Assembly: GCF_018145875.1 (NCBI RefSeq)
Contig: NZ_JAGSSV010000014.1
Coordinates: 1-64,000 of the forward strand
Origin: Marinomonas vulgaris
Lineage (GTDB): Bacteria > Pseudomonadota > Gammaproteobacteria > Pseudomonadales > Marinomonadaceae
Direction of reading: 5' to 3'
Length of the DNA stretch: 64,000 nt
Within the stretch, counting starts at the first letter, position 1; the number at the start of each line of letters is the position of its first letter. The position numbers were made by a program, and so were the translations under genes. The notes under the pieces are model-generated. The model was not told the origin of the DNA, made no database searches, and saw nothing but the letters and a program-made list of their open reading frames with translations. Shown here in pieces: positions 1-64,000 of the stretch.

Positions 1-69
1 TAGCTCAGTTGGGAGAGCGTCGCCCTTACAAGGCGAATGTCGGGGGTTCGAACCCCTCCACACCCACCA
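1..69 (+). tRNA. tRNA-Val (TAC anticodon), 5' end cut by window edge
   Basis: The sequence starts in the D arm (TAGCTCAGTTGGGAGAGC). It continues through an anticodon stem TCGCC/GGCGA that encloses loop CTTACAA, so the anticodon is TAC (27-29), reading Val codons. A T arm with GGTTCGAACC follows, then an acceptor 3' strand and an encoded CCA ending at 69. The 5' acceptor strand lies before base 1. The gene-poor DNA with repeats and a gene fragment immediately downstream suggests that this tRNA 3' end has served as an integration site. Confidence 0.95.
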
Positions 70-214
70 ACTTTTTGTCAGTATTTCAAGCAATTCATAA
101 AGCCTCGAAACTCAGTAATACCAAGCCTTTCAGAGTTATCCAAATCTTTCTGTTACAATAAAACCTGTTTTCTAAAAGTCAATAGTCAGTCATTATCTAG
201 TCTATTTTACTCAA

Positions 215-243
215 TGTGACCCCCATGTGACCAACTTGTGACC
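215..243. repeat. Three TGTGACC repeats at exact 11-bp spacing
   Basis: TGTGACC occurs at 215-221, 226-232 and 237-243, so the copies start every 11 bp and lie on the same face of the helix. Such phased short repeats near a tRNA 3' end resemble integrase arm-type binding sites of tRNA-targeting elements. A repressor-type array is also possible. Confidence 0.6.
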
Positions 244-317
244 AAAGTGAAAATTTGCCCCCTAAAAAAACCTGTTATTGAGTACATTTTTTAGGGTGTT
301 TTAGCTAAAAAATGAGC

Positions 318-363
318 GTCGCCTGATTTTTTTATCAATTTTTCATGCAGGTTTTCAGGCGAC
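318..363. repeat. Inverted repeat GTCGCCTGA / TCAGGCGAC
   Basis: Perfect 9-bp arms at 318-326 and 355-363 are separated by 28 bp of AT-rich sequence. The right arm ends a few bases before the SDR gene remnant begins. The loop is too large for a good terminator. The repeat may mark a rearrangement boundary or a protein-binding site. Confidence 0.4.
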
Positions 364-367
364 TTAC

Positions 368-517
368 CTACTGGTGTCTAAAGGGGCTAGGGTGGTTATG
401 CTAAATCGAAACCCAAAAAAGTCAGAAGAAGCAATAACACGTATTAAAAGCGAGTTTGGTGACCAATCTCTAGTGAGCTGTATGATTATTGATCTTGGCG
501 ATCTAGCCTCTGTATGA
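368..517 (+). pseudogene. Remnant of a short-chain dehydrogenase/reductase gene
   Basis: Reading from about 368 the frame gives LLVSKGARVVMLNRNP, then KKSEEAITRIKSEFG, and later IIDLGDLASV before a TGA at 515-517. This is the beta2-alpha-beta3 part of an SDR Rossmann fold: the basic NR cofactor-binding residues after the second strand and the acidic DLGDL motif after the third. The upstream glycine-rich GxxxGIG loop and everything after DLASV, including NNAG, YxxxK and the catalytic core, are missing. The piece of about 50 codons cannot be functional and is best read as a decayed gene left beside the tRNA. Confidence 0.65.
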
Positions 518-610
518 AAGGCTGAAAAACACATGCATGCAAATGATATCAAGAATTTAGAGCCATTTTTATTGTCGAGATTTCATTAATGACTGTGTGT
601 CGAAAAGGCA

Positions 611-1615
611 TTAAGCCATATGTTTTAATTTTTCAAGCGCCTGTGCTGTGAGTTGCTGACTGAAAAGTGTGTTTTTAGGATGAGTTGGCGACCAGCCCAG
701 AATAAAACGATGGAAGTCAGCCCATGCAATGGTGAACAAGCATTGCCACTCTTCCACAACCGCATGTGCTAAGGCTTGAGACTCTCCTTGTGCCATTAAC
801 TCACTACTTAATTCTGCAAAATAATGAGATAGCAGATAGTCACTATGCTGAATCAGCTCTTTCTCTGAAAGAGCACTACCTAGAAAGTACACCAGGTCTT
901 GTACGCCAACGCCGCCGCCAACATATTGAAAGTCAACGGCGGCTACTTTGTTGGTAAGAGGTGAAATACAAAAATTAGCGACTTTGGCATCACCGTGCAC
1001 AAGAGTCTTGTAACGAGCATTATCAAGGAAATGGGTTAATTTTGACGCGTTTTTTTTAAGTTCGCCTTCGGCCATTGCGGCCCATTCATCTGGTCTTGTA
1101 TCAAGATGCCAATAGGTTCCTTTTTTCCACAATCCTTGTGGCCAACTGGCATTAGGAGATAAGTGAATAAAGCCAGCATGGAAGTTAGCTAACCACTGAA
1201 TGCAGGCAAGAATCTGGTCAATATTAAAACCTGTATATCGATCGGAATACCCAGCCGCGTCTAAGTCTTCAAGCAGTGTTAGCCTTTGTCCTGTGTGTTC
1301 ATCGTGAAAACTCCCATAGCAGTGAGGAATACGCGCCAATGGGTTGCAACGGGACGACCAGTGTTGATACCAATTTTGTTCCACTTCGTATGAGCGGACT
1401 TTTCGAGCATGGCCGACGTTTGAATGCCAGCCTCTAGGGTGCTTAATGTCCGAAGGAAATGTGCAGTGTTTGGCAATGACAAAAGAGGGCGCATTAAGAC
1501 CAGTCAGTGAATAGCGCGCGACTTCTCCGTACCCGCTCCATAATGACTGGATTAAAGACGCTCGTTGCACTGTCTTGGCTTTGCATTGTCGTTTTATAAA
1601 GATTTCTGGTGTCAT
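611..1615 (-). CDS. Phosphotransferase of the aminoglycoside/ecdysteroid kinase-like (APH) fold
   Basis: A 334-residue soluble protein with the APH/choline-kinase-like signature. The Brenner motif HGDAKVANF (about residue 200) supplies the catalytic Asp and Asn, and AAVDFQ some 20 residues later supplies the metal-binding Asp of the DFG-like motif. The lobe before it contains LLEDLDAAGYSDR, a typical hinge region. Members phosphorylate small hydroxylated molecules with ATP. The substrate cannot be told from sequence, and there is no reason to call it a resistance enzyme. The gene stands alone, convergent with the scar region and just downstream of the LysR gene on the same strand (36 bp gap), so the two could be co-transcribed. 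The ATG has only a weak SD (CAGGG). Confidence 0.8.
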   Translation of the reverse strand: MTPEIFIKRQCKAKTVQRASLIQSLWSGYGEVARYSLTGLNAPSFVIAKHCTFPSDIKHPRGWHSNVGHARKVRSYEVEQNWYQHWSSRCNPLARIPHCYGSFHDEHTGQRLTLLEDLDAAGYSDRYTGFNIDQILACIQWLANFHAGFIHLSPNASWPQGLWKKGTYWHLDTRPDEWAAMAEGELKKNASKLTHFLDNARYKTLVHGDAKVANFCISPLTNKVAAVDFQYVGGGVGVQDLVYFLGSALSEKELIQHSDYLLSHYFAELSSELMAQGESQALAHAVVEEWQCLFTIAWADFHRFILGWSPTHPKNTLFSQQLTAQALEKLKHMA

Positions 1616-1651
1616 GATTTAGACCCTGTTAAGGCTGGTTTTGCTAACCCA

Positions 1652-2527
1652 TTATAAGAGATTACGTAGTGATGTTCTTAGGTCTCTAAAGACCTCAAGG
1701 CTGCTGTGTTTTTGATGTTGAAGCACGTCAATATTGGCCATCCACCCCATTTCTTTAAATTCAATAGGAAGTTTTATTAAGCTGCCTTTGTTTACTTCAT
1801 CAAAAGCGACATGGCTGGGAAGCAAGCACCACCCATAACCTTGGATAGCCAATTCGAGTAACACAAAATAATTGTCTGAATACCAAATATCAGGGCTTAT
1901 TTTAAATTGAAAGCTGCTTGTCTGAGTAGTTCGAGAGCGCAGCAGAAGCTGACGGTGCAAGCGTAGGTTGTCAATGTTTTTACAGACCTGATTGGCTAAT
2001 GGGTGAGACTTGGCAATGTACAAATCAAATTTAATTGCCCCAAGACACTCATAATCAAGGTAACTGGGGATGTCTAATTCACTGAAAATAATACCCGTGA
2101 TGGCACGTTCGTTTTTTAACATATCGATGATGTCTAGGCTTGATGCACTCAAAAACTCCAGGGATAAATTTGGGTACTTTGTTTCAAGGTTGGTAATCGC
2201 TTTTGCAATGGTTTTAAGTGGAATACCTTCGTCAAGCGCGATCGTAATGTCATCAGGTATAGGCTGATGCAAACCTAAAGCAGAATTGGTGAAGCGTTGA
2301 TGTTGCTGTAGTAAGGCAATGGATTGCGGCAGCAAGGTTTTACCTTCTGCCGTTAGAGTAGGGTAGCGGCCAGTACGTTCAAATAAGGGGGTGTTACAGT
2401 CTATCTCCAAGTTAATGATATGTTGACTCACAACCGACTGGGCTTTGCCTAATTGCCTTGCTGCTGCTGAGAAAGACCCTGTCTCGACCGTGGTAACAAA
2501 GGCTTGTAACTGTTCAACACTAAACAT
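1652..2527 (-). CDS. LysR-family transcriptional regulator
   Basis: The protein has 291 residues, the usual LysR length. An N-terminal winged HTH (residues 1-60, VEQLQAFVTTVETGSFSAAA, then QSVVSQHIINLE and LFERTGRYPTLTAEG) is followed by an effector-binding domain. It is divergent from the PACE efflux gene across 91 bp, the classical arrangement in which a LysR regulator controls its neighbour; AceR/AceI is the model for this transporter family. The inducer is unknown. I found no clean T-N11-A box in the gap. Confidence 0.9.
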   Translation of the reverse strand: MFSVEQLQAFVTTVETGSFSAAARQLGKAQSVVSQHIINLEIDCNTPLFERTGRYPTLTAEGKTLLPQSIALLQQHQRFTNSALGLHQPIPDDITIALDEGIPLKTIAKAITNLETKYPNLSLEFLSASSLDIIDMLKNERAITGIIFSELDIPSYLDYECLGAIKFDLYIAKSHPLANQVCKNIDNLRLHRQLLLRSRTTQTSSFQFKISPDIWYSDNYFVLLELAIQGYGWCLLPSHVAFDEVNKGSLIKLPIEFKEMGWMANIDVLQHQKHSSLEVFRDLRTSLRNLL

Positions 2528-2618
2528 ATCGTTTTTCCAGATACTATCTGATTATTTAATACCTTAATAATGGATGAAAATACACGTCTAGTCACTAATA
2601 TGCAGGTGTGAATCCAAT

Positions 2619-3053
2619 ATGAAAACAGTAGAAAGAGTTTTTCAGGCCATTCTTTTTGAGGTATTAGCGCTGATGCTGGCCATTCCCTTAATGGTAATAA
2701 TAGGTGGCGTTGATGCGGCGAAAATGACAGTAGTGGGTATTGGTTTATCGCTTTTTGCAATGCTTTGGAACTACATCTACAACATAGTCTTCGACAAGGT
2801 TATAGGTTACAACCGTCTTGAAAGGGGCTTAGTGACTCGTATATTGCACGCCTTTGGCTTCGAATTTGGCATGTTGTTTGTCACCTTACCGTTCATGGCT
2901 TGGTATTTAGGCATCACTTGGTTAGCGGCCATTGCATTAGAAGCTGGTTTTTTGATTTTTATTTTTGTTTATACCATTGTGTTTAATTGGGCATACGATC
3001 GTTATCAACCCTATCAAAGGTGGTTCATAAGGGCAAAACTCAGCAGACATTGA
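2619..3053 (+). CDS. PACE-family multidrug/biocide efflux protein
   Basis: A 144-residue membrane protein with four predicted helices in two tandem bacterial-transmembrane-pair units. Each unit starts with a basic/acidic signature: ERVFQAILFEV at residue 5 and TRILHAFGFEFGM at about residue 82. This is the AceI type of Proteobacterial Antimicrobial Compound Efflux protein, which exports compounds such as chlorhexidine or, physiologically, polyamines using the proton gradient. The conserved Glu of helix 1 (FE in AILFEV), shown in AceI to couple protons, is present. The divergent LysR gene is the likely regulator. Confidence 0.88.
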   Translation: MKTVERVFQAILFEVLALMLAIPLMVIIGGVDAAKMTVVGIGLSLFAMLWNYIYNIVFDKVIGYNRLERGLVTRILHAFGFEFGMLFVTLPFMAWYLGITWLAAIALEAGFLIFIFVYTIVFNWAYDRYQPYQRWFIRAKLSRH

Positions 3054-3069
3054 TGAAATGTGGTCAAAA

Positions 3070-3104
3070 GAAAACACCTGCTTTTGAGGTGTGCAAGTGT
3101 TTTC
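3070..3104. terminator. Convergent-gene hairpin between the PACE gene and the phn operon
   Basis: GAAAACAC (3070-3077) pairs with GTGTTTTC (3097-3104). An alternative inner stem is ACACCT/AGGTGT (3074-3079, 3087-3092). On the minus strand the stem runs into TTTTGACC, so it best terminates the phn operon and may act in both directions. Confidence 0.55.
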
Positions 3105-3129
3105 TCCAGTGAAGACTCGAATGGTGTTG

Positions 3130-3927
3130 TTAAATTAAACGTTTGCGAATGGCCACCACAACAATTTCAGCTAGGATGACAATGGCGAAAATGGCAAGAA
3201 GTGATATGGCAACACGATCCCATTGAAATAAATTCATAGAATCATCCAAGACAACCCCAATGCCACCAGCACCTACTAACCCTAATACGGCCGACTCACG
3301 GACATTAATGTCCCAACGAAAGAGAACAATACTAAAGAAGGCCGGTAATATTTGTGGCCAGTAGCCTTTGATCAGAATCGACATCCAAGAGGCGCCTGTC
3401 GCTTTTAGCGCTTCAATGGAGCCCATGTTGACCTCCTCGATAGCTTCTCCCAGCAATTTACCAACGAAGCCGATGGATCGAAAAGCAATGGCCAACACCC
3501 CTGCGATAACACCAGGTCCAAAGATAGACACAAAAAGTAACGCCCAAACCAGCGAGTTTACCGAACGCGAAGACACAAGAAAGAAGCGTGCGATCCAATG
3601 ACTCCAAGCAGAACTAATGATGTTACTAGCATTCATTAAAGCCAGAGGAATGGCAAATATTAAGGTAATTAAGGTGCCTAATGTGGCAATGTTTAGCGTT
3701 TCTATCATGGCGTCATGCACGGCAACAGGGTAGTACGCGAAGTCAATCGGCCACATTCTTGAAAACATGTCCGCCATTTGTTCTGGCGCATCGAGTAAAA
3801 ACTCGGGAATGACTTCTACAGATTGTATGGATTGAAAAAAAGCCACAACGAGCACGAGATAGACCGCATAGCGAGACAGTTTTTGTTTAAGGGTAAAGCG
3901 TTCCCAGTGATGATCAATAGTGTTCAT
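3130..3927 (-). CDS. phnE: Phosphonate-type ABC transporter permease (second PhnE)
   Basis: A 265-residue inner-membrane permease with about six helices. The binding-protein-dependent permease loop contains EALKATGASW and the PhnE-typical ESAVLGLVGAGGIG segment near the C terminus, which docks on the ATPase. It is the last gene of phnD-phnC-phnE-phnE, 21 bp after the first permease. Two different PhnE-like subunits probably form a heterodimeric channel, as in several phosphonate/phosphite importers. The likely substrate is phosphonate, phosphite or a related P compound; no C-P lyase or phosphonatase gene lies in the window to narrow it. Confidence 0.88.
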   Translation of the reverse strand: MNTIDHHWERFTLKQKLSRYAVYLVLVVAFFQSIQSVEVIPEFLLDAPEQMADMFSRMWPIDFAYYPVAVHDAMIETLNIATLGTLITLIFAIPLALMNASNIISSAWSHWIARFFLVSSRSVNSLVWALLFVSIFGPGVIAGVLAIAFRSIGFVGKLLGEAIEEVNMGSIEALKATGASWMSILIKGYWPQILPAFFSIVLFRWDINVRESAVLGLVGAGGIGVVLDDSMNLFQWDRVAISLLAIFAIVILAEIVVVAIRKRLI

Positions 3928-3948
3928 AAAGTAGACTCCTAGGTCAGT

Positions 3949-4743
3949 CTAGCGAAAAATACTGCGCACAATATTGGAAAGGAATTCGCCAAACATGATT
4001 AAAGCAATAATCACGATAAGGATCGCGGCGACAAAATCGTAGTCAAATCGTTGAAAGGCTGAAAAGAGTGTTCCGCCTAAACCGCCGGCACCGACAATCC
4101 CAACCATGGTAGAGTTGCGTAAGTTTGAATCCAATTGATACGTTGAGAAACCAATAAAGCGAGCAAATACTTGTGGCATCACAGAAAACAAAATAATGCT
4201 GGTAAAACCTGCTCCTGTTGCACGAATCGCTTCGACTTGTTTTAAGGATATCTCTTCAATAGCCTCGGCAAACAGTTTGGCAATGAAGCCGATAGACGCG
4301 ACGATCAGCGTTAAAATACCAGCGAGCGCACCAAAGCCGACACTTTTTACAAACAAAATAGCGATGATCACAGGATGGAAAGTACGGCACAGGGCAATTA
4401 AGGTTCTCACCGGCGTACTGATCCAGTTTGGCATCATGTTTCTGGCGGCAAATAACCCCATAAATAACGAAATAAAAATACCGCAAATACTGGCAATGAT
4501 GGCTATTTCAAGACTTTCGATTAAGCCACTCAACAATAATGACCAGCGGCTAAAATTTGGCGGTACCATACGACCGAGCAAGTTACCGGCGTGGCCTAGG
4601 CCTTCATTGATACGCCCCCAGCTAAGGTCCATCGCATTAAACATGTAAACCACATAACACACGACGATGAGCCAGATGGCACTGGCAAGCCAATTGTGTT
4701 TAAACGGGTTTCCTCTGTGTTGGTTTGGGTTTATACCAGCCAT
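3949..4743 (-). CDS. phnE: Phosphonate-type ABC transporter permease (first PhnE)
   Basis: A 264-residue permease homologous to the adjacent one, with the same landmarks: an [10 protein letters not shown] coupling loop and [15 protein letters not shown] near the C terminus. Its ATG overlaps the end of phnC by 13 bp, indicating translational coupling. An N-terminal helix around residues 18-36 precedes the core. Together with the second permease and PhnC it forms the inner-membrane importer fed by PhnD. Confidence 0.88.
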
Positions 4744-5516
4744 GATTCACCTCCATAAATCTGTTTTAAATGCTCATCTGTAATACCTTCTGGTGGGCCG
4801 TCGTAGACAACAACCCCATTACTCATGCCTATCATACGTTTGGCAAAGCGGCTGGCGAGTTTGACATCGTGGATGTTAACCAAAGCCGGAATATTTTTTT
4901 CCTCGGCGAAGCGCTCTAATAACTCCATGATTTCCACCGCTGTTTTGGGGTCAAGAGAAGAAGTGGGTTCGTCTGCTAGTAAAATGCGAGGGTTTTGCAT
5001 GACGGCACGAGCGATGCCCACTCGCTGACGTTGGCCACCGGATAAACTGTCGGCACGTTTGCTGGCGTGCTCGGTTAAACCAACTGCGTCTAATAAGTCG
5101 AAAGCCGTATTGATATCATCTTGGCTGAAGTTTCTGCGCCAGGCTTTCCAGGCAGACATATAACCAAGGCGTCCAGTTAACACGTTTTCAATCACCGTGA
5201 GGCGCTCGACAAGGTTGTATTCTTGAAACACCATACCGACTTGGCGACGAAGCATGCGAAGTTGTGCACCTTTGGCTGAACATAAGTCAGCACCATCAAA
5301 TATAATCTCTCCGGCCGTCGGATCGATGAGTCGATTGATACAACGCAGTAGGGTACTTTTCCCGGTTCCGGATGGGCCTATAATGGCGACGATGCCCGGC
5401 TCGGTGATGCTAATATCGATCCCTTTTAAAATAGGGTTGCCAGCGGTGTATTCTTTTTTTAAATGTCTAATTTCTAGAAAATTAGCGCGTTCAGCGGTGT
5501 TTTGAGTAACAGGCAT
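4731..5516 (-). CDS. phnC: Phosphonate ABC transporter ATP-binding protein PhnC
   Basis: A 261-residue ABC ATPase. The Walker A motif GPSGTGKST is near residue 48, the Q-loop is FQEYNLV, the signature [14 protein letters not shown] is near residue 160, Walker B is [12 protein letters not shown], and the switch His follows in NIHD. The [22 protein letters not shown] segment is characteristic of PhnC rather than of other importer ATPases. It lies between phnD and the permeases. A strong hairpin separates it from phnD, which would let the binding protein be made in excess. Confidence 0.92.
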
Positions 5517-5541
5517 GGTGGTTTCCTACAGGCGAACAGAT

Positions 5542-5569
5542 CCAACAACCTGATGGCTCAGGTTGTTGG
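5542..5569. other. 12-bp perfect intercistronic hairpin between phnD and phnC
   Basis: CCAACAACCTGA (5542-5553) and TCAGGTTGTTGG (5558-5569) form a perfect stem with a TGGC loop. No U-run follows on the minus strand, so it is more likely an mRNA 3'-stabilising or processing element that protects phnD mRNA than a full terminator. Confidence 0.6.
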
Positions 5570-5600
5570 TGTATGGGTTAAGGTAAAGTGCTTAGGCGTG

Positions 5601-5626
5601 TTGTACTAGGCGAATTGTACTAGGCG
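5601..5626. repeat. Short tandem duplication TTGTACTAGGCG x2
   Basis: The 12-mer occurs at 5601-5612 and again at 5615-5626 (period 14), just after the phnD stop codon. It looks like a recent slippage duplication in the intercistronic region. No function is evident. Confidence 0.6.
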
Positions 5627-5628
5627 CG

Positions 5629-6678
5629 TTATTGGCTGTTGGATGCAGCTTCTTTTGCTCGCTTAGCCGCCGCTTTGGCTGCTTTCGCAGCATCGGCCTC
5701 AGCCAATTGTTTCAGTCCTGTTTTCGTGTAAGCCGTGCCAGACGAATGGGCAATGTCACGAATAACTTGCCAATCTTCTTTGTAAGTCACAGGAAAGAAA
5801 CGGTCAGCGCCGCCAAATGTTTTCTGCATTTCAGCTGGGAAGCGGAAAGTGAAAAAAGCCTCTTTGATCTTAGCAACCAGCTCAGGGTTTAAGTCATGGG
5901 CATAGCCAAAAGAGGAGGTAGGAAATCGTGGACTGGTATAGATAATGCGGAAGTCTTCTTTGTCGATTCGTTCGGCGTCGACCATGCGTTTAAACACGTC
6001 GGATGCTACAGGTGCTGCATCGTAGTCACCAGACAATACGCCCATAACAGATTGGTCATGTTTGCCAGAATACTTTACTTCGTAATCCTGATCTGGGGTG
6101 ATGCCTAAAGCAGGGAAAAGTGATCGAGGCGCAAGGTTGCCTGAGTTAGAGGAGGCTGATGTGTGGGCAACGACTTTTCCTTTCAGGTCAGTCATTTTGG
6201 TTATCTTGCTGTCATTGCGGACAACAGTGATCAGGTTATAACCTTGGAAAGATTCTTCTGTGCCTTTTACGGCGATGGGAACCAAGCCACCAAGATTAAC
6301 CGCATAACCAGTTGGACCGGTTGAGAAACCGGCAATGTGGAGTCGGCCAGAACGAAGTGCTTCTACTTCGGCCGCGTTGGAGTGAACCGTGTAGTAAACC
6401 ACTCTTTTTCCTGTAACGTCGCTCAGATACTTTTGGAAATCACTGAAGGCGTCTTTATACACCGCAGGGTCTTCTACTGGCGTGTAGGTAAAAACCAGCG
6501 TGCTTGGGTCGCGCCATTCGTTTGAGTCTTTCGGAAGGTCGGCCACAAGATCGTAATCTTCATCGCAGAACTTGTCATCTAATACGCCCCTATGAGAGCA
6601 GTCATTTGCGATGGCAGCGGTTGCACCCATTAGCAACGAGCTTGAGAGCATTAAACCTGTCAGTAATTTAATAGACAT
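5629..6678 (-). CDS. phnD: Phosphonate/phosphite-type periplasmic binding protein PhnD
   Basis: A 349-residue exported protein with a signal peptide of about 25 residues (cleavage after AAIA) and a PhnD-like fold. The YTPVEDPAVYKDAF segment resembles the start of PhnD/PtxB lobes, and the segment HTSASSNSGNLAPRSLF (about 190) is the anion-binding loop region of this family. The mature N terminus carries a Cys pair (DCSHRG...FCDED), and the C terminus ends in an unusual Ala/Lys-rich tail (AKAAKAAAKRAKEAA). The ATG has a good SD, GAGGA. It is first gene of the importer operon and lies about 90 nt downstream of the predicted sigma-54 start site. Phosphonate versus phosphite cannot be decided. Confidence 0.88.
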   Translation of the reverse strand: MSIKLLTGLMLSSSLLMGATAAIANDCSHRGVLDDKFCDEDYDLVADLPKDSNEWRDPSTLVFTYTPVEDPAVYKDAFSDFQKYLSDVTGKRVVYYTVHSNAAEVEALRSGRLHIAGFSTGPTGYAVNLGGLVPIAVKGTEESFQGYNLITVVRNDSKITKMTDLKGKVVAHTSASSNSGNLAPRSLFPALGITPDQDYEVKYSGKHDQSVMGVLSGDYDAAPVASDVFKRMVDAERIDKEDFRIIYTSPRFPTSSFGYAHDLNPELVAKIKEAFFTFRFPAEMQKTFGGADRFFPVTYKEDWQVIRDIAHSSGTAYTKTGLKQLAEADAAKAAKAAAKRAKEAASNSQ

Positions 6679-6780
6679 TATTGTTTCCTCATGATGTATT
6701 TTTTATTGTTATCACCGGTCGGGAGGTTCCGTTGTCGGAGATGAGTCTGCCCTGTATGTCTGAAGGACTGGTTTCTTATA

Positions 6781-6795
6781 GCAAAGCCAATGCCA
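6781..6795 (-). promoter_or_regulatory. Sigma-54 (-24/-12) promoter of the phn operon
   Basis: Minus-strand TGGCATTGGCTTTGC fits the RpoN consensus TGGCAC-N5-TTGCA, with GG and GC separated by exactly 10 bp. It points at phnD, 103 bp from its ATG. An enhancer-like palindrome lies about 100 bp upstream, next to the gene of an NtrC-class activator. Confidence 0.8.
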
Positions 6796-6891
6796 AAAAA
6801 TTAATACTAACTAAATCAACGGTTTACGTTAGAATTATTGAAGTTAAATACTGGTTTGGGTCGCTTTAGTCTCATCGAAAAACAACAAATG

Positions 6892-6905
6892 GGACATTAA
6901 TGTCC
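6892..6905. promoter_or_regulatory. Enhancer palindrome GGACA-TTAA-TGTCC
   Basis: Perfect 5-bp arms with a 4-bp spacer overlap the stop codon of the response-regulator gene, about 100 bp upstream of the phn sigma-54 promoter. An identical arm/spacer design occurs at 10251-10264 on the other side of the same two-component genes. It is a likely binding site of that regulator (inference). Confidence 0.65.
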
Positions 6906-8261
6906 TTGTTCATCCGTTGCTTTGAATTGCTGCTTATCAAGATGATGCTTTTTCATTTTTCGATATAAGGTTTTACGCGACATGTCTAACAATTCAGCCG
7001 CATCATTTAAAATACCATTTGTTGCCTTTAAGCCTTCCTCTAAAATATGACGTTCAAATTGATCCATACGCTCTTCGTAACTGCCATTGATGTCCTCTTC
7101 TTGCTTAATAGAAGCAAGAGACGTCTCACTGATGCCCAGCACAAAACGGTCTGCGGCGTTTTTTAATTCTCGAACATTACCAGGCCAAGGGTGTTGAATC
7201 AGGTAGTCCAAATAGGAAGCGGTAATACTGGGTAATTCTCGAGAAAAATGTTCACTGGCTTTGCGTGCGTAGTGATGAAACAGCGGTAAAATATCGTCAG
7301 GTCGATCTCTAAGGGGGGGAATAGTCAAACTTGCGACATTGAGGCGGTAAAATAAGTCTTTGCGAAAAGTACCCTGTTCGCCGAGCAAGGCAAGATTGTC
7401 TTTACTTGCTGCGATGACGGTTAGCTCTACAGGTATAGGGGTGGTACTTCCCACACGTTCAATGGTTCGTTCTTGTAAAACACGAAGCAGCTTTATTTGT
7501 ACCGGAAGGGGCATGGTCTCGATTTCATCTAAAAAGAGTGTCCCACCGTTGGCGGCTTCAATTTTGCCAATATGTCGTTTATTGGCGCCAGTGAATGACC
7601 CCGCTTCGTGGCCAAACAGTTCACTTTCAATGAGACTTTCACTGATGCCACCGCAATTAATGGCGATAAAACGACCTTTGTTGCGCAAACTAAATTGATG
7701 CAATGCGCGTGCAACCACGTCTTTACCGCAGCCTGTTTCACCGTAAATAATGGTGTCTACGTTGGTCTGTGCCAATGACGCTATATGCTGGCGAATATTC
7801 TTGATAGCAGCCGATTCACCTATGATGGAGGAGGTCAGTTCAGATTGTTGCGCAATATTGTGTTTTAGGTTGCGGTTTTCCAATACCAGCCGTCTTTTTT
7901 CGACAGCGCGTTGTAATTTATTAATAAGCTGCTCTGGTTGTAGAGGCTTTTCCAGAAAATCATAGGCGCCTTCTTTCATGGCGTCGATGGCCATGGGAAT
8001 ATCACCATGGCCACTCATCAGCAAAACAGGAAGCTCATGGTCTAGTGCCTGTAGCTTGGCCAATAGGCTGAGCCCGTCCATTTTTGGCATCCTAACGTCA
8101 CTCAGTACCACCGCTCTGCTGTGTGGGCTTAGTTGGGATAACGCCTTGTCTGGGAGACTGAACCCAGCGACTTGAAAGCCTTCCAATTCCAGCATTTCAG
8201 TCAACGCTTCGATAATGGTTGGATCGTCATCAACAATGATTATTTTTATTTTGTTCGCCAT
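6897..8261 (-). CDS. Sigma-54-dependent response regulator (NtrC/DctD class)
   Basis: A 454-residue three-domain activator. The receiver domain (1-125) carries the acidic pocket DDD at 11-13 and phospho-acceptor D55 in SDVRMPKMDG. The AAA+ domain (about 145-375) has Walker A GETGCGKD, the sigma-54 contact loop as AGSFTGA (Ser in place of the usual first Ala of GAFTGA), Walker B LFLDEI and the R-finger region. A Fis-type HTH follows at the C terminus (LNDAAELLDMSRKTLYRKMKK). The gene abuts the kinase gene. The closest known type is DctD/AauR, which activates transport operons. The flanking palindromes and the phn sigma-54 promoter suggest it controls phnDCEE. Confidence 0.92.
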   Translation of the reverse strand: MANKIKIIIVDDDPTIIEALTEMLELEGFQVAGFSLPDKALSQLSPHSRAVVLSDVRMPKMDGLSLLAKLQALDHELPVLLMSGHGDIPMAIDAMKEGAYDFLEKPLQPEQLINKLQRAVEKRRLVLENRNLKHNIAQQSELTSSIIGESAAIKNIRQHIASLAQTNVDTIIYGETGCGKDVVARALHQFSLRNKGRFIAINCGGISESLIESELFGHEAGSFTGANKRHIGKIEAANGGTLFLDEIETMPLPVQIKLLRVLQERTIERVGSTTPIPVELTVIAASKDNLALLGEQGTFRKDLFYRLNVASLTIPPLRDRPDDILPLFHHYARKASEHFSRELPSITASYLDYLIQHPWPGNVRELKNAADRFVLGISETSLASIKQEEDINGSYEERMDQFERHILEEGLKATNGILNDAAELLDMSRKTLYRKMKKHHLDKQQFKATDEQGH

Positions 8262-10154
8262 TTATTTTTCTGCCTTGTTTAATTCTAAGGTAAAGCGGCT
8301 GCCTTTATCTGGTGTTGAGAGCACCTTTATTTGACCACCAAAGTCTTGGACAATGTTGTAGCTAATGGATAAGCCGAGTCCTAGCCCTTGTCCTACCTCT
8401 TTTTGGGTCACAAAAGGATCAAAGATGTGTTCTAGGTTTTTTTCCTCAATGCCGATTCCAGTGTCTGTTACGTCGATTGTTACTAAGTTTTTTTGCTGAT
8501 GTACTTCAATCGTTAAATGTTTTGTAGGAGCGCTCGACAGAGCGTCAATTGCGTTACTGATCAGGTTCACCATGACCTGTTCTAGTCGAATCGGCTCAGC
8601 CAGTACGAAAAGGGTAGGGTGATTCGCTTGATAATAAAGGATGCACCCCTGTTCGATGATCTGGTTCGACATCAATTCGATGGCCTCTTTGATCACTGTA
8701 TCTAAGCACACGGGGGTGAGTTCTGTTCCTGCTACCCGGGCAAAGGCTTTTAAATGCTTGGTAATCCGGGAGATTTTAGTGACCAACAAACGCACCTTAT
8801 CCAGACTGTTTTGGGCGTTTTCCAGGTGACCTTTTTCCATGTGCCTGCCGGCCGTGTGTAAATGGCTCGAAATGGCCGTAAGTGGCTGGTTTATTTCGTG
8901 AGTAATGCCCACGCCAAGCTGCCCTAAGGCGGCCAGTTTACCGGCTTGTATGAGTTCATTTTGGGCGGCTTTTAGCTGAGCTTCTGCTGCGATGCGTTCT
9001 TCTATCTATGAGGCAAGAACTTGATTTGTGCGTTCTACTTCCTTGGCGGTTTGTTGAAAATACTGCAGATCTCTTGCCATGCTGGTGACTTCATCGTGAC
9101 CCACAATGCGTATGTTGGTATCAAGCTGTGAGCTGGCAATAGCACGCATGTTTTGTTGTAACTCTTTGATACGCTGCAGCACATTACGACGAACATAAAA
9201 CCAAGAAATAGCGCAAGCAACACTTAAACTGACAAGGGAAAGTAACAGGGTATTAAGGATGCTACTCTTGATGGTTTTGATGGCATTATCCAAAGAGGCA
9301 CGAATGCTGGTGTTAGTGTAATTGGTGTATTGATTGATTTGCGCAGCCAACTGTTGAATATGCCCTTGGCTGTTTTCAAGTAAAAAACTTTGTTGATAAT
9401 GTAAATCAAGTTCTTCATTTTTTAGCTTGAACAAATCCCCTTGTCTAGAACTCATGGTCAATACATTATGCAATGCGTTTCGTGTTGGTGTGGGAACTTG
9501 AGGCAACAAGGTAAGGTATTGCGCAATGTCTTCTCCCAACTTTTCAAGACGCAAAAAAGTGTAATCTAATTCGTTAAAGGAGACATCGTTGCTGACTTTC
9601 TCAATCAAACCTGCAAAGTAATAAAGCCGACTTATGACTTGCTCAAGCTCTGCAGTACGCGGTAATTGATCCATCTGAAAAATAATTTGCTGAAATTGCG
9701 GGAAAATAACGGTGGACTGTTTTCTGAGTTCGCGTCTGATCACTTCGCGGCGTTCCACACTCTGATTTAACAGGGTTAAGCTGTTTTCGATCTGCGTAAT
9801 AAGCTCCAAAAAGTAGCGATTATAGTCGGGGAGGTTGCGCATCAGAATATCCATCTCACCAATGGCAACGCTGAGTTCATTCATGGCTTTTTCTCTCGAA
9901 ATAGCGGCATCACTGGTAACCAGAAGGGGAGCTGTTGCCACTATGAGTCGGCTTTTATCGTTAAGGCGTGCAGCGGCGTCTAGGCCTGGAATATCCTGAC
10001 TCTTCAACAAGAGTAGTCTGTCACTTAATTTGAGATAGGTGTTTGTCGCTAATCCACTCGCCACTATAGTAATCGAAGATATCAACACGAAAGCTAGGAA
10101 AAGCCGGCCACCAATGCCGATATGGCGGAGCCAATAAAGGGCGGAAATGTTCAT
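8262..10154 (-). pseudogene. Sensor histidine kinase split by an in-frame TAG
   Basis: Two parts of one gene lie in the same frame, interrupted only by TAG at 9006-9008 (codon 383 of 630). The first part has TM1 (about 14-36), a helical periplasmic domain to about 300, TM2 and a HAMP region (NMRAIASSQLDTNIR). After the stop 31 clean codons continue the coiled coil (AAQNELIQAGKLAALGQLG) into the H-box GITHEINQPLTAI with H419. The ATPase follows with the N-box (NLISNAIDAL), DTGIGIEE and GLGLGLSI. The design matches DctB/AauS-type partners of sigma-54 regulators. The only in-frame restart, GTG at 8912, would remove the dimerisation helix. A nonsense mutation, read-through or a sequencing error are all possible. 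Confidence 0.85.
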
Positions 10155-10193
10155 TTGGATCTATCCTGTAATTTTTATAATTAGATGCCCTAA

Positions 10194-10210
10194 TGAAAAA
10201 ACAATGCCAA
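10194..10210 (-). promoter_or_regulatory. Possible degenerate sigma-54 promoter of the kinase/regulator genes
   Basis: Minus-strand TTGGCATTGTTTTTTCA has a perfect -24 element (TTGGCAT, as in the phn promoter), but the -12 element reads TTTC instead of TTGC at the correct spacing. It lies 40-55 bp before the kinase ATG, with the second palindrome just upstream. It could give weak autoregulation, or be a decayed promoter. Confidence 0.3.
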
Positions 10211-10250
10211 CTATGGGGATACGGTTTTATTAGGCTGAGCTCTATACTGA

Positions 10251-10264
10251 GGACAAAAATGTCC
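10251..10264. promoter_or_regulatory. Second palindrome GGACA-AAAA-TGTCC
   Basis: Its arms and 4-bp spacer are the same as at 6892-6905. It sits in the divergent region between the sensor kinase (ATG 10154) and the amino acid ABC transporter (ATG 10404), so the regulator could act on either side. Confidence 0.6.
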
Positions 10265-10403
10265 CATCACAAGAGTTAAGCCAACTAAGAGTTCAACTTT
10301 TTAAGCTGTGTTATGCAGATTTTTCCTTGTTGTATAGCTTGTACTTTTTAATATATGCTTTGCACATTAATTTTCTTAATTAGTCATCAACAAGAGTATA
10401 TTC

Positions 10404-11192
10404 ATGAAAAAATTATTGACCATCGCCGCCATCTCCATAGCGTCAACGGCGCCCGCCTTTGCTGATCCAATTCTGGACGATATTAAGAATACTGGAGAAC
10501 TAAAGGTGTGTTTTGATTCTGGTTACATGCCTTTTGAAATGACGGCGAAGAATGGCCAGTACATAGGCTTTGATATCGATTTGGGTAAGCAAATGGCCCG
10601 CGCTATGGACGTAGACTTCGTTCCGGTAAACACCGCTTGGGATGGCATTATCCCAACGCTTCTAACCGGAAAATGTCACATCATTATGGGTGGCATGACG
10701 ATTACCCCTCAGCGTAATACACAAGTTAACTTCGCTGATCCATATGTCATCATTGGTCAATCTATCCTGATGTCGCCAGAACTAAAAGGTAAAGTGACCA
10801 GCTACCGTGATTTGAATAGCGAAGAATACACAGTCGCGACAAAGCTTGGCACAACAGGTGAGCAAGCGACTAAACGTTACTTACCTAAAGCTAAAATTAA
10901 CTTGTATGAGACACAGTCAGAAGCAGTGCTTGAAGTGGCAAATGGTAAGGTTGATGCCTTTATTTATGACTTACCTTACAACGCCATTTACAATGCGGAA
11001 AATAAAGGACAGTTGGCGCATCTTGCTGAACCCTTCACCTATGAGCCTCTAGGCTGGGCGGTGCCACAAGGTAACCATGACACACTGAATTTCTTAAACT
11101 CCTATTTACGTCAAATTAAAGGCGATGGAACTTACGATCGCATTTATGACAAGTGGTTCAATGATGATAAATGGCTTAAACAAATTCAGTAA
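10404..11192 (+). CDS. Polar amino acid ABC transporter, periplasmic binding protein
   Basis: A 262-residue family-3 solute-binding protein. The Sec signal peptide cleaves after APAFA (residue 20). The mature protein starts LDDIKNTGELKVCFDSGYMPFEM, the standard opening of this fold, and contains GFDIDLGKQMA, the ligand-gripping TPQRNTQVNFADPY (Arg binds the alpha-carboxylate) and the hinge YDLPYNAIY. It starts a three-gene importer and is separated from the permease by a hairpin. The exact amino acid is not predictable. The two-component genes lie divergently upstream. Confidence 0.9.
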   Translation: MKKLLTIAAISIASTAPAFADPILDDIKNTGELKVCFDSGYMPFEMTAKNGQYIGFDIDLGKQMARAMDVDFVPVNTAWDGIIPTLLTGKCHIIMGGMTITPQRNTQVNFADPYVIIGQSILMSPELKGKVTSYRDLNSEEYTVATKLGTTGEQATKRYLPKAKINLYETQSEAVLEVANGKVDAFIYDLPYNAIYNAENKGQLAHLAEPFTYEPLGWAVPQGNHDTLNFLNSYLRQIKGDGTYDRIYDKWFNDDKWLKQIQ

Positions 11193-11224
11193 ATCTGACG
11201 ATAGCCGTTTAATTTCACATACTC

Positions 11225-11257
11225 AAAATCAGCGTTGCACAATGTGACGCTGATTTT
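11225..11257 (+). terminator. Intercistronic hairpin/attenuator after the binding protein
   Basis: AAAATCAGCGT (11225-11235) pairs with ACGCTGATTTT (11247-11257), an 11-bp perfect stem ending in a short T run. Placed between binding protein and permease, it probably lets only part of transcription reach the membrane genes. Confidence 0.6.
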
Positions 11258-11330
11258 CTGATTATGTATCTGTAACTTATCCATTCTCAACTAGTGTCAA
11301 AGCTAGCTCTCAATAAAACCTTGGTACATC

Positions 11331-12278
11331 ATGCAATTAAATCTTAAATCTCTGTTCTGGAACGGTATTTTTGTTCTGGTATTACTGTCAATCTGCTGGC
11401 TTATTTACGCATCTGGTAAGCGTATTGATTATAATTGGAATTGGGAACGTGTTGTTCCTTACATTGCCACCAATGCCGAATCATCGATCAATGCCCCCGA
11501 AGACGGTGAAATCGTCTTGGCGGCCAACAATCAACTAGTGCTCGAAAACCTCAGCGGCGATGTTATTGTTGAACTTGGTAACTACTCGTCTCTTAATGTT
11601 TACGAAGGCGATCTTATTTTTGAAGGTGATACCCTTGCCTCTATCGAAGAGTGGCGTATGGGCCCGATTCTTCATGGTGTCATTACAACGGTTAAAATCT
11701 CAGCCTGGTCATTGGTATTTGCCCTTGTTCTAGGTCTTTTCATTGGCTTGATGCGGATTTCAAGTAACCCTGCTTTAAAAAAGCTATCCATTGTCTATAT
11801 TGAGCTGATTCGTGGTACGCCGCTCTTGGTGCAAATCTTTATCGTTTACTTCTTCATTGGTACGGTACTGGATTTAGAGCGCTTTACTGCTGGGGTTATT
11901 TCCCTCTCGGTATTTACCTCTGCGTACGTGGCCGAAATTGTTCGCTCTGGTATTCAATCCATTCCCAAAGGGCAAATGGAGGCCGCACGTTCCCTCGGCA
12001 TGAATTACCCTAAGGCGATGATGTACGTCATTTTGCCGCAGGCTTTTAAACAAACTTTACCGCCATTAGCAGGGCAGTTTATCAACTTGATCAAAGACTC
12101 TTCGTTGGTGTCTGTTATCTCCATCACAGACCTTACTAAAGCAGGGCGTGAAGTGGTCAGTGGTAGCTTTGCACCCTTTGAAGTGTGGTTCACCGTTGCC
12201 GCGTTATACCTTATTCTGACCAGTGGTTTGTCTTGGGCTATTCAAGCTCTTGAGAAAAAACTGTCTGCAAGCGATTAA
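11331..12278 (+). CDS. Polar amino acid ABC transporter permease with N-terminal insertion
   Basis: A 315-residue permease, about 90 residues longer than typical HisM/GlnP-type subunits. An N-terminal helix (about 9-28) is followed by a hydrophilic, probably periplasmic segment (about 35-105) rich in short strands such as [16 protein letters not shown]. The canonical permease core comes next: [20 protein letters not shown], the [14 protein letters not shown] signature and the coupling loop [14 protein letters not shown]. Its stop overlaps the ATPase start (TAATG). The extra segment may be a periplasmic accessory domain. Confidence 0.88.
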
Positions 12279-13027
12279 TGAAAGAGTTCAAAATGAAAAA
12301 TATCATTCGTGCCGAAAAAGTAAATAAAATCTATCCCAATGGCTGTCACGCACTGAAAGATGTGTCTGTGAATGTAGACAAAGGCGAAGTGATTGTTATC
12401 GTGGGGCCTTCTGGCTCTGGAAAGTCGACTTTTCTTCGTACCCTTAATCAACTTGAAACGATCAGTAGTGGTGCGATTGAAATTGATGGCATTGATATGT
12501 ATGCCAGGTCTACTGACATTAACAAGTTACGCCAAGACGTGGGTATGGTGTTTCAGGGGTTTAACCTGTTTCCCCATAAAACGGCCTTGGGTAACGTCAT
12601 GCTTGCGCCACTGAAAGTGGCCAATCGTCCACACAGCGAAGTAAAAAAAGACGCTGAAAACCTACTCAATAAAGTTGGGCTTGCCGACAGGCAAACTAAC
12701 TACCCTAATCACTTGTCGGGTGGTCAGCAGCAACGTGTTGCGATTGCAAGAGCATTGGCAATGACGCCTAATATTATGTTGTTTGACGAACCAACCTCAG
12801 CACTGGACCCTGAAATGGTGGGGGAAGTATTAGATGTCATGAAAGATCTGGCAAAAGAGGGCATGACAATGGTGGTTGTTACCCACGAAATGGGCTTCGC
12901 TAAAGAGGTTGCTGATAGGGTGATGTTTATGGAAGACGGTGAACTTATTGTCTCGGACACACCTGAGAATTTCTTTGATGCGCCATCTAATCCTAGACTG
13001 CAAAAATTTCTATCGAAAGTACTTTAG
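12278..13027 (+). CDS. Polar amino acid ABC transporter ATP-binding protein
   Basis: A 249-residue ABC ATPase of the GlnQ/HisP type: Walker [11 protein letters not shown]-loop [11 protein letters not shown], signature [15 protein letters not shown], Walker [15 protein letters not shown], switch [12 protein letters not shown]. The ATG at 12278 overlaps the permease stop; a second ATG at 12293 (MKNIIRAEK) has a better-placed AAAGAG, so either may be used. It ends the importer operon; no strong terminator follows at once. Confidence 0.92.
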
Positions 13028-13609
13028 CTGTGTTTGTTTGTAGTGGTATTGCTTAATACACGGGTAAAAAGCGTATTCTGGTGTACAAGCCATGGTTCCT
13101 ATGTCTATTGTTTTAAAAGTGATCTTGTTTTAACCATAGGCATTAGGAACCGCTTTAATACTCTTTAAACGTTATAGGCTTCAAACTGCTCAAGGGCTTG
13201 GCAAAATAATAACCTTGAAAAATTTCAACGTTGAACGATTTCAAAGCATCCAGCTCTTCTGTTCTTTTCACATCCTCAGCGACGACTCTTAAATGGAAGT
13301 CAGCAAGTTGCAGTAAATAACTGGTGTTAACATCGTTGGATCTGAAAGCAATGCTCCCGATAAGGGAAATACCATAATCAATTTTTATGCTATATGGAAA
13401 CTGTCAACAGCTGATGTTTAAAGGTGAGGGGAGTGAGATTTTGCCCGATGCAAGTTGTGTACTTGCGAGTATGTATTTGTCGCCTCTAAATCAGCATTAG
13501 CTTATGCGTAAAGGGTATTAAGCATATCTTGTAGTCACAGTCCGATACTCTAAAATTGCCGACTTTTCAGGCTCAATGCTGTAAAGCGCTTTTCTATTGG
13601 ATGTAATGC
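13028..13609. other. Gene-poor region with an EAL-domain remnant
   Basis: 582 bp without an intact gene. It holds interrupted inverted repeats (GGTTCC/GGAACC and CCTATG/CATAGG, 13094-13151), the EAL fragment at 13155-13400, and a small hairpin GCAAGT-TGTGT-ACTTGC (13450-13466). Upstream of the YeeE gene the sequence is AT-rich and includes AAAGCGCTTT (13583-13592). Confidence 0.6.
13155..13400 (-). pseudogene. C-terminal remnant of an EAL (c-di-GMP phosphodiesterase) domain gene
   Basis: The minus-strand frame closing with TAA at 13155-13157 gives about 81 codons: FPYSIKIDYG, later LADFHLRVVAEDVKRTEEL and NVEIFQGYYFAKPL. These are the last conserved blocks of EAL domains: K-I-D, the AEGVE motif here decayed to AEDVK, and QGYYFAKPL. 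A TGA lies in frame just upstream and there is no start codon, GGDEF or EALxR part, so this is a decayed gene end. The similar but intact block in the 29338-31626 protein makes recognition easy. Confidence 0.75.
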
Positions 13610-14863
13610 ATGAATGTTAAAGAATACATAAGCGGTTTTGTACTGCTCATTTTAGTGGTTTTATTCGGAAGCTTGGCGTTGGAGTCAGGTATTTTCTTTC
13701 GGTTGATGATTGGTCTTGGGCTTGGCTACGCACTAACACGTTCTGCGTTGGGTTTTGCTGGCAGTGTTAACCGCGCGGTTCGTTCAGGGTCAACACGTTT
13801 AATGCGCGCTCTGATGTTGATGTTTACCGCATCGGCAATCGCATCAACGGCGTTCTTGTACAATCAAAACCCATTAGACATGAATTTATGGGTGAACCCC
13901 ATTAACGCCGGTTTGATTTTAGGCGGTCTGATGTTTGGTTTTGGTATGTCGTTCGCTAGCTGTTGTGCGTCTGGCGTTTTGACGTATTTTTCCAGCAGTT
14001 TGATGCGTCCAGCCTTGGTGTTATTGAGTTTTGGTTTGGGCGTATTTCTTGGCTTCCCGATGCAAGCGCAAGAGAGTTGGATTCGTGAAAGTGTTATCTC
14101 CTCGTCAACTTACGAAGGTAAAGGCGTTTACCTCCCAGATCTATTTGCTAACACACCAATGGATGGCTACCTCGGCGCCATTTTAATGACGGTGTTGTTT
14201 GCCGGTATCGTTAGTTGGTTGGCACACCGTTATGAGCGTAGTCGTCGCGTAAATGACACTTATATTGGTGCCGCGTCCGAAAAAGAACAGTTAGAAAATA
14301 CCCCCTATGATTTTGCGGCGCACCCTTTCTTTAGTTTCAAAACCTATGAAGCTTTGTTTGTAAAACGTTGGTCTATGGGTATGGGGGTCGCGGTAATCGT
14401 GATTTTGTTTACTCTCTTGATGGGTGTGACAGGATCAGGTTGGGGGGCATCTACGCCGTTTGGGGCATGGATTGGTCGCATTCTTATTGCATTCGGTGTG
14501 GATCCAATGGCGATTGCGAATTTTACGCATCGTCCAGTAGGCCTTTTCACCATGCCATTTTTTGAGCATCCAGTGAATGTGCAGAACATTGGTATTATGC
14601 TTGGCTCCGTTGTGTCACTTCTGCTTGGTGGTCGATTTGTCAGCGGTATGTCTCGTTTGAGATTAAGTGGCCGTGAAGCGGGAATGCTGATTGTGGCCGG
14701 TTTGGCCATGGGCTTAGGTACTCGTTTTGCTAATGGTTGTAATGTAGGGGCCTTGTTCACACCAATCGCAAACTTCTCTCTGTCTGGCTGGATTTTTCTA
14801 GTGGTGATGGTAGTGGGTGGTGTTGGCGGAAATTGGTTAGGAAAACGTTTTAAATTGGCTTAA
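13610..14863 (+). CDS. YeeE/YedE-family sulfur-compound (thiosulfate-type) transporter
   Basis: A 417-residue polytopic membrane protein made of two homologous halves. Each half carries the conserved small-residue/Cys motif of the family: FGMSFASCCASGVLTYF near residue 120 and GLGTRFANGCNVGALFTPI near residue 380. In the thiosulfate importer TsuA/YeeE such cysteines line the path and relay the substrate by hydrogen bonds. The ATG lies about 20 bp after AAAGCGCTTT. A strong terminator follows. It appears monocistronic; thiosulfate is the best guess for substrate, by family. Confidence 0.85.
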   Translation: MNVKEYISGFVLLILVVLFGSLALESGIFFRLMIGLGLGYALTRSALGFAGSVNRAVRSGSTRLMRALMLMFTASAIASTAFLYNQNPLDMNLWVNPINAGLILGGLMFGFGMSFASCCASGVLTYFSSSLMRPALVLLSFGLGVFLGFPMQAQESWIRESVISSSTYEGKGVYLPDLFANTPMDGYLGAILMTVLFAGIVSWLAHRYERSRRVNDTYIGAASEKEQLENTPYDFAAHPFFSFKTYEALFVKRWSMGMGVAVIVILFTLLMGVTGSGWGASTPFGAWIGRILIAFGVDPMAIANFTHRPVGLFTMPFFEHPVNVQNIGIMLGSVVSLLLGGRFVSGMSRLRLSGREAGMLIVAGLAMGLGTRFANGCNVGALFTPIANFSLSGWIFLVVMVVGGVGGNWLGKRFKLA

Positions 14864-14873
14864 GCCGATATGA

Positions 14874-14909
14874 AAAAGCATCGCACCAGATTGTGGTTGC
14901 GATGCTTTT
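14874..14909. terminator. Bidirectional terminator after the YeeE gene
   Basis: AAAAGCATCGCA (14874-14885) pairs with TGCGATGCTTTT (14898-14909). Flanking A and T runs let it serve both the YeeE gene and the convergent dehydrogenase gene. Confidence 0.85.
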
Positions 14910-14922
14910 AATGAAACAGCGA

Positions 14923-15783
14923 TTACTTTACTGTTTTGTACACCGCAGCGATGTCTTCATCGCCAAAGCCTGCTTTTAAGGCTTGTTTAAACGCTTCATT
15001 GGCAATGGCCGCTGTCGGCATCGGCTGATCAAGCTTGTCCCCTAATGCAACCGCAAGACGCATGTCTTTTTGCATGTGTTTGAGCGGAAAGCTGGTGGTG
15101 TAGTTTTCTTCTAAGAACATGGCCCCTTTGCCTTTAAACATAGGGTTGGCCATGGCGCCAGCATTCACCACGTCGAGAATTTGCTCACCCGTTAAGCCAG
15201 CTTTTAGTCCCAGTGATATGCCTTCACTGAAAATGCTAAGCATGCCGCCCATCATCATGTTGACGACTAGCTTCATGTTCGCGCCTTGACCGACTTCGCC
15301 AAGGTAAGGTGACATTTTGCCCATCACGTCAAACGCGGGCAGGGCATCTTGGTATAAAGATTCATCGCCTGCCGCTAAGATAATCAGGGTGCCATCCTCG
15401 GCGGGCTTTTTAGTGCCGGACACCGGCGCTTCTAAAAAGCGACCACCGGCTTGCGTGATGGCGTTTGAAATTAAACTGGAGGTGTCATCGTCTACTGTGG
15501 ACATATCGATGTAACCACGACCTTCACCGATGCCAGCGACGACGCCTTCTGGGCCGTTGCATATGTCTAGGGCGGCGGCAGGATCTGACACCATCGCAAT
15601 GGTAATGTCACAACGTTCAGCCACGCTTTTTGGTGATGTTCCTAGCTTGGCGCCAATGGCAACAAGATCCTCGCATTTGGCTGGGTTTCTGTTCCAAACC
15701 GTGACGTCGAATCCAGCGTTGACCAAATTGATCGCCATGGCTTTTCCCATGATGCCCAAACCTAAAAAACCAATAGTACTCAT
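14923..15783 (-). CDS. NAD(P)-dependent beta-hydroxyacid dehydrogenase (3-HIBADH / tartronate-semialdehyde reductase family)
   Basis: Starting at the ATG at 15783 gives 286 residues beginning MSTIGFLGLGIMGKAMAINL, the Rossmann GxGxxG at the very N terminus; AAGAGAAAAT precedes it. Further upstream starts would run into the LacI gene. Family landmarks are DAPVSGTKK (here EAPVSGTKKPAEDGTL, substrate site) and the catalytic Lys in GANMKLVVNMMMG. Enzymes of this group reduce or oxidise short beta-hydroxyacids and aldehydes such as glyoxylate, tartronate semialdehyde or succinic semialdehyde. It follows the LacI gene by 47 bp on the same strand, probably co-transcribed, so it likely serves the methylamine/glycine route opposite. 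Confidence 0.85.
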   Translation of the reverse strand: MSTIGFLGLGIMGKAMAINLVNAGFDVTVWNRNPAKCEDLVAIGAKLGTSPKSVAERCDITIAMVSDPAAALDICNGPEGVVAGIGEGRGYIDMSTVDDDTSSLISNAITQAGGRFLEAPVSGTKKPAEDGTLIILAAGDESLYQDALPAFDVMGKMSPYLGEVGQGANMKLVVNMMMGGMLSIFSEGISLGLKAGLTGEQILDVVNAGAMANPMFKGKGAMFLEENYTTSFPLKHMQKDMRLAVALGDKLDQPMPTAAIANEAFKQALKAGFGDEDIAAVYKTVK

Positions 15784-15830
15784 AATATTTTCTCTTCTCT
15801 TCCTAAGTATGAATAGATCACCAAAATCGT

Positions 15831-16856
15831 TTACTCTTTTGGTGGTGCGCACGATTTTCGCACAATGATTTCTATGCCTAAAGGGCTGGGCAGCAAGGTA
15901 TCTTCTTTATTGAGTTTGGATACCAAGTATTTTGCTGCCAGCATGCCCATATCTTGTTGTGGGGTTCGCACCGTGGTTAATCCTGGGGTGATGTTTGAAG
16001 CGAGCCACATGTCGTCAAACCCTGTAATAGAAACGTCCCCGGGTATGTCTATGCCTAGGGCTTTTGCTTCGAAAATCGCCCCATAAGCGAAAGGCTCTGA
16101 ACCACAAATAATAGCCGTTGGTCTGTCATTGCGAGACATGAGCAAGCGAAAGGCGTCGCGACCTGAATCGACACCAAACGGACGCTCGATAACGCAGTCG
16201 TCTGATAGGCTTAGGCCACGTTTTGCCAAGGCGGAGCGTACACCAGCGAGACGATTAGAAGCACGGTCGTTGTATTGAGTCGCACCGGAAATAACGGCGA
16301 ACTTCTTGTGACCCAAGTCCATGAGGTAATCAGTGATGCTGGCCGCTGCATCGTGATTACTAAAGCCGATGCAGGGGTGGTCTTCTTTTGCGTCTACCGT
16401 CCAGGTCAAAATGTAAGGAATTTTCTTATCGTTTAATAACTGATAAACGCTTTCGTCTCTAGAGCTACCAATCAGCAGTAGAGCATCAACACCATGGGAA
16501 ATCATTTGGTGAATATGCTCGCGCTCTTTATCGTGGTCATAATTATTGGAAGCAAGGATAAGGTTGTAGCCTGCGGTAGAAATATGGTTCTGAAAGACTT
16601 CTAATGCACGACCAAACAAGCTGCTGTCTAATGAAGGCACGATGCAGCCAATCATTCGAGACCGTTTGGAAGCAAGGGTTCGCGCTGCAGCATGAGGCAC
16701 GTAATTTAACGCTTTAATCGCATCGCCGATTTTTTGTTTGCTGCGATCACTGACTAAGGAAGGATCGTTAAGGTAACGAGACACGGTGACCGGCGCAACG
16801 CCAGCGGCTTGCGCGACATCTCCCATAGTGGGACTTCCTGTTTTAATGCTGTTCAA
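15831..16856 (-). CDS. LacI-family repressor of the dimethylglycine island
   Basis: A 341-residue LacI/GalR regulator. The N-terminal HTH (MGDVAQAAGVAPVTVSRYLN) and hinge helix (VPHAAARTLASKRS) are followed by a periplasmic-binding-protein-like core (IGCIVPSLDSSLFG, PTAIICGSEPFAYGA, ITGFDDMWLASNITPGLTTV). The divergent 960-bp gap to the oxidase operon contains three palindromes with the central CG typical of this family's operators (AAGCGCTT), the obvious targets. The effector is likely a betaine-pathway intermediate, by context only. Confidence 0.9.
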   Translation of the reverse strand: MNSIKTGSPTMGDVAQAAGVAPVTVSRYLNDPSLVSDRSKQKIGDAIKALNYVPHAAARTLASKRSRMIGCIVPSLDSSLFGRALEVFQNHISTAGYNLILASNNYDHDKEREHIHQMISHGVDALLLIGSSRDESVYQLLNDKKIPYILTWTVDAKEDHPCIGFSNHDAAASITDYLMDLGHKKFAVISGATQYNDRASNRLAGVRSALAKRGLSLSDDCVIERPFGVDSGRDAFRLLMSRNDRPTAIICGSEPFAYGAIFEAKALGIDIPGDVSITGFDDMWLASNITPGLTTVRTPQQDMGMLAAKYLVSKLNKEDTLLPSPLGIEIIVRKSCAPPKE

Positions 16857-16868
16857 GTTTCATACCTA

Positions 16869-16955
16869 TTCATTCTAATTCGCTAATTAATAGCCATAAA
16901 AACATAGCCGGCGTGGCGAGGCAATCTTAATCCTGCTGTTCATTCTAACACGCTA
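16869..16955. repeat. Direct repeats TTCATTCTAAnnCGCTA, 70 bp apart
   Basis: 17-bp copies at 16869-16885 (nn = TT) and 16939-16955 (nn = CA) lie 13 and 83 bp before the LacI gene start. A related inverted copy TTAGAACGAATT is at 17292-17303. They do not match the LacI palindromes, so they may bind a different regulator. Confidence 0.45.
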
Positions 16956-17263
16956 TTGCTGAGTGAGCGTGTGTCCTAAAGTATTCCGGTGCATGCTGAT
17001 GGAGCTTGTCATTAAAATTTGCACTGTTAGTGCGCGACAATGCTTTGTGAATGGTTCTGAGTTATATAAAGCAGTGTGAAAAACGCACTTTCAAGATCTA
17101 CTGTAATCTTTTTGACATTTTCTTATGAGTTTTTTGCAAGATTGGTGATGAGCGTCTACAGTGAATTAAGCGAGTATGGCATCAAGTGCAGCTCAAAACA
17201 TGTAAGTGTTTGGTTTTTATAGTAATAAGTCGAAAATTAAGTGAAATAATAGTCATGCACGGC

Positions 17264-17279
17264 ATGAAAGCGCTTCCAT
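17264..17279. promoter_or_regulatory. LacI-type operator copy 1
   Basis: ATGAAAGCGCTTCCAT, one arm mismatch from a perfect palindrome. Its centre lies 336 bp upstream of copy 2. Confidence 0.6.
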
Positions 17280-17599
17280 TTAAGTTCTGGTTTAGAACGA
17301 ATTGACAGTCGATAGAGCCGAAGAGTATGAGGTTAAAATAGCGAAGAAAGATTTTTTATTCATTGTTTTCATCATTTTTCATAAATAGGCACAGTGATTG
17401 CTTAGTAGAAATAAAGGCAATAAAATCGAGTAAGAAGACAGTTTTTGATCTTTTAATGCGCTAAACACTCAAAATATGATGTTATGTTGATGGTTTATTG
17501 GTCAATACACAGCATTCTTGAGTAATGAGAAAAATCTCAGGGCGATTGAATTTTGTTCTTGTGAAAATGTATTTAATTGTGTACTTTTTAAAACACTAG

Positions 17600-17615
17600 A
17601 TGGAAGCGCTTCCAT
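17600..17615. promoter_or_regulatory. LacI-type operator copy 2
   Basis: ATGGAAGCGCTTCCAT is a perfect 16-bp palindrome. It is identical base for base to the copy within etfA at 25241-25256. Confidence 0.7.
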
Positions 17616-17734
17616 TTTTACTTAAGATTTTCTTGCTAAGTAAAGAGTTATTGTTGAACTGGTTAACTGTGTTTGTTATCGCTTTATCGATTCTCATGGA
17701 GTGGCTGTAATAAGCACATTATTTTTATCGTATT

Positions 17735-17750
17735 ATGAAAGCGCTTTCAT
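17735..17750. promoter_or_regulatory. LacI-type operator copy 3
   Basis: ATGAAAGCGCTTTCAT is a perfect palindrome centred about 78 bp before the oxidase start codon and 135 bp after copy 2. It probably overlaps or follows the operon promoter. Confidence 0.7.
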
Positions 17751-17820
17751 GAAGCAATAACGAGCGTCAGTTCAAAAATTTATAGCCAACATTATTGTTG
17801 ATAGTAATCAGGAGATGGAA

Positions 17821-20244
17821 ATGAAGTCGCATTATAAAGTCGTTGTGATCGGCGGTGGTATCGGTGGTTGTAGTACTCTGTATCATCTTACAAAGGAAGG
17901 TTGGACAGATGTTGTTTTAATCGAACGTGATGAATTGACTTCGGGTACAACTTGGCATTCCGCCGCACAGGTGACTAACTTTGGTGCTGTACAAACCATG
18001 GTTGGTCTTAAAAGCCACAGTATTAAGCTTTATAAAGAGCTGTCAGAAGATCTAGAACACCCAATCAATTACCACCATGCTTCAGGTGGTATTCGTCTAG
18101 CCTCTACTCAAGATCACCTTGATGGTTACAACCACTTCATTTCTTTAGCAAAAGGCATGGGGGTTGATTTCGAATTGATCGATGCGGCCGAGTGTGCGAA
18201 ACGTCACCCTCTTATCGAAACACACGAATTACTAGGCGGTCTTTGGGATCCACTTGATGGCGACATCGACCCTGCGCAATTGACTCAAGCTTTGGCTCGT
18301 GCCGCTCGTAAAGCGGGTGCAGAAATTTACCGTCATAACCCAGTTGAAAACGTTTACCAAAAGCCAAACGGCGAATGGGTTGTACAAACTAAGAACGGCG
18401 ACATCACTTGTGAAAAAGTGGTAAACGCTGGTGGTTACCGAGTTAACGAAATCGGCGACATGATTGGCGTGAAATACCCGGTTATCTCAATGGAACACAT
18501 GTACTTCTTAACAGATGCTATCCCTGAGATTGCAGACTTTGGCAAACGCGTACCTTTATTGCGTGACCCACTAGACGATTTCTACAGCCGTCAAGAAAAA
18601 GATGGTTTGTTGGTCGGTATTTACGAGCAGCGCTGTAAAACGTGGGGGATGGATGGTATCGATCCAAACTTCGTCAACGCACTTTGCCCAGACGATCTAG
18701 ACCGTTGTTTAGACAACATGGAACGAGTCTTTAAACGTATGCCATGCCTTGAAAGAACTGGCATCCGTAGCATTATCAATGGGCCAATCACTTACTCTGC
18801 CGATGGCAATCCATTGGTCGGTAAAACTCCAGGTTTTGATAACCTTTACTCTATCATCGGTCTTCGTGCTGGTTTAGGCGAAGGTGGCGGTCACGGTAAG
18901 ATCTTGGCTGAAATCATGGTTCACGGTGAGTCTGAATGGGATACCTGGGCACTTGATCCAGCACGTTTTACTCGTCATGCCAATACAGAATTTACGGCTC
19001 GTAAAGCCGTTGAAGATTACCAAAATGAATTCCGCTTCCATATGCCGCATGAGTTCCGTCCTGCTGGTCGTTTGGCGAAAACAACACCAATTTACCCAGT
19101 GCTTAAACAGCAAGATGCGGAATTTGGTGTGGTAAACGGTTGGGAACGTGCCTTGTTCTTCAAACCTTCTGCTGACTTCGACTTCAAACATAGCTTCCGT
19201 TTCACAGACACTGAAAAAGTCGTAGCGGCCGAAGTAAAAGCTGTGACTGAAGGTGTTGGCATGATGGAAGTAAGTGGTTTCAACCGCTACGAAATCAAAG
19301 GGCCAAAAGCTGCTGAATGGCTAGACAGCCTCATGTGTTCTAACGTGCCTAAGAAAGTAGGCCGTGTGGGCCTGTGTTATTTCTTGACCGATAAAGGCAA
19401 TGTGGCGGGTGAAGCAACCTTGGCTAAATTGTCTGAAGATACCTTCTGGTACGGTTCTGCTGCGGCCTCTGAATACCACGACATGGATTGGTTACGTACG
19501 CGCCTACCTAAAGAGGGCGGTGTGGAAATCAAACCAATGACAAATTCCCATACTATCTTGGTGGTATCTGGACCTAAGTCTCGTGATTTGTTGGCAAGCC
19601 TTTCTCCACGTACTGATTGGTCAAATGCTGCCTTCCCTTGGTTGACATCTAAGCCTGTTTTCATCGGTCATGCCGAAGTCTTGGCAATGCGAGTGAGCTT
19701 CAGTGGTGAGCTAGGTTGGGAATTGCATGTTCCTAATGAGCAACTTTACTTAACACATTCGCTGTTAACCGAGGCGGGTAAAGACTTCGGGTTAGTGCCG
19801 TTCGGTCTGATGGCAACAGAATCTATGCGTCTTGAGAAGAGCTACCGTCACTGGAAAGCTGACTTGATCACAGAATTCGACCCTTTCGAAAGCTCTCTAG
19901 ATCGTTTCGTGAAAATGGATAAGCCAAGCTTTCCAGGTAAAGAAGCGCTACTGGCAAAACAAGGTCAACCATTTCGTAAGAAATTCGTCACTATGACGGT
20001 TGATTGCGATATCGCAGCCGCTCATCCAGGTGATTCCATCTGCATTGATGGAAAAGTAATCGGTACTGTTACCTCTGCGGGTTACGGTCATCGAGTGAAC
20101 AAAAACATCGTTATGGGCTTTATCGATCCTGCCTATGCCGCTGAAGGTTCGCAAATGTCGGTAGAAATCATAGGGAAACCTTATTCTGCCATCGTCGTAT
20201 CTGACTCGATTTTTGATCCAGAAAATGTATGCGTTAGGTCTTAA
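17821..20244 (+). CDS. Dimethylglycine/sarcosine dehydrogenase-like flavoprotein (DAO + GcvT domains)
   Basis: 807 residues from the ATG at 17821, which has AGGAG six bases ahead; the ATG two codons earlier touches the SD. The N-terminal FAD domain (VVVIGGGIGGCSTLYHL, then SGTTWHSAAQ, whose His matches the covalent flavin His of dimethylglycine and sarcosine dehydrogenases) covers about 1-420. A linker and a GcvT/aminomethyltransferase-type THF domain follow (about 430-800; GFNRYEIKGPKAAEWLD, SGELGWELHVPNE). Enzymes of this type remove an N-methyl group, pass electrons to ETF and the carbon to THF as methylene-THF. The operon supplies every partner: importer, ETF, ETF-QO, FolD and PurU. Dimethylglycine is the likely substrate; sarcosine or another methylamine is possible. 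Confidence 0.85.
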   Translation: MKSHYKVVVIGGGIGGCSTLYHLTKEGWTDVVLIERDELTSGTTWHSAAQVTNFGAVQTMVGLKSHSIKLYKELSEDLEHPINYHHASGGIRLASTQDHLDGYNHFISLAKGMGVDFELIDAAECAKRHPLIETHELLGGLWDPLDGDIDPAQLTQALARAARKAGAEIYRHNPVENVYQKPNGEWVVQTKNGDITCEKVVNAGGYRVNEIGDMIGVKYPVISMEHMYFLTDAIPEIADFGKRVPLLRDPLDDFYSRQEKDGLLVGIYEQRCKTWGMDGIDPNFVNALCPDDLDRCLDNMERVFKRMPCLERTGIRSIINGPITYSADGNPLVGKTPGFDNLYSIIGLRAGLGEGGGHGKILAEIMVHGESEWDTWALDPARFTRHANTEFTARKAVEDYQNEFRFHMPHEFRPAGRLAKTTPIYPVLKQQDAEFGVVNGWERALFFKPSADFDFKHSFRFTDTEKVVAAEVKAVTEGVGMMEVSGFNRYEIKGPKAAEWLDSLMCSNVPKKVGRVGLCYFLTDKGNVAGEATLAKLSEDTFWYGSAAASEYHDMDWLRTRLPKEGGVEIKPMTNSHTILVVSGPKSRDLLASLSPRTDWSNAAFPWLTSKPVFIGHAEVLAMRVSFSGELGWELHVPNEQLYLTHSLLTEAGKDFGLVPFGLMATESMRLEKSYRHWKADLITEFDPFESSLDRFVKMDKPSFPGKEALLAKQGQPFRKKFVTMTVDCDIAAAHPGDSICIDGKVIGTVTSAGYGHRVNKNIVMGFIDPAYAAEGSQMSVEIIGKPYSAIVVSDSIFDPENVCVRS

Positions 20245-20285
20245 GGCCTAACGTAATAACGAAAACTAGAGAAAGGAAGAGCAAT

Positions 20286-21239
20286 ATGAATACCGTTAAG
20301 AAGATAAGTGCTACTGCGATATTGGGGCTAACTAGTGTGATGACTCAAGCGGCTGACGTCGTTTTGGGCGCACCCGCTTGGCCTTCTGCAACAGTGACTT
20401 CCAGTATTTTGAAAATTGTACTAGAAGAAAACTTAGGTTTAGACGTTGCCTTACAAAGTGGTTCTAACTCCGTTATTTTTGAAGCGATGGATCGCGGAAC
20501 AATGCAAGTTCACCCTGAAGTTTGGTTGCCAAACCAGCAGAACTTGCATGATAAATACGTGAACGATCGAGGCACTGTGGTTCAAAACCAAAATGGGATT
20601 GAAGCAAAGCAAGGTGTTTGTATCACTCGCGCTGCGTCAGAAAAATACAATATCACATCCATTTACGACTTAACGGACCCTGCTAAAGCGGCTTTATTTG
20701 ATAGCAACGGTGATGGCAAGGGCGAAATTTGGGTAGGCCAGCCAGGCGCTGCTTCTACATCAGTGGAAATCATCAAAGCAAAAAGTTATGGCTACGATGA
20801 GACACTGGATTTAGTGGAAATGGACACGCCAGTAAACTGGGCGTCACTTGATGTGGCTGCGGCGGCTGGTCGTCCTTATGCCTTTTTCTGTTACACCCCA
20901 CACTATGTGTTTGCTGTTCATGACTTAGTTTTCCTAGAAGAGCCTAAGCATAATGCCGACACCTGGAGTGTACTGCAGCCATCAGAAGACCCTGATTGGT
21001 TGGAAAAATCCAATGCAGACTCGGCTTGGCCAACCGCGTACTTGTACTTGCATTATGCTAAATCATTGGAAAAAGAGCACCCGGAGGCCGCGATATTACT
21101 AAAGAACTTCAAAGTTAATGCGGACATCTTGAGTGCATTGAGTTACTCCATGGTCGTCGATAAGAAAGACCCAGGGACGGTTGCTGAGGAATGGGTCGCC
21201 AACAACAGCGACATTGTTGAATCTTGGTTGGGCCAATAA
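20286..21239 (+). CDS. Betaine-type ABC transporter binding protein (ProX/OpuAC family)
   Basis: A 317-residue exported protein with a signal peptide to about residue 22 (TQAA). It shows the OpuAC/ProX features: GAPAWPSATVTSSI at the N terminus, MQVHPEVWLPNQ and NWASLDVAAAAGRPYAF. Trp and Tyr residues of this kind form the aromatic box that holds quaternary amines. An unusual dockerin-like calcium loop, DSNGDGKGE, is at residues 139-147. It follows the dehydrogenase by 41 bp, with GAAAGGAAGAG as SD. The likely ligand is glycine betaine, dimethylglycine or a related methylamine. Confidence 0.87.
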   Translation: MNTVKKISATAILGLTSVMTQAADVVLGAPAWPSATVTSSILKIVLEENLGLDVALQSGSNSVIFEAMDRGTMQVHPEVWLPNQQNLHDKYVNDRGTVVQNQNGIEAKQGVCITRAASEKYNITSIYDLTDPAKAALFDSNGDGKGEIWVGQPGAASTSVEIIKAKSYGYDETLDLVEMDTPVNWASLDVAAAAGRPYAFFCYTPHYVFAVHDLVFLEEPKHNADTWSVLQPSEDPDWLEKSNADSAWPTAYLYLHYAKSLEKEHPEAAILLKNFKVNADILSALSYSMVVDKKDPGTVAEEWVANNSDIVESWLGQ

Positions 21240-21280
21240 CCCCAGAAAGTTCCGTACACAGGGCGTCGTTTCAAGCTGGT

Positions 21281-21304
21281 CTTTCAGTCCCCAAAATCTG
21301 AAAG
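21281..21304 (+). other. Intercistronic hairpin after the binding-protein gene
   Basis: CTTTCAG (21281-21287) pairs with CTGAAAG (21298-21304). It lies between the binding-protein and ATPase genes, as in the two other ABC operons of this window. Confidence 0.4.
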
Positions 21305-21350
21305 GCTAGGTTGTAACGGCATCGATAGATCAACCAGAGGAGAGCTCAGC

Positions 21351-22397
21351 ATGGCCAAAAATGTCATACGCTTAGATAATGTTTGGAAAATATTTGGAGA
21401 GAACGCTGACCAGGCCATGGAAGCGATCAATAATGAAGGGTTAGACAAAGCGGCCGTATTAGAGCGCTTTGGCTGTGTCGTTGGGATTGCAGACGTGTCT
21501 TTCACCGTACCACGTGGTGAGATATTTTGTATTATGGGGTTATCAGGCAGCGGTAAATCAACGCTCATTCGCCATTTGAACCGCTTGATTGAACCCACGG
21601 CTGGTAAGGTAGAAGTACTTGAACAGTCCATGCCAGACTTATCGGATAAAGATTTACGCAGCATGCGCGCCAAGCACATCGGCATGGTGTTCCAGCATAT
21701 GGCGTTGTTGCCACACAGAACCGTTATCGATAATGTTGCCTTCCCATTGGAAGTGCAAAATGTACCAAAATTAAAACGCTGGGAAATTTCACAGCACGCC
21801 TTATCTTTGGTGAATTTAGGCGGATTTGAATACCGCTTACCTCATCAATTGTCTGGTGGTATGCAGCAGCGTGTCGGCTTAGCGCGTGCCTTAGCCAGCG
21901 ATCCAGAAGTTTTGCTGATGGATGAGCCTTTCAGTGCGCTCGATCCACTCATTCGTCGAGAACTGCAAAATCAGTTCGTGACACTGACGAAAACACTGCA
22001 AAAAACCACCGTATTTATTACCCACGACTTAGACGAAGCCATTCGTATTGGTGACCGTATTGCCATCATGAAAGACGGCCGCCTTATCCAAATTGGTACA
22101 CCTGAAGACATTGTGATGAACCCGATTGACGAATACGTCACTGAGTTCGTGCAGGGTATCTCGAATCTAAAATTAATCAGTGCTGCGTCCATCATGCTAG
22201 ACATCAATGAAGAGACACTGCCTGCCAGTATGGACATATCAGTCGCAACACGCGCTGCTTCCGACACCAGCTTAGACAACCTGATTGATTTGTCCATTGC
22301 ATCTGAACTGCCCATTATTATTACGGACAGTGACGGTAAAGACATTGGCGTTGTGAATAAAGGTACCTTGCTTAAAGGCATTAAGGGAGATGAATAA
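21351..22397 (+). CDS. Betaine-type ABC transporter ATP-binding protein (ProV/OpuAA family)
   Basis: A 348-residue ABC ATPase: Walker A GLSGSGKST, Q-loop FQHMALLPHRT, signature LSGGMQQRVGLARAL, Walker B VLLMDEPFSALDPL, switch HDLDEAI. A ProV-type N-terminal extension reads VWKIFGENADQAME, and the C-terminal tail (about 280-348) corresponds to a shortened CBS-like region. The LLPHRT and GMQQRVG segments are those of the glycine-betaine family. Its stop codon overlaps the start region of the permease gene, indicating coupling. Confidence 0.9.
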   Translation: MAKNVIRLDNVWKIFGENADQAMEAINNEGLDKAAVLERFGCVVGIADVSFTVPRGEIFCIMGLSGSGKSTLIRHLNRLIEPTAGKVEVLEQSMPDLSDKDLRSMRAKHIGMVFQHMALLPHRTVIDNVAFPLEVQNVPKLKRWEISQHALSLVNLGGFEYRLPHQLSGGMQQRVGLARALASDPEVLLMDEPFSALDPLIRRELQNQFVTLTKTLQKTTVFITHDLDEAIRIGDRIAIMKDGRLIQIGTPEDIVMNPIDEYVTEFVQGISNLKLISAASIMLDINEETLPASMDISVATRAASDTSLDNLIDLSIASELPIIITDSDGKDIGVVNKGTLLKGIKGDE

Positions 22398-22398
22398 G

Positions 22399-23931
22399 AT
22401 GAATGCGAATGAAGAAGTGTTGTCGTTACAAAAAGACCAACAGCAGTCTGTAACGCGATTTGCTGAACGCCGTGGTGAATATTACAGCAAGCAATTTCAA
22501 GCCATTCAATCCGTCAATGGCATTACTTATTCGTTTAATGTTTTTGCGGCTTTATTAGGGCCAATGTGGGCCGCGACCCGCAACCTCTGGAGCTTTTTCT
22601 GGCTAAGTGCCATTGCCTTGTTGTTTTCTTTTGTCCAGCTTGGTATCGGTTTATCCGGTAACCTAGGTTCGGACAAACTTGCGCAAGCGGATCGCTTGAT
22701 GGCCAAATCTCAAGAAATGGCCGTAAAAGCTCAAGTCGCTTTAGAAGCCGGCGCATCCAGTGCAACGGCTTTATTACGCAATTCAACCAATTTAAAAACC
22801 GCAGCAGAAAACGCCATCAAAGAAGCCAATTTAGAGGCGTCGGGTGCGACAAGTTACGTTATTTTCGGCTTTTTCTTGTTATTACTAACCGTGTTGGTGC
22901 AGGGGTTCTCTGCCAATGCATTATATGAAAAGAAATACTGCCGCTGGCGCAAAGATTACAGTGAAAACAGTGGCTTTAGTTACCCTAATATGTTGTTAGG
23001 TGGCGTGATGCTAGCGATTATCTTCCCAATTGTTATCTACCGATTCATCGCCGCCGCTCCGGTTGAATGGATCATGACGTTTCCAGCCAACAAAGCTATT
23101 TTTAATGGTGCAGCAAGCTGGTTAGATGGCGGTTTTGATAGCCTTGCAACGAGTGGCGCCGGTTTCTTTGATGGCATCAGCTACGGTGTTCGTATCTTTA
23201 TCGAAGCGTTAGAAGTCATCCTGGTAGACACGCCTTGGCCCGTTACTGCCATTGTAATCTTGTTCATGGCATGGCGTTTAGCAGGTGTACGAGTGGCTAT
23301 TTTTACCGCCGCTGCGCTTTCTTACCTGGCTTTCTTAGGCTACTGGGAAAAAAGCATGTCAACGGTCGCGTTGCTTGGTGCTTCAGCTACCTTGTGTATC
23401 TTGTTTGGTATTCCGTTGGGTATCATGTGTGCGAAAAATCGTACCATGGACTCCTTTGCTCGCCCGGTACTGGACTTTATGCAGACCATGCCAGCCTTTG
23501 TGTACTTGATTCCTATCATTGCCTTCTTCGGTACCGGTAAGCCGCCAGGTGTGTTAGCGACCTTGATTTTCGGTATGCCACCTGTTGTTCGTCTTACTTC
23601 TTTGGGTATTCAACAAGTCCCTGCATCGATTGTAGAAGGGGCGTTGGCGTTCGGTTGTTCACGTCGTAAATTGTTGCTTGATGTGGAAATCCCATTAGCG
23701 ATGTCCAGTATCCTAGCGGGTGTGAACCAAACTATTTTAATGTGTCTTTCTATGGTGGTTATCGCTTCCTTGATCGGTGCAGAAGGATTAGGAACGGATG
23801 TGTTAATGGCGTTGCAGTTTGCTGCAAAAGGCCAAGGTTTGTTAGCGGGTCTGGCCATCTTAGCCTGTGCCATGATCATAGATCGAATTGTACAAGGCAG
23901 CTTCAAGCCTGTTGGAAAACCAGGCCATTAA
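22399..23931 (+). CDS. Betaine-type ABC transporter permease (ProW family) with long N-terminal extension
   Basis: 510 residues from the ATG at 22399 (GGGAG nine bases ahead); an ATG at 22390 overlapping proV is the alternative. The C-terminal half is a standard ProW permease: a helical bundle, IPLGIMCAKN, DFMQTMPAFVYLIPIIAFFG and the coupling loop EGALAFGCSRRKLL. The first roughly 250 residues are extra: FNVFAALLGPMWAATRNLW, resembling DUF2628-type membrane segments, a helix, then an amphipathic probable coiled coil rich in Ala (AQADRLMAKSQEMAVKAQVA), and another membrane pair. The extension may sense osmolarity or hold the complex together; its role is unknown. Confidence 0.85.
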   Translation: MNANEEVLSLQKDQQQSVTRFAERRGEYYSKQFQAIQSVNGITYSFNVFAALLGPMWAATRNLWSFFWLSAIALLFSFVQLGIGLSGNLGSDKLAQADRLMAKSQEMAVKAQVALEAGASSATALLRNSTNLKTAAENAIKEANLEASGATSYVIFGFFLLLLTVLVQGFSANALYEKKYCRWRKDYSENSGFSYPNMLLGGVMLAIIFPIVIYRFIAAAPVEWIMTFPANKAIFNGAASWLDGGFDSLATSGAGFFDGISYGVRIFIEALEVILVDTPWPVTAIVILFMAWRLAGVRVAIFTAAALSYLAFLGYWEKSMSTVALLGASATLCILFGIPLGIMCAKNRTMDSFARPVLDFMQTMPAFVYLIPIIAFFGTGKPPGVLATLIFGMPPVVRLTSLGIQQVPASIVEGALAFGCSRRKLLLDVEIPLAMSSILAGVNQTILMCLSMVVIASLIGAEGLGTDVLMALQFAAKGQGLLAGLAILACAMIIDRIVQGSFKPVGKPGH

Positions 23932-23949
23932 GTGCTTTGCGCTTAATGG
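23925..23949 (+). other. Hairpin at the end of the permease gene
   Basis: CCATTAAG (to 23932) pairs with CTTAATGG (23942-23949), so the TAA stop lies within the stem. No T run follows. It is a possible pause or processing site between the importer and the etf genes. Confidence 0.4.
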
Positions 23950-24018
23950 GTTTCCAGAAATAGTAAGCATGTGTTTAAACAATATTAATGCCGTAATGAA
24001 AATGGAGAGTAAACAACA

Positions 24019-24768
24019 ATGAAAATTCTAGTGATGGTTAAGCGAGTTACAGACCCAAACGTCATTATTCGGGTGAATGCGGAAAACACGAGCGTTGATC
24101 TTAACAACGTAAAAATGGCGATTAACCCTTTCTGTGAAATCGCTATGGAAGAAGCAGTACGCCTTAAAGAAGCCGGCATTGCGACAGAAATTATTGCTAT
24201 GTCTATTGGCCCTGCTCAAGCACAAGATCAGTTGCGTACTGCATTGGCGATGGGCGCTGACCGTGGATTATTAGTGGAATCTGAAGAAAGTCTAGAGCCA
24301 TTAACCGTTGCCAAATTGACGGCTAAAGTCGTTGAAGAAGAGCAAATTGGTTTGGTTCTATTGGGTAAACAGTCTATCGACACAGACAATAGCCAAACTG
24401 GCCAGATGCTGTCTGCTATCTTGGGTTGGTCTCAAGGCACGTTCGCTTCTAAAGTGGACATTGTAGACAACACCTTGAACTTGACTCGTGAAGTTGACAG
24501 CGGCTTGCAATCACTCACACTGACATTGCCTTCTGTTGTCACTTGTGATTTGCGCTTGAACGAGCCTCGTTTTGCGTCTTTGCCAAACATCATGAAAGCA
24601 AAACGTAAGCCATTGGTGATCAAGCCAGCGGCTGATTACGGTGTGGATCTCACATCTAAAATCAAAACATTGAAAGTTGAATCACCAAACACTCGTCAAA
24701 GTGGTGAAATTGTCGGCTCTGTTGCCGCCTTGCTTGATAAGTTAAAAACAGAAAAAGGAGTCATCTAA
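24019..24768 (+). CDS. etfB: Electron transfer flavoprotein beta subunit
   Basis: 249 residues with the ETF-beta N terminus MKILVMVKRVTDPNVIIRVN, the AMGADRGLLVES nucleotide segment and DNSQTGQMLSAIL, and the recognition-loop region near VTCDLRLNEPRFASLPNIMKAKRK. With EtfA it carries electrons from flavoprotein dehydrogenases, here presumably the dimethylglycine dehydrogenase at the head of the operon, to ETF-ubiquinone oxidoreductase. The etfA ATG follows the etfB stop directly. This is a dedicated copy placed in a catabolic operon; housekeeping etf genes may lie elsewhere. Confidence 0.93.
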   Translation: MKILVMVKRVTDPNVIIRVNAENTSVDLNNVKMAINPFCEIAMEEAVRLKEAGIATEIIAMSIGPAQAQDQLRTALAMGADRGLLVESEESLEPLTVAKLTAKVVEEEQIGLVLLGKQSIDTDNSQTGQMLSAILGWSQGTFASKVDIVDNTLNLTREVDSGLQSLTLTLPSVVTCDLRLNEPRFASLPNIMKAKRKPLVIKPAADYGVDLTSKIKTLKVESPNTRQSGEIVGSVAALLDKLKTEKGVI

Positions 24769-25695
24769 ATGAGCATCTTAGTCCTTGCAGAACACGACAA
24801 CACTGGCTTGAAAGAAGCTACTCTAACGACCATTACGGCGGCTAGCCAAATTGGCGGTGACATTGATGTTTTAATCGCTGGCGATCAGTGTGCTGGTGCA
24901 GCAGAAGCCGCGGCTAAAATCTCTGGCGTATCTCGTGTACGTGTTGCTGATAACGCTTGTTACAAAGGTTTGTTGGCAGAAAACACCGCCGCTTTGGTTG
25001 TGTCTTTGTCTTCGGAATACAGCCACATCATGGCGCCTGCAACCACAAACGGTAAAAACATTTTACCTCGCGTAGCGGCTTCGTTAGATGTTTCTGCTTT
25101 TTCTGACATCATTGGTGTTGTTAGTGCCGACACGTTTAAACGTACTATTTATGCCGGTAACGCGATTGCAACCGTTCAATCTGAAGACACTATTAAAGTG
25201 ATCACAGTACGTGGCACTGCCTTCTCTCTTGCTGAACAAAATGGAAGCGCTTCCATCGGAGCTGTCACAGAAGCACACGATCTTGGTCTTTCAACGTTCG
25301 CTGGCGAAAGCGTCGCTAAGTCTGATCGCGTTGAATTGACATCAGCGGGCATCGTGATCTCCGGTGGTCGTGGTATGCAAAATAGCGAAAACTTCTCCAT
25401 GCTTGAAAAAGTAGCGAGCAAGCTAGGCGCGGCTGTGGGTGCTTCTCGAGCGGCCGTTGATGCGGGCTTTGTACCGAACGACATGCAGGTCGGTCAGACA
25501 GGTAAAATCGTTGCACCAGATCTTTACATCGCGGTGGGTATTTCAGGGGCGATCCAGCATCTTGCCGGTATGAAAGACTCTAAAGTGATCGTTGCGATCA
25601 ACAAAGACCCAGATGCGCCTATCTTCCAAGTGGCAGATTACGGTTTGGTTGACGACTTGTTTGATGCGGTACCGCAACTAGAACAAGCGCTTTAA
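24769..25695 (+). CDS. etfA: Electron transfer flavoprotein alpha subunit
   Basis: 308 residues. The N-terminal domain starts [19 protein letters not shown]. The C-terminal FAD domain has the ETF-alpha signature: [59 protein letters not shown] and [19 protein letters not shown]. It forms the FAD-binding heterodimer with EtfB. Bases 25241-25256, coding QNGSASI, are identical to LacI operator copy 2, so the gene also seems to hold a regulatory site. Confidence 0.94.
25241..25256. promoter_or_regulatory. Intragenic LacI-type operator within etfA
   Basis: ATGGAAGCGCTTCCAT, a perfect palindrome identical to operator copy 2 (17600-17615), lies 7.6 kb downstream inside the etfA coding sequence. It may be an auxiliary operator for looping or a roadblock, like lacO2 in lacZ (inference). 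Confidence 0.55.
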
Positions 25696-25742
25696 TGACA
25701 CCCACGCAGATTGAAATACGGTAGATAAGAAGGAAACACAGA

Positions 25743-27398
25743 ATGCGCGAGTCTATGGAATTTGATGTTGTTATTGTTGGAGCTGGGCCTGCTGGCTTAT
25801 CAATGGCATGCCGATTAATGCAGCAAGCACAACAAGCGGAGCGAGAAGTTACCATTTGCGTCGTAGAAAAAGGTTCTGAGGTAGGCGCGCATATTTTCTC
25901 TGGTGCGGTATTTGAACCACGTGCCTTGGAAGAGTTGTTTCCGAATTGGAAAGAGCGCGGTGCGCCGTTGAACACACCGGTTGTCCGCGACGACATTTAT
26001 TTATTTCAAGATGCTAACAAAGCGAAAAAAATCCCCAATAGTTTGGTTCCGCAAACCATGCACAACGAAGGCAACTACATTATCAGTCTTGGTAATATGT
26101 GCCGTTGGTTGGCGGAACAAGCGGAGGCGTTGGGCGTGGAAATTTTTCCAGGTTTCGCCGCGGCTGAAATCCTTTTCAACGAAGATGGTTCCGTTAAAGG
26201 CATAGCGACAGGTGACATGGGGGTTGGCGCAGATGGTCAACAAAAAGGCGGATACATGGAAGGCATGGAACTCCATGCCAAGTACACTGTTTTCTCCGAA
26301 GGTTGTCGCGGTCATTTAGGTAAACAGTTAATGGAAAAGTTTGACCTAAACAAAGACGCCGATGTGCAGCATTACGGCATCGGCATCAAAGAGCTTTGGA
26401 CGATTGATCCAGCGAAACATCAGCCAGGTTTGGTTGTTCATGGTGCGGGTTGGCCATTGGACAAAGACACCAACGGCGGGTCTTTCTTGTATCACGGCGA
26501 AAACAATCAAGTAGTGGTTGGTCTTGTGGTTGATTTGAGTTATTCGAACCCTTACTTGGGGCCGTTTGACGAGTTTCAGCGCATGAAACATCACCCTGTT
26601 TTCAAAGAGACTCTAGAAGGCGGCACACGCATTTCTTATGGCGCTCGCGCTATTACGAAAGGCGGGTTTAACTCCTTGCCTAAAATGTACTTCCCAGGCG
26701 GTTTGTTGATCGGTTGTGACGCGGGGACGTTGAATTTTGCCAAAATCAAAGGCTCTCATACGGCAATGAAGAGTGGCATGTTGGCGGCGGAATCTGTTTT
26801 TGCGGCGTTAGTTGAAGACGATCAAGGCGGAAAAGAGCTAACAAGCTACACAGAAGCCTTGAAAAACTCTTGGGTGTACGACGAGTTGCACCGCACCCGT
26901 AACTTTGGCCCTGCGATGCACAAATTCGGTACTTTTTGGGGTGGTGCGTTCAATTATCTCGATCAAAACTGGTTTAAAGGTAAGTTGCCTTTCACCTTGC
27001 GAGACAACACGCCAGACCATGCTCAGCTAAAAGAAGCGTCTAAATGCCAACCGATTTCATACCCGAAAGCCGATGGCAAAATCAGCTTTGATAAATTGTC
27101 CTCTGTGTTCCTGTCCAGTACAAACCACGAGGAAGATCAGCCTTGTCACTTAACGCTAAAAGACGCTGCTGTACCGGTTGAAAAAAACTGGCGCCTCTTT
27201 AACGGACCGGAAGCACGCTTTTGTCCGGCGGGTGTGTATGAATACATTGATGATACCAGAGATGCAGATGAGAAACGCCTACAGATCAATGCGCAAAACT
27301 GTTTGCACTGTAAAACCTGCGACATCAAAGATCCATCGCAAAACATTACTTGGGTTGTGCCAGAAGGAACCGGCGGCCCAAATTATCCGAACATGTAG
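25743..27398 (+). CDS. Electron transfer flavoprotein-ubiquinone oxidoreductase
   Basis: A 551-residue ETF-QO. The FAD Rossmann motif DVVIVGAGPAGLSMA is at residues 8-22, followed by GAHIFSGAVFEPRALEEL, the quinone-binding/membrane-associated middle part (GGFNSLPKMYFPGGLLIGCDAG), and a C-terminal 4Fe-4S domain with cysteines in FCPAGVYEY and NCLHCKTCDIKDPSQNITW. It takes electrons from ETF and reduces ubiquinone at the inner membrane. Length and ending (GGPNYPNM) are normal. SD AAGGA precedes the ATG. Location within the operon links dimethylglycine oxidation directly to respiration. Confidence 0.95.
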   Translation: MRESMEFDVVIVGAGPAGLSMACRLMQQAQQAEREVTICVVEKGSEVGAHIFSGAVFEPRALEELFPNWKERGAPLNTPVVRDDIYLFQDANKAKKIPNSLVPQTMHNEGNYIISLGNMCRWLAEQAEALGVEIFPGFAAAEILFNEDGSVKGIATGDMGVGADGQQKGGYMEGMELHAKYTVFSEGCRGHLGKQLMEKFDLNKDADVQHYGIGIKELWTIDPAKHQPGLVVHGAGWPLDKDTNGGSFLYHGENNQVVVGLVVDLSYSNPYLGPFDEFQRMKHHPVFKETLEGGTRISYGARAITKGGFNSLPKMYFPGGLLIGCDAGTLNFAKIKGSHTAMKSGMLAAESVFAALVEDDQGGKELTSYTEALKNSWVYDELHRTRNFGPAMHKFGTFWGGAFNYLDQNWFKGKLPFTLRDNTPDHAQLKEASKCQPISYPKADGKISFDKLSSVFLSSTNHEEDQPCHLTLKDAAVPVEKNWRLFNGPEARFCPAGVYEYIDDTRDADEKRLQINAQNCLHCKTCDIKDPSQNITWVVPEGTGGPNYPNM

Positions 27399-27497
27399 CT
27401 TTTAAGCTGTTGTAGTAAACCTATTTACACAAACCGAAGATACCAGCTTATTTTAAGCAGGCATCACGACAATATAGATCCAGGATTGGTGGAAATA

Positions 27498-28370
27498 ATG
27501 ACTAAGAAAAACGTGGAATTGCAAGATTTTGTCTTCAACATTACCTGTAAAGCGAGCAGCGGCATTGTTTCTGCTGTGACTTCTTTTTTATCAGAGCGCG
27601 GCTGCTACATCAGCGAGTTGTCACAGTTTGATGACCCTGACACCGATCATTTTTTCATGCGTGCGGTTGGCTATATCGAAACGGGCGACAAAACCTTAGC
27701 GGATCTGAACCTTGAGTTCCCTGCGATTGCAGAAAAATTCAACATGACTTGGAAGCTTGTTCCTGCTTCAGAGCCTTGCAAAGCGCTAATCATGGTCAGT
27801 AAGTTTGATCATTGTCTTGATGATTTGTTATACCGCTTACGTAAAGGCGAGTTGAACATGGAAGTGACGGCTATTGTGTCTAACCATTTGGATTTGCGTC
27901 CTATGGCTGAGCGCGAAGGTATTCGCTTTATTTACCTTCCAGTTAACAAAGAAAACAAGCGTGAACAAGAACAAGCCTTGTTGGATATTGTTGAAGAGAC
28001 AGGTACAGAATTGGTTATTTTGGCGCGTTACATGCAAATTTTGTCTGACAACTTGTGTACTGAGTTGAAGGGCCGCGCCATCAATATTCACCACTCATTC
28101 TTGCCAGGCTTCAAAGGTGCTAAACCTTACCACCAAGCACACACACGCGGTGTGAAATTGATCGGTGCAACGGCTCACTACATCACATCTGATTTGGACG
28201 AAGGTCCAATCATTGAGCAATCTGTCCAAGTGGTAAACCATACCTTTACGCCTGACGCGCTTGTTGCCGCTGGCCGTGATACAGAAACGGTTGCTTTGGC
28301 TCGTGCTGTTAAATTACACATTGAGAACCGTGTTTTCCTTGATGACAACAAAACCGTTGTCTTTCGATAA
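27498..28370 (+). CDS. purU: Formyltetrahydrofolate deformylase
   Basis: 290 residues from the ATG at 27498 (GGTGGA ahead); the TTG four codons earlier is an unlikely start. An ACT-type N-terminal domain (about 1-85, [19 protein letters not shown]) precedes a formyl-transferase fold with the catalytic Asn/His/Asp set in [20 protein letters not shown] and [16 protein letters not shown]. PurU hydrolyses 10-formyl-THF to formate and THF. In this operon it would release the carbon from methyl groups and regenerate THF for the dehydrogenase rather than serve purine synthesis. Confidence 0.93.
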
Positions 28371-28381
28371 GGAGAGAAGTC

Positions 28382-29245
28382 GTGGCTCAATTAATTGATG
28401 GTAAAAAAATATCGGCTGAGTTGTTGGATAATGTGGCTCTTGAAGTGGCTGATTTCAAAAAAATGCACGGCATAGCGCCAAGCTTAGCCGTGGTGTTAGT
28501 AGGGGATGATCCTGCTAGTCAAGTCTATGTTCGTAATAAGATTCAGCGTGCGAATCAAGTTGGTATCCGTTCTATCGAACACAGATTAGCCGCGGATGTG
28601 ACTCAGTCAGAATTGAACGATCTAGTCGATGAATTGAACTGGAACCCAGAAGTTCACGGTATTTTAGTGCAACTTCCACTACCGGCTCATTTGAACGAAG
28701 AAGACATCGTTAACGCGATTGATCCATGCAAAGATGTGGATGGATTTCATCCACTTAACGTTGCGGCATTGGCCTTGGGCAACCCTAAGTTGGTGCCTTG
28801 TACACCACAGGGCAGCATGATGATGCTAACGCAAACACTGGGCGATTTGACAGGTAAACACGCGGTGGTTATCGGTCGTTCCGACATCGTTGGTAAGCCC
28901 ATGGCTGCTTTGTTGCTTCAAAGCAACTGTACTGTGACTATGGTGCATTCGCGCACCAGGGATATTGAAGCTTTATGTCGTCAAGCTGACATTCTTGTTG
29001 CCGCAGTGGGTAAGCCTGAGCTGGTAAAAGCCAGCTGGGTAAAACCTGGTGCGACGGTTATCGATGTAGGCATTAACGTCACACTTATCGACGGAGTACG
29101 TAAGTTGGTCGGTGACGTGGACTTTGCTGACGTTGAAAAGGTGGCGGGTGCCATCACTCCTGTACCTGGTGGCGTCGGCCCTATGACCATTGCCAATTTG
29201 TTGCAGAACACCCTGAAAGCTGCCCACGTGCAGATGTTTAAGTAA
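28382..29245 (+). CDS. folD: Methylenetetrahydrofolate dehydrogenase/methenyl-THF cyclohydrolase
   Basis: 287 residues with a GTG start preceded by AAGGAGAG, 11 bp after purU. FolD hallmarks are the catalytic Lys region [43 protein letters not shown], the NADP loop [17 protein letters not shown] and the ending [18 protein letters not shown]. It converts 5,10-methylene-THF to 10-formyl-THF, the step between the dimethylglycine dehydrogenase product and the PurU substrate. It is the last gene of the operon; a rho-independent terminator follows. Confidence 0.95.
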
Positions 29246-29296
29246 CCCTTTTGGTAGGGCTATTGAGTTAGATTTATTGTGTCTTCCGCTACTTTG

Positions 29297-29323
29297 CCTC
29301 TTCCTCGGAAGGGGCTTTTTTTT
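29297..29323 (+). terminator. Rho-independent terminator of the dimethylglycine operon
   Basis: CCTCTTCC and GGAAGGGG form a stem of about 8 bp with one G-U pair and a tight TC loop, followed by a run of eight T after GC. It lies 50 bp after the folD stop codon. Confidence 0.8.
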
Positions 29324-29337
29324 GCCTGAGATCTTGC

Positions 29338-31626
29338 TTAATACACCATACGAAGTGCTTTCGCTTTCGCATGATTTTGGTCAGTCCATTCAGAAAGGGG
29401 AGAGGGTTTACCAAAATAGTAGCCCTGCAAAATTTCACATCCAAGAGAGGTCAAAAGGGTAGCTTGCTCCTTGGTCTCAATGCCTTCGGCGATCACCTTC
29501 ATATTGAGAGATTCGGCTAATTTAATGGTGGATTTTACAATATCAATGTGACGTTGATCGTGTGGCAAGGGGGCGACAAATCGACGGTCAATTTTTAGAA
29601 CATCTACAGGAATATCAATGAGCTGCCCAAGCGACGCTTGCCCCGTACCAAAATCGTCTATGGCAATGGAGTAACCATATTGCGATAAACTTCTCAGGCG
29701 TTTGTGGATCAGTGGGTGTGTCATCACAGGGCTGGTTTCAGTAATCTCCAGCTCGAGCATCTCGCTCAACCAGGGATGGTCGGAAATGAGTGACATTAAG
29801 AGCGCAAAGAAGCCATCGTTCATTAATTCTTGGCCCGCTAAATTGAATGCAATTGGCGTATGAATTTGCTCTTTATGCCATTGGATGAGTGTATTCATCA
29901 GCTCGTGGATCAGATTTTCCGCCAGAAGTGGCAGCATACCCAGCTTTTCAGCAATATCAATGAACACGTTAGGCGGTACAAACTGACCATTATTTTGCCA
30001 GCGAGCAAGGGCTTCAAAAGAACGAATTTGACCATTCCCAGACACTTGAGGCTGCAACCAGACGCGTATTTCTTTGTTCTTAATAGCTTGATTTAACGAT
30101 AAACCAAGAGAGTGTTCTTCAAGTAATTTGCTTTCAAGCCCTTGATTGTAATAAGAGAAGCGGCCTGAGCTGTTAGAGTATTCCAGTGCTAATTCACAGT
30201 GTTCTAATAGCTCTTCCGCCGATTTTCCATCTGAGTCGTAATATGCAATGCCGACTTGGTAATCCATATTTAACGCACTGCCATGTACCATAATTTGGCT
30301 GGGTAATACCGAATGAATCAGAGTCGACAAATGTCGAGGAAGCAAATACGCCTGACCCAAGGGGATAAAGCAAGAGAACTTCACACCACGTAAGCGCCCA
30401 ACAATCGCTTGATCAGACAGTTTGGCTTGCAGCGCATTGGAAAAATCTAAGATCACCTTGTTGGCGCTGTCTCTGCCATATTGCTTATTAAGCAATTTAA
30501 ACTGACTAATACGAATAATGAACATGGCACCTGTTAGGTGTTGAGCTTTGTCATTTATCCTTTGATTCACTTGTTGACAGAAGTGTCTGTGATTTGGGAG
30601 CTGTGTAAGCAGGTCAAAATGAGTTAGTCGGGTATTGGTTTGCAAAGTGTTAGCCAGCTCTTGCTGTATAGCGCGTAACGGGGTGGTGTTTTGAAGATGC
30701 AGAACCACATGACCGTATTGAGTGAGAGGGGCTTTTTTGACCTCGATATAAACGATGCCTTTATCATCGGTTTTGTTTTTGTTCGTTTTAAGGGTGCATT
30801 CGGCTAGGTTATTCTTCCAGGCTAATTTATTGAGTGACTTTTTGTTGCCCGAATTTATGGGAGACAGCCAATCGATTAAGAGCGTACCTGCGAAAACGGC
30901 CTTAGGATTCTCTGATAATAAACGTCTTGCCAATTGATTGGCCTTAAGTAGTTTACCGCGCTTATCACATAACAGAGTTGGCGTGCCAGTATTCTCAAAA
31001 AACTCCTCGTACATGGCGTAATTATCATTCATTTTACGATATAAAAAACTCATGTGAGTGGCATTGTTTTCAAGGTTCTTAATGATGCGAGAAACGGCAA
31101 ATGGCAAACCTATATTTAGCGTTACAAAGGTTAATAATTGGAAATAAAAGGCCGATACGCCGCCATTTTGACTGTTGCTGAGGCTTTGGGAAGCGATCAA
31201 ATAGAAGGGGCAGAAGTTCAGTGCAATGGCAAAAATCGAGGCTTTAAAACTAAACAAAACACGAGTAATGAGGGGGAGCGAATATAATGAAACAAGCGCA
31301 TATATCTTAGCGTAAAATTCGCCACTCAACATTAGCAACAAGATGTTCGCGGTTACAATGCTAGATAGAAAAAGCGCTGCGCTGATTTTTGTGTATTTAT
31401 TACTGTAAAATAATAGGCCGCATAAGAGCGCAATGTAAGCAGTATTGATACTAATAAGTGTCCAGTCGGCAGAGGTTAATAATGAATGAACTTCCGATAG
31501 AGAAAAAATTCCTAGGGTTAAAACGAGTAAAATTCGCAGCGCACTTTGCTGAAAGTGGTTGTTTTTACCTTTAGTTGACGATTCAGTGTCAAGAAAGAAA
31601 AATTGCTTAATAGAGTCAATTAGCAC
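29338..31626 (-). CDS. Membrane GGDEF/EAL protein, probably an active c-di-GMP phosphodiesterase
   Basis: A 762-residue protein. Five or six N-terminal helices (about 28-190) are followed by a PAS-like segment (about 205-310, TPTLLCDKRGKLLKANQLARRLL), a GGDEF-like domain (about 345-490) and an EAL domain (about 510-750). The GGDEF motif is lost, reading LRGVKFSCF where RYGGDEFxxx is expected, so cyclase activity is unlikely. The EAL domain has EALARW, FNLAGQEL, LEITETS, AIDDFGTGQASL, LKIDRRF, AEGIETKEQ and QGYYFGKP, a complete metal and catalytic set. The first codon is GTG at 31626 without a clear SD, so the start is uncertain. Confidence 0.87.
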   Translation of the reverse strand: MLIDSIKQFFFLDTESSTKGKNNHFQQSALRILLVLTLGIFSLSEVHSLLTSADWTLISINTAYIALLCGLLFYSNKYTKISAALFLSSIVTANILLLMLSGEFYAKIYALVSLYSLPLITRVLFSFKASIFAIALNFCPFYLIASQSLSNSQNGGVSAFYFQLLTFVTLNIGLPFAVSRIIKNLENNATHMSFLYRKMNDNYAMYEEFFENTGTPTLLCDKRGKLLKANQLARRLLSENPKAVFAGTLLIDWLSPINSGNKKSLNKLAWKNNLAECTLKTNKNKTDDKGIVYIEVKKAPLTQYGHVVLHLQNTTPLRAIQQELANTLQTNTRLTHFDLLTQLPNHRHFCQQVNQRINDKAQHLTGAMFIIRISQFKLLNKQYGRDSANKVILDFSNALQAKLSDQAIVGRLRGVKFSCFIPLGQAYLLPRHLSTLIHSVLPSQIMVHGSALNMDYQVGIAYYDSDGKSAEELLEHCELALEYSNSSGRFSYYNQGLESKLLEEHSLGLSLNQAIKNKEIRVWLQPQVSGNGQIRSFEALARWQNNGQFVPPNVFIDIAEKLGMLPLLAENLIHELMNTLIQWHKEQIHTPIAFNLAGQELMNDGFFALLMSLISDHPWLSEMLELEITETSPVMTHPLIHKRLRSLSQYGYSIAIDDFGTGQASLGQLIDIPVDVLKIDRRFVAPLPHDQRHIDIVKSTIKLAESLNMKVIAEGIETKEQATLLTSLGCEILQGYYFGKPSPLSEWTDQNHAKAKALRMVY

Positions 31627-31648
31627 TATGAGTTACTTTTATAAAATG

Positions 31649-31683
31649 AAAAAAACGGTAGAACAAGATGTTGTCCCACCGTT
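31649..31683 (-). terminator. Terminator of the imelysin/DUF1513 operon
   Basis: On the minus strand AACGGT (31683-31678) and ACCGTT (31659-31654) enclose an inner ACAA/TTGT pairing, followed by a run of T (complement of the A run 31649-31655). Confidence 0.65.
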
Positions 31684-31741
31684 CAACATTACCTAAAAAC
31701 ATGGAGGTTGACTACGCCATGGTCGGCATTTAACTATAAAT

Positions 31742-32848
31742 TCATGCTTTTATAGATCGTAAATGATTATCCCAGTGCATATTGGCGTGATTTTGTACCA
31801 TAACCGTTTGATTTTGAACTGGATTGTTCAAGAGCTGCTTACCGTTGCCGCTGGTGAGTAAGAACTCATGAGCGTTATTCGTTGCCACTAATCCACAGAC
31901 ATCACGGCAGTTTTCCACACCCAAAAAGGTTTTGGAGTTGACGTGCCAGTAGGCTACAAAACCGCCTCTTGGTGTGCTGATTGCCAGCACTTCACCGGAT
32001 TGATCAAAACAGACGCTGCCGCAATACTGTTTGAAGCGCACGCGAATGTTCTCAGGAATGGGTAAATATTCCATTTTAGGCTGGTTAATACGCGACAAGC
32101 CTACTAAAGGCACTTGATCCCATAATTCGCCCTGATACTGAAACCCTAGAGCCACTACACCGTTTGAGTTGACATCTAGGTGACGAATACTCAGCTGATG
32201 AAGGTCTTGCTCGTGAGCGGTATGATGAATGACCTGTCCATCTTTAAGTGACAAATAAGTCACGTTGGGCTGCATGGTGTCGAGATTGAGAATCTCTCGA
32301 TCGTTGTCTGGGTGAGTTTGCAGGCCGCCATTGGCGATAACCAAGACATCCTCATTCAAAAACACCGACTCATGAGGGCCAACCCCGTTGCTTTTAAACA
32401 CGTTAACAATATTGCCGCTGGGCCATTCACGAATGAATATCTTGCCTTGGCCACTTGGGTAATGATTTTCTTGTGTGATCAGTTTGCTTCCATCATGGGT
32501 AAAGAGCGCATGACCGTAAAAGTGATGGTCTTGAGTGGGCTCAATTCGCTGAATACGCTGATTGTTTGACACATCAAAAAAGTCGATAAAAAAGCCGGGG
32601 CGGCGTGCCACGATACCTACAATGCTTTGGTTGGGGTGAATCACGGGAGCATGGGCTCTATCGGTTAAGGGAGATGACCAAATGACGTCGCCCTTTTTAT
32701 CAAATAAGCCAAAAAAATGTTCCGTTTTACTCAAAGAATACGCCGACGCATACAGTGTCGCGCCAGTATTTTGTTGTGTAATAGCCGCCCATGACGGCGC
32801 AGAGAGCACTGCGCCGCTCAAGGCGAGAAATGATCGCCTAGATAGCAT
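31742..32848 (-). CDS. DUF1513 protein, Tat-exported beta-propeller-like
   Basis: A 368-residue protein beginning MLSRRSFLALSGAVLSAPSWA, a twin-arginine signal (R4-R5) with hydrophobic stretch and AxA cleavage. The rest consists of repeated YASAYSLSKTEHFFG-like and GHALFTHDGSKLITQENHY-like blades typical of DUF1513. It is always found with imelysin and DUF1111 genes in iron-regulated clusters; its biochemical role is not established. Last gene in the operon, 2 bp after the imelysin gene. Tat export suggests a cofactor or cytoplasmic folding. Confidence 0.82.
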   Translation of the reverse strand: MLSRRSFLALSGAVLSAPSWAAITQQNTGATLYASAYSLSKTEHFFGLFDKKGDVIWSSPLTDRAHAPVIHPNQSIVGIVARRPGFFIDFFDVSNNQRIQRIEPTQDHHFYGHALFTHDGSKLITQENHYPSGQGKIFIREWPSGNIVNVFKSNGVGPHESVFLNEDVLVIANGGLQTHPDNDREILNLDTMQPNVTYLSLKDGQVIHHTAHEQDLHQLSIRHLDVNSNGVVALGFQYQGELWDQVPLVGLSRINQPKMEYLPIPENIRVRFKQYCGSVCFDQSGEVLAISTPRGGFVAYWHVNSKTFLGVENCRDVCGLVATNNAHEFLLTSGNGKQLLNNPVQNQTVMVQNHANMHWDNHLRSIKA

Positions 32849-32850
32849 GA

Positions 32851-33906
32851 TTAGTCTCCGTCACGACTGTTAAAGCCAATTTGAAAACCCAGTGTTGTGA
32901 CCAAGTTAGCTAAGTAGGTTTGACTATTAGAAATGGATTTTACTAAAGGTATTGCAAGTTCAACGCGCTCTTCTTGTGTGCGACCAGATTGGAAGTAGTC
33001 ATCAGGTAACTGCAAAGCAATTTTAATGTTTTTAGTCAGCTGTTCCTCAAGTTGTTGCGCCAGTTCTGGGCTTTTTTGCAGAGCCATGTCATATAAAGAA
33101 GGTGAACCTACATGGTAAATTTCACGATAAGACTGCAAATTTCGTTGAATAGCTTTTAACGACAAATCACTACGATAAAACTCGGCCAATTTTAAATTTT
33201 CACGGCTGTTGTAGCCAATGGGCGTTTCTAATTTAGCGTCTTTTACAGCGGACATATGTTCAATCCACTGTTGTAAAAATTGTTCTAACGCAACGGACTC
33301 AGCATCAAAACCACTGCCTTCTTCATCGAACACCCAATCTTGCGCTTTGGCTTCTTGCCATTGCTTGGCAACCGCGTTGGCGCTATCAAAGTGATGTGCC
33401 GTAACTTTTTGTAACAACTGACATTGAGTGGCTGATTCCGATGGTGTGAAGTCTGGGTGATACAATAAGCTTTCGACGGCGGTTAAGCCACGTACTGCAA
33501 TACTGGCCGATGTCCAGAATTTTGGCGCATCCATCACAGCAGGATCACCCTGTGCCAAAGCTCTAAGTTGACGTTGAGTAACGCCTTTTTTGTCTGGCCA
33601 GTATTCAAATGCGTAATAACGCATAAAGTAGGTGACAGGGCCAAAATTTAACCATTGTACCTGTTGCCAATCTAGCGCATTGGTTTGAAACGCTGTTTGA
33701 GCTTGCAACAAGCTTTGATCGGAAGGAGCGGCACAAAATGCTTGCGTCGCTTGCTGCAATTGCTGAGATGAATCTGAAAATACGCTGTAGCCCTGTTTAA
33801 TCACTTGATTGGTGATGCCACCAAGAGGGCCTTGCCATTCACCTGCAGACACCATAAAAGACGTGGTGCTGATGGCCAAAGCTAACAATTTAGGAAAATA
33901 ATTCAT
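32851..33906 (-). CDS. Imelysin-family periplasmic protein lacking the GxHxxE motif
   Basis: 351 residues from the ATG at 33906, which overlaps the preceding stop (TAATG) and has GGAG ahead; a signal peptide runs to SAGEW. It is an all-helical imelysin (peptidase M75-like) protein. Where the lipoprotein paralogue upstream carries GYHAIEFLLWG, this one reads GLTAVESLLYH: the metal-linked His of GxHxxE is replaced by Thr. It probably acts as a binding or structural partner of the di-haem protein in periplasmic iron handling rather than as a peptidase. Confidence 0.82.
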   Translation of the reverse strand: MNYFPKLLALAISTTSFMVSAGEWQGPLGGITNQVIKQGYSVFSDSSQQLQQATQAFCAAPSDQSLLQAQTAFQTNALDWQQVQWLNFGPVTYFMRYYAFEYWPDKKGVTQRQLRALAQGDPAVMDAPKFWTSASIAVRGLTAVESLLYHPDFTPSESATQCQLLQKVTAHHFDSANAVAKQWQEAKAQDWVFDEEGSGFDAESVALEQFLQQWIEHMSAVKDAKLETPIGYNSRENLKLAEFYRSDLSLKAIQRNLQSYREIYHVGSPSLYDMALQKSPELAQQLEEQLTKNIKIALQLPDDYFQSGRTQEERVELAIPLVKSISNSQTYLANLVTTLGFQIGFNSRDGD

Positions 33907-35312
33907 TAAAGCGACTCCAAAAAGTAAATGAGTTTTTCTCTGTGTTCTTTCTTTAAATTCTTGTACGCCATTTGACTCTGTTTGGCTTCTCCGCCATGCC
34001 AAAGTATGGCTTCTTCTATGGTTCTAGCACGACCGTCGTGTAAAAATCCCACACGACCTGAAACGGATTCAGATAAGCCAATACCCCATAGAGGTGCGGT
34101 TCTCCATTCACTAGGAGAAGCCGAAAAGCTTGGGAATTCACTGGCTAGTCCAGGCCCCATATCGTGAAGTAAAAGATCGGTAAAGGGATAAAAGGTGCGT
34201 TGGTTTAACTCGGAGAACGGCGAATTTGTTCCCGTTTGCATTTTTGGGGTATGGCAGCTAGCGCATCCGGTGTTTTCAAATAGCGTTTTGCCTTCTAAAA
34301 ATGTGCTTGAACTGAGGTTACGCATGGCTGGTGGTGCCGATAGAGACACAAATAAATCCACCAAGTGCATTTGTTTTTTATCTACTTCCAAGTTGTCTAA
34401 GTGGGCGCTGTTTCCATTTGGACTGGTCAAACAATGGACTTGGTATCCAGTGCAATCTCCAGAGGCATAGGGCATGAGCGGGGTAGAAAGCCCCATATCA
34501 ATGTTAAATGCCTGTTGATTTTGCGCGCTTACGGTGGGGCTGGAAGCTTTGTAGCCAAACCGCCCTACCACTGGTGGGGTATTAGTCCCCGTTCGCACCC
34601 AGCTGACTCGTCCGCTGATACCATCATTGTTTGCATCTTTTGGATCTGCATTAGCAGCAATGGTGTCATCCGTCACTGCATCTAATAATCCCATGCCTAC
34701 CAATGATGGTGCAACCAGCATGCTGATACCAGTACGTTTATCAAGATCTCCATAATAAAGTTGATCCCAATGCAGGTTTGGTGTGCGTAGATTGACTTGG
34801 GAGCCATCGGCAAGCACTTCAACTTTTTCTGTATAGCTAAGGTGATAGTCACCTTCTGGCTGAATCCCTGCAGAGCTCTGCCCTTGCAATTGATGACCAT
34901 ATTTCGGATCACCAAGATGTGGGTAGATTCTGCTAGTAAAGTCCGTATCAGCTGGATAGGTTCGCCCAAACCTAACAAAAAAAGAGGGCACGCTAGAGCC
35001 ACTTATACCCGCGTTTGGAGGGTGACCTCGACCATTATTGATATGGCAGCTGTGACAAGAGCGGGCATTGTACAAAGGACCTAAGCCATCACTGGCGGTG
35101 GTCGAAGAAGGCGAGGCTACCCAGAATTTTTGAAAAATGGCTTCACCCACCTTGAAGTTTAGTTTGTCTTCTAGGGTGATGTTAGACACAGGCTTAGAAT
35201 AGTCGCTGGCAAAACTAAGTGGCTGAAAACAAAAAAAGCCGACCAAAATGCCAGCGAATGGACGAACCCATAAAAAGGGTATGTGGGTCATAAACACATA
35301 TAAACCATTCAA
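33906..35312 (-). CDS. Di-haem (DUF1111) oxidoreductase-like c-type cytochrome
   Basis: A 468-residue exported protein with an N-terminal signal/anchor (about 8-35). Two CxxCH haem c sites are present, RSCHSCHINNG (about 90) and TGCASCHTPK (about 352), and the C-terminal GFLHDGRARTIEEAILWHGGEA signature typical of DUF1111 and distantly of MauG-like di-haem peroxidases. It is coupled to the downstream imelysin gene. A redox role in periplasmic iron uptake or oxidation is inferred from this recurrent cluster. Confidence 0.87.
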   Translation of the reverse strand: MNGLYVFMTHIPFLWVRPFAGILVGFFCFQPLSFASDYSKPVSNITLEDKLNFKVGEAIFQKFWVASPSSTTASDGLGPLYNARSCHSCHINNGRGHPPNAGISGSSVPSFFVRFGRTYPADTDFTSRIYPHLGDPKYGHQLQGQSSAGIQPEGDYHLSYTEKVEVLADGSQVNLRTPNLHWDQLYYGDLDKRTGISMLVAPSLVGMGLLDAVTDDTIAANADPKDANNDGISGRVSWVRTGTNTPPVVGRFGYKASSPTVSAQNQQAFNIDMGLSTPLMPYASGDCTGYQVHCLTSPNGNSAHLDNLEVDKKQMHLVDLFVSLSAPPAMRNLSSSTFLEGKTLFENTGCASCHTPKMQTGTNSPFSELNQRTFYPFTDLLLHDMGPGLASEFPSFSASPSEWRTAPLWGIGLSESVSGRVGFLHDGRARTIEEAILWHGGEAKQSQMAYKNLKKEHREKLIYFLESL

Positions 35313-35321
35313 AATTGAAAG

Positions 35322-35362
35322 AAAAACAGTGCTATTAGTAGCAATATATTAGCACTGTTTTT
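35322..35362. terminator. Strong hairpin between the lipoprotein imelysin gene and the DUF1111 gene
   Basis: AAAAACAGTGCTA (35322-35334) pairs with TAGCACTGTTTTT (35350-35362), 13 perfect bp with A/T ends, so it can terminate in both directions. It sits only 10 bp before the DUF1111 start codon, so read-through from the upstream promoter, or a promoter close to the hairpin, must serve the three downstream genes. Confidence 0.8.
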
Positions 35363-35392
35363 CAATGGGGTTATAACAAAGACAATAGGCGA

Positions 35393-36688
35393 TTATTCAA
35401 AAACAGCGCCTGGGTTGTCTAGGCTATCAGAGCCTTCGAGCGCGATGCCTTGAAGATCTAGGTGATGGATGACATCTTCTGTTACACGAGTTTCATCTAC
35501 TAAAGAATCAACAAAGGTTTGCACCAACTGATTGCCTTGGGTGTTGTTCATGGCAATAAGAACATCAAATGTTTGACCTTGTTTTGCCGCATCAACCATA
35601 GCTTGAGCTGCCATTTCTGTTGCGTTCAACTTCTGCTTCATTTCGGTATCAAGTGCTAGGTTGTCTTGAGCAATCAAAGCAGACAAAGATGCGCCTTTTA
35701 CCCAGCTGCCGTCGACTCGTTCGTATTCGCCAAGGTAAGCATTTTTGATGCCTTTGGCATCGTAGTAATGTGACCAATGGGTGTTATCAGAGAAACAATC
35801 GTGCTCTTCTTCTGGATCATGAAGCATCAGGCCAAGCTTGGTTCTTTCGCCACCAAGTTCACCATAGGCCAAACTGCCCATACCCGTTAGGATAGTAGAT
35901 AGACCTTGCTCCGGTGTTTGTTCTAGTAACGCAACACGAGCGGCACCACCTTGTTTCCAGTTGTCTGCCATTTCTTCTAGATCAGTAATCAGCAAATCTG
36001 TCGCTGCGCTTAGGTAAGCACGACGGCGATCACAGTGACCGTTGGTGCAGTTTTCTAGATCGAAATCACTGGCTGGACGTTCACCCGCGCCTGGGTTAGT
36101 ACCATTAAGATCTTGCCCCCACAATAAGAACTCGATTGCGTGGTAACCACTGGCCACGTTCGCTTCGATGCCATCGGCTTCTTGCAGTGATTCAGCAATG
36201 AGTTCAGGCGTGATGTTCGTCGCATCAACTTTCTTACCGCCAATCATCAAATTTTTAGATGCAATAACGTTGGCAGAGTAGAGCGGGTTAATGTCAGATT
36301 CTGACCCATAGCTATCAACAGAAACGTAATCGATCAAACCTTCGTCTAATGGCCAAGCGTTAACCTTACCTTCCCAGTCGTCCACAATGGCATTACCAAA
36401 GCGGTATACTTCACTTTGCTGATAAGGAACACGAGCAGCAATCCACGCGGTACGAGCGGCTTGTAAGTTAGCTTCTGTTGGCTCTGCAAGGAAGGCATCG
36501 ATGGACGTACGCAAGGTTTGAGCAGTGGTTAACGAGTCAGAGTAAATAGCTTCTGCCATATCGGCATAATGCACAACAACCGATTCAGCGTTAACAGCAG
36601 AGGTTTCATTTTTGACAACAGCTGTACCACATGCAGTAAGCATGACACTTGATACGCAGACGGCGATTGGGGTTAGAAAACGTTTCAT
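35393..36688 (-). CDS. Imelysin-family lipoprotein (iron-regulated, IrpA/ICMP-like)
   Basis: 431 residues from the ATG at 36688 (MKRFLTPIAVCVSSVMLTAC), a lipoprotein signal with lipobox LTAC; the longer upstream reading lies in the promoter. The mature part is a duplicated helical imelysin fold with the GxHxxE motif intact (GYHAIEFLLWGQD), RVPYQQSEVYRFGN and DNTHWSHYYDAKGIKNAYLG. Proteins of this group bind iron or haem-linked ligands and are induced on iron starvation. A Fur-like box lies 46 bp upstream. It is first gene of the cluster and is followed by a strong hairpin. Confidence 0.88.
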   Translation of the reverse strand: MKRFLTPIAVCVSSVMLTACGTAVVKNETSAVNAESVVVHYADMAEAIYSDSLTTAQTLRTSIDAFLAEPTEANLQAARTAWIAARVPYQQSEVYRFGNAIVDDWEGKVNAWPLDEGLIDYVSVDSYGSESDINPLYSANVIASKNLMIGGKKVDATNITPELIAESLQEADGIEANVASGYHAIEFLLWGQDLNGTNPGAGERPASDFDLENCTNGHCDRRRAYLSAATDLLITDLEEMADNWKQGGAARVALLEQTPEQGLSTILTGMGSLAYGELGGERTKLGLMLHDPEEEHDCFSDNTHWSHYYDAKGIKNAYLGEYERVDGSWVKGASLSALIAQDNLALDTEMKQKLNATEMAAQAMVDAAKQGQTFDVLIAMNNTQGNQLVQTFVDSLVDETRVTEDVIHHLDLQGIALEGSDSLDNPGAVFE

Positions 36689-36733
36689 GTTGTGTGGCTC
36701 CAATAGAATTTGTGAAGTTATAATATTAGAAAT

Positions 36734-36752
36734 GAAAACGATTATCAATGAC
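36734..36752. promoter_or_regulatory. Fur-box-like sequence before the imelysin lipoprotein gene
   Basis: GAAAACGATTATCAATGAC matches the 19-bp Fur consensus GATAATGATAATCATTATC at 13 positions, including the central GAT-ATCA core. It is located 46 bp before the ATG, where it would overlap the promoter. Iron control is expected for this gene family. Confidence 0.65.
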
Positions 36753-36810
36753 TCTTTATTGGATGGTATTTACTTATTTTTTGTGAACTTTACCAATTGT
36801 TGTAATTATT

Positions 36811-37389
36811 TTACTGCCCGCACTGGTGATGAAATGTGTTTTCAGCACCATTTGCTAGATTATAGTCGCAAGCACTTTCTCTTAATGAATTGGATTTTTC
36901 CCAAGAGACATTCATGGTAATAGGTGTGGTGTTTTTGTAGCTTGGGATAAAACGATACGCCGCCATAACGGTTGTTGAGCTATTCGGGCCCAATTCTATA
37001 GATTTGCCAATTAAACGCTGGCGCGTTTCTACGTTATAAAGGACATAATCGGTTGTGTACTCTTGATCGCCATTTTCATGTAGAAAGTTCAGCCATATCT
37101 TACGATAACTTTGTGGCTCAGAAGTAGGGTTAGTAAATTGCAGCTTGGTATAAATCACTTGCGCAGTCGATAGGCTCGATTGAGCATTCTGATTAACCGT
37201 TAAATACGAAGATCGAGATGTTTGCCAAGGCAGTGTGTTACCAAACGAAGCGTCCACAATATGAATACTCTCAGAAGCCATTTGACTGCTCAAATAGCGC
37301 AAGACGTCTTTTGTTGGGGCATATAGCGCCAGCACGAGAATGGTTAAGAATATGATATTTCGAGTGCGGTAAGTGAATTTCATCGTCAT
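36811..37389 (-). CDS. Unknown membrane-anchored protein under tandem SOS boxes
   Basis: I do not recognise this 192-residue protein. It has one N-terminal membrane helix (about residues 10-25, IIFLTILVLALYAP) and a short basic cytoplasmic tail, so the rest is probably periplasmic. That part looks like a beta-sandwich (VIYTKLQFTNPTSEPQSY, SIELGPNSSTTVMAAYRF, PITMNVSWEK), with two Cys near the C terminus (ACDYN, HQCGQ) that could form a disulfide. The ATG at 37389 has AGGA six bases ahead. Two LexA-type boxes end 22 bp upstream, so DNA-damage induction is predicted. A cell-division checkpoint or envelope role is conceivable but unproven. Confidence 0.65.
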   Translation of the reverse strand: MTMKFTYRTRNIIFLTILVLALYAPTKDVLRYLSSQMASESIHIVDASFGNTLPWQTSRSSYLTVNQNAQSSLSTAQVIYTKLQFTNPTSEPQSYRKIWLNFLHENGDQEYTTDYVLYNVETRQRLIGKSIELGPNSSTTVMAAYRFIPSYKNTTPITMNVSWEKSNSLRESACDYNLANGAENTFHHQCGQ

Positions 37390-37410
37390 AACGAGTCCTA
37401 ATGCTTTGAG

Positions 37411-37444
37411 CTGTTTATTTATACAGTACTGTATATATAAACAG
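37411..37444. promoter_or_regulatory. Two tandem LexA (SOS) boxes
   Basis: CTGTTTATTTATACAG (37411-37426) and CTGTATATATAAACAG (37429-37444) each match CTGT-N8-ACAG with an AT-rich spacer, the gammaproteobacterial LexA consensus. Their centres are 18 bp apart. They lie directly before the minus-strand gene starting at 37389. Confidence 0.82.
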
Positions 37445-37668
37445 TTTATTTGTATAGACTGAGATCAATTTAATTGAATTTTTTTTGCAAACAAGAGGTG
37501 TATAGGCTTGAAAATTAATATTTTCATTATTTGTGAAATAAAGTTTGATTTTGTTTAGTTAATTGAAAAATAAGAGTTTTTTTATGATTCCCACAGCCTT
37601 CTTAACGGTTTCTGTGGACAACATTTGACGCTTTACTGAAGTTGTATGAAATATAGAGTCTGAGGAAG

Positions 37669-37696
37669 ATACCCAGTGATCACTGGGTATTGTTTT
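37669..37696 (+). terminator. Terminator-like perfect palindrome with T run on the plus strand
   Basis: ATACCCAGTGA/TCACTGGGTAT (37669-37690) is an 11-bp perfect inverted repeat followed by TGTTTTT on the plus strand. No plus-strand gene ends here, although the minus-strand flavoprotein gene ends at 37730, so it could terminate a small RNA or insulate the region. Confidence 0.5.
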
Positions 37697-37729
37697 TAAC
37701 AAGCGAGTTGATGAAAAAGAGTGAAAAGA

Positions 37730-38908
37730 TTAAACATACTGCCCAGCGCAGTACCCGCTAGACCAGGCCCAGCTGAAATTGTACCCCCCCAACCAGCCTG
37801 TTACGTCTAGCACTTCACCAATGAAATAAAGGTTTTTTTGCTTTTGAGATTCGAATGTTTTTGATGATATTTCATTGGTGTTGATGCCGCCTAGGGTCAC
37901 TTCTGCGGTGCGGTAGCCTTCGGTGCCATTGGGTTGTACATCGAAGTGGGTTAAGTAGGCAAATAAGTCTGAAATTTGTTCATTGGAGGTTTGTGCACTG
38001 CGTTCGTTTAGCCAGTTGAATTCTTCTTTAATCAGTTCTACTAGGCGTTTTGGCAATAGCTGAGACAATAAACTTTCGAAGCTTTTCTTTGGTGTGTTTT
38101 GGCGAACCGCAATCAGATCATCCAATGAAAGCGTTGGGGTGATGTTGATCTGAAGGTCGTCGCCAGGTTGCCAAAAGTTAGTGATTTGCAAAATAGCGGG
38201 GCCACTGATGCCGCGATGTGTAAACAGCATGGGTTCCTGAAAAGTCATGCCCTGTGAGGTTGTGCTGATGTCGCAGGCGATACCGGATAAAGCCGCGAAC
38301 TGGTTTTTTCGATCGGGCTGAACCGTTATCGGCACCAAGCTGGCTCGAGTCGGTAACACTTGATGACCGACTTGTTTGGCGATCTCGTAACCAAATCCGC
38401 TGGCGCCCATGGTTGGAATCGACAAGCCGCCTGTGGCCACCACCAAAGAGCGACATTGAAAGTCACCCTGATTGGTTTTGACCACAGTGAAATCTTCTTT
38501 GAAATCAATGTTCTTGACTGTGGTATTGAGGGAAAGCTGCGCACCAGACCATTCTAATTCGGTTAATAAAATGTCTAATAAATCTTTTGCAGAATGCTCG
38601 CAGAACAGCTGGCCGGGGGCTTTTTCAACGTAATCCAGTCCATGTCGATCCACCAGATCGACAAAATCTTGCGTGGTGAAGCGGCGTAGCGCCGAAATGC
38701 AAAAGTGCGGGTTGTCTGATAAAAAATGCTTGGGAGCCGTATCCATGTTGGTAAAATTACAGCGCCCGCCGCCAGACATGAGGATTTTTTTCCCCGCTTT
38801 GTTGGCGTGGTCCAAAACAAGTACGCTTTTGCCACGATAACCCGCAGTAGCAGCACACATTAAGCCAGATGCACCGGCCCCGATTACAATCACATCAACC
38901 TTGTTCAC
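37730..38908 (-). CDS. HI0933/YhiN-family FAD-dependent oxidoreductase
   Basis: A 392-residue flavoprotein. The N-terminal dinucleotide motif VIVIGAGASGLMCAATAGYRG is followed by the family signature KILMSGGGRCNFTN at about 45. CRSLVVATGGLSIPTMGASGFGYEIA is the second flavin contact, and the C-terminal LYFIGEVLDVTGWLGGYNFSWAWSSG closes the FAD site. Members are NAD(P)/FAD oxidoreductases of uncertain physiological substrate (BaiN-like). The gene stands alone between the SOS region and paaX, on the same strand as paaX, 81 bp downstream of it. Confidence 0.87.
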   Translation of the reverse strand: MNKVDVIVIGAGASGLMCAATAGYRGKSVLVLDHANKAGKKILMSGGGRCNFTNMDTAPKHFLSDNPHFCISALRRFTTQDFVDLVDRHGLDYVEKAPGQLFCEHSAKDLLDILLTELEWSGAQLSLNTTVKNIDFKEDFTVVKTNQGDFQCRSLVVATGGLSIPTMGASGFGYEIAKQVGHQVLPTRASLVPITVQPDRKNQFAALSGIACDISTTSQGMTFQEPMLFTHRGISGPAILQITNFWQPGDDLQINITPTLSLDDLIAVRQNTPKKSFESLLSQLLPKRLVELIKEEFNWLNERSAQTSNEQISDLFAYLTHFDVQPNGTEGYRTAEVTLGGINTNEISSKTFESQKQKNLYFIGEVLDVTGWLGGYNFSWAWSSGYCAGQYV

Positions 38909-38989
38909 AATTCACCTCATCATCTTTATGTGGCAGCATTATAGAGTGTCGCTTCTATATTGCTACCAACAAAAAAAGACAACAAGCGT

Positions 38990-39913
38990 TTACAGCAAGC
39001 CACCGAAACGCTGGGAAAAGGCCTCGTTGGAGTTGGGAAGTGGGCCAACGGCCGATTCCATGTTGTGCTCGATCCAGGTTTCCGCTGCGGCGGTAATCTT
39101 GCGATAGATGTTCCGACACAGTTGTCGTGCGGCACGGCCTTCCCAATCCAGTGGCAATAACTCATCTGGCAATTGCGGGTCACGAAGTTGAAGCTTACGG
39201 TATTCATGAATGAGTAAGGTACGGGTTAAAAAGCACGATTTTGGGTCAAGACGTTCTTTTTCACCCACTTCTTGCCAAACAGGGTGAAAGAGCGCGATGA
39301 ATGCTTGATATTGCGCTGCCAATGCCTCTAAACCCCAGCAGTCTTCGACCAGAGCCGGCAAGGGCTGATTCGAAAATTGGCTAGAAGAAGACGCATCAAG
39401 CACCACGACCTTATCTTCTAATTGATGTAAACGTAACACGTCCTTTAGAGCAAATTTATCGGCGCAGGGGCTGGCGATCAGATGAGTAGACACCACGGCG
39501 AAGCCTTGCCACCTTAACTCATCACTGAGTGTTTTCTTTTCTTCAGGACTGAGTTGGTGTACCAGAATCAGCGTCCAGGTATTGTCCCACGGCGGTCGAT
39601 TAGGGTTGTAAATGCGTTGAAATGCCTGCTCGAACTTTCTGTGCCCTTGGTGAGTGAGGCTGTAATAGCTTCTGCGTCCAACCTTGTCACTGTCGATCCA
39701 GCCATCCTGAGAAAGCCTAAAAATTGACGTGCGCATAAGGCGCTCGTTGATGCCAATGGGCTCTAAGGCGTTAATAAGGCTACCAAGCCACACTGTACCG
39801 CCGTGAGGCTCAATGGTGTCGCCATAGAGGGTGATAATAAGCGAAGACGCTCGAATGGGTTTTTGCTGCTGAAAGCGTTGGATTAACGCATCTAGTGTGT
39901 GTAATTCGTGCAT
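38990..39913 (-). CDS. paaX: Phenylacetate operon repressor PaaX
   Basis: 307 residues. The GntR-like winged-helix N terminus (ASSLIITLYGDTIEPHGGTVWLGSLI, then NERLMRTSIFRLSQDGWI) and the remaining PaaX-specific domains are at family length. PaaX represses paa promoters and is released by phenylacetyl-CoA. The gene lies next to paaY (gap 43 bp), divergent from paaFGHIJK, matching known paa clusters. Candidate target sites with a TGATACA core occur before paaF and paaA. Confidence 0.93.
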   Translation of the reverse strand: MHELHTLDALIQRFQQQKPIRASSLIITLYGDTIEPHGGTVWLGSLINALEPIGINERLMRTSIFRLSQDGWIDSDKVGRRSYYSLTHQGHRKFEQAFQRIYNPNRPPWDNTWTLILVHQLSPEEKKTLSDELRWQGFAVVSTHLIASPCADKFALKDVLRLHQLEDKVVVLDASSSSQFSNQPLPALVEDCWGLEALAAQYQAFIALFHPVWQEVGEKERLDPKSCFLTRTLLIHEYRKLQLRDPQLPDELLPLDWEGRAARQLCRNIYRKITAAAETWIEHNMESAVGPLPNSNEAFSQRFGGLL

Positions 39914-39956
39914 GAAAACCGAGTATCCAGTAATGAAAAAATGAACCCTGATCTGG

Positions 39957-40544
39957 TTAAGATTTGGTTTTGTGTTGACCAGACTGCAATTGTGGGCGGT
40001 CGGCTTCTATGGCGTTTAATGGCGGGCATTCTACCAAAGAGGTTAAGCAGCGGTTGGCGAGCTGAATGTATTCACCCGTTCCCACTTGCTTCCACGCCAG
40101 TTCGTCGTCGGTGACTTTTCGTACGACTTTCGCTGGGCTGCCAATCAACAGGGATCGAGTGTCGCAGCTAAATCTGTTTTTTACAAACGCGGCGGCGGCG
40201 ACGATGGATTCAGCGCCAATCACGGCATTGTCCATCACCACGGCATTCATACCAACTAGGGCATCTTCACCTATGTCGCAACCGTGCAAAATAGCCCCAT
40301 GACCAATGTGACCACGGCGACGAATCACTGTATGGCTGTCGGCAAAACCGTGTACCACGCAGTTGTCTTGAATATTGGACTCTTCTTCCATGGTGATGCG
40401 ACCAAAATCGCCGCGTAAACAAGCACCAGGGCCAACATAGCAACGGGCGTGAATGATGACATCACCAATTAACACCGCCGTTGGGTGTACATAAGCGCTA
40501 GGGTCAACAACGGGCGTGACACCTTCGATTTTATAGCAAGGCAT
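39957..40544 (-). CDS. paaY: Phenylacetate degradation thioesterase PaaY
   Basis: 195 residues of left-handed beta-helix hexapeptide repeats in the gamma-carbonic-anhydrase fold (VLIGDVIIHARCYVGPGACLRGDFG, DNCVVHGFADSHTVIRRRGHIGHGAIL). Metal-binding His residues appear in VHGF and HIGHGAILHG. PaaY hydrolyses dead-end CoA thioesters formed in the pathway, sparing CoA. It is probably co-transcribed with paaX. Confidence 0.92.
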   Translation of the reverse strand: MPCYKIEGVTPVVDPSAYVHPTAVLIGDVIIHARCYVGPGACLRGDFGRITMEEESNIQDNCVVHGFADSHTVIRRRGHIGHGAILHGCDIGEDALVGMNAVVMDNAVIGAESIVAAAAFVKNRFSCDTRSLLIGSPAKVVRKVTDDELAWKQVGTGEYIQLANRCLTSLVECPPLNAIEADRPQLQSGQHKTKS

Positions 40545-40907
40545 AGTGGTTTCTCTTCAGTAATCCTACTAGGAATATGACGTTTATGTGAGAGTTTAAA
40601 ACATCATGTATTAGCGACATGGTAGCGTTATTCCGTGTCTAAAAGGAAGAATTTCTCCCGCTAACCGCTTTAATTTAACGCTATTAAACAATTTACCGGT
40701 TATAAAAAAAATTATCTTATTGTTTTTATTATATTTTTTAAATAATCGTTTTTTTTAACGCAAAGTGATACACAAATTTAATAAAAAGTTCTTGTTTTGT
40801 ATCTTTATGTCAGGCATCTTTGTCACAGGTTACATGACGCAGATCAACAAACTGTGTGTCACAACAAAAAATAGTGTTTATAAAAACAACAAAGAGAACC
40901 TAGTCAA
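40545..40907. promoter_or_regulatory. Divergent paaY / paaF control region
   Basis: 363 AT-rich bp without a gene. It holds a GATACA...TGTATC inverted pair (40767-40772, 40798-40803), with the left arm in a PaaX-like box (40762-40776), and a cluster of TGTCACA/TGTGTCACA sequences at about 40820-40863 that could suit a CRP-type activator. No clear -35/-10 pair could be assigned. Confidence 0.5.
40762..40776. promoter_or_regulatory. Candidate PaaX operator before paaF
   Basis: AAAGTGATACACAAA shares the TGATACAnAA core with the sequence before paaA (47210-47224). It resembles the published E. coli PaaX box (WWTRTGATTCGYGWT) at about two thirds of positions. The assignment is by position and similarity only. 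Confidence 0.4.
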
Positions 40908-41693
40908 ATGTTAGAAAGTACCTACGAGCTGCTGCATGTGTATCCGCCGGTGAAGGGCGTTCAACACATTCAATTACACCGACCAGACGCCTTAAATGCG
41001 CTCAACACTCAATTGCTTGGCGAGCTTGCCACGGTTCTAGGGTTAGCAGAAACAGACGACAGCATTCGAGCGGTCGTGTTGTCCGGTTCGAAAAGAGCCT
41101 TTGCGGCTGGTGCCGACATCAAAGAAATGGCCGATCGTGATTTAGTCGGCATCCTCAAAGACCCACGTCAACAAAGCTGGCTCGCGATTACTCAATTCAG
41201 TAAACCCCTCATTGCAGCGGTTAATGGCTACTGTTTGGGCGGTGGCTGTGAACTGGCCATGCACGCCGACATTTTGATCGCAGGCAAAGACGCTCAATTT
41301 GGTCAGCCAGAAATCAATTTAGGTATCATGCCAGGCGCTGGTGGCACACAACGTTTGGTTCGTGCCGTCGGCAAATCACTAGCCATGCAAATGGTGCTAA
41401 CCGGACAAGCGATTTCTGCTCAACAAGCAAAAGAAGCGGGGCTGATCAGCGAGATTACCCAACCAGAATTAACCCTCCAACGTGCGACCGACATCGCGAC
41501 CACCATTGCGCAAAAAAGCCCCCTTGCTGTTCGATTGGCCAAAGAAGCCATTTTGAAAGGCATGGACACTGACCTTGCGACCGGACTGCGCTTTGAGCGA
41601 CACGCCTTTACGGTATTGGCCGGCACGGAAGACCGTAACGAAGGCATCAAGGCGTTTTTAGAAAAGCGTCCGCCGGTGTTTTCAGGTCGCTAA
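40908..41693 (+). CDS. paaF: 2,3-dehydroadipyl-CoA hydratase PaaF
   Basis: A 261-residue crotonase-fold enzyme. The oxyanion-hole segments are AFAAGADIKEMADRD and NGYCLGGGCELAMHADI, and both hydratase glutamates are present (GCELA and QPEINLGIMPGAGGTQRL), as in true enoyl-CoA hydratases. First gene of the paaFGHIJK block. It hydrates 2,3-dehydroadipyl-CoA late in phenylacetate breakdown. Confidence 0.92.
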   Translation: MLESTYELLHVYPPVKGVQHIQLHRPDALNALNTQLLGELATVLGLAETDDSIRAVVLSGSKRAFAAGADIKEMADRDLVGILKDPRQQSWLAITQFSKPLIAAVNGYCLGGGCELAMHADILIAGKDAQFGQPEINLGIMPGAGGTQRLVRAVGKSLAMQMVLTGQAISAQQAKEAGLISEITQPELTLQRATDIATTIAQKSPLAVRLAKEAILKGMDTDLATGLRFERHAFTVLAGTEDRNEGIKAFLEKRPPVFSGR

Positions 41694-41742
41694 GTCGTTC
41701 AAACACACACATTTATTAAACCAGCCTAGGAGGGATTCATTC

Positions 41743-42534
41743 ATGAGTTTCGAGCATATTGTGTATTCTGTTGAGTCGGGCGTGGCCTTATTGAGCCTCA
41801 ACCGTCCCCAATCATTAAACAGTTTTAATGAAGCCATGCATTTAGAAGTGCGTGAGGCGTTTAAGCGCATCAAAAAAGACAAACAGGTTCGTGTCTTGGT
41901 GTTAACAGGAGAAGGCCGCGGGTTTTGCGCGGGGCAAGACTTGTCCGACCGCAATGTAGACCCAACGGCAGAGTCGCCTGATTTGGGTTTGTCTATTGAT
42001 AAATTTTATAACCCACTGATTAAGGCGATTCAAGATCTTCCTATGCCGGTTATCTGTGCGGTGAACGGTGTGGCGGCAGGCGCAGGAGCGAATATCCCAC
42101 TTGCGTGCGATCTGATTCTAGCGGCGCGCTCCGCTAAGTTCATTCAAGCCTTCTGCAAAATTGGCTTGGTACCCGATTCGGGTGGTACCTGGTTTTTACC
42201 TCGTTTAGTCGGCATGGCCAAAGCCAAAGAAATGGCGCTACTAGGCGGTGCGGTAACGGCCGAATCTGCCCTAGAAATGGGTTTGATCAACCGGGTCGAA
42301 GAAGACGATGAGTTAAGAGAAAAAGCGCTGGAATTAGCGCGCTCTTTGGCCACCCAGCCAACCCAAGGTCTTGCCTACATAAAGCGCGCATTGAATCAAT
42401 CGTTTGATCACGGGTTGGATGAGCACCTTGAATTAGAACGAGATTTACAGCGTTTGGCCGGCCAAACCAAAGATTACCGAGAAGGGGTCGCGGCCTTTAT
42501 GGCGAAGCGCGCGCCTGAGTTCATAGGGGAATAA
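41743..42534 (+). CDS. paaG: 1,2-epoxyphenylacetyl-CoA isomerase PaaG
   Basis: A 263-residue crotonase-fold protein. It has GRGFCAGQDLSDR and NGVAAGAGANIPLACDL, but the first hydratase Glu is replaced (GANIPLA), as expected for PaaG, which retains the Asp in LVPDSGGTWFLPRLVG as catalytic base. It opens the epoxide ring to oxepin-CoA and shifts double bonds. It follows paaF by 49 bp with a strong AGGAGG SD. Confidence 0.93.
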   Translation: MSFEHIVYSVESGVALLSLNRPQSLNSFNEAMHLEVREAFKRIKKDKQVRVLVLTGEGRGFCAGQDLSDRNVDPTAESPDLGLSIDKFYNPLIKAIQDLPMPVICAVNGVAAGAGANIPLACDLILAARSAKFIQAFCKIGLVPDSGGTWFLPRLVGMAKAKEMALLGGAVTAESALEMGLINRVEEDDELREKALELARSLATQPTQGLAYIKRALNQSFDHGLDEHLELERDLQRLAGQTKDYREGVAAFMAKRAPEFIGE

Positions 42535-42536
42535 TC

Positions 42537-44087
42537 ATGACCAGTTTAACGAATTCCATCAATATTGGCGTCATTGGTGCAGGTGCCATGGGGGCAGGGA
42601 TTGCGCAAGTCGCCGCCCAGTCAGGTCATCAAGTGACATTGTATGACAACCGCGAGGGCGCAGCACAAGAAGCGATCGAGAAGATTGCCAAGCAATTAAG
42701 CCGTTTGGTTGAGCGTCAAAAAATGACGGCTGACGCAGTTGATCGCACCCTTGCACATCTTCATCCTGCCAACACCTTGGATGACTTTGCTGATGCAGGC
42801 TTGGTGATTGAAGCCATTGTGGAGAACATCGACGTCAAACAGGCGGTGTTTTCGTCACTGGAAACCATCTGTTCGGCAGACTGCATTTTGGCGAGTAATA
42901 CCTCGTCGATTTCCATCACTCGATTGGCCGCTGGCATGGCTCATCCAGAGCGTTTTGTTGGCATGCACTTTTTTAATCCTGCGCCCATTATGAAGCTGGT
43001 TGAAGTGGTGTCTGGCTTAATGACGGCGGGGCACGTAGCTGAGACCGTTTATCACACCGCTCATCAGTGGGGCAAAAAGCCTGTCTACGCGGCTTCGACG
43101 CCAGGTTTTATTGTTAACCGTGTGGCTCGTCCTTTTTATGCCGAGAGCTTGCGTCTAAAACAAGAAGGTGTGGCCGATTGCGCTACGTTAGACGCACTGA
43201 TTCGAGGCGCCGGTGGCTTTCGGATGGGAGCGTTTGAACTGACCGATTTGATCGGCCACGACGTGAACTACGCAGTAACCTGTTCGGTGTTCGATGCCTA
43301 TTACGGCGATTTTCGCTTTCAACCTTCCTTGATCCAAAAAGAGCTGGTGGAAGCGGGCATGTTGGGGCGCAAAAGCGGACAAGGTTTCTATTCTTACGGT
43401 GAAGACGCAACGCTACCTGCGGTGCAATATTGCCCCGTGTCAGACTCGCAAATCGATCCGGCTTCCTTAGCATCTGACTGTGTTGTGTCCGGTGACTTGG
43501 GTGTTCTCGCCCCTCTGACTGACCGTTTAAGCGCTTCTTTAGGGCAAGCGTTATCTGTGTCGTCCACGAAGAGCAAGGTCGGTGTTTTGCGCATCGGTGA
43601 CGCTAACCTGGTATTGACCGATGGGCGAATGGCCTGCGAGCGCGCTCAAGCCGAGCAGCTTGACAATCTGATCTTGGTGGATTTGGCGCTGAATTACGAC
43701 ACCACCACGCACTTGGCCTTGAGTCGTGCTTTTGGCGTGTCTGACCATGTGTTTCAGCAAGCCGTAGATGGTTTTGCACTGATGGGCGTTCAGGTGTCGG
43801 AAGTGACCGATTCCCCTGGTCTGGTGGTGATGAGAACCGTTGCTATGTTGGCAAACGAAGCGGCTGATGCAGCATTGAATGGCGTCGCCAGTGTGTCTGA
43901 CATTGATACGGCAATGACTTTTGGCGTGAACTACCCAATAGGGCCATTGGCTTGGGGCGATCGCTTGGGCGTATCCAGCATATTAACCACGTTAAATCAT
44001 TTGCAACAAGCCTACGGCGAAGACCGTTATCGCGCTTCTTTATTGATCAAAAAGCTTGCCACAGAAGGGAGAGGTTTTCATGAGTGA
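42537..44087 (+). CDS. paaH: 3-hydroxyadipyl-CoA dehydrogenase PaaH
   Basis: A 516-residue two-domain 3-hydroxyacyl-CoA dehydrogenase. The NAD domain has GVIGAGAMGAGIAQVAAQSGH, SNTSSISITRLA and the catalytic His region GMHFFNPAPIMKLVEVV. The C-terminal half contains a second dehydrogenase C-domain copy (about 420-510, NEAADAALNGVASVSDIDTAM), the long PaaH layout. It oxidises 3-hydroxyadipyl-CoA to 3-oxoadipyl-CoA. Its end overlaps paaI. Confidence 0.93.
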   Translation: MTSLTNSINIGVIGAGAMGAGIAQVAAQSGHQVTLYDNREGAAQEAIEKIAKQLSRLVERQKMTADAVDRTLAHLHPANTLDDFADAGLVIEAIVENIDVKQAVFSSLETICSADCILASNTSSISITRLAAGMAHPERFVGMHFFNPAPIMKLVEVVSGLMTAGHVAETVYHTAHQWGKKPVYAASTPGFIVNRVARPFYAESLRLKQEGVADCATLDALIRGAGGFRMGAFELTDLIGHDVNYAVTCSVFDAYYGDFRFQPSLIQKELVEAGMLGRKSGQGFYSYGEDATLPAVQYCPVSDSQIDPASLASDCVVSGDLGVLAPLTDRLSASLGQALSVSSTKSKVGVLRIGDANLVLTDGRMACERAQAEQLDNLILVDLALNYDTTTHLALSRAFGVSDHVFQQAVDGFALMGVQVSEVTDSPGLVVMRTVAMLANEAADAALNGVASVSDIDTAMTFGVNYPIGPLAWGDRLGVSSILTTLNHLQQAYGEDRYRASLLIKKLATEGRGFHE

Positions 44088-44535
44088 TGCACAACAAAAA
44101 GACGACTTAGCCGTTGCTTGCGCTAAGGCACTTTACCAAAGAGATGTGGCGACTCAGCATTTGGGTATCCAAATATTGGCGACCAAAGCGGGTTTTTCTG
44201 AAGCCAAAATGACGGTGCAGGATTTCATGCTACAAGGCCATAACACCTGTCACGGTGGTTATATGTTTACCTTGGCGGATTCTGCGTTTGCCTTTGCTTG
44301 TAATACTTATAACAAGCCTACGGTGGCGTTAGGCTGCTCTATTGATTACATCGCGCCGGCGTTTGCCGGCGATGAACTCATCGCCCGCTGTACAGAAAAA
44401 AGTCGTGGTGGCCGTACGGGCAATTACGACGTGGAAATTCACAATCAAGAGGGTCAGTTGATCGCGATTTTTCACGGAAAGTCTTATCAGGTAAAAGGCG
44501 AGATTTTGCCCTTAAAAACAGGAGAAGAATCATGA
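44080..44535 (+). CDS. paaI: Hydroxyphenylacetyl-CoA thioesterase PaaI
   Basis: 151 residues from the ATG at 44080, which overlaps the paaH stop and has GGGAGAGG seven bases ahead. The hot-dog thioesterase fold is clear: HNTCHGGYMFTLADSAFAFACN (catalytic Asp in LADSAF) and GRTGNYDVEIHNQEG. PaaI clears CoA esters that would stall the pathway. Its stop overlaps the paaJ start (ATGATGA). Confidence 0.93.
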   Translation: MSDAQQKDDLAVACAKALYQRDVATQHLGIQILATKAGFSEAKMTVQDFMLQGHNTCHGGYMFTLADSAFAFACNTYNKPTVALGCSIDYIAPAFAGDELIARCTEKSRGGRTGNYDVEIHNQEGQLIAIFHGKSYQVKGEILPLKTGEES

Positions 44536-45743
44536 TGAATGCATTAATAATTGATGCGATTCGTACCCCTATTGGTCGTTACGGCGGTGCTTTGTCTTCC
44601 GTTCGAGCGGACGATTTAGGCGCCATCCCTATGACTGCCTTAATGGCCCGTAACCCCAGTGTCGATTGGTCTTTAATAGACGATGTGCTATACGGCTGCG
44701 CCAACCAAGCGGGCGAAGACAACCGCAACGTAGCGCGCATGTCGTCATTATTGGCCGGTTTGCCAGAGACGGTGCCGGGTTCGACGATCAACCGCTTGTG
44801 TGGTTCGGGAATGGACGCCATTGGCTTGGCGGCTCGAACAATAAAATCAGGTGAAGCAAGTTTAATGATCGCCGGTGGCGTAGAGTCCATGTCTCGTGCG
44901 CCTTTTGTTTCGGCGAAAGCAACCAGTGCCTTTTCCCGTCAAGCCGAAATGTACGACACCACAATAGGTTGGCGTTTTGTGAATCGCCTTATGTCGTCCC
45001 AATACGGTGTGCACTCTATGCCGGAAACGGCTGAAAACGTGGCTGAAGATTTTGCGATTTCCAGAGCCGATCAAGACTTGTTCGCATTGCGTAGTCAACA
45101 GAAAACCGCGATCGCACAACAAAACGGGCGCTTGGCGAAAGAAATCACACCCGTATCCATAGCTCAGCGCAAAGGCGATCCTATTATTGTGGATCAAGAC
45201 GAGCACCCTCGTGCGAATACCACCCTAGATGCCTTGTCAAAGTTGGGCACACCGTTTCGTAAAGATGGCCTTGGCAGCGTCACCGCTGGTAATGCATCAG
45301 GTGTGAACGACGGCGCGTGTGCGCTTTTGTTAGCCAGCGATGCGGCGGCACAAAAATACGGTTTAACCGCTCGTGGTCGAGTGCTTGGTATGGCCACCGC
45401 CGGTGTTGCGCCACGTATCATGGGCATCGGGCCCGCGCCAGCAGCGCAAAAAGTACTTGAACAAGTTGGCTTGACCTTGGCCGATATGGACGTGATCGAA
45501 TTAAACGAAGCTTTTGCCTCCCAAGGCTTGGCGGTATTGCGCCAGTTGGGGTTGAGCGACGATGATGCACGAGTGAACCCCAATGGCGGCGCTATTGCGC
45601 TGGGTCATCCGCTGGGCATGAGTGGCGCTCGACTGGTCACTACGGCGTTAAATGAATTAGAAGTTAAACAAAAACGCTACGCTCTGTGTACCATGTGCAT
45701 TGGTGTCGGACAGGGCATTGCTATGGTCATTGAGCGCCTATAG
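44532..45743 (+). CDS. paaJ: 3-oxoadipyl-CoA/3-oxo-5,6-dehydrosuberyl-CoA thiolase PaaJ
   Basis: A 403-residue thiolase. The acyl-accepting Cys is in NRLCGSGMDAIGLA (about 90), the His in NPNGGAIALGHPLGMSGAR, and the second Cys in YALCTMCIGVGQGIA. The N-terminal MNALIIDAIRTPIGRYGGAL is the PcaF/PaaJ type. It cleaves two pathway intermediates to acetyl-CoA and succinyl-CoA products. Starts within the paaI stop, so it is translationally coupled. Confidence 0.94.
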   Translation: MMNALIIDAIRTPIGRYGGALSSVRADDLGAIPMTALMARNPSVDWSLIDDVLYGCANQAGEDNRNVARMSSLLAGLPETVPGSTINRLCGSGMDAIGLAARTIKSGEASLMIAGGVESMSRAPFVSAKATSAFSRQAEMYDTTIGWRFVNRLMSSQYGVHSMPETAENVAEDFAISRADQDLFALRSQQKTAIAQQNGRLAKEITPVSIAQRKGDPIIVDQDEHPRANTTLDALSKLGTPFRKDGLGSVTAGNASGVNDGACALLLASDAAAQKYGLTARGRVLGMATAGVAPRIMGIGPAPAAQKVLEQVGLTLADMDVIELNEAFASQGLAVLRQLGLSDDDARVNPNGGAIALGHPLGMSGARLVTTALNELEVKQKRYALCTMCIGVGQGIAMVIERL

Positions 45744-45800
45744 CAAGCAAAAATACAGTTCAAAACATTTCACAAAAATAAAAATAGAGAGAGCTTTATC

Positions 45801-47111
45801 GTGGATATTCGTAGTCAGTTTAATCCAGACGTATTAGATCCAATGGAAACCGCCAGCATTGATGAGTTAAGAGCTCATCAGTTAGATCGTCTTAAATGGA
45901 CGGTACAACACGCTTATCACAATGTGCCCATGTACAAGGCTCGATTCGACCAGCTCGGACTGCATCCGGACGACATCACTTCTTTGGATGATCTAGCCAA
46001 ATTGCCTTTCACGACCAAAACCGATTTGCGCGATAACTATCCGTACGGCATGTTTGCCACGCCCGTTGAACAGGTGGTTCGCCTTCATGCGTCAAGCGGC
46101 ACAACAGGCAAGCCAACGGTGGTGGGTTACACCCAAAACGACATAGACACCTGGGCTAATATCGTTGCGCGTTCTATTCGTGCCGCCGGTGGCCGTCGTG
46201 GCGATAAGCTGCATAACGCCTACGGTTATGGCTTGTTCACGGGAGGATTGGGTGCGCATTACGGGGCAGAGCGACTAGGTTGTACGGTCATTCCTATGTC
46301 CGGTGGACAAACCGAAAAACAGGTGCGCCTGATTACCGATTTTCAGCCAGACATCATCATGGTGACGCCATCGTACATGCTCAATATTGCCGATGAAATG
46401 GAGCGCCAAGGGGTCGATCCGCACAAATTAAAATTGCGCTTAGGGATTTTTGGTGCCGAGCCATGGACCGACGAATTACGTAAAAAAGTGGAAGAGCGTA
46501 TGGGCATGCGAGCCATGGATATTTATGGCTTGTCTGAAATTATGGGGCCAGGTGTGGCGATGGAATGCGCTGAAACCCAAGATGGCCCTACTGTCTGGGA
46601 AGACCATTTTTACCCAGAAATCATTGACCCAAATACAGGCGAAGTTCTGCCTGATGGCGAAATGGGGGAGTTGGTGTTCACTAGTCTGAGCAAAGAAGCC
46701 TTGCCGATGATCCGTTATCGAACACGAGATCTGACGCGCCTTTTGCCTGGCACCGCCAGACGCATGCGCCGCATTGATAAAATTACCGGACGCAGTGACG
46801 ACATGATGATCATTCGTGGCGTTAATGTCTTTCCCACGCAAATCGAAGAAGAAGTGCTGAAAATACCGCACTTTTCTGAAAGCTATGAAATTCATTTGTA
46901 TCGTAAAGGCAATATGGATGGCATGGAAGTGCACGTTGAACTGCGTCCTGAGCATCAGGCTTTGGTCGATTCAGAAGTTCATAACTTGGTGAAAAAACTG
47001 TGTCATCACATTAAGAGTTCCATCGGTATCTCAGTGGCGGTAAATGTCCGAGACATTGGCTCTATTTCACGCTCTGAGGGCAAAGCGAAACGAGTTTTTG
47101 ACCAACGTTAA
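45801..47111 (+). CDS. paaK: Phenylacetate-CoA ligase PaaK
   Basis: A 436-residue adenylate-forming enzyme starting at GTG 45801 (AGAGAGAG ahead). The phosphate loop is LHASSGTTGKPTVVGY. FGAEPWTDELR and YGLSEIMGPGVAMEC are the adenine and acyl sites, and the C-terminal DDMMIIRGVNVFPTQIEEE is the PaaK hinge. It makes phenylacetyl-CoA, the first committed intermediate and PaaX inducer. Last gene of the first paa block; a 199-bp gap with a PaaX-like box precedes paaA. Confidence 0.95.
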   Translation: MDIRSQFNPDVLDPMETASIDELRAHQLDRLKWTVQHAYHNVPMYKARFDQLGLHPDDITSLDDLAKLPFTTKTDLRDNYPYGMFATPVEQVVRLHASSGTTGKPTVVGYTQNDIDTWANIVARSIRAAGGRRGDKLHNAYGYGLFTGGLGAHYGAERLGCTVIPMSGGQTEKQVRLITDFQPDIIMVTPSYMLNIADEMERQGVDPHKLKLRLGIFGAEPWTDELRKKVEERMGMRAMDIYGLSEIMGPGVAMECAETQDGPTVWEDHFYPEIIDPNTGEVLPDGEMGELVFTSLSKEALPMIRYRTRDLTRLLPGTARRMRRIDKITGRSDDMMIIRGVNVFPTQIEEEVLKIPHFSESYEIHLYRKGNMDGMEVHVELRPEHQALVDSEVHNLVKKLCHHIKSSIGISVAVNVRDIGSISRSEGKAKRVFDQR

Positions 47112-47209
47112 GCGCTTTTTACCACACATTTAAGATTCTAATACGCTATTTGGGGATTCCCTAGGCCGTTGATTGATTTGTATTCAAGGGCTTAGAAAAA
47201 TAACATCTA

Positions 47210-47224
47210 ATTATGATACAAAAT
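47210..47224. promoter_or_regulatory. Candidate PaaX operator before paaA
   Basis: ATTATGATACAAAAT lies in the 199-bp gap between paaK and paaA and matches the E. coli PaaX consensus at 11 of 15 positions. With the site before paaF it suggests that the oxygenase block has its own PaaX-controlled promoter. Confidence 0.45.
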
Positions 47225-47310
47225 ATAGTTGAAATTAATTTATTCTGTGTCATTATGTTTTTATGGTCTTGCTGAAAAGACGTTTTTATCACTTTTAGAG
47301 GTTGTTAATT

Positions 47311-48303
47311 ATGTATGCTCAACTTGTTGAAACTGGAAGTAAAAAACTAAAAACCCTAGAGGAAATGAGCCCTGAAGAACGCGCTTTTCAAGAGCGTATT
47401 GATGCTGAAATTAAAATCGAAGCCAAAAACTGGATGCCAGACAGCTACCGCAAAACGCTGATCCGTCAGATTTCGCAGCATGCTCACTCAGAAATCGTTG
47501 GCATGTTGCCAGAGGGCAATTGGGTGACACGCGCACCGACGCTAAAACGCAAATTGCAACTAATGGCGAAAATTCAGGATGAAGCCGGGCACGGTTTGTA
47601 CCTTTACAGCGCGATGGAAACCCTAGGGGCGGATCGCGATGAAGAGATCGAAAAACTGCATTCTGGTCGTGCGAAATACTCGAGTATTTTTAACTACCCA
47701 ACCTTAAATTGGGCCGACATGGGCGCAGTAGGCTGGCTGGTGGATGGCGCGGCCATCGTTAACCAGGTGCCATTACAGCGTACTTCTTACGGCCCGTATG
47801 CCCGCGCCATGGTGCGAGTGTGTAAAGAAGAAAGTTTCCACCAGCGTCAAGGTTACGAAATTCTGCTGCACATGATGCGCCACGGCACAGAAGCACAAAA
47901 GGAAATGGTGCAAGACGCCATTAACCGCCTGTGGTGGCCTGCTCTGATGATGTTTGGTCCGAGTGACGAGCATTCGCCAAACAGTGCGCAATCTATGGCG
48001 TGGAAAATTAAGCGTCATACCAACGATGAGTTGCGTCAGCGCTTCATCGATCAAACTATTCCACAGCTCAATGTGTTGGGTTGTACCGTGCCTGACCCTG
48101 ACCTTAAGTGGAATGAAGAAACTGGCCATTATGAGTTTGGCGACATTCAATGGGAAGAATTTAATCGTGTCATTCAAGGTCACGGCCCTTGTAACACAGA
48201 GCGCTTAGAAACCCGTCGCAATGCCATTGAAATTGGCGCATGGGTTCGAGAAGCGGCTGTGGCACATGCCCATAAAAAACAACAAAAACAAGCCGTCGCA
48301 TAA
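47311..48303 (+). CDS. paaA: Phenylacetyl-CoA epoxidase catalytic subunit PaaA
   Basis: 330 residues starting at ATG 47311 ([14 protein letters not shown], the conserved PaaA start; AGAGG ten bases ahead). This is the di-iron subunit of the ring 1,2-epoxidase. The ferritin-like helices carry the ligands in [13 protein letters not shown] and [13 protein letters not shown]. PaaA works with B, C and E to form 1,2-epoxyphenylacetyl-CoA using O2 and NADPH. Confidence 0.95.
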
Positions 48304-48322
48304 ATTTAGAAAGGTATTCGTT

Positions 48323-48604
48323 ATGTCACAATGGACATTATTTGAAGTATTTATCCGCAGTAAACACGGGTTAAACCACAAACACGTCGGCAGCGTTCAC
48401 GCTGTTGACGCTGAAATGGCAATTGAAAACGCCCGCGAACTTTACACCCGTCGCAACGAAGGCGTGAGCATTTGGGTGACACCGTCAGCCAGCATCACCG
48501 CGACCGCCAGCGATGAGAAAGAAGCCCTGTTTGATCCTTCCGAAGATAAGGTGTATCGCCACGCGAGCTTTTACGAGTTACCAGACGAAGTCGGCCATAT
48601 GTGA
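48323..48604 (+). CDS. paaB: Phenylacetyl-CoA epoxidase subunit PaaB
   Basis: 93 residues from the ATG at 48323 (MSQWTLFEVFIRSKHGLNHKHVGS, the family's start), preceded by AGAAAGGT. The longer frame upstream lies within paaA and is not used. PaaB is a small structural subunit bridging PaaAC dimers in the multicomponent epoxidase. It ends eight bases before the paaC start. Confidence 0.94.
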   Translation: MSQWTLFEVFIRSKHGLNHKHVGSVHAVDAEMAIENARELYTRRNEGVSIWVTPSASITATASDEKEALFDPSEDKVYRHASFYELPDEVGHM

Positions 48605-48612
48605 GGTGTGAA

Positions 48613-49374
48613 ATGCAGAAGTACGACGAGTTAACCGAATTTTTATTGCGCATGGGTGACAGCGCCTTGGTTCAAGCGCAGCGTTTGTGTGAATGGACAG
48701 GCAAAGCGCCTGCCCTGGAAGAAGAATTGGCACTGATGAACGTCGGTTTGGATTTGGTCGGTCAAGCCCGTAACTGGCTGGATTACGCCGCCGAGCGTAT
48801 TGGTGATGGCCATGATGCTGATTCATTAGCCTACCGTCGCGATGAGCGCCATTTTCGTAACCTATTGATGGTAGAGCAGCCCAACGGCGACTTCGCGGTC
48901 ACCATGTTGAAGCAGTTTTTCTTTGATGCGTGGCAATACCCCATGCTGACTCAGTTGAGCAAAGCAAAAGACGAGCGCGTGGCGGCCATTGCGACCAAGT
49001 CATTAAAAGAGGTGACTTATCATCTTCGTCGTTCATCCGAATGGGTTGAGCGTCTTGGCGATGGCACAGAAGAAAGCCACCAGCGCATGGTAAAAGCCAT
49101 CGACGCCTTGTGGCGCTTCAGTTACGAATTTGTTGAATTGTCGACGCAAGAGCAGTCCTTGAGCGAAGCGCACACCATTGGCGACATCAGTAGTGTGGCG
49201 ACAAAATGGCAAGCCATGGTGAACGACGTGTTTGCTCGCGCCACCTTGACGGTACCCGATGCGGCTCAGCCTTTCTACCTAGCCAGCCGTGATGGCGTGC
49301 ATTCTGAGCATCTGGGTTTCTTGTTGGCTGAAATGCAATATTTACAAAGAGCGCATCCCAATGCGTCCTGGTGA
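48613..49374 (+). CDS. paaC: Phenylacetyl-CoA epoxidase structural subunit PaaC
   Basis: 253 residues from the ATG at 48613 (MQKYDELTEFLLRMGDSALVQAQ; GAGGTG ahead). A ferritin-like helical protein paralogous to PaaA (LMNVGLDLVGQARNWLDYAAE) but non-catalytic; it stabilises PaaA in the complex. Its last codons overlap the start of paaD. Confidence 0.94.
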   Translation: MQKYDELTEFLLRMGDSALVQAQRLCEWTGKAPALEEELALMNVGLDLVGQARNWLDYAAERIGDGHDADSLAYRRDERHFRNLLMVEQPNGDFAVTMLKQFFFDAWQYPMLTQLSKAKDERVAAIATKSLKEVTYHLRRSSEWVERLGDGTEESHQRMVKAIDALWRFSYEFVELSTQEQSLSEAHTIGDISSVATKWQAMVNDVFARATLTVPDAAQPFYLASRDGVHSEHLGFLLAEMQYLQRAHPNASW

Positions 49375-49903
49375 AATAGGTCAGCTCATCGCCACCGATC
49401 AGCAGGCGACGCCCAAAACCGAAGCGGATTTGGCGCTGGCTGAGCAGGTGTTGGCTGAGGTCATGGACCCTGAAGTGCCTGTAGTCAGCGTGGTGGACTT
49501 GGGCATAGTGCGCAAGATTACCTGGCGCGATGGTCACTTAAGTGTGTTGATTACGCCCACGTATTCTGGCTGTCCGGCGACGGAAGTGATTGAGTTGTCG
49601 ATCCGTGAAGCCTTGGTGCAAGCGGGTTTTGTTCAAGCCGAGGTCGTTCAGCGCTTAGACCCGGCTTGGACAACCGATTGGATCACCCAAGCGGGCCGCG
49701 AAAAGCTTAAAGCTTACGGCATTTCGCCCCCTGTGGGCAGTGCCAGCAAGCGCAGTTTAACGTCAGTCGCACCGCAGGTGACGTGTCCTATTTGTGGCAG
49801 CGAGCATACGCAGTTGGTCAGTGAATTTGGCTCAACGGCGTGTAAAGCCTTGTACCGCTGTTTGGATTGCCTAGAGCCATTTGATTATTTTAAGTGTATT
49901 TAG
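49361..49903 (+). CDS. paaD: Epoxidase maturation protein PaaD
   Basis: 180 residues from the ATG at 49361 (MRPGEIGQLIATDQ), overlapping the paaC end by 14 bp. It has an N-terminal DUF59/MIP18-like domain (LAEVMDPEVPVVSVVDLGIVR, YSGCPATEVIE) and a C-terminal zinc-ribbon with CPICG and CLDC pairs. PaaD is thought to help assemble the metal or Fe-S centres of the epoxidase system. Confidence 0.92.
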   Translation: MRPGEIGQLIATDQQATPKTEADLALAEQVLAEVMDPEVPVVSVVDLGIVRKITWRDGHLSVLITPTYSGCPATEVIELSIREALVQAGFVQAEVVQRLDPAWTTDWITQAGREKLKAYGISPPVGSASKRSLTSVAPQVTCPICGSEHTQLVSEFGSTACKALYRCLDCLEPFDYFKCI

Positions 49904-49971
49904 CCGTCTATTTTAAAGCGGCCAGTGCAGACAATTGCCAATATCAACGATAAATGGCAGTGGAGAAATTT

Positions 49972-51045
49972 ATGAATCAGTTTCATTCTTTAACCGTGCG
50001 TGAACTGCGTCACGAAACCCGTGATGCCGTGTCCATGGTGTTTGATATCCCCGAGCATTTAGAAGCGGCGTATCGTTTCAAGCAGGGGCAATATTTAACC
50101 CTGCGTACGCAACTGAATGGCGAAGAAGTACGTCGTTCTTATTCGATTTGCAGCGGCGTGAACGACGGCGAATTGCGCGTTGCCGTGAAGCAGGTACAGG
50201 GCGGATTGTTTTCCACCTACGCCAATCAGCATCTTGCGGTGGGCGATCTTCTCGATGTCATGCCACCCATGGGGCATTTCTATACTGAATTAGACCCAGA
50301 GCGCGAAGGCAACTATTTGCTGGTGGCCGCCGGCAGTGGCATTACGCCCATTATGTCCATCGCAAAAACCACTCTTGAAGCCGAACCCAAAAGCCACGTC
50401 ACCTTGATTTTTGGTAATCGTGCGACTTCGTCCACCATGTTCCGTGAACAGTTAACCGACCTCAAAAATACCTACATGGGACGGTTTAATCTAATTTTTG
50501 TTTTTAGCCGTGAGCAGCAAGACATTGATTTATACAACGGCCACATAGACGCTCAAAAATGCCAAGTCTTGTTTGATCGCTGGCTCGATGCGAAACAGCT
50601 AGATGCTGCCTTCATTTGTGGCCCACAAACCATGACGGAAACCGTGCGAGACACTTTGGCCGCCGCTGGCATGGCAACCAACAAGATTCATTTCGAGTTG
50701 TTCGCCGCCGCCGGTAATGAACGCAAGCAAGAAGCCCGCGCCGCTGCGGCAGAGCACGCCGATGTGTCCGAAGTTACGGTGGTCCGTGACGGCATTTCGC
50801 AAACCTTCTCAGTGAAACAAAACACCGCCAATCTATTAGATGCAGGTAACGAGCATGGGGCGGATTTGCCTTTCTCATGCAAGGCCGGCGTGTGCTCAAC
50901 CTGTAAATGTAAAGTGATTGAAGGCGATGTGGACATGGACATCAGCATAGGTCTGGAAGATTACGAAGTGGAAGCGGGTTACGTGTTGTCCTGCCAATCT
51001 TTCCCTATGTCGAAGCGTGTTGTGTTGGATTTCGACGAAGTTTAA
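49972..51045 (+). CDS. paaE: Phenylacetyl-CoA epoxidase reductase PaaE
   Basis: 357 residues from the ATG at 49972 (TGGAG ahead). FNR-type FAD domain RRSYSICSG, NADPH domain LLVAAGSGITPIMSIAKTTLE, and a C-terminal plant-type 2Fe-2S domain with SCKAGVCSTCKCKV and a final Cys in LSCQSFP. It passes electrons from NADPH to the PaaA di-iron centre. Confidence 0.94.
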   Translation: MNQFHSLTVRELRHETRDAVSMVFDIPEHLEAAYRFKQGQYLTLRTQLNGEEVRRSYSICSGVNDGELRVAVKQVQGGLFSTYANQHLAVGDLLDVMPPMGHFYTELDPEREGNYLLVAAGSGITPIMSIAKTTLEAEPKSHVTLIFGNRATSSTMFREQLTDLKNTYMGRFNLIFVFSREQQDIDLYNGHIDAQKCQVLFDRWLDAKQLDAAFICGPQTMTETVRDTLAAAGMATNKIHFELFAAAGNERKQEARAAAAEHADVSEVTVVRDGISQTFSVKQNTANLLDAGNEHGADLPFSCKAGVCSTCKCKVIEGDVDMDISIGLEDYEVEAGYVLSCQSFPMSKRVVLDFDEV

Positions 51046-51114
51046 TAAACGCAGAACACCTTACTGAGCAATTTACAAAATAAGAACGGACGGTCAACGT
51101 CGACGGAGAGAAAC

Positions 51115-53172
51115 ATGAGTCAGCAGCCAATAGTACAGAGTTTTATCGCTGGGCAGTGGTTTGGTAAACAAGCCGACCAAGCCCTGTTGAGCCCTATCAA
51201 TGGGAACACCCTTTTTCACACCCATTCTGATGCCATCGACTTTGGTCAATCGATCGATTTTGCCCGAACCAAAGGGCGTCAATCTTTGTTATCGATGGAT
51301 TTTCAATCTCGCGCCTCTTGTCTTAGAGATTTGGGCAAATACCTGCTCGAACACAAAGAAGCCTTGTACCAATTATCGACACAGACAGGGGCGACTCGTA
51401 CCGACAGCTGGATCGATATTGAAGGCGGCGCGGGTACCTTGTTTGCTTATGCCAGCATGGGTCGACGAGAGCTGCCATCGGGTAACTTGATCCACGAAGG
51501 TGATGCTATGCCATTGGGCAAAGAGGGCGGTTTTTACGGCTCGCACGTGTTGGTACCTCGTCACGGCGTGGTGGTACACATTAATGCCTTCAATTTCCCG
51601 ATCTGGGGCATGCTCGAAAAATTCGCTGCCAACTTCATCGCTGGCTTGCCTTGCATTGTAAAACCGGCGACGTCTACGTCTTTTTTAACCGAAGCCTGCG
51701 TGCGTTTGATGCATCAGTCTGGTTGTTTACCAGAAGGCAGCTTACAGCTGGTGATTGGTCGCACCGGGGATTTACTCGATCGTCTTGATGGCCAAGACAT
51801 GGTGACCTTTACAGGGTCAGCGGCAACTGCGGCGAAACTGCGCACCACGCCAAATTTGATTACTAATGCAGTGCCGTTTAACGCCGAAGCAGATTCATTG
51901 AACTGTGCGATTTTGGCACCAGACGTGGCCGTTGATAGCGTTGAATTCGATTTATTCGTCAGAGAAGTCGCCCGAGAAATGACGGCGAAATCTGGTCAAA
52001 AATGCACCGCGATTCGCCGTGTGTTGGTGCCGGAAAATCACATGGAAGCGGTGGCGGAGCGCTTAACCGCGCGCTTGGCAAAAGTTACCGTGGGTGACCC
52101 TAACGTAGAAGGCGTTCGCATGGGGCCATTGGCCACGCACGTTCAGCAATACGATGTGTTGAATCAACTCGATCAATTGCTAAAGACCAGCACCTTAATC
52201 AGCGGTGGCCGCGATGGCTGTCAGCCAGTGGGTGACGGTGTTGAAAAAGGTGCTTTCTGTCAGCCGACGGTATTAATGAGCAATGACCCAGACGCCGAAG
52301 GCGGCGCTCATGATATTGAAGCCTTTGGGCCGATTAGCACACTTATGGCCTACAAGGACACCGATCACGCCATTGCATTAGCAGCCCGTGGTAAAGGGTC
52401 TTTGGTGTCGACTTTAGTCACCAATGACCCTGAAGTGGCCGCCCATGTGGTGCCTAACCTTGCGGTATGGCACGGACGGGTGCACATTCTTAACGAAGAA
52501 GCGTCGAAAGAATCCACTGGGCATGGTTCGCCTTTGCCTATGTTGAAACACGGCGGCCCAGGTCGTGCGGGCGGTGGTGAAGAACTAGGCGGCATTCGTG
52601 GCGTGACGCATTATTTACAGCGTGCGGCCTTGCAAGGTTCACCCACCATGTTGAGTGCGGTTGTTAAAGAATACGTGCGTGGTGGCGACACCATCGAAAC
52701 CGAAGTGCATCCTTTTAGACGTTATTTTGAAAACCTCCAAGTAGGCGAGTCTTTATTGACCCATCGTCGCACCGTTACTGAAGCCGACATCGTTAACTTT
52801 GGCTGCTTATCGGGTGATCATTTCTACATGCACTTTGACGACATTGCCGCCCGCGATACGCAATTTGAGCAGCGTATTGCCCATGGCTACTTTGTGTTGT
52901 CGGCGGCGGCGGGTTTGTTTGTATCGCCGGGTGAAGGCCCTGTGTTGGCGAACTACGGTTTGGATAATTTGCGTTTTATCACGCCCGTTCCTATTGGCGA
53001 CACGATTCGCGCGCGCCTTACTTGCAAGCGCAAAATCGACCAAGGCAAGGTGAGCCCAAAAGGCGAACCTCAAGGTGTGGTGGTTTGGGATGTACAGGTG
53101 ACCAATCAAAAAGACGAATTGGTGGCCAGCTACGATATTTTAACCCTGGTGAAAAAGCTCAGTGTCGGCTAA
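51115..53172 (+). CDS. paaZ: Bifunctional oxepin-CoA hydrolase / semialdehyde dehydrogenase PaaZ
   Basis: A 685-residue fusion. The N-terminal aldehyde dehydrogenase (1 to about 525) has [29 protein letters not shown] and the nucleophile in [12 protein letters not shown]. The C-terminal MaoC-like hydratase (about 535-685) has the Asp/His pair in [12 protein letters not shown]. It opens the oxepin-CoA ring and oxidises the aldehyde formed. It follows paaE by 69 bp, and a hairpin follows it before the TRAP genes. Confidence 0.95.
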
Positions 53173-53185
53173 TTCCCTGATTAAG

Positions 53186-53216
53186 GTCGTTAGAGCGGGG
53201 AGCGTGCTCTAACGAC
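53186..53216 (+). other. 11-bp perfect hairpin between paaZ and the TRAP genes
   Basis: GTCGTTAGAGC (53186-53196) pairs with GCTCTAACGAC (53206-53216) across a 9-nt loop. No T run follows, so it is probably a processing or stabilising element, and transcription may pass from paaZ into the transporter. Confidence 0.55.
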
Positions 53217-53284
53217 TGGCAATACCTAACGCTTCAACACGAGAACGTCGATATTAAAACAATAATTCTAAAAAGGTTTCTATT

Positions 53285-54316
53285 ATGTTGAATCTAAGAC
53301 AATCCGTAATCGCACTGCTGATGTTTATGACGGTCAGTTTTTCGGCATCCAGTTATGCACAAACTGTCTTACGGGTGGCAACCTGGTTGCCCCCAACCGA
53401 TAACCAAAACACCGTGGTATGGCCAACGTGGGCAAAATGGGTGGAAGAAGCGACAGAAGGTCGTGTGGTGGTGAAATTGGAATACGGTTTAGGTCATCCT
53501 AAAACCATGTTTCAAATTGTAGAAGATGGTATCTCAGACGCTAGCTTTAGTTTTCATGGTTATGTGCCGGGGCGTTTTACCTTGCCACAAATCATTGAAA
53601 TGCCGGGCTTAGGGGTAAATTCAGAAGCGACGTCTGTGGCGCTTTGGCGCATGTACGATAAGTACTTCAAAGCTGAAAACGAATTTGAAGAACTAGAAGT
53701 ACTGGGGTTGTTCTCCCACGGTCAAGGCACCATTCAATCGAACTTTCCTGTTAACTCCCTAGACGATTTAAAAGGCAAAAAAATTCGCGTTGGCGGCGGA
53801 GTGCAAACTTATTTAGCTGAAGCGATGGAAGTCACACCAGTCGGTGCGCCTGCGACGAAAGCTTACGAAATGCTGCAGCAAAATGTCATCGACGGAATCT
53901 TCATGCCGATGGCTCAGCAAAAAAGCCTGCGCCTAAATGAAGTCACTAAGTACATTACTATTTTCCCAGCTGGCATGTACATGGGCAGTTTTTCTATGTT
54001 CATCAATGCAGAATTTATGGACAGTTTGAGCGAGAAAGACCAAGCGGCGATCCGTGCGGTGTCTGGCGAAAAATTGTCTGCCATGGCAGGTAAAGCGTGG
54101 GACATGGGCGATTTAGATGGCTACAAAGCCGCGATAGCCGCGGGTGTTGAAATCAATGAAGTGCAAGAAGGCAGTGCTTTATCGGAGCAGTTTAATGCCT
54201 TGATGCCCGCCAGCGATCAAGCCTGGTTAGATTCTGTTGCGGACAAGAACATCGACGCGGTAGCGGTATTGAAAGAACTGCGCCACGAAGCGCGTCACTA
54301 CAACGCAGGAAACTAA
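53285..54316 (+). CDS. TRAP transporter solute-binding protein (DctP family)
   Basis: 343 residues with a signal peptide (cleavage near SSYA at about 24) and the DctP fold: LRVATWLPPTDNQN, LEYGLGHPKTMFQIVEDGISDASF, then the ligand-anchoring LKGKKIRVGGGVQTYL (Arg clamps a carboxylate) and ATKAYEMLQQNVIDGIF. It collects an organic acid in the periplasm for the DctQM permease. Location directly after paaZ makes phenylacetate or a related aromatic acid the likely ligand (inference). Confidence 0.9.
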   Translation: MLNLRQSVIALLMFMTVSFSASSYAQTVLRVATWLPPTDNQNTVVWPTWAKWVEEATEGRVVVKLEYGLGHPKTMFQIVEDGISDASFSFHGYVPGRFTLPQIIEMPGLGVNSEATSVALWRMYDKYFKAENEFEELEVLGLFSHGQGTIQSNFPVNSLDDLKGKKIRVGGGVQTYLAEAMEVTPVGAPATKAYEMLQQNVIDGIFMPMAQQKSLRLNEVTKYITIFPAGMYMGSFSMFINAEFMDSLSEKDQAAIRAVSGEKLSAMAGKAWDMGDLDGYKAAIAAGVEINEVQEGSALSEQFNALMPASDQAWLDSVADKNIDAVAVLKELRHEARHYNAGN

Positions 54317-54319
54317 ACG

Positions 54320-54835
54320 ATGGCGCTATCGCAATTTATTGCAGAGCACTATCCAGACAAGGGGCCAGCCAAGTGGCTGGCCTTTGGTCTTGAATGTGTG
54401 ACTGCCACCACGCTTTTGGCGCTGATGCTGCTTACCTGTGCGGATGTCGCTGGGCGCTATTTCTTTTCTAATTCGATTAATGGGGCCGTAGAAATTACCG
54501 AGGTGATGCTGGCCATTATGGTATTCGCGCAGATGCCGGTGATTACTTGGCGCGGCGGACACGTCATTGTGGATTTATTGGATCGCCTTTATGGGCACTT
54601 GTTGGTGAAGTTATTGGCTTTGTTTTCGGCTTTGTTGATTTCAGCGGCGTTTTATTTTGTTGCCGAACGAATGATTTATTTGGCCAGTCGATCGTTACGA
54701 CGGGGCGTGGTCACTGAGTATTTAGAATTCCCTGTTGGCTATATCGTGCAGTTTATTGCGGTAATGAGTTACCTCTGCGCTGCCACCATGATTACTTACG
54801 GCGTGTATCGCGCGATCAAATCACAAAAAGAATAA
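54320..54835 (+). CDS. TRAP transporter small permease subunit (DctQ family)
   Basis: A 171-residue protein with four helices and the DctQ features TCADVAGRYFFSNSINGAVEITEVMLAIMVF and WRGGHVIVDLL. It pairs with the large subunit for Na+-driven uptake. It begins 3 bp after the binding-protein stop. Confidence 0.9.
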   Translation: MALSQFIAEHYPDKGPAKWLAFGLECVTATTLLALMLLTCADVAGRYFFSNSINGAVEITEVMLAIMVFAQMPVITWRGGHVIVDLLDRLYGHLLVKLLALFSALLISAAFYFVAERMIYLASRSLRRGVVTEYLEFPVGYIVQFIAVMSYLCAATMITYGVYRAIKSQKE

Positions 54836-54859
54836 TAGGTTTTACCAGTAGGTTTTAGT

Positions 54860-56188
54860 ATGACAGTTGCTCTTATAGGTTTTGCGATACTTTTGATATT
54901 GATTATCGGGGTACGAATACCCATTGCGTTTGCGATGGGGATCGTGGGTTTTTTTGGTTTCTCTTATTTACAAGGTTTGAGTTTTGACAATGTGATGAGT
55001 TTTCGCTGGAGTGGTGTCTTGTCACTGGCGTCGAATCGAATTATTGATACCGCTCAGGAATACAGTTTGTCGGTGATCCCCTTGTTTATTTTGATGGGCA
55101 ACTTGGTGACCAATTCTGGTTTGTCTAATGCGCTTTATCGTGCTTCGAATGCCTTTTTGGGTCATCGTCGCGGGGGATTGTCCATGGCAACGGTAGTGGC
55201 ATGTGGTGGTTTTTCGGCGATTTGTGGGTCTTCTTTGGCGACATCGGCCACCATGGCCAAAGTAGCTATGCCTGAAATGCGCAAGTATGGCTATTCCGAT
55301 GGGTTGGCAACGGCGTCCATCGCCGCGGGCGGCACCTTGGGTATCTTGATTCCACCGAGCGTTATTTTGGTGATGTACGGCCTGCTGACCGAAACCAGTA
55401 TTCGGGAATTGTTTGCGGCCGGCTTTATCCCCGGTATGTTGGGCATTTTGTTGTATTTGTTCGCGGTGAAATACGTGGTTTGGCGCACGCCCGAAGCTGG
55501 CCCGTGCGGCGAAAAACTATCCTGGTCGCAACGCTTATCCTCAATGAATGGTGTGTGGGGCGTCTTAGCCTTGTTTATCCTGGTAATGGGCGGCATTTAC
55601 GCAGGTATTTTTACCCCAACAGAAGCAGCCGGTGTCGGAGCAGGTGGGGCTTTTTTAATCGCGCTTTTTAAAGGCACTTTGAATGTGCGTTCTTTGTTTC
55701 TGTCCTTGATTGATACCACCCGTACGACGGCCATGCTGTTCGCTGTGGTGATTGGCGCGCTGATCTTTTCGGACTTTATTAACCGTGCGGGTTTCCCTGA
55801 CGCATTGTACGAATTTGTTGTGTCATTGGATATCAGCCCATTAGGGGTGATCTTCGTCATATTGGGCATTTACATTGTGTTAGGCATGGTGTTTGAGAGC
55901 CTGTCTATGATGCTGCTGACGGTGCCAATTTTTTATCCTTTGGTACAAAGCCTTGGGTTTGATCTGGTGTGGTTCGGGATCATTGTCGTCGTGGTGACTG
56001 AAATCAGCTTGATCACACCGCCTGTTGGCATGAATGTTTTTGTGTTGAGCGCGGTGCTCAAAGGGGTAAAGCCGGGCACTATTTTCAAAGGGGTGACGCC
56101 TTTTTGGTGCGCTGACATAGTGCGACTTATGCTGATTACGCTTGTGCCCGCTGTCGCGATGATTTTACCGGAGATATTGTACAGATAG
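54860..56188 (+). CDS. TRAP transporter large permease subunit (DctM family)
   Basis: A 442-residue protein with about 12 helices: VRIPIAFAMGIVGFFGF, SVIPLFILMGNLVTNSGL, the conserved GGFSAICGSSLATSATMAKVAMPEM, ASIAAGGTLGILIPPSVILVMYG and SLITPPVGMNVFVLSAV loops. This is the channel subunit of the TRAP system. It ends the paa/TRAP array; no clear terminator is visible in the 99 bp to the convergent gene. Confidence 0.92.
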   Translation: MTVALIGFAILLILIIGVRIPIAFAMGIVGFFGFSYLQGLSFDNVMSFRWSGVLSLASNRIIDTAQEYSLSVIPLFILMGNLVTNSGLSNALYRASNAFLGHRRGGLSMATVVACGGFSAICGSSLATSATMAKVAMPEMRKYGYSDGLATASIAAGGTLGILIPPSVILVMYGLLTETSIRELFAAGFIPGMLGILLYLFAVKYVVWRTPEAGPCGEKLSWSQRLSSMNGVWGVLALFILVMGGIYAGIFTPTEAAGVGAGGAFLIALFKGTLNVRSLFLSLIDTTRTTAMLFAVVIGALIFSDFINRAGFPDALYEFVVSLDISPLGVIFVILGIYIVLGMVFESLSMMLLTVPIFYPLVQSLGFDLVWFGIIVVVVTEISLITPPVGMNVFVLSAVLKGVKPGTIFKGVTPFWCADIVRLMLITLVPAVAMILPEILYR

Positions 56189-56287
56189 GGTGGGTATTTA
56201 TTCCTATCGATTCAACACTATGTGGTGACTTGTGATACTCACTTTCAGCGTGATTAGATGAGACTCTTTCGCCAAGTAAGGTTCGCT

Positions 56288-58132
56288 TTATTTGGCTTTT
56301 TTCATGGCATACATGCGTTGGTCTGCCAGTGAAATCCATTCTCGATCACTGTGTGCTTCTTCTCTTGTGGCAATGCCATAGCTTGCGTTCATAGTGTGGA
56401 AGCCCCCTTTTTGAGTGCCTGTCACGGCTTCGAACATAAAGTCATTAATGCTGTCGATGGTAGTGGTATTATCGATCAATATGGCAAATTCATCACCTCC
56501 AGTACGAAACAAGGCCGCATAGCTTGATGTAAAACGGAGCCTTAATTGCTCGCTGTAGGTTTGTATAAGCTCATCGCCTTTTTGATGGCCGTAATTGTCG
56601 TTGTAGGGTTTTAAACCATCGATGTCGATAATGAGCAAATAATAGTAATCAGGGCGATCAAACGCTTTTAAAAAGGCATGCCGATTACCAAATCGTGTCA
56701 GCTGATCTTCTACAGCCATGGTCTGCAATTGCTGGCTTCGTCGGCGCAACTGCAACCACATGAGAAGAATAGTGGCTGCAATGACAGTAAGCGCAAAAAT
56801 GGCCCATACGAAAAAAGAAACCTGTAGCTTTGCACGTTTTTCATTGGCTTGGGCAAGTGCCAGCTGAGTCGATATTAGGGCTTTTTGTTGTTCTAAACGT
56901 TGATTGCGTTGTTGAAACTCCAAGTTGGCAATGGCGATTCGATTAATGCGTTGATGCTCTTCAATAAAGGCATCATGGTAACGGCGGTAATACGCCAGCG
57001 CACTGTCATATTGTCCAAGTTTCATTAGGACATCGACATAGTCTAAATACGCTTCTGGTGGATTGCCTTGACGAATCCCCGACGGCGATTCGATGGCTTC
57101 TTTCAGCAAGATTTCTGCTTCGGTTAGATTACCAAAATAAGACTGCATATAGCCAAGCTGGCGAGTGGCGTCTTTTATGTAGTCTTCATTGCCGACCTCT
57201 TGTGCGAGGGCAAAGGTGCTCCTTGCCAGTGCAAGCGCTTGATCAAATTGTTTGAGATCACGCAACACGTCAATGTGAACCAACGAAAAATACAGAAAAT
57301 AGTCACGTCTAGGGTCAACAGGGTTCGCCAAATAATCGGCTATCACCTTCATGGCTTCTTGAGAGCGCTGTTGGCGATTAAGAGCAGAGGCCAAAATCGC
57401 GTTTAAATAGCTAATGGCGTCAACACGGCCGTCGGGGATCATGGCGAGGGCTTTTCGAGAAAACGTCTCGGCTTGCTGGTATTCCCGCGCGTGAAGAAAC
57501 GCTTCTCCGAGCAATATATAAATGACAAAAATGGAAGGGTGCTGCTCATCTATGCTTCGAAACCAAGTTTCTGCCTGATAGAAGTAAGGTAAGGCCTGCG
57601 CTACTCGCTGTTGTCGTACCAAGAGTTGCCCGTAAATATGATACAAGTTGGCTTGGGTGGTTTTGCTGTCTTTGGTGCTTGGTGACCAGGTTTTAATGTC
57701 ATTAAGTTCTTGTTCAATCATGGATTTAGCTAAGCTGAACTCTGAAAAATACATCAGATCGTAACTGATGATCATCATCCAACGATAACGCACGGCTTCT
57801 TGTAATCTTGTTGCTGCTTCGCTTCTTAGATAATTGACCGCCACGCGGGCGGCCTCTCGTTGGGCCGTTTTACGCAGCAACAAGCTGGTTTTGGCACTGG
57901 CATCAGTGTAAGCGACTTCTGTCAGCTCATCGGAACGAGTTATTAATTGGGGCAGAGCGTCCTTAATGCTATCAAGGTTGCCTGCTTGTGCCGCTTCTTG
58001 CATCTCGGCCAAAAGATCTTCTGCTTCATTGGCAAAGGCAGATGAGGCAAACAGCACGCATAATAAAGAAAAACAGTAAGCAAAACGTGCGATGGTATGT
58101 GGGAAGAGGGATTTTACATAGTGCATAGTCAT
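56288..58132 (-). CDS. Periplasmic-TPR, membrane-anchored diguanylate cyclase (GGDEF)
   Basis: A 614-residue protein. A signal peptide (to about 34, SSAFA) is followed by a roughly 390-residue periplasmic region of TPR-like helices (LARSTFALAQEVGNEDYIKDATRQLGYM), a coiled coil (QQRNQRLEQQKALISTQLALA) and one membrane helix (about 440-460). A cytoplasmic GGDEF domain is intact: DQLTRFGNRHAFLKAF, DGLKPYNDNYGHQKGDEL and LFRTGGDEFAILI. It probably makes c-di-GMP in response to an envelope signal. The RxxD inhibitory site before GGDEF is absent. Confidence 0.88.
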   Translation of the reverse strand: MTMHYVKSLFPHTIARFAYCFSLLCVLFASSAFANEAEDLLAEMQEAAQAGNLDSIKDALPQLITRSDELTEVAYTDASAKTSLLLRKTAQREAARVAVNYLRSEAATRLQEAVRYRWMMIISYDLMYFSEFSLAKSMIEQELNDIKTWSPSTKDSKTTQANLYHIYGQLLVRQQRVAQALPYFYQAETWFRSIDEQHPSIFVIYILLGEAFLHAREYQQAETFSRKALAMIPDGRVDAISYLNAILASALNRQQRSQEAMKVIADYLANPVDPRRDYFLYFSLVHIDVLRDLKQFDQALALARSTFALAQEVGNEDYIKDATRQLGYMQSYFGNLTEAEILLKEAIESPSGIRQGNPPEAYLDYVDVLMKLGQYDSALAYYRRYHDAFIEEHQRINRIAIANLEFQQRNQRLEQQKALISTQLALAQANEKRAKLQVSFFVWAIFALTVIAATILLMWLQLRRRSQQLQTMAVEDQLTRFGNRHAFLKAFDRPDYYYLLIIDIDGLKPYNDNYGHQKGDELIQTYSEQLRLRFTSSYAALFRTGGDEFAILIDNTTTIDSINDFMFEAVTGTQKGGFHTMNASYGIATREEAHSDREWISLADQRMYAMKKAK

Positions 58133-58350
58133 CGCCTTATATTCGTCTTCGTAAGATAAAACGATACGTGAAGTATTGTCAAAACCTATGGTGACATTAT
58201 GCAGAATATCTAGCTTACTCAGATAATATGATACAAATGTTTTATTTTTTGATTTATATCATACATAAGTGTTTGAATTTGTTTGTGTGGGTTTACTGGC
58301 AAGTAACTTGCTTTTTCAGCAATCTCTAATGTTTATATCGGGATTGTATT

Positions 58351-60342
58351 GTGGACTCGTTTTTAGCTTTAAATCAAACAACTATTAAACGCTTCATTAA
58401 AGGAGTAGAGCGGTACGATAAAACCTTGCAGTCGTTAAGTTCGTGGTGGGAAAAAATCGCCTTGGTTGGCAAAATTAATAGCTTCGAAGTCGCGTCTACT
58501 ATATTAGAGGATATGGACAGCACATTAAGCCAGTTTCATATATTGCAAAAACGCTTGATTGAAAATTTAACCAATGAACATGCTCGAAAAATCATAGCGC
58601 AGGATGTGTTGCGCTGCCAAATGGCAATCGATGTGCTTATTCGAAACTTATTTGAGCGAACCGCTGATATCGGTTTTTTAGCTACAGATTCGAATATAAT
58701 TCATTTTTTGAGTGATATAGGTAACAGAGAGAAGCATTTAACGTTTATGACGACACAAATGCGAGCTTACGCTGATATTTATTCTGTTTATCGTGATGTT
58801 ATATTGGTGACAGCGGATCAAAATCTCGTGTTTCAATTAAGTCAGCCAGAGCGCCGCGGAAGACTTTCAGAATCTTTTATTCAACAAGCATTAGATATAC
58901 CAGATCAATATGTTGAGTATTTTGGTCCCACGGCGTTAATTCCAGACCAACAATCTTATCTTTTATATGCGCAAGCGGTTTTCTATGAAGAGAAGGTAGT
59001 TGGCGTATTGGTCTTATGTTTTCGTTTTAAAAATGAACTTGAAGGCATAACGAACGACCTTTTATTTACCGAGGAAAAGAATCCTTTTTTGCTTGCAAAC
59101 GGTGCGGGCGATATTATTTTCGCACCACAAAGTACAGCTAAAGATTGCCCACGAAGAGTACAACTGGATAAGCCGTTAGATATCGTGTCTATTCAACGTA
59201 AAGACTCGGTTCAAGTTGTTATGAAGGGGCAGCCTTATCAAGGGTATGCGGGACCAGATAACTGGCATACGGTATCATTGTTGGCCTTGGCAAACATGGA
59301 TCAACGTGACGAGGATGTGTCAAGCAAGAAGGAAGATCAGTTAGATCTAGGCGGCTTAATATCCCCTGACTTGTTTGATATTCGCTGCAAATCCATCGCC
59401 ATTAACGATGATCTAGAATTGATTGTTTTGAACGGGATTATCACCGCAGCACGAGAAGACGCGGTAGAGTTTGTGCCGGTATTAGAAGCGATTAAGCAAA
59501 TAGGTCGAGACATAGACAATGTGTTTGAGACGTCCATCTCCGCTTTGTTTTCCACCATTATATCGGGTCAGCTAAACGCCATACGCCTACAAGCCAGTTT
59601 GGCCGTAAACATCATGGATCGTAATTTATACGAACGGGCAAACGATTGTCGCTGGTGGGCGCTTAATAGTGCTCTGCAAACATTATTAGCCGGTAAAGAA
59701 GTCAATACCAACAGGATTCGCCATATCCTTGGGAAGATTCATTCGTTGTATACGGTTTATCATACTTTGTATGTTTACGATAAAAACCGACACTATGTCG
59801 CCTTTTCAGACGACCATTATGCAGACAAATTAGGTCAACCGATCGAAGTAAATTCGGGTGGTAAAGAGGCGCTAGAATGTACAGATATTTATCGTTACAG
59901 TGTGTCTGAGTTTATGCCTTTCGAGTGTTGTGATGGACATTACACTTACATCTATAATGCAGGAATATTACATCCAGATATGCCTGATAAGGTGGTCGGA
60001 GGTATTGGTATCGTGTTTGACTCGGCAACAGAATTCACCGCGATTTTGAAAGATATTCTGCCAAAGGAAAATGGCGTGGTAAAAGAGGGGAGCCAGTCGC
60101 TGTTTACGTCATTAGATGGGAAAGTGATTGCCAGCTCTTCAGATTATCATCAGGTGGGAAGCTTCTTTCGGCCAGATATTGATAAGTCCGAATTAGTCCG
60201 GCACGGCACGTTTGCTACGATCGCCACAATAGAAAATACCGCCTACATAATTGGTGCCGCAACGTCCAGCGGCTACCGAGAATATAAACGACAAGATGGC
60301 TATGACAATACCATCGTTGCTTGGGTTTTAGTGCCTTGTTAG
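58351..60342 (+). CDS. Soluble tandem sensor-domain (Cache-like) protein, no output domain
   Basis: A 663-residue protein starting at GTG 58351. No signal peptide or membrane helix is visible. The N half contains IRNLFERTADIGFLATDSNI, followed by YSVYRDVILVTADQNLVFQL; the C half repeats the pattern as MDRNLYERANDCRWWALNSA, then YTVYHTLYVYDKNRHYVAFS. Each copy leads into a PAS/Cache-like ligand-binding module (GFLATD..., GGIGIVFDSATEF..., TSLDGKVIASSSDYHQVGS). I infer an internal duplication giving a cytoplasmic double sensor. It may work with the neighbouring GGDEF proteins or a chemotaxis complex; function unknown. Confidence 0.7.
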   Translation: MDSFLALNQTTIKRFIKGVERYDKTLQSLSSWWEKIALVGKINSFEVASTILEDMDSTLSQFHILQKRLIENLTNEHARKIIAQDVLRCQMAIDVLIRNLFERTADIGFLATDSNIIHFLSDIGNREKHLTFMTTQMRAYADIYSVYRDVILVTADQNLVFQLSQPERRGRLSESFIQQALDIPDQYVEYFGPTALIPDQQSYLLYAQAVFYEEKVVGVLVLCFRFKNELEGITNDLLFTEEKNPFLLANGAGDIIFAPQSTAKDCPRRVQLDKPLDIVSIQRKDSVQVVMKGQPYQGYAGPDNWHTVSLLALANMDQRDEDVSSKKEDQLDLGGLISPDLFDIRCKSIAINDDLELIVLNGIITAAREDAVEFVPVLEAIKQIGRDIDNVFETSISALFSTIISGQLNAIRLQASLAVNIMDRNLYERANDCRWWALNSALQTLLAGKEVNTNRIRHILGKIHSLYTVYHTLYVYDKNRHYVAFSDDHYADKLGQPIEVNSGGKEALECTDIYRYSVSEFMPFECCDGHYTYIYNAGILHPDMPDKVVGGIGIVFDSATEFTAILKDILPKENGVVKEGSQSLFTSLDGKVIASSSDYHQVGSFFRPDIDKSELVRHGTFATIATIENTAYIIGAATSSGYREYKRQDGYDNTIVAWVLVPC

Positions 60343-60349
60343 GGTTTGT

Positions 60350-60547
60350 TTAGTAAGTCTCGTTCTCTGAACGCACCGATATGGTTTGTGAGCCATCAAA
60401 GTCGACCCCGATATTGAAGACAATGGGGCGACAGCACACTTGGCAGTCTTCGATGTATTCTTGGTCATCGTCTAAAGTTTCAATAATGACATCAATAACC
60501 TCTCCGCAATAGGGACAGGAAATGGCTTCTTCTATTAATTCGCTCAT
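60350..60547 (-). CDS. CPXCG-motif small cysteine-rich protein
   Basis: A 65-residue protein with CPYCG at residues 11-15 and CQVCC about 25 residues later (YIEDCQVCCRPI), a small zinc-ribbon of the CPXCG family found widely in proteobacteria. Acidic between the knuckles. Function unknown. Its stop lies 7 bp from the end of the convergent sensor gene. Confidence 0.88.
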   Translation of the reverse strand: MSELIEEAISCPYCGEVIDVIIETLDDDQEYIEDCQVCCRPIVFNIGVDFDGSQTISVRSENETY

Positions 60548-60613
60548 GGCTTTCTCGCTTTGGAAATGAATTTGCGATAGTTACGATTCAATACTTTTTC
60601 TGGACTGAAATAA

Positions 60614-62272
60614 TTATTTTTTGCCAGCCGTTAAAGGGCCAATTTTTTCGGATATGAGCGACGCTCGGCTAATCCACACTTGATTACGGCCTTTTCTTTT
60701 GGATTGGTTAAGCGCTTTAACAGCGAAAGAGAAAACGCCTTGAGGCGCATCGTATTCATCAATAAAAAAAGCTAAGCCAATAGAAACTGTTAAGCTTAGA
60801 GACACCTGATAATAGCTGGAATTAAAAGGGTTTTTTTGAACATACGTCTGAATGCGTTTTATCAAAGAAAGTGCTTCAAAAGGGGACAGCCCTTCTGTAC
60901 AAATGACAAATAAATCTTCTTCATAACGAGCAAAAAACGGGTCTTTGTAGCTGCTCCCAAGGTTTTTGATCACATCACTTAGCCAAGTAACAATGAGATC
61001 ACCCACATCCCGATTATGTATGTCATTGATTTTTTCGAAATGATCAACGTTAATGACAATCATACTTAATGGGCCGGTGTTCTGTTTGTTTTTCCATTTT
61101 TCATGTAACTGTTCACAGTGGAGATCGTAACCTCGTTTGTTGGCGACTCCGGTTAAGTTGTCCTTAAGCATTTCTTGAGGAGCAATGCCAAGATTTTTAG
61201 ACATGGTTGCGACGTTACTCTCCATACTGAGTATCTGTGCTTGCTGGGACTCAATAATGTCTTTTTGCTCTCTAATAACGCGGTTTTGATTGTTGATGAA
61301 ATCGTTCATCGAAGACTGCATCATTTTTACCTGATACAGCATTTGATCACGCATGGTGTCGACATTGACTTCGTTGTTGCCAGTGTGTTCCAGCTCTTCG
61401 ATAAAGCCATCAAAGCGTTTGACAAAACTGGACAATGATCGTGATGATTTGTCGTTTGTTGTGCTGCTGTCACTTATTTTATTGGCCATGGATTTCAAGT
61501 AACTGGCTAGATTTCCGAGGTATTCTTTCTCTTTTTCTGTTCTTCTATCGTTAATTCTGTGCATAGACCACGACAATCTCGACAGTATGTCCATGGATTC
61601 AAAAAACTTGGTTTTCCCTTCGTGTACCTTTAATCCAACTACCTCTTCTCTGATGGCTCTGATGTCATCATTTTTGGGGTTCTCTTTAACTAAAATGGTA
61701 CTTAACCGGTCTAAATCAACACTCAGCCTATTCGTTGCAATCGCTATATCGGCGTGCATTATTTTTTCAACGCCTTCAGAATAAGCGCTAGGTATAAGGC
61801 TCTTACCGCCATAGGTAGCTTGAATAGCCGAGCTAACAGCAATGGAAATGTCTTGAGAAATAGACGAAATTTCATCTAATGATTCATGAATAGATAATTC
61901 ACCAGAGCGTAATTTGGACTTTAAGGTAAGAATTGAGCGTTCTTGTTTCTTATTGAAAATTCGTTGATCGAAGGAAGAAAAATTACTCAACAGTGTTGAA
62001 ATAGCCTGTTTAATGTCTTCTTTGTCTGATCTCATGCCTTTTCTAATATGATCCGACAGGATGACCAACTGCGAATAAATTGCCCCGATGTTTTCAGAAA
62101 CCAGAAGACCCTGACAAGATAAAATGGCTTTATCAATTGGAGCGGATAAATTAGGATGTATTTCTTTTAAGGATTGTAACAGGGAAAAAACACCTTCTAA
62201 TATGACCAAACTTTTCTTTTTCTCAAGTGGATTGTTAGTTGAAACTTTGGAGTTTGATTGTAATTTAGACAT
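60614..62272 (-). CDS. GGDEF-domain protein with degenerate active site
   Basis: 552 residues from the ATG at 62272; a GTG three codons earlier is an alternative and neither has a good SD. The first roughly 350 residues are soluble, mostly helical and coiled-coil (NNQNRVIREQKDIIESQQAQILSMES). The C-terminal GGDEF domain has DNLTGVANKRGYDLHCEQL and VINVDHFEKINDIHNRDVGD, but the signature reads RYEEDLFVI in place of RYGGDEFVI: both glycines are Glu and the metal-binding Glu is Leu. It probably cannot make c-di-GMP and may act as a binding or partner protein. Confidence 0.82.
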   Translation of the reverse strand: MSKLQSNSKVSTNNPLEKKKSLVILEGVFSLLQSLKEIHPNLSAPIDKAILSCQGLLVSENIGAIYSQLVILSDHIRKGMRSDKEDIKQAISTLLSNFSSFDQRIFNKKQERSILTLKSKLRSGELSIHESLDEISSISQDISIAVSSAIQATYGGKSLIPSAYSEGVEKIMHADIAIATNRLSVDLDRLSTILVKENPKNDDIRAIREEVVGLKVHEGKTKFFESMDILSRLSWSMHRINDRRTEKEKEYLGNLASYLKSMANKISDSSTTNDKSSRSLSSFVKRFDGFIEELEHTGNNEVNVDTMRDQMLYQVKMMQSSMNDFINNQNRVIREQKDIIESQQAQILSMESNVATMSKNLGIAPQEMLKDNLTGVANKRGYDLHCEQLHEKWKNKQNTGPLSMIVINVDHFEKINDIHNRDVGDLIVTWLSDVIKNLGSSYKDPFFARYEEDLFVICTEGLSPFEALSLIKRIQTYVQKNPFNSSYYQVSLSLTVSIGLAFFIDEYDAPQGVFSFAVKALNQSKRKGRNQVWISRASLISEKIGPLTAGKK

Positions 62273-62281
62273 GAAAGGCAC

Positions 62282-62584
62282 ACCAAAAAAATTGAAGAGT
62301 AATAGTAGAAATGAAAGAGAAAATAATTTTTACAGCAAGGTGCGTTTGTGTATAAAAATCATCAAATGTCGTCCTTGAAGAGAATATAAAAATTGAGTGT
62401 TAATACTTGTCAGCAAATTACATGAAGGGCGGTTAGTGTGTCTACGTTTGCGTACAAAAGGTTACACAAAGCAATCAAAACAATAACAATAAAGTGGTCG
62501 AGATAAGTTAAAGAAACTGTTCGCTTTTGATTCAATGCAGACAGCTTTGTGATGCTATTGATTAGACGTTCCGGCTGTCGAGCG
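62282..62584. other. Gene-poor gap before the Cache-GGDEF gene end
   Basis: About 300 AT-rich bp. I see no supported gene, terminator or repeat. A short minus-strand frame here overlaps the next gene's end and lacks any family feature. Confidence 0.5.
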
Positions 62585-64000
62585 TTACCAAGTGATGGTG
62601 TTTCGCCCACTGTTTTTAGACTGATACAGTTTGATGTCAGCGTGTTGAATAATGCTTTCCATGGTGACTGTATCTATGCTGCTGGCTTTCACCAAACCAA
62701 AGCTCATGGTAACAGGCAGTGCCATGGTTGCAGCACGTTCGCATTCTTGTCTTACTCGTTGAATTTTCTCGATCACGTCATTTGCGTCAACATTGACAAA
62801 CACCAATACAAATTCATCGCCACCATACCGCGCCACAATGTCCGCACCAAAGCGAGTGCTCTTTAGACAATGAGAAACAGCCGCCAGAGCCTCGTCACCA
62901 GTCGTATGGCCGTATTCGTCGTTAATGGCTTTAAAGTGATCGATGTCGCAAATAACAAAGACAAAGTCTTGCGCTTTATTATGGTAATCGTCAATGGCGC
63001 TGTTTAAGGCTGCGTTTAAACCTCGGCGGTTCAGTAGGCCGGTTAGCTCATCGGTTAGGGTGGTTTCTAACAGCGTGTCATTTTCGTCTTGCAGGTGCTC
63101 GGTTCTGTCCATCACTTTTTGTTCGAGATGATGCAAAATGTCAGAGAGCGTGTCTGCCATGCTAATCAGCCCTTGGCTTAACGAGTTAATTTCACTGATA
63201 GAACTCAGTGGCTGAGGCAAGTTTTGTATGCTGCTTAGCTTCTCATGGTTTGCGGCTCTGTTTAGCTGCTGGATAGGTTTACCAATGTAGTGGGCGATGA
63301 GAGAACCGATAAAACCAATGCATAAAAACAACACTAGTGTGACCGAAATGGTGCTTTTGGTGTAAGCGGCCAATAAGCTTTCGTGGTGAGCGGCTGGAAT
63401 CAAAATGCCAATAAGCCAGGTTTTATTGTGAGGCAAGGCAATAGGGTGAATGTAGTATAAGTAGTCGTCGTCGTTGACGGTGAGTTCTTGTGTACTGGTC
63501 GTTAAATCTTGGCTGGCAGAACGCAAAACCTCATTATCACTGTATTCAAGCCGAGCTCGAGTGGTGGCTGTGGGTGTTTTTTCAAACAATGCTTCAGTTT
63601 GTGAAGTCGCAATGAGAGCGCCGTCTTCTTCAGCGATAAACACATAAGCATCGTCAATAAGCTCTAGTGATTTTAAGAAGTTGTCCAGCTCTACTAGCGC
63701 CATGCTGGTAGCCGTCACTGCAAGTACTTCGCCGTTTTGGTCATAAATAGGGACTGACAAACCTACTCCTAAAGTTGGGTAGCCATAGTAAGGTGTGATC
63801 GTACTCCATGCTGTGTCTTTTTCTGTCAGTGCGTCTGTGTAAAAAGGTCGTATTCTAGGGTCGTATCCGAAGGTTGGGTCTGTGGTGATCTTTTCGCCTA
63901 AGCCGCGCAATGGGTCATAATAAAAGCCTTCCATCGTTAATGGTTCGTTTGCGTAGTTGGCCGCCATATTGTGTTTGCCCCTGTTGATGGGGTCTTGAGA
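62585..64000 (-). CDS. Cache-domain diguanylate cyclase, N terminus beyond window
   Basis: The frame is open through base 64000, so the N-terminal signal anchor and first sensor strands are missing. The visible part is a dCache_1-type periplasmic sensor (DPRIRPFYTDALTEKDTAWSTI, VGLSVPIYDQNGEVLAVTAT, VFIAEEDGALIATSQ), a membrane helix (STISVTLVLFLCIGFIGSLIAHYIG), a HAMP-like linker and an intact GGDEF domain: DELTGLLNRRGLN, DIDHFKAINDEYGHTTGDEAL, RYGGDEFVLVF. It should produce c-di-GMP. The RxxD product-inhibition site is not present (FGAD precedes the motif). Confidence 0.9.
   Translation of the reverse strand, partial: SQDPINRGKHNMAANYANEPLTMEGFYYDPLRGLGEKITTDPTFGYDPRIRPFYTDALTEKDTAWSTITPYYGYPTLGVGLSVPIYDQNGEVLAVTATSMALVELDNFLKSLELIDDAYVFIAEEDGALIATSQTEALFEKTPTATTRARLEYSDNEVLRSASQDLTTSTQELTVNDDDYLYYIHPIALPHNKTWLIGILIPAAHHESLLAAYTKSTISVTLVLFLCIGFIGSLIAHYIGKPIQQLNRAANHEKLSSIQNLPQPLSSISEINSLSQGLISMADTLSDILHHLEQKVMDRTEHLQDENDTLLETTLTDELTGLLNRRGLNAALNSAIDDYHNKAQDFVFVICDIDHFKAINDEYGHTTGDEALAAVSHCLKSTRFGADIVARYGGDEFVLVFVNVDANDVIEKIQRVRQECERAATMALPVTMSFGLVKASSIDTVTMESIIQHADIKLYQSKNSGRNTITW

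Follow-up and report, generated by a model that had tools for sequence, protein, structure and literature searches.

Our analysis suggests that the gene for a 192-residue envelope protein, located at positions 36811-37389 (minus strand, ATG start) of the window, i.e. the whole 64,000-nucleotide stretch examined here, is regulated by LexA, and the best explanation of the sequence data is a member of the LexA (SOS) regulon that is specific to Marinomonas. Control of the gene by LexA appears close to certain from its upstream sequence. The complete chain of events that we propose, in which this LexA-controlled protein would be exported and would delay septation from the periplasmic side, has a probability of about 0.4. 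The regulatory reading can be regarded as solid in silico and the division reading as plausible by analogy with known systems. How division stops during DNA repair in bacteria devoid of SulA is known in few models, and in 36 of the 48 genomes of the genus the single perfect tandem of LexA boxes lies before the uncharacterised gene described here.

A single-copy core gene restricted to Marinomonas

The sequence-only reading of this DNA had pointed to a protein of 192 residues, and its reading frame was confirmed; it has no family above a curated cut-off. The window genome (G000) comprises 3.45 Mb in 56 contigs. In a first round of comparison, all 35 genomes of the genus that were examined, the window genome among them, encoded the protein, as against 0 of 21 genomes from elsewhere in the order. 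For the other members of the family, the start was taken as the most upstream ATG located 3' of the last LexA box. A profile search with the 35-member alignment then gave one match each in 47 of 48 Marinomonas genomes, in which the gene is single-copy, and the only genome of the genus without a match is 77% complete. These 48 genomes stand for the whole family, which is represented here by this single genus, and the same profile matched 0 of the 234 other genomes of the order. Three outside matches among 369 genomes of the class (E-values of 0.0047, 0.0939 and 0.0998) were partial, two of them being broken by stops, and were taken as chance. No relative was detected on plasmids and phages with the 192-residue protein as query or on viral contigs with the profile.

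The median dN/dS is 0.056 for the 36 pairs with an estimable dS, out of 47 close pairs of more than 78% identity. As judged from these sequence comparisons, the gene is a real, selected core gene under purifying selection. A prophage or another mobile origin is rejected on account of its presence in 47 of the 48 genomes, by its stable HI0933-like neighbour and by the lack of plasmid, phage and viral relatives in these searches. In the open-licence literature on LexA, SOS or mitomycin C in Marinomonas and on the LexA regulon of Oceanospirillales, we found no study of this gene.

Tandem LexA boxes conserved as a unit

Two perfect CTGT-N8-ACAG boxes precede the gene on its own (minus) strand, as had been claimed from the sequence: a proximal one at 37411-37426 (CTGTATAAATAAACAG) and a distal one at 37429-37444 (CTGTTTATATATACAG). 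Neither contains a mismatch, their starts are 18 bp apart and the spacer is the dinucleotide TA. The gap between the proximal box and the ATG is 21 bp, one less than the 22 bp initially given, and the proximal 16-mer is identical to the box of recN. No other perfect box occurs in the window. Considered as single sites, such boxes prove little, since 14 of 100 shuffled versions of the window also gave at least two perfect ones and since the whole genome contains 38 single perfect sites versus 39 for the reversed control. These counts are what speaks for chance AT-rich palindromes in front of a gene that would not be SOS-controlled; they leave room for this explanation, and it is the conservation and the uniqueness of the tandem that lead us to reject it.

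At least one perfect box is found upstream of all 47 orthologues (35 first loci and 12 further ones). Among the 35 first loci, for which the 18-bp spacing was imposed when fitting the pair of boxes, 28 display both boxes in a perfect form at this spacing and six carry one mismatch, which is in the proximal box; L035, a locus near a contig end, has a decayed distal box with four mismatches. Across the 16 bases that the two boxes specify, 34 of these 35 loci therefore deviate at one position or none, and the remaining 116,053 bp of the same loci contain no perfect box. The mean information per column over the 35 loci reaches 1.51 and 1.62 bits in the boxes and 1.91 bits in the spacer, versus 0.61 bits over the 40 preceding bases and 0.66 bits over the 14 that follow. 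Of the 12 further genomes, eight have the perfect tandem, three (L061, L052 and L053) have one perfect box, and L098 has two perfect boxes at a spacing other than 18 bp.

Taken as a 34-bp unit, the perfect tandem is present in 36 of the 48 genomes of the genus, exactly once in each, with 0 occurrences of the reversed control pattern in the same 48 genomes. All 36 copies sit 13-74 bp before a match to the 192-residue protein, a distance that ends where the profile match begins, not at the start codon. One tandem per genome, always at the same gene, together with the sharp difference in information between boxes and flanks, makes the chance explanation extremely improbable. Outside the genus, the perfect tandem with 18-bp spacing occurs in 4 of the 234 other genomes of the order (L142, L143, L144 and L145), where it precedes lexA in three genomes of one genus and recA in the fourth, both proteins having been recognised by eye. 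The use of the same arrangement at lexA and recA elsewhere suggests that it marks core SOS promoters.

A possible sigma-70 core promoter overlaps the boxes at 37428-37456 on the minus strand, with a -35 element TATACA (37451-37456), a 17-nt spacer and a -10 element TACAGT (37428-37433). This candidate, weakly suggested by an invariant T located 12 bases before the distal box, matches the consensus at 8 of 12 positions and is absent from the list of the promoter scanner; the -35 element is apparently shifted in one subclade. The candidate -10 element overlaps the distal box and the spacer, and the transcription start point would fall in the proximal box. With this layout, LexA would stand in the way of RNA polymerase whichever of the two boxes it occupied.

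Ranking among the LexA sites of the genome

The 38 perfect sites of the genome include AT-rich ones before uvrA, yebG, recN, lexA and recA, lexA being divergent from dinG. The box of umuD is found at the gene start, where it overlaps the longest possible reading frame. RecN, UmuD (subfamily model), LexA and RecA passed the curated NCBIfam cut-off; YebG fell below it, and so did UvrA and DinG, both of which are cut by the end of their locus. We scored all perfect sites with a matrix trained on these six other SOS promoters (uvrA, yebG, recN, umuD, lexA/dinG and recA), without the own boxes of the gene under study. The distal box ranks first and the proximal box joint third among the 38 sites, bearing in mind that the high ranks of the six training sites follow from the way the matrix was built and that the proximal 16-mer, being that of recN, is itself in the training set. 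A clear gap in matrix score separates the top eight sites (at least 19.2) from the rest (at most 14.8), and lower-scoring perfect sites such as the one before sucC were taken as chance. Seven loci stand behind the top eight sites, and the 192-codon gene is the only one of them whose own product lacks a named family; divergent genes, which may or may not be under the same control, also adjoin uvrA, yebG and recN. The SOS control predicted from the sequence alone is thus strongly supported in silico, by a conserved and unique tandem and by first and joint third ranks in the matrix scoring.

In the same genome, a strong LexA box also separates yebG from a divergently oriented gene that weakly matches MscS channels (L081:564-1484). 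By its position next to this box, the MscS-like gene may be SOS-controlled as well.

A predicted exported protein with an Ig-like domain

The view that the protein is unrecognised was borne out by Pfam and NCBIfam and by the failure to find it outside the genus. In Pfam, no family exceeded its cut-off, the best being DUF5067 (E-value of 0.015, 15.7 bits versus a cut-off of 27), for which weak matches were seen in 5 of the 35 members. NCBIfam gave no match with the window protein as sole query. LysM was absent among Pfam matches at E-values up to 1 for all 35 members, and PF03846 (SulA) was not among the Pfam matches of these members either. With four of the 35 members as queries, PHROGs returned one match (E-value of 0.43) and PADLOC none, which argues against a defence gene as far as these four are concerned. 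A profile search of the PDB produced two matches at an E-value of about 1, which were taken as chance.

The AlphaFold2 model of the protein contains a helix (residues 7-37) followed by a beta-sandwich, with a mean pLDDT of 81.8, and the aligned sequence that diverges most is predicted, at lower confidence (pLDDT of 74.7), with the same order of elements plus an additional C-terminal strand. These predictions support what had been anticipated from the sequence, namely a helix at the N-terminus and a beta-rich domain. On the minus strand of the window, a short apolar segment of about residues 11-26 (37312-37359), which could be a signal anchor or the core of a signal peptide, has at its end the motif YAPxKD (residues 23-28; 37306-37323) and precedes a predicted periplasmic Ig-like beta-sandwich (residues 39-192; 36814-37275). 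The motif is invariant in all 35 members, as are many residues of the sandwich and two cysteines, Cys174 and Cys190, between which a disulfide is possible. The structural neighbours are generic sandwiches (ApaG, a FixG-related protein, TRAP luminal domains, PCuAC and DUF4352-type phage proteins), no row of which stands out, and the best Z-score of 7.8 is at a level common among unrelated models. The protein has the beta-sandwich in common with DUF5067/DUF4352-type Ig-like proteins, ApaG and the FixG-related protein, but its DUF5067 score is well below the cut-off and its resemblance to the ApaG/FixG-type sandwiches reaches a Z-score of 7.8 at best. A copper chaperone of the PCuAC type was rejected, as only one histidine and no methionine pattern are invariant.

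The apolar run counts 14-17 residues in all 35 members (15 in 24 of them), and the net charge before the run is higher than after it in 34 of the 35, with a tie in L027. This bias makes export with the N-terminus in likely, and the C-terminus would then likely lie outside the inner membrane; the predicted beta-sandwich and the invariant pair of cysteines point the same way. With 14-17 residues, the run falls short of a usual membrane span and is of normal length for the core of a signal peptide, and it is a first point for the main rival of the proposed chain: an SOS-induced periplasmic protein, soluble or loosely attached after cleavage of its signal peptide, which would protect or remodel the envelope during genotoxic stress with no direct effect on division. 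A possible cleavage site after residue 21, with A, V, T or S at -3 in 24 of 35 members, is in line with such a protectant, as is the generic Ig-like or cupredoxin-like nature of the nearest folds (ApaG, PCuAC, FixG-related protein and TRAP luminal domains). The same site has I or L at -3 in 10 of 35 members, and P at -3 with T at -1 in L019. Moreover, a protein that merely protects the envelope would not usually be kept under such tight double repression, and we consider this explanation, although the most serious rival, as rather unlikely. Since no helix-breaking region precedes the site, the helix of the model runs continuously from residue 7 to 37 and an invariant motif occupies the boundary, an anchor is moderately favoured over a cleaved signal peptide. 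Mean column conservation is 0.53 for residues 11-22 versus 0.79 for residues 21-31.

A possible SOS control of septation from the periplasm

In the chain that we favour, LexA bound on both boxes would impose a tight block of transcription, and RecA-driven LexA cleavage upon DNA damage would lift this repression. Export would bring the C-terminus of the protein to the outside, and the short N-terminal segment would hold the protein in place. The Ig-like domain and its YAPxKD base would dock on an inner-membrane partner, either in the late divisome or in the septal peptidoglycan machinery, and septation would be delayed by the docked protein until the DNA has been repaired. The protein would stand in for SulA and follow the logic of SosA, YneA and SidA with an unrelated sequence.

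If the protein does act on division, SulA would resemble it in physiological role, but SulA is a cytosolic inhibitor of FtsZ, and its family PF03846 is unmatched among the 35 members. In a search for which the control retrieved E. coli, PF03846 was found in 0 of the 48 genomes of the genus. It was found in 95 of the 234 other genomes of the order, where the matches include long frames that may be ImuA-like, and it is missing from the other 139. The absence of SulA from the genus counts for little as evidence, since these 139 genomes also lack PF03846 and none of the 234 has the 192-codon gene; besides, the gene arose once, so that there is no correlation with SulA loss to draw on. A role in division can nevertheless be hypothesized by analogy, as it would fit both this absence and a layout similar to that of SosA and YneA.

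According to PMC6851548, the SOS division inhibitors of several Gram-positive rods share little homology, have one span and an extracellular C-terminus, and all carry LysM except DivS. SosA of Staphylococcus aureus, as described in the same paper, is highly conserved just after its span, where Asp44 is needed. The protein studied here resembles SosA in being lineage-restricted and under SOS-type control, in its N-terminal apolar segment and predicted extracytoplasmic C-terminus (PMC6851548), and in having its strongest conservation in what is probably the stretch just outside the membrane. In contrast, SosA counts 77 residues, which leaves no room for such a sandwich, and inhibition of division is demonstrated for SosA only. 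According to PMC13396833, YneA of Bacillus subtilis and ChiZ of Mycobacterium tuberculosis are induced by DNA damage and combine one span with a folded domain outside the cytoplasm, features similar to those predicted here. The same paper reports that residues of the YneA span contact FtsW and that the LysM domain is what YneA acts through; from models described there as not of high confidence, the authors suggest FtsW as a common target of such proteins. The difference is that YneA and ChiZ carry LysM domains, whereas the family studied here has no LysM match in any of 35 members and a variable apolar segment. With a mean conservation of 0.53 in that segment, a YneA-like contact between the span and FtsW is disfavoured, and any contact with the divisome would run through YAPxKD and the sandwich.

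SidA and DidA of Caulobacter crescentus are very small proteins that are not known to carry a large periplasmic domain. They have in common with the protein studied here a Gram-negative host, and damage induction on their side is paralleled by SOS-type boxes on the other. Both are presented in PMC13396833 as DNA-damage-induced small membrane proteins that act on FtsW or FtsN, and DidA is SOS-independent (PMC4211646). By analogy with all these systems, the 192-residue protein plausibly matches the logic of SOS inhibitors, with strict repression, export and a conserved motif at the membrane boundary. Against the division reading, the apolar run of 14-17 residues is short for a span, and the known SOS division inhibitors offer no parallel for a large Ig-like domain that lacks a peptidoglycan-binding signature.

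Strict repression and an N-terminal apolar segment could also be found in an SOS-induced toxin-like membrane protein causing growth arrest, persistence or lysis, with the logic of TisB or of the colicin lysis genes. Tandem LexA boxes recall colicin genes, in which two overlapping SOS boxes prevent untimely, lethal expression, as stated in PMC2994835; the same paper mentions that E. coli lexA also carries two boxes, so a tandem need not signal a harmful product. Several points argue against a toxin-like protein, which we view as improbable: the gene belongs to the core of the genus, with one copy in each of 47 genomes out of 48, its product has a large conserved folded domain, phages and plasmids yielded no relatives, and no partner is evident among open reading frames of at least 60 residues.

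On the side of the division reading, we tentatively put forward that Marinomonas, without SulA, uses an undescribed SOS checkpoint belonging to its genus core, in which a periplasmic Ig-like domain would halt septal wall synthesis; we hold this as a possibility that is not the leading expectation. To our knowledge, such a periplasmic Ig-like SOS block of septation is reported from no other gammaproteobacterial chromosome. If the checkpoint is true, it would add a periplasmic Ig-like module to the SOS division inhibitors and would offer a natural handle on septal wall synthesis.

Gene neighbourhood

Downstream of the gene, the region 31742-36688 (minus strand) encodes in a row an imelysin, a di-haem oxidoreductase (DHOR), a second imelysin and a DUF1513 protein, all assigned by Pfam, and 30 of 35 loci have an imelysin gene next in line with the same orientation. 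This association would fit an accessory of the imelysin/di-haem operon, involved in iron or haem handling and only incidentally responsive to DNA damage. However, the gene and its boxes are retained in five loci (L021, L022, L023, L024 and L029) where about 1.5 kb of downstream sequence shows no imelysin match, from which the two units are read as independent. They are also set apart in the window by an intervening promoter-like site, although such sites are no commoner there than in shuffles (2 versus a mean of 3.7). A function as operon accessory is consequently quite improbable. A Fur-box-like sequence, read by eye, lies near 36735-36755 before the imelysin genes, and the operon is probably iron-regulated and separate from the LexA-controlled gene, as far as these sequence elements can tell.

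On the other side, 34 of 35 loci have an HI0933-like flavoprotein gene upstream; the remaining locus lies at a contig start. In the window, this gene (37730-38908) has the same orientation as the 192-codon gene, whereas it is opposite in the other 33 loci; it thus appears locally inverted in the window genome. A terminator-like palindrome is located at 37668-37691, between the two genes.
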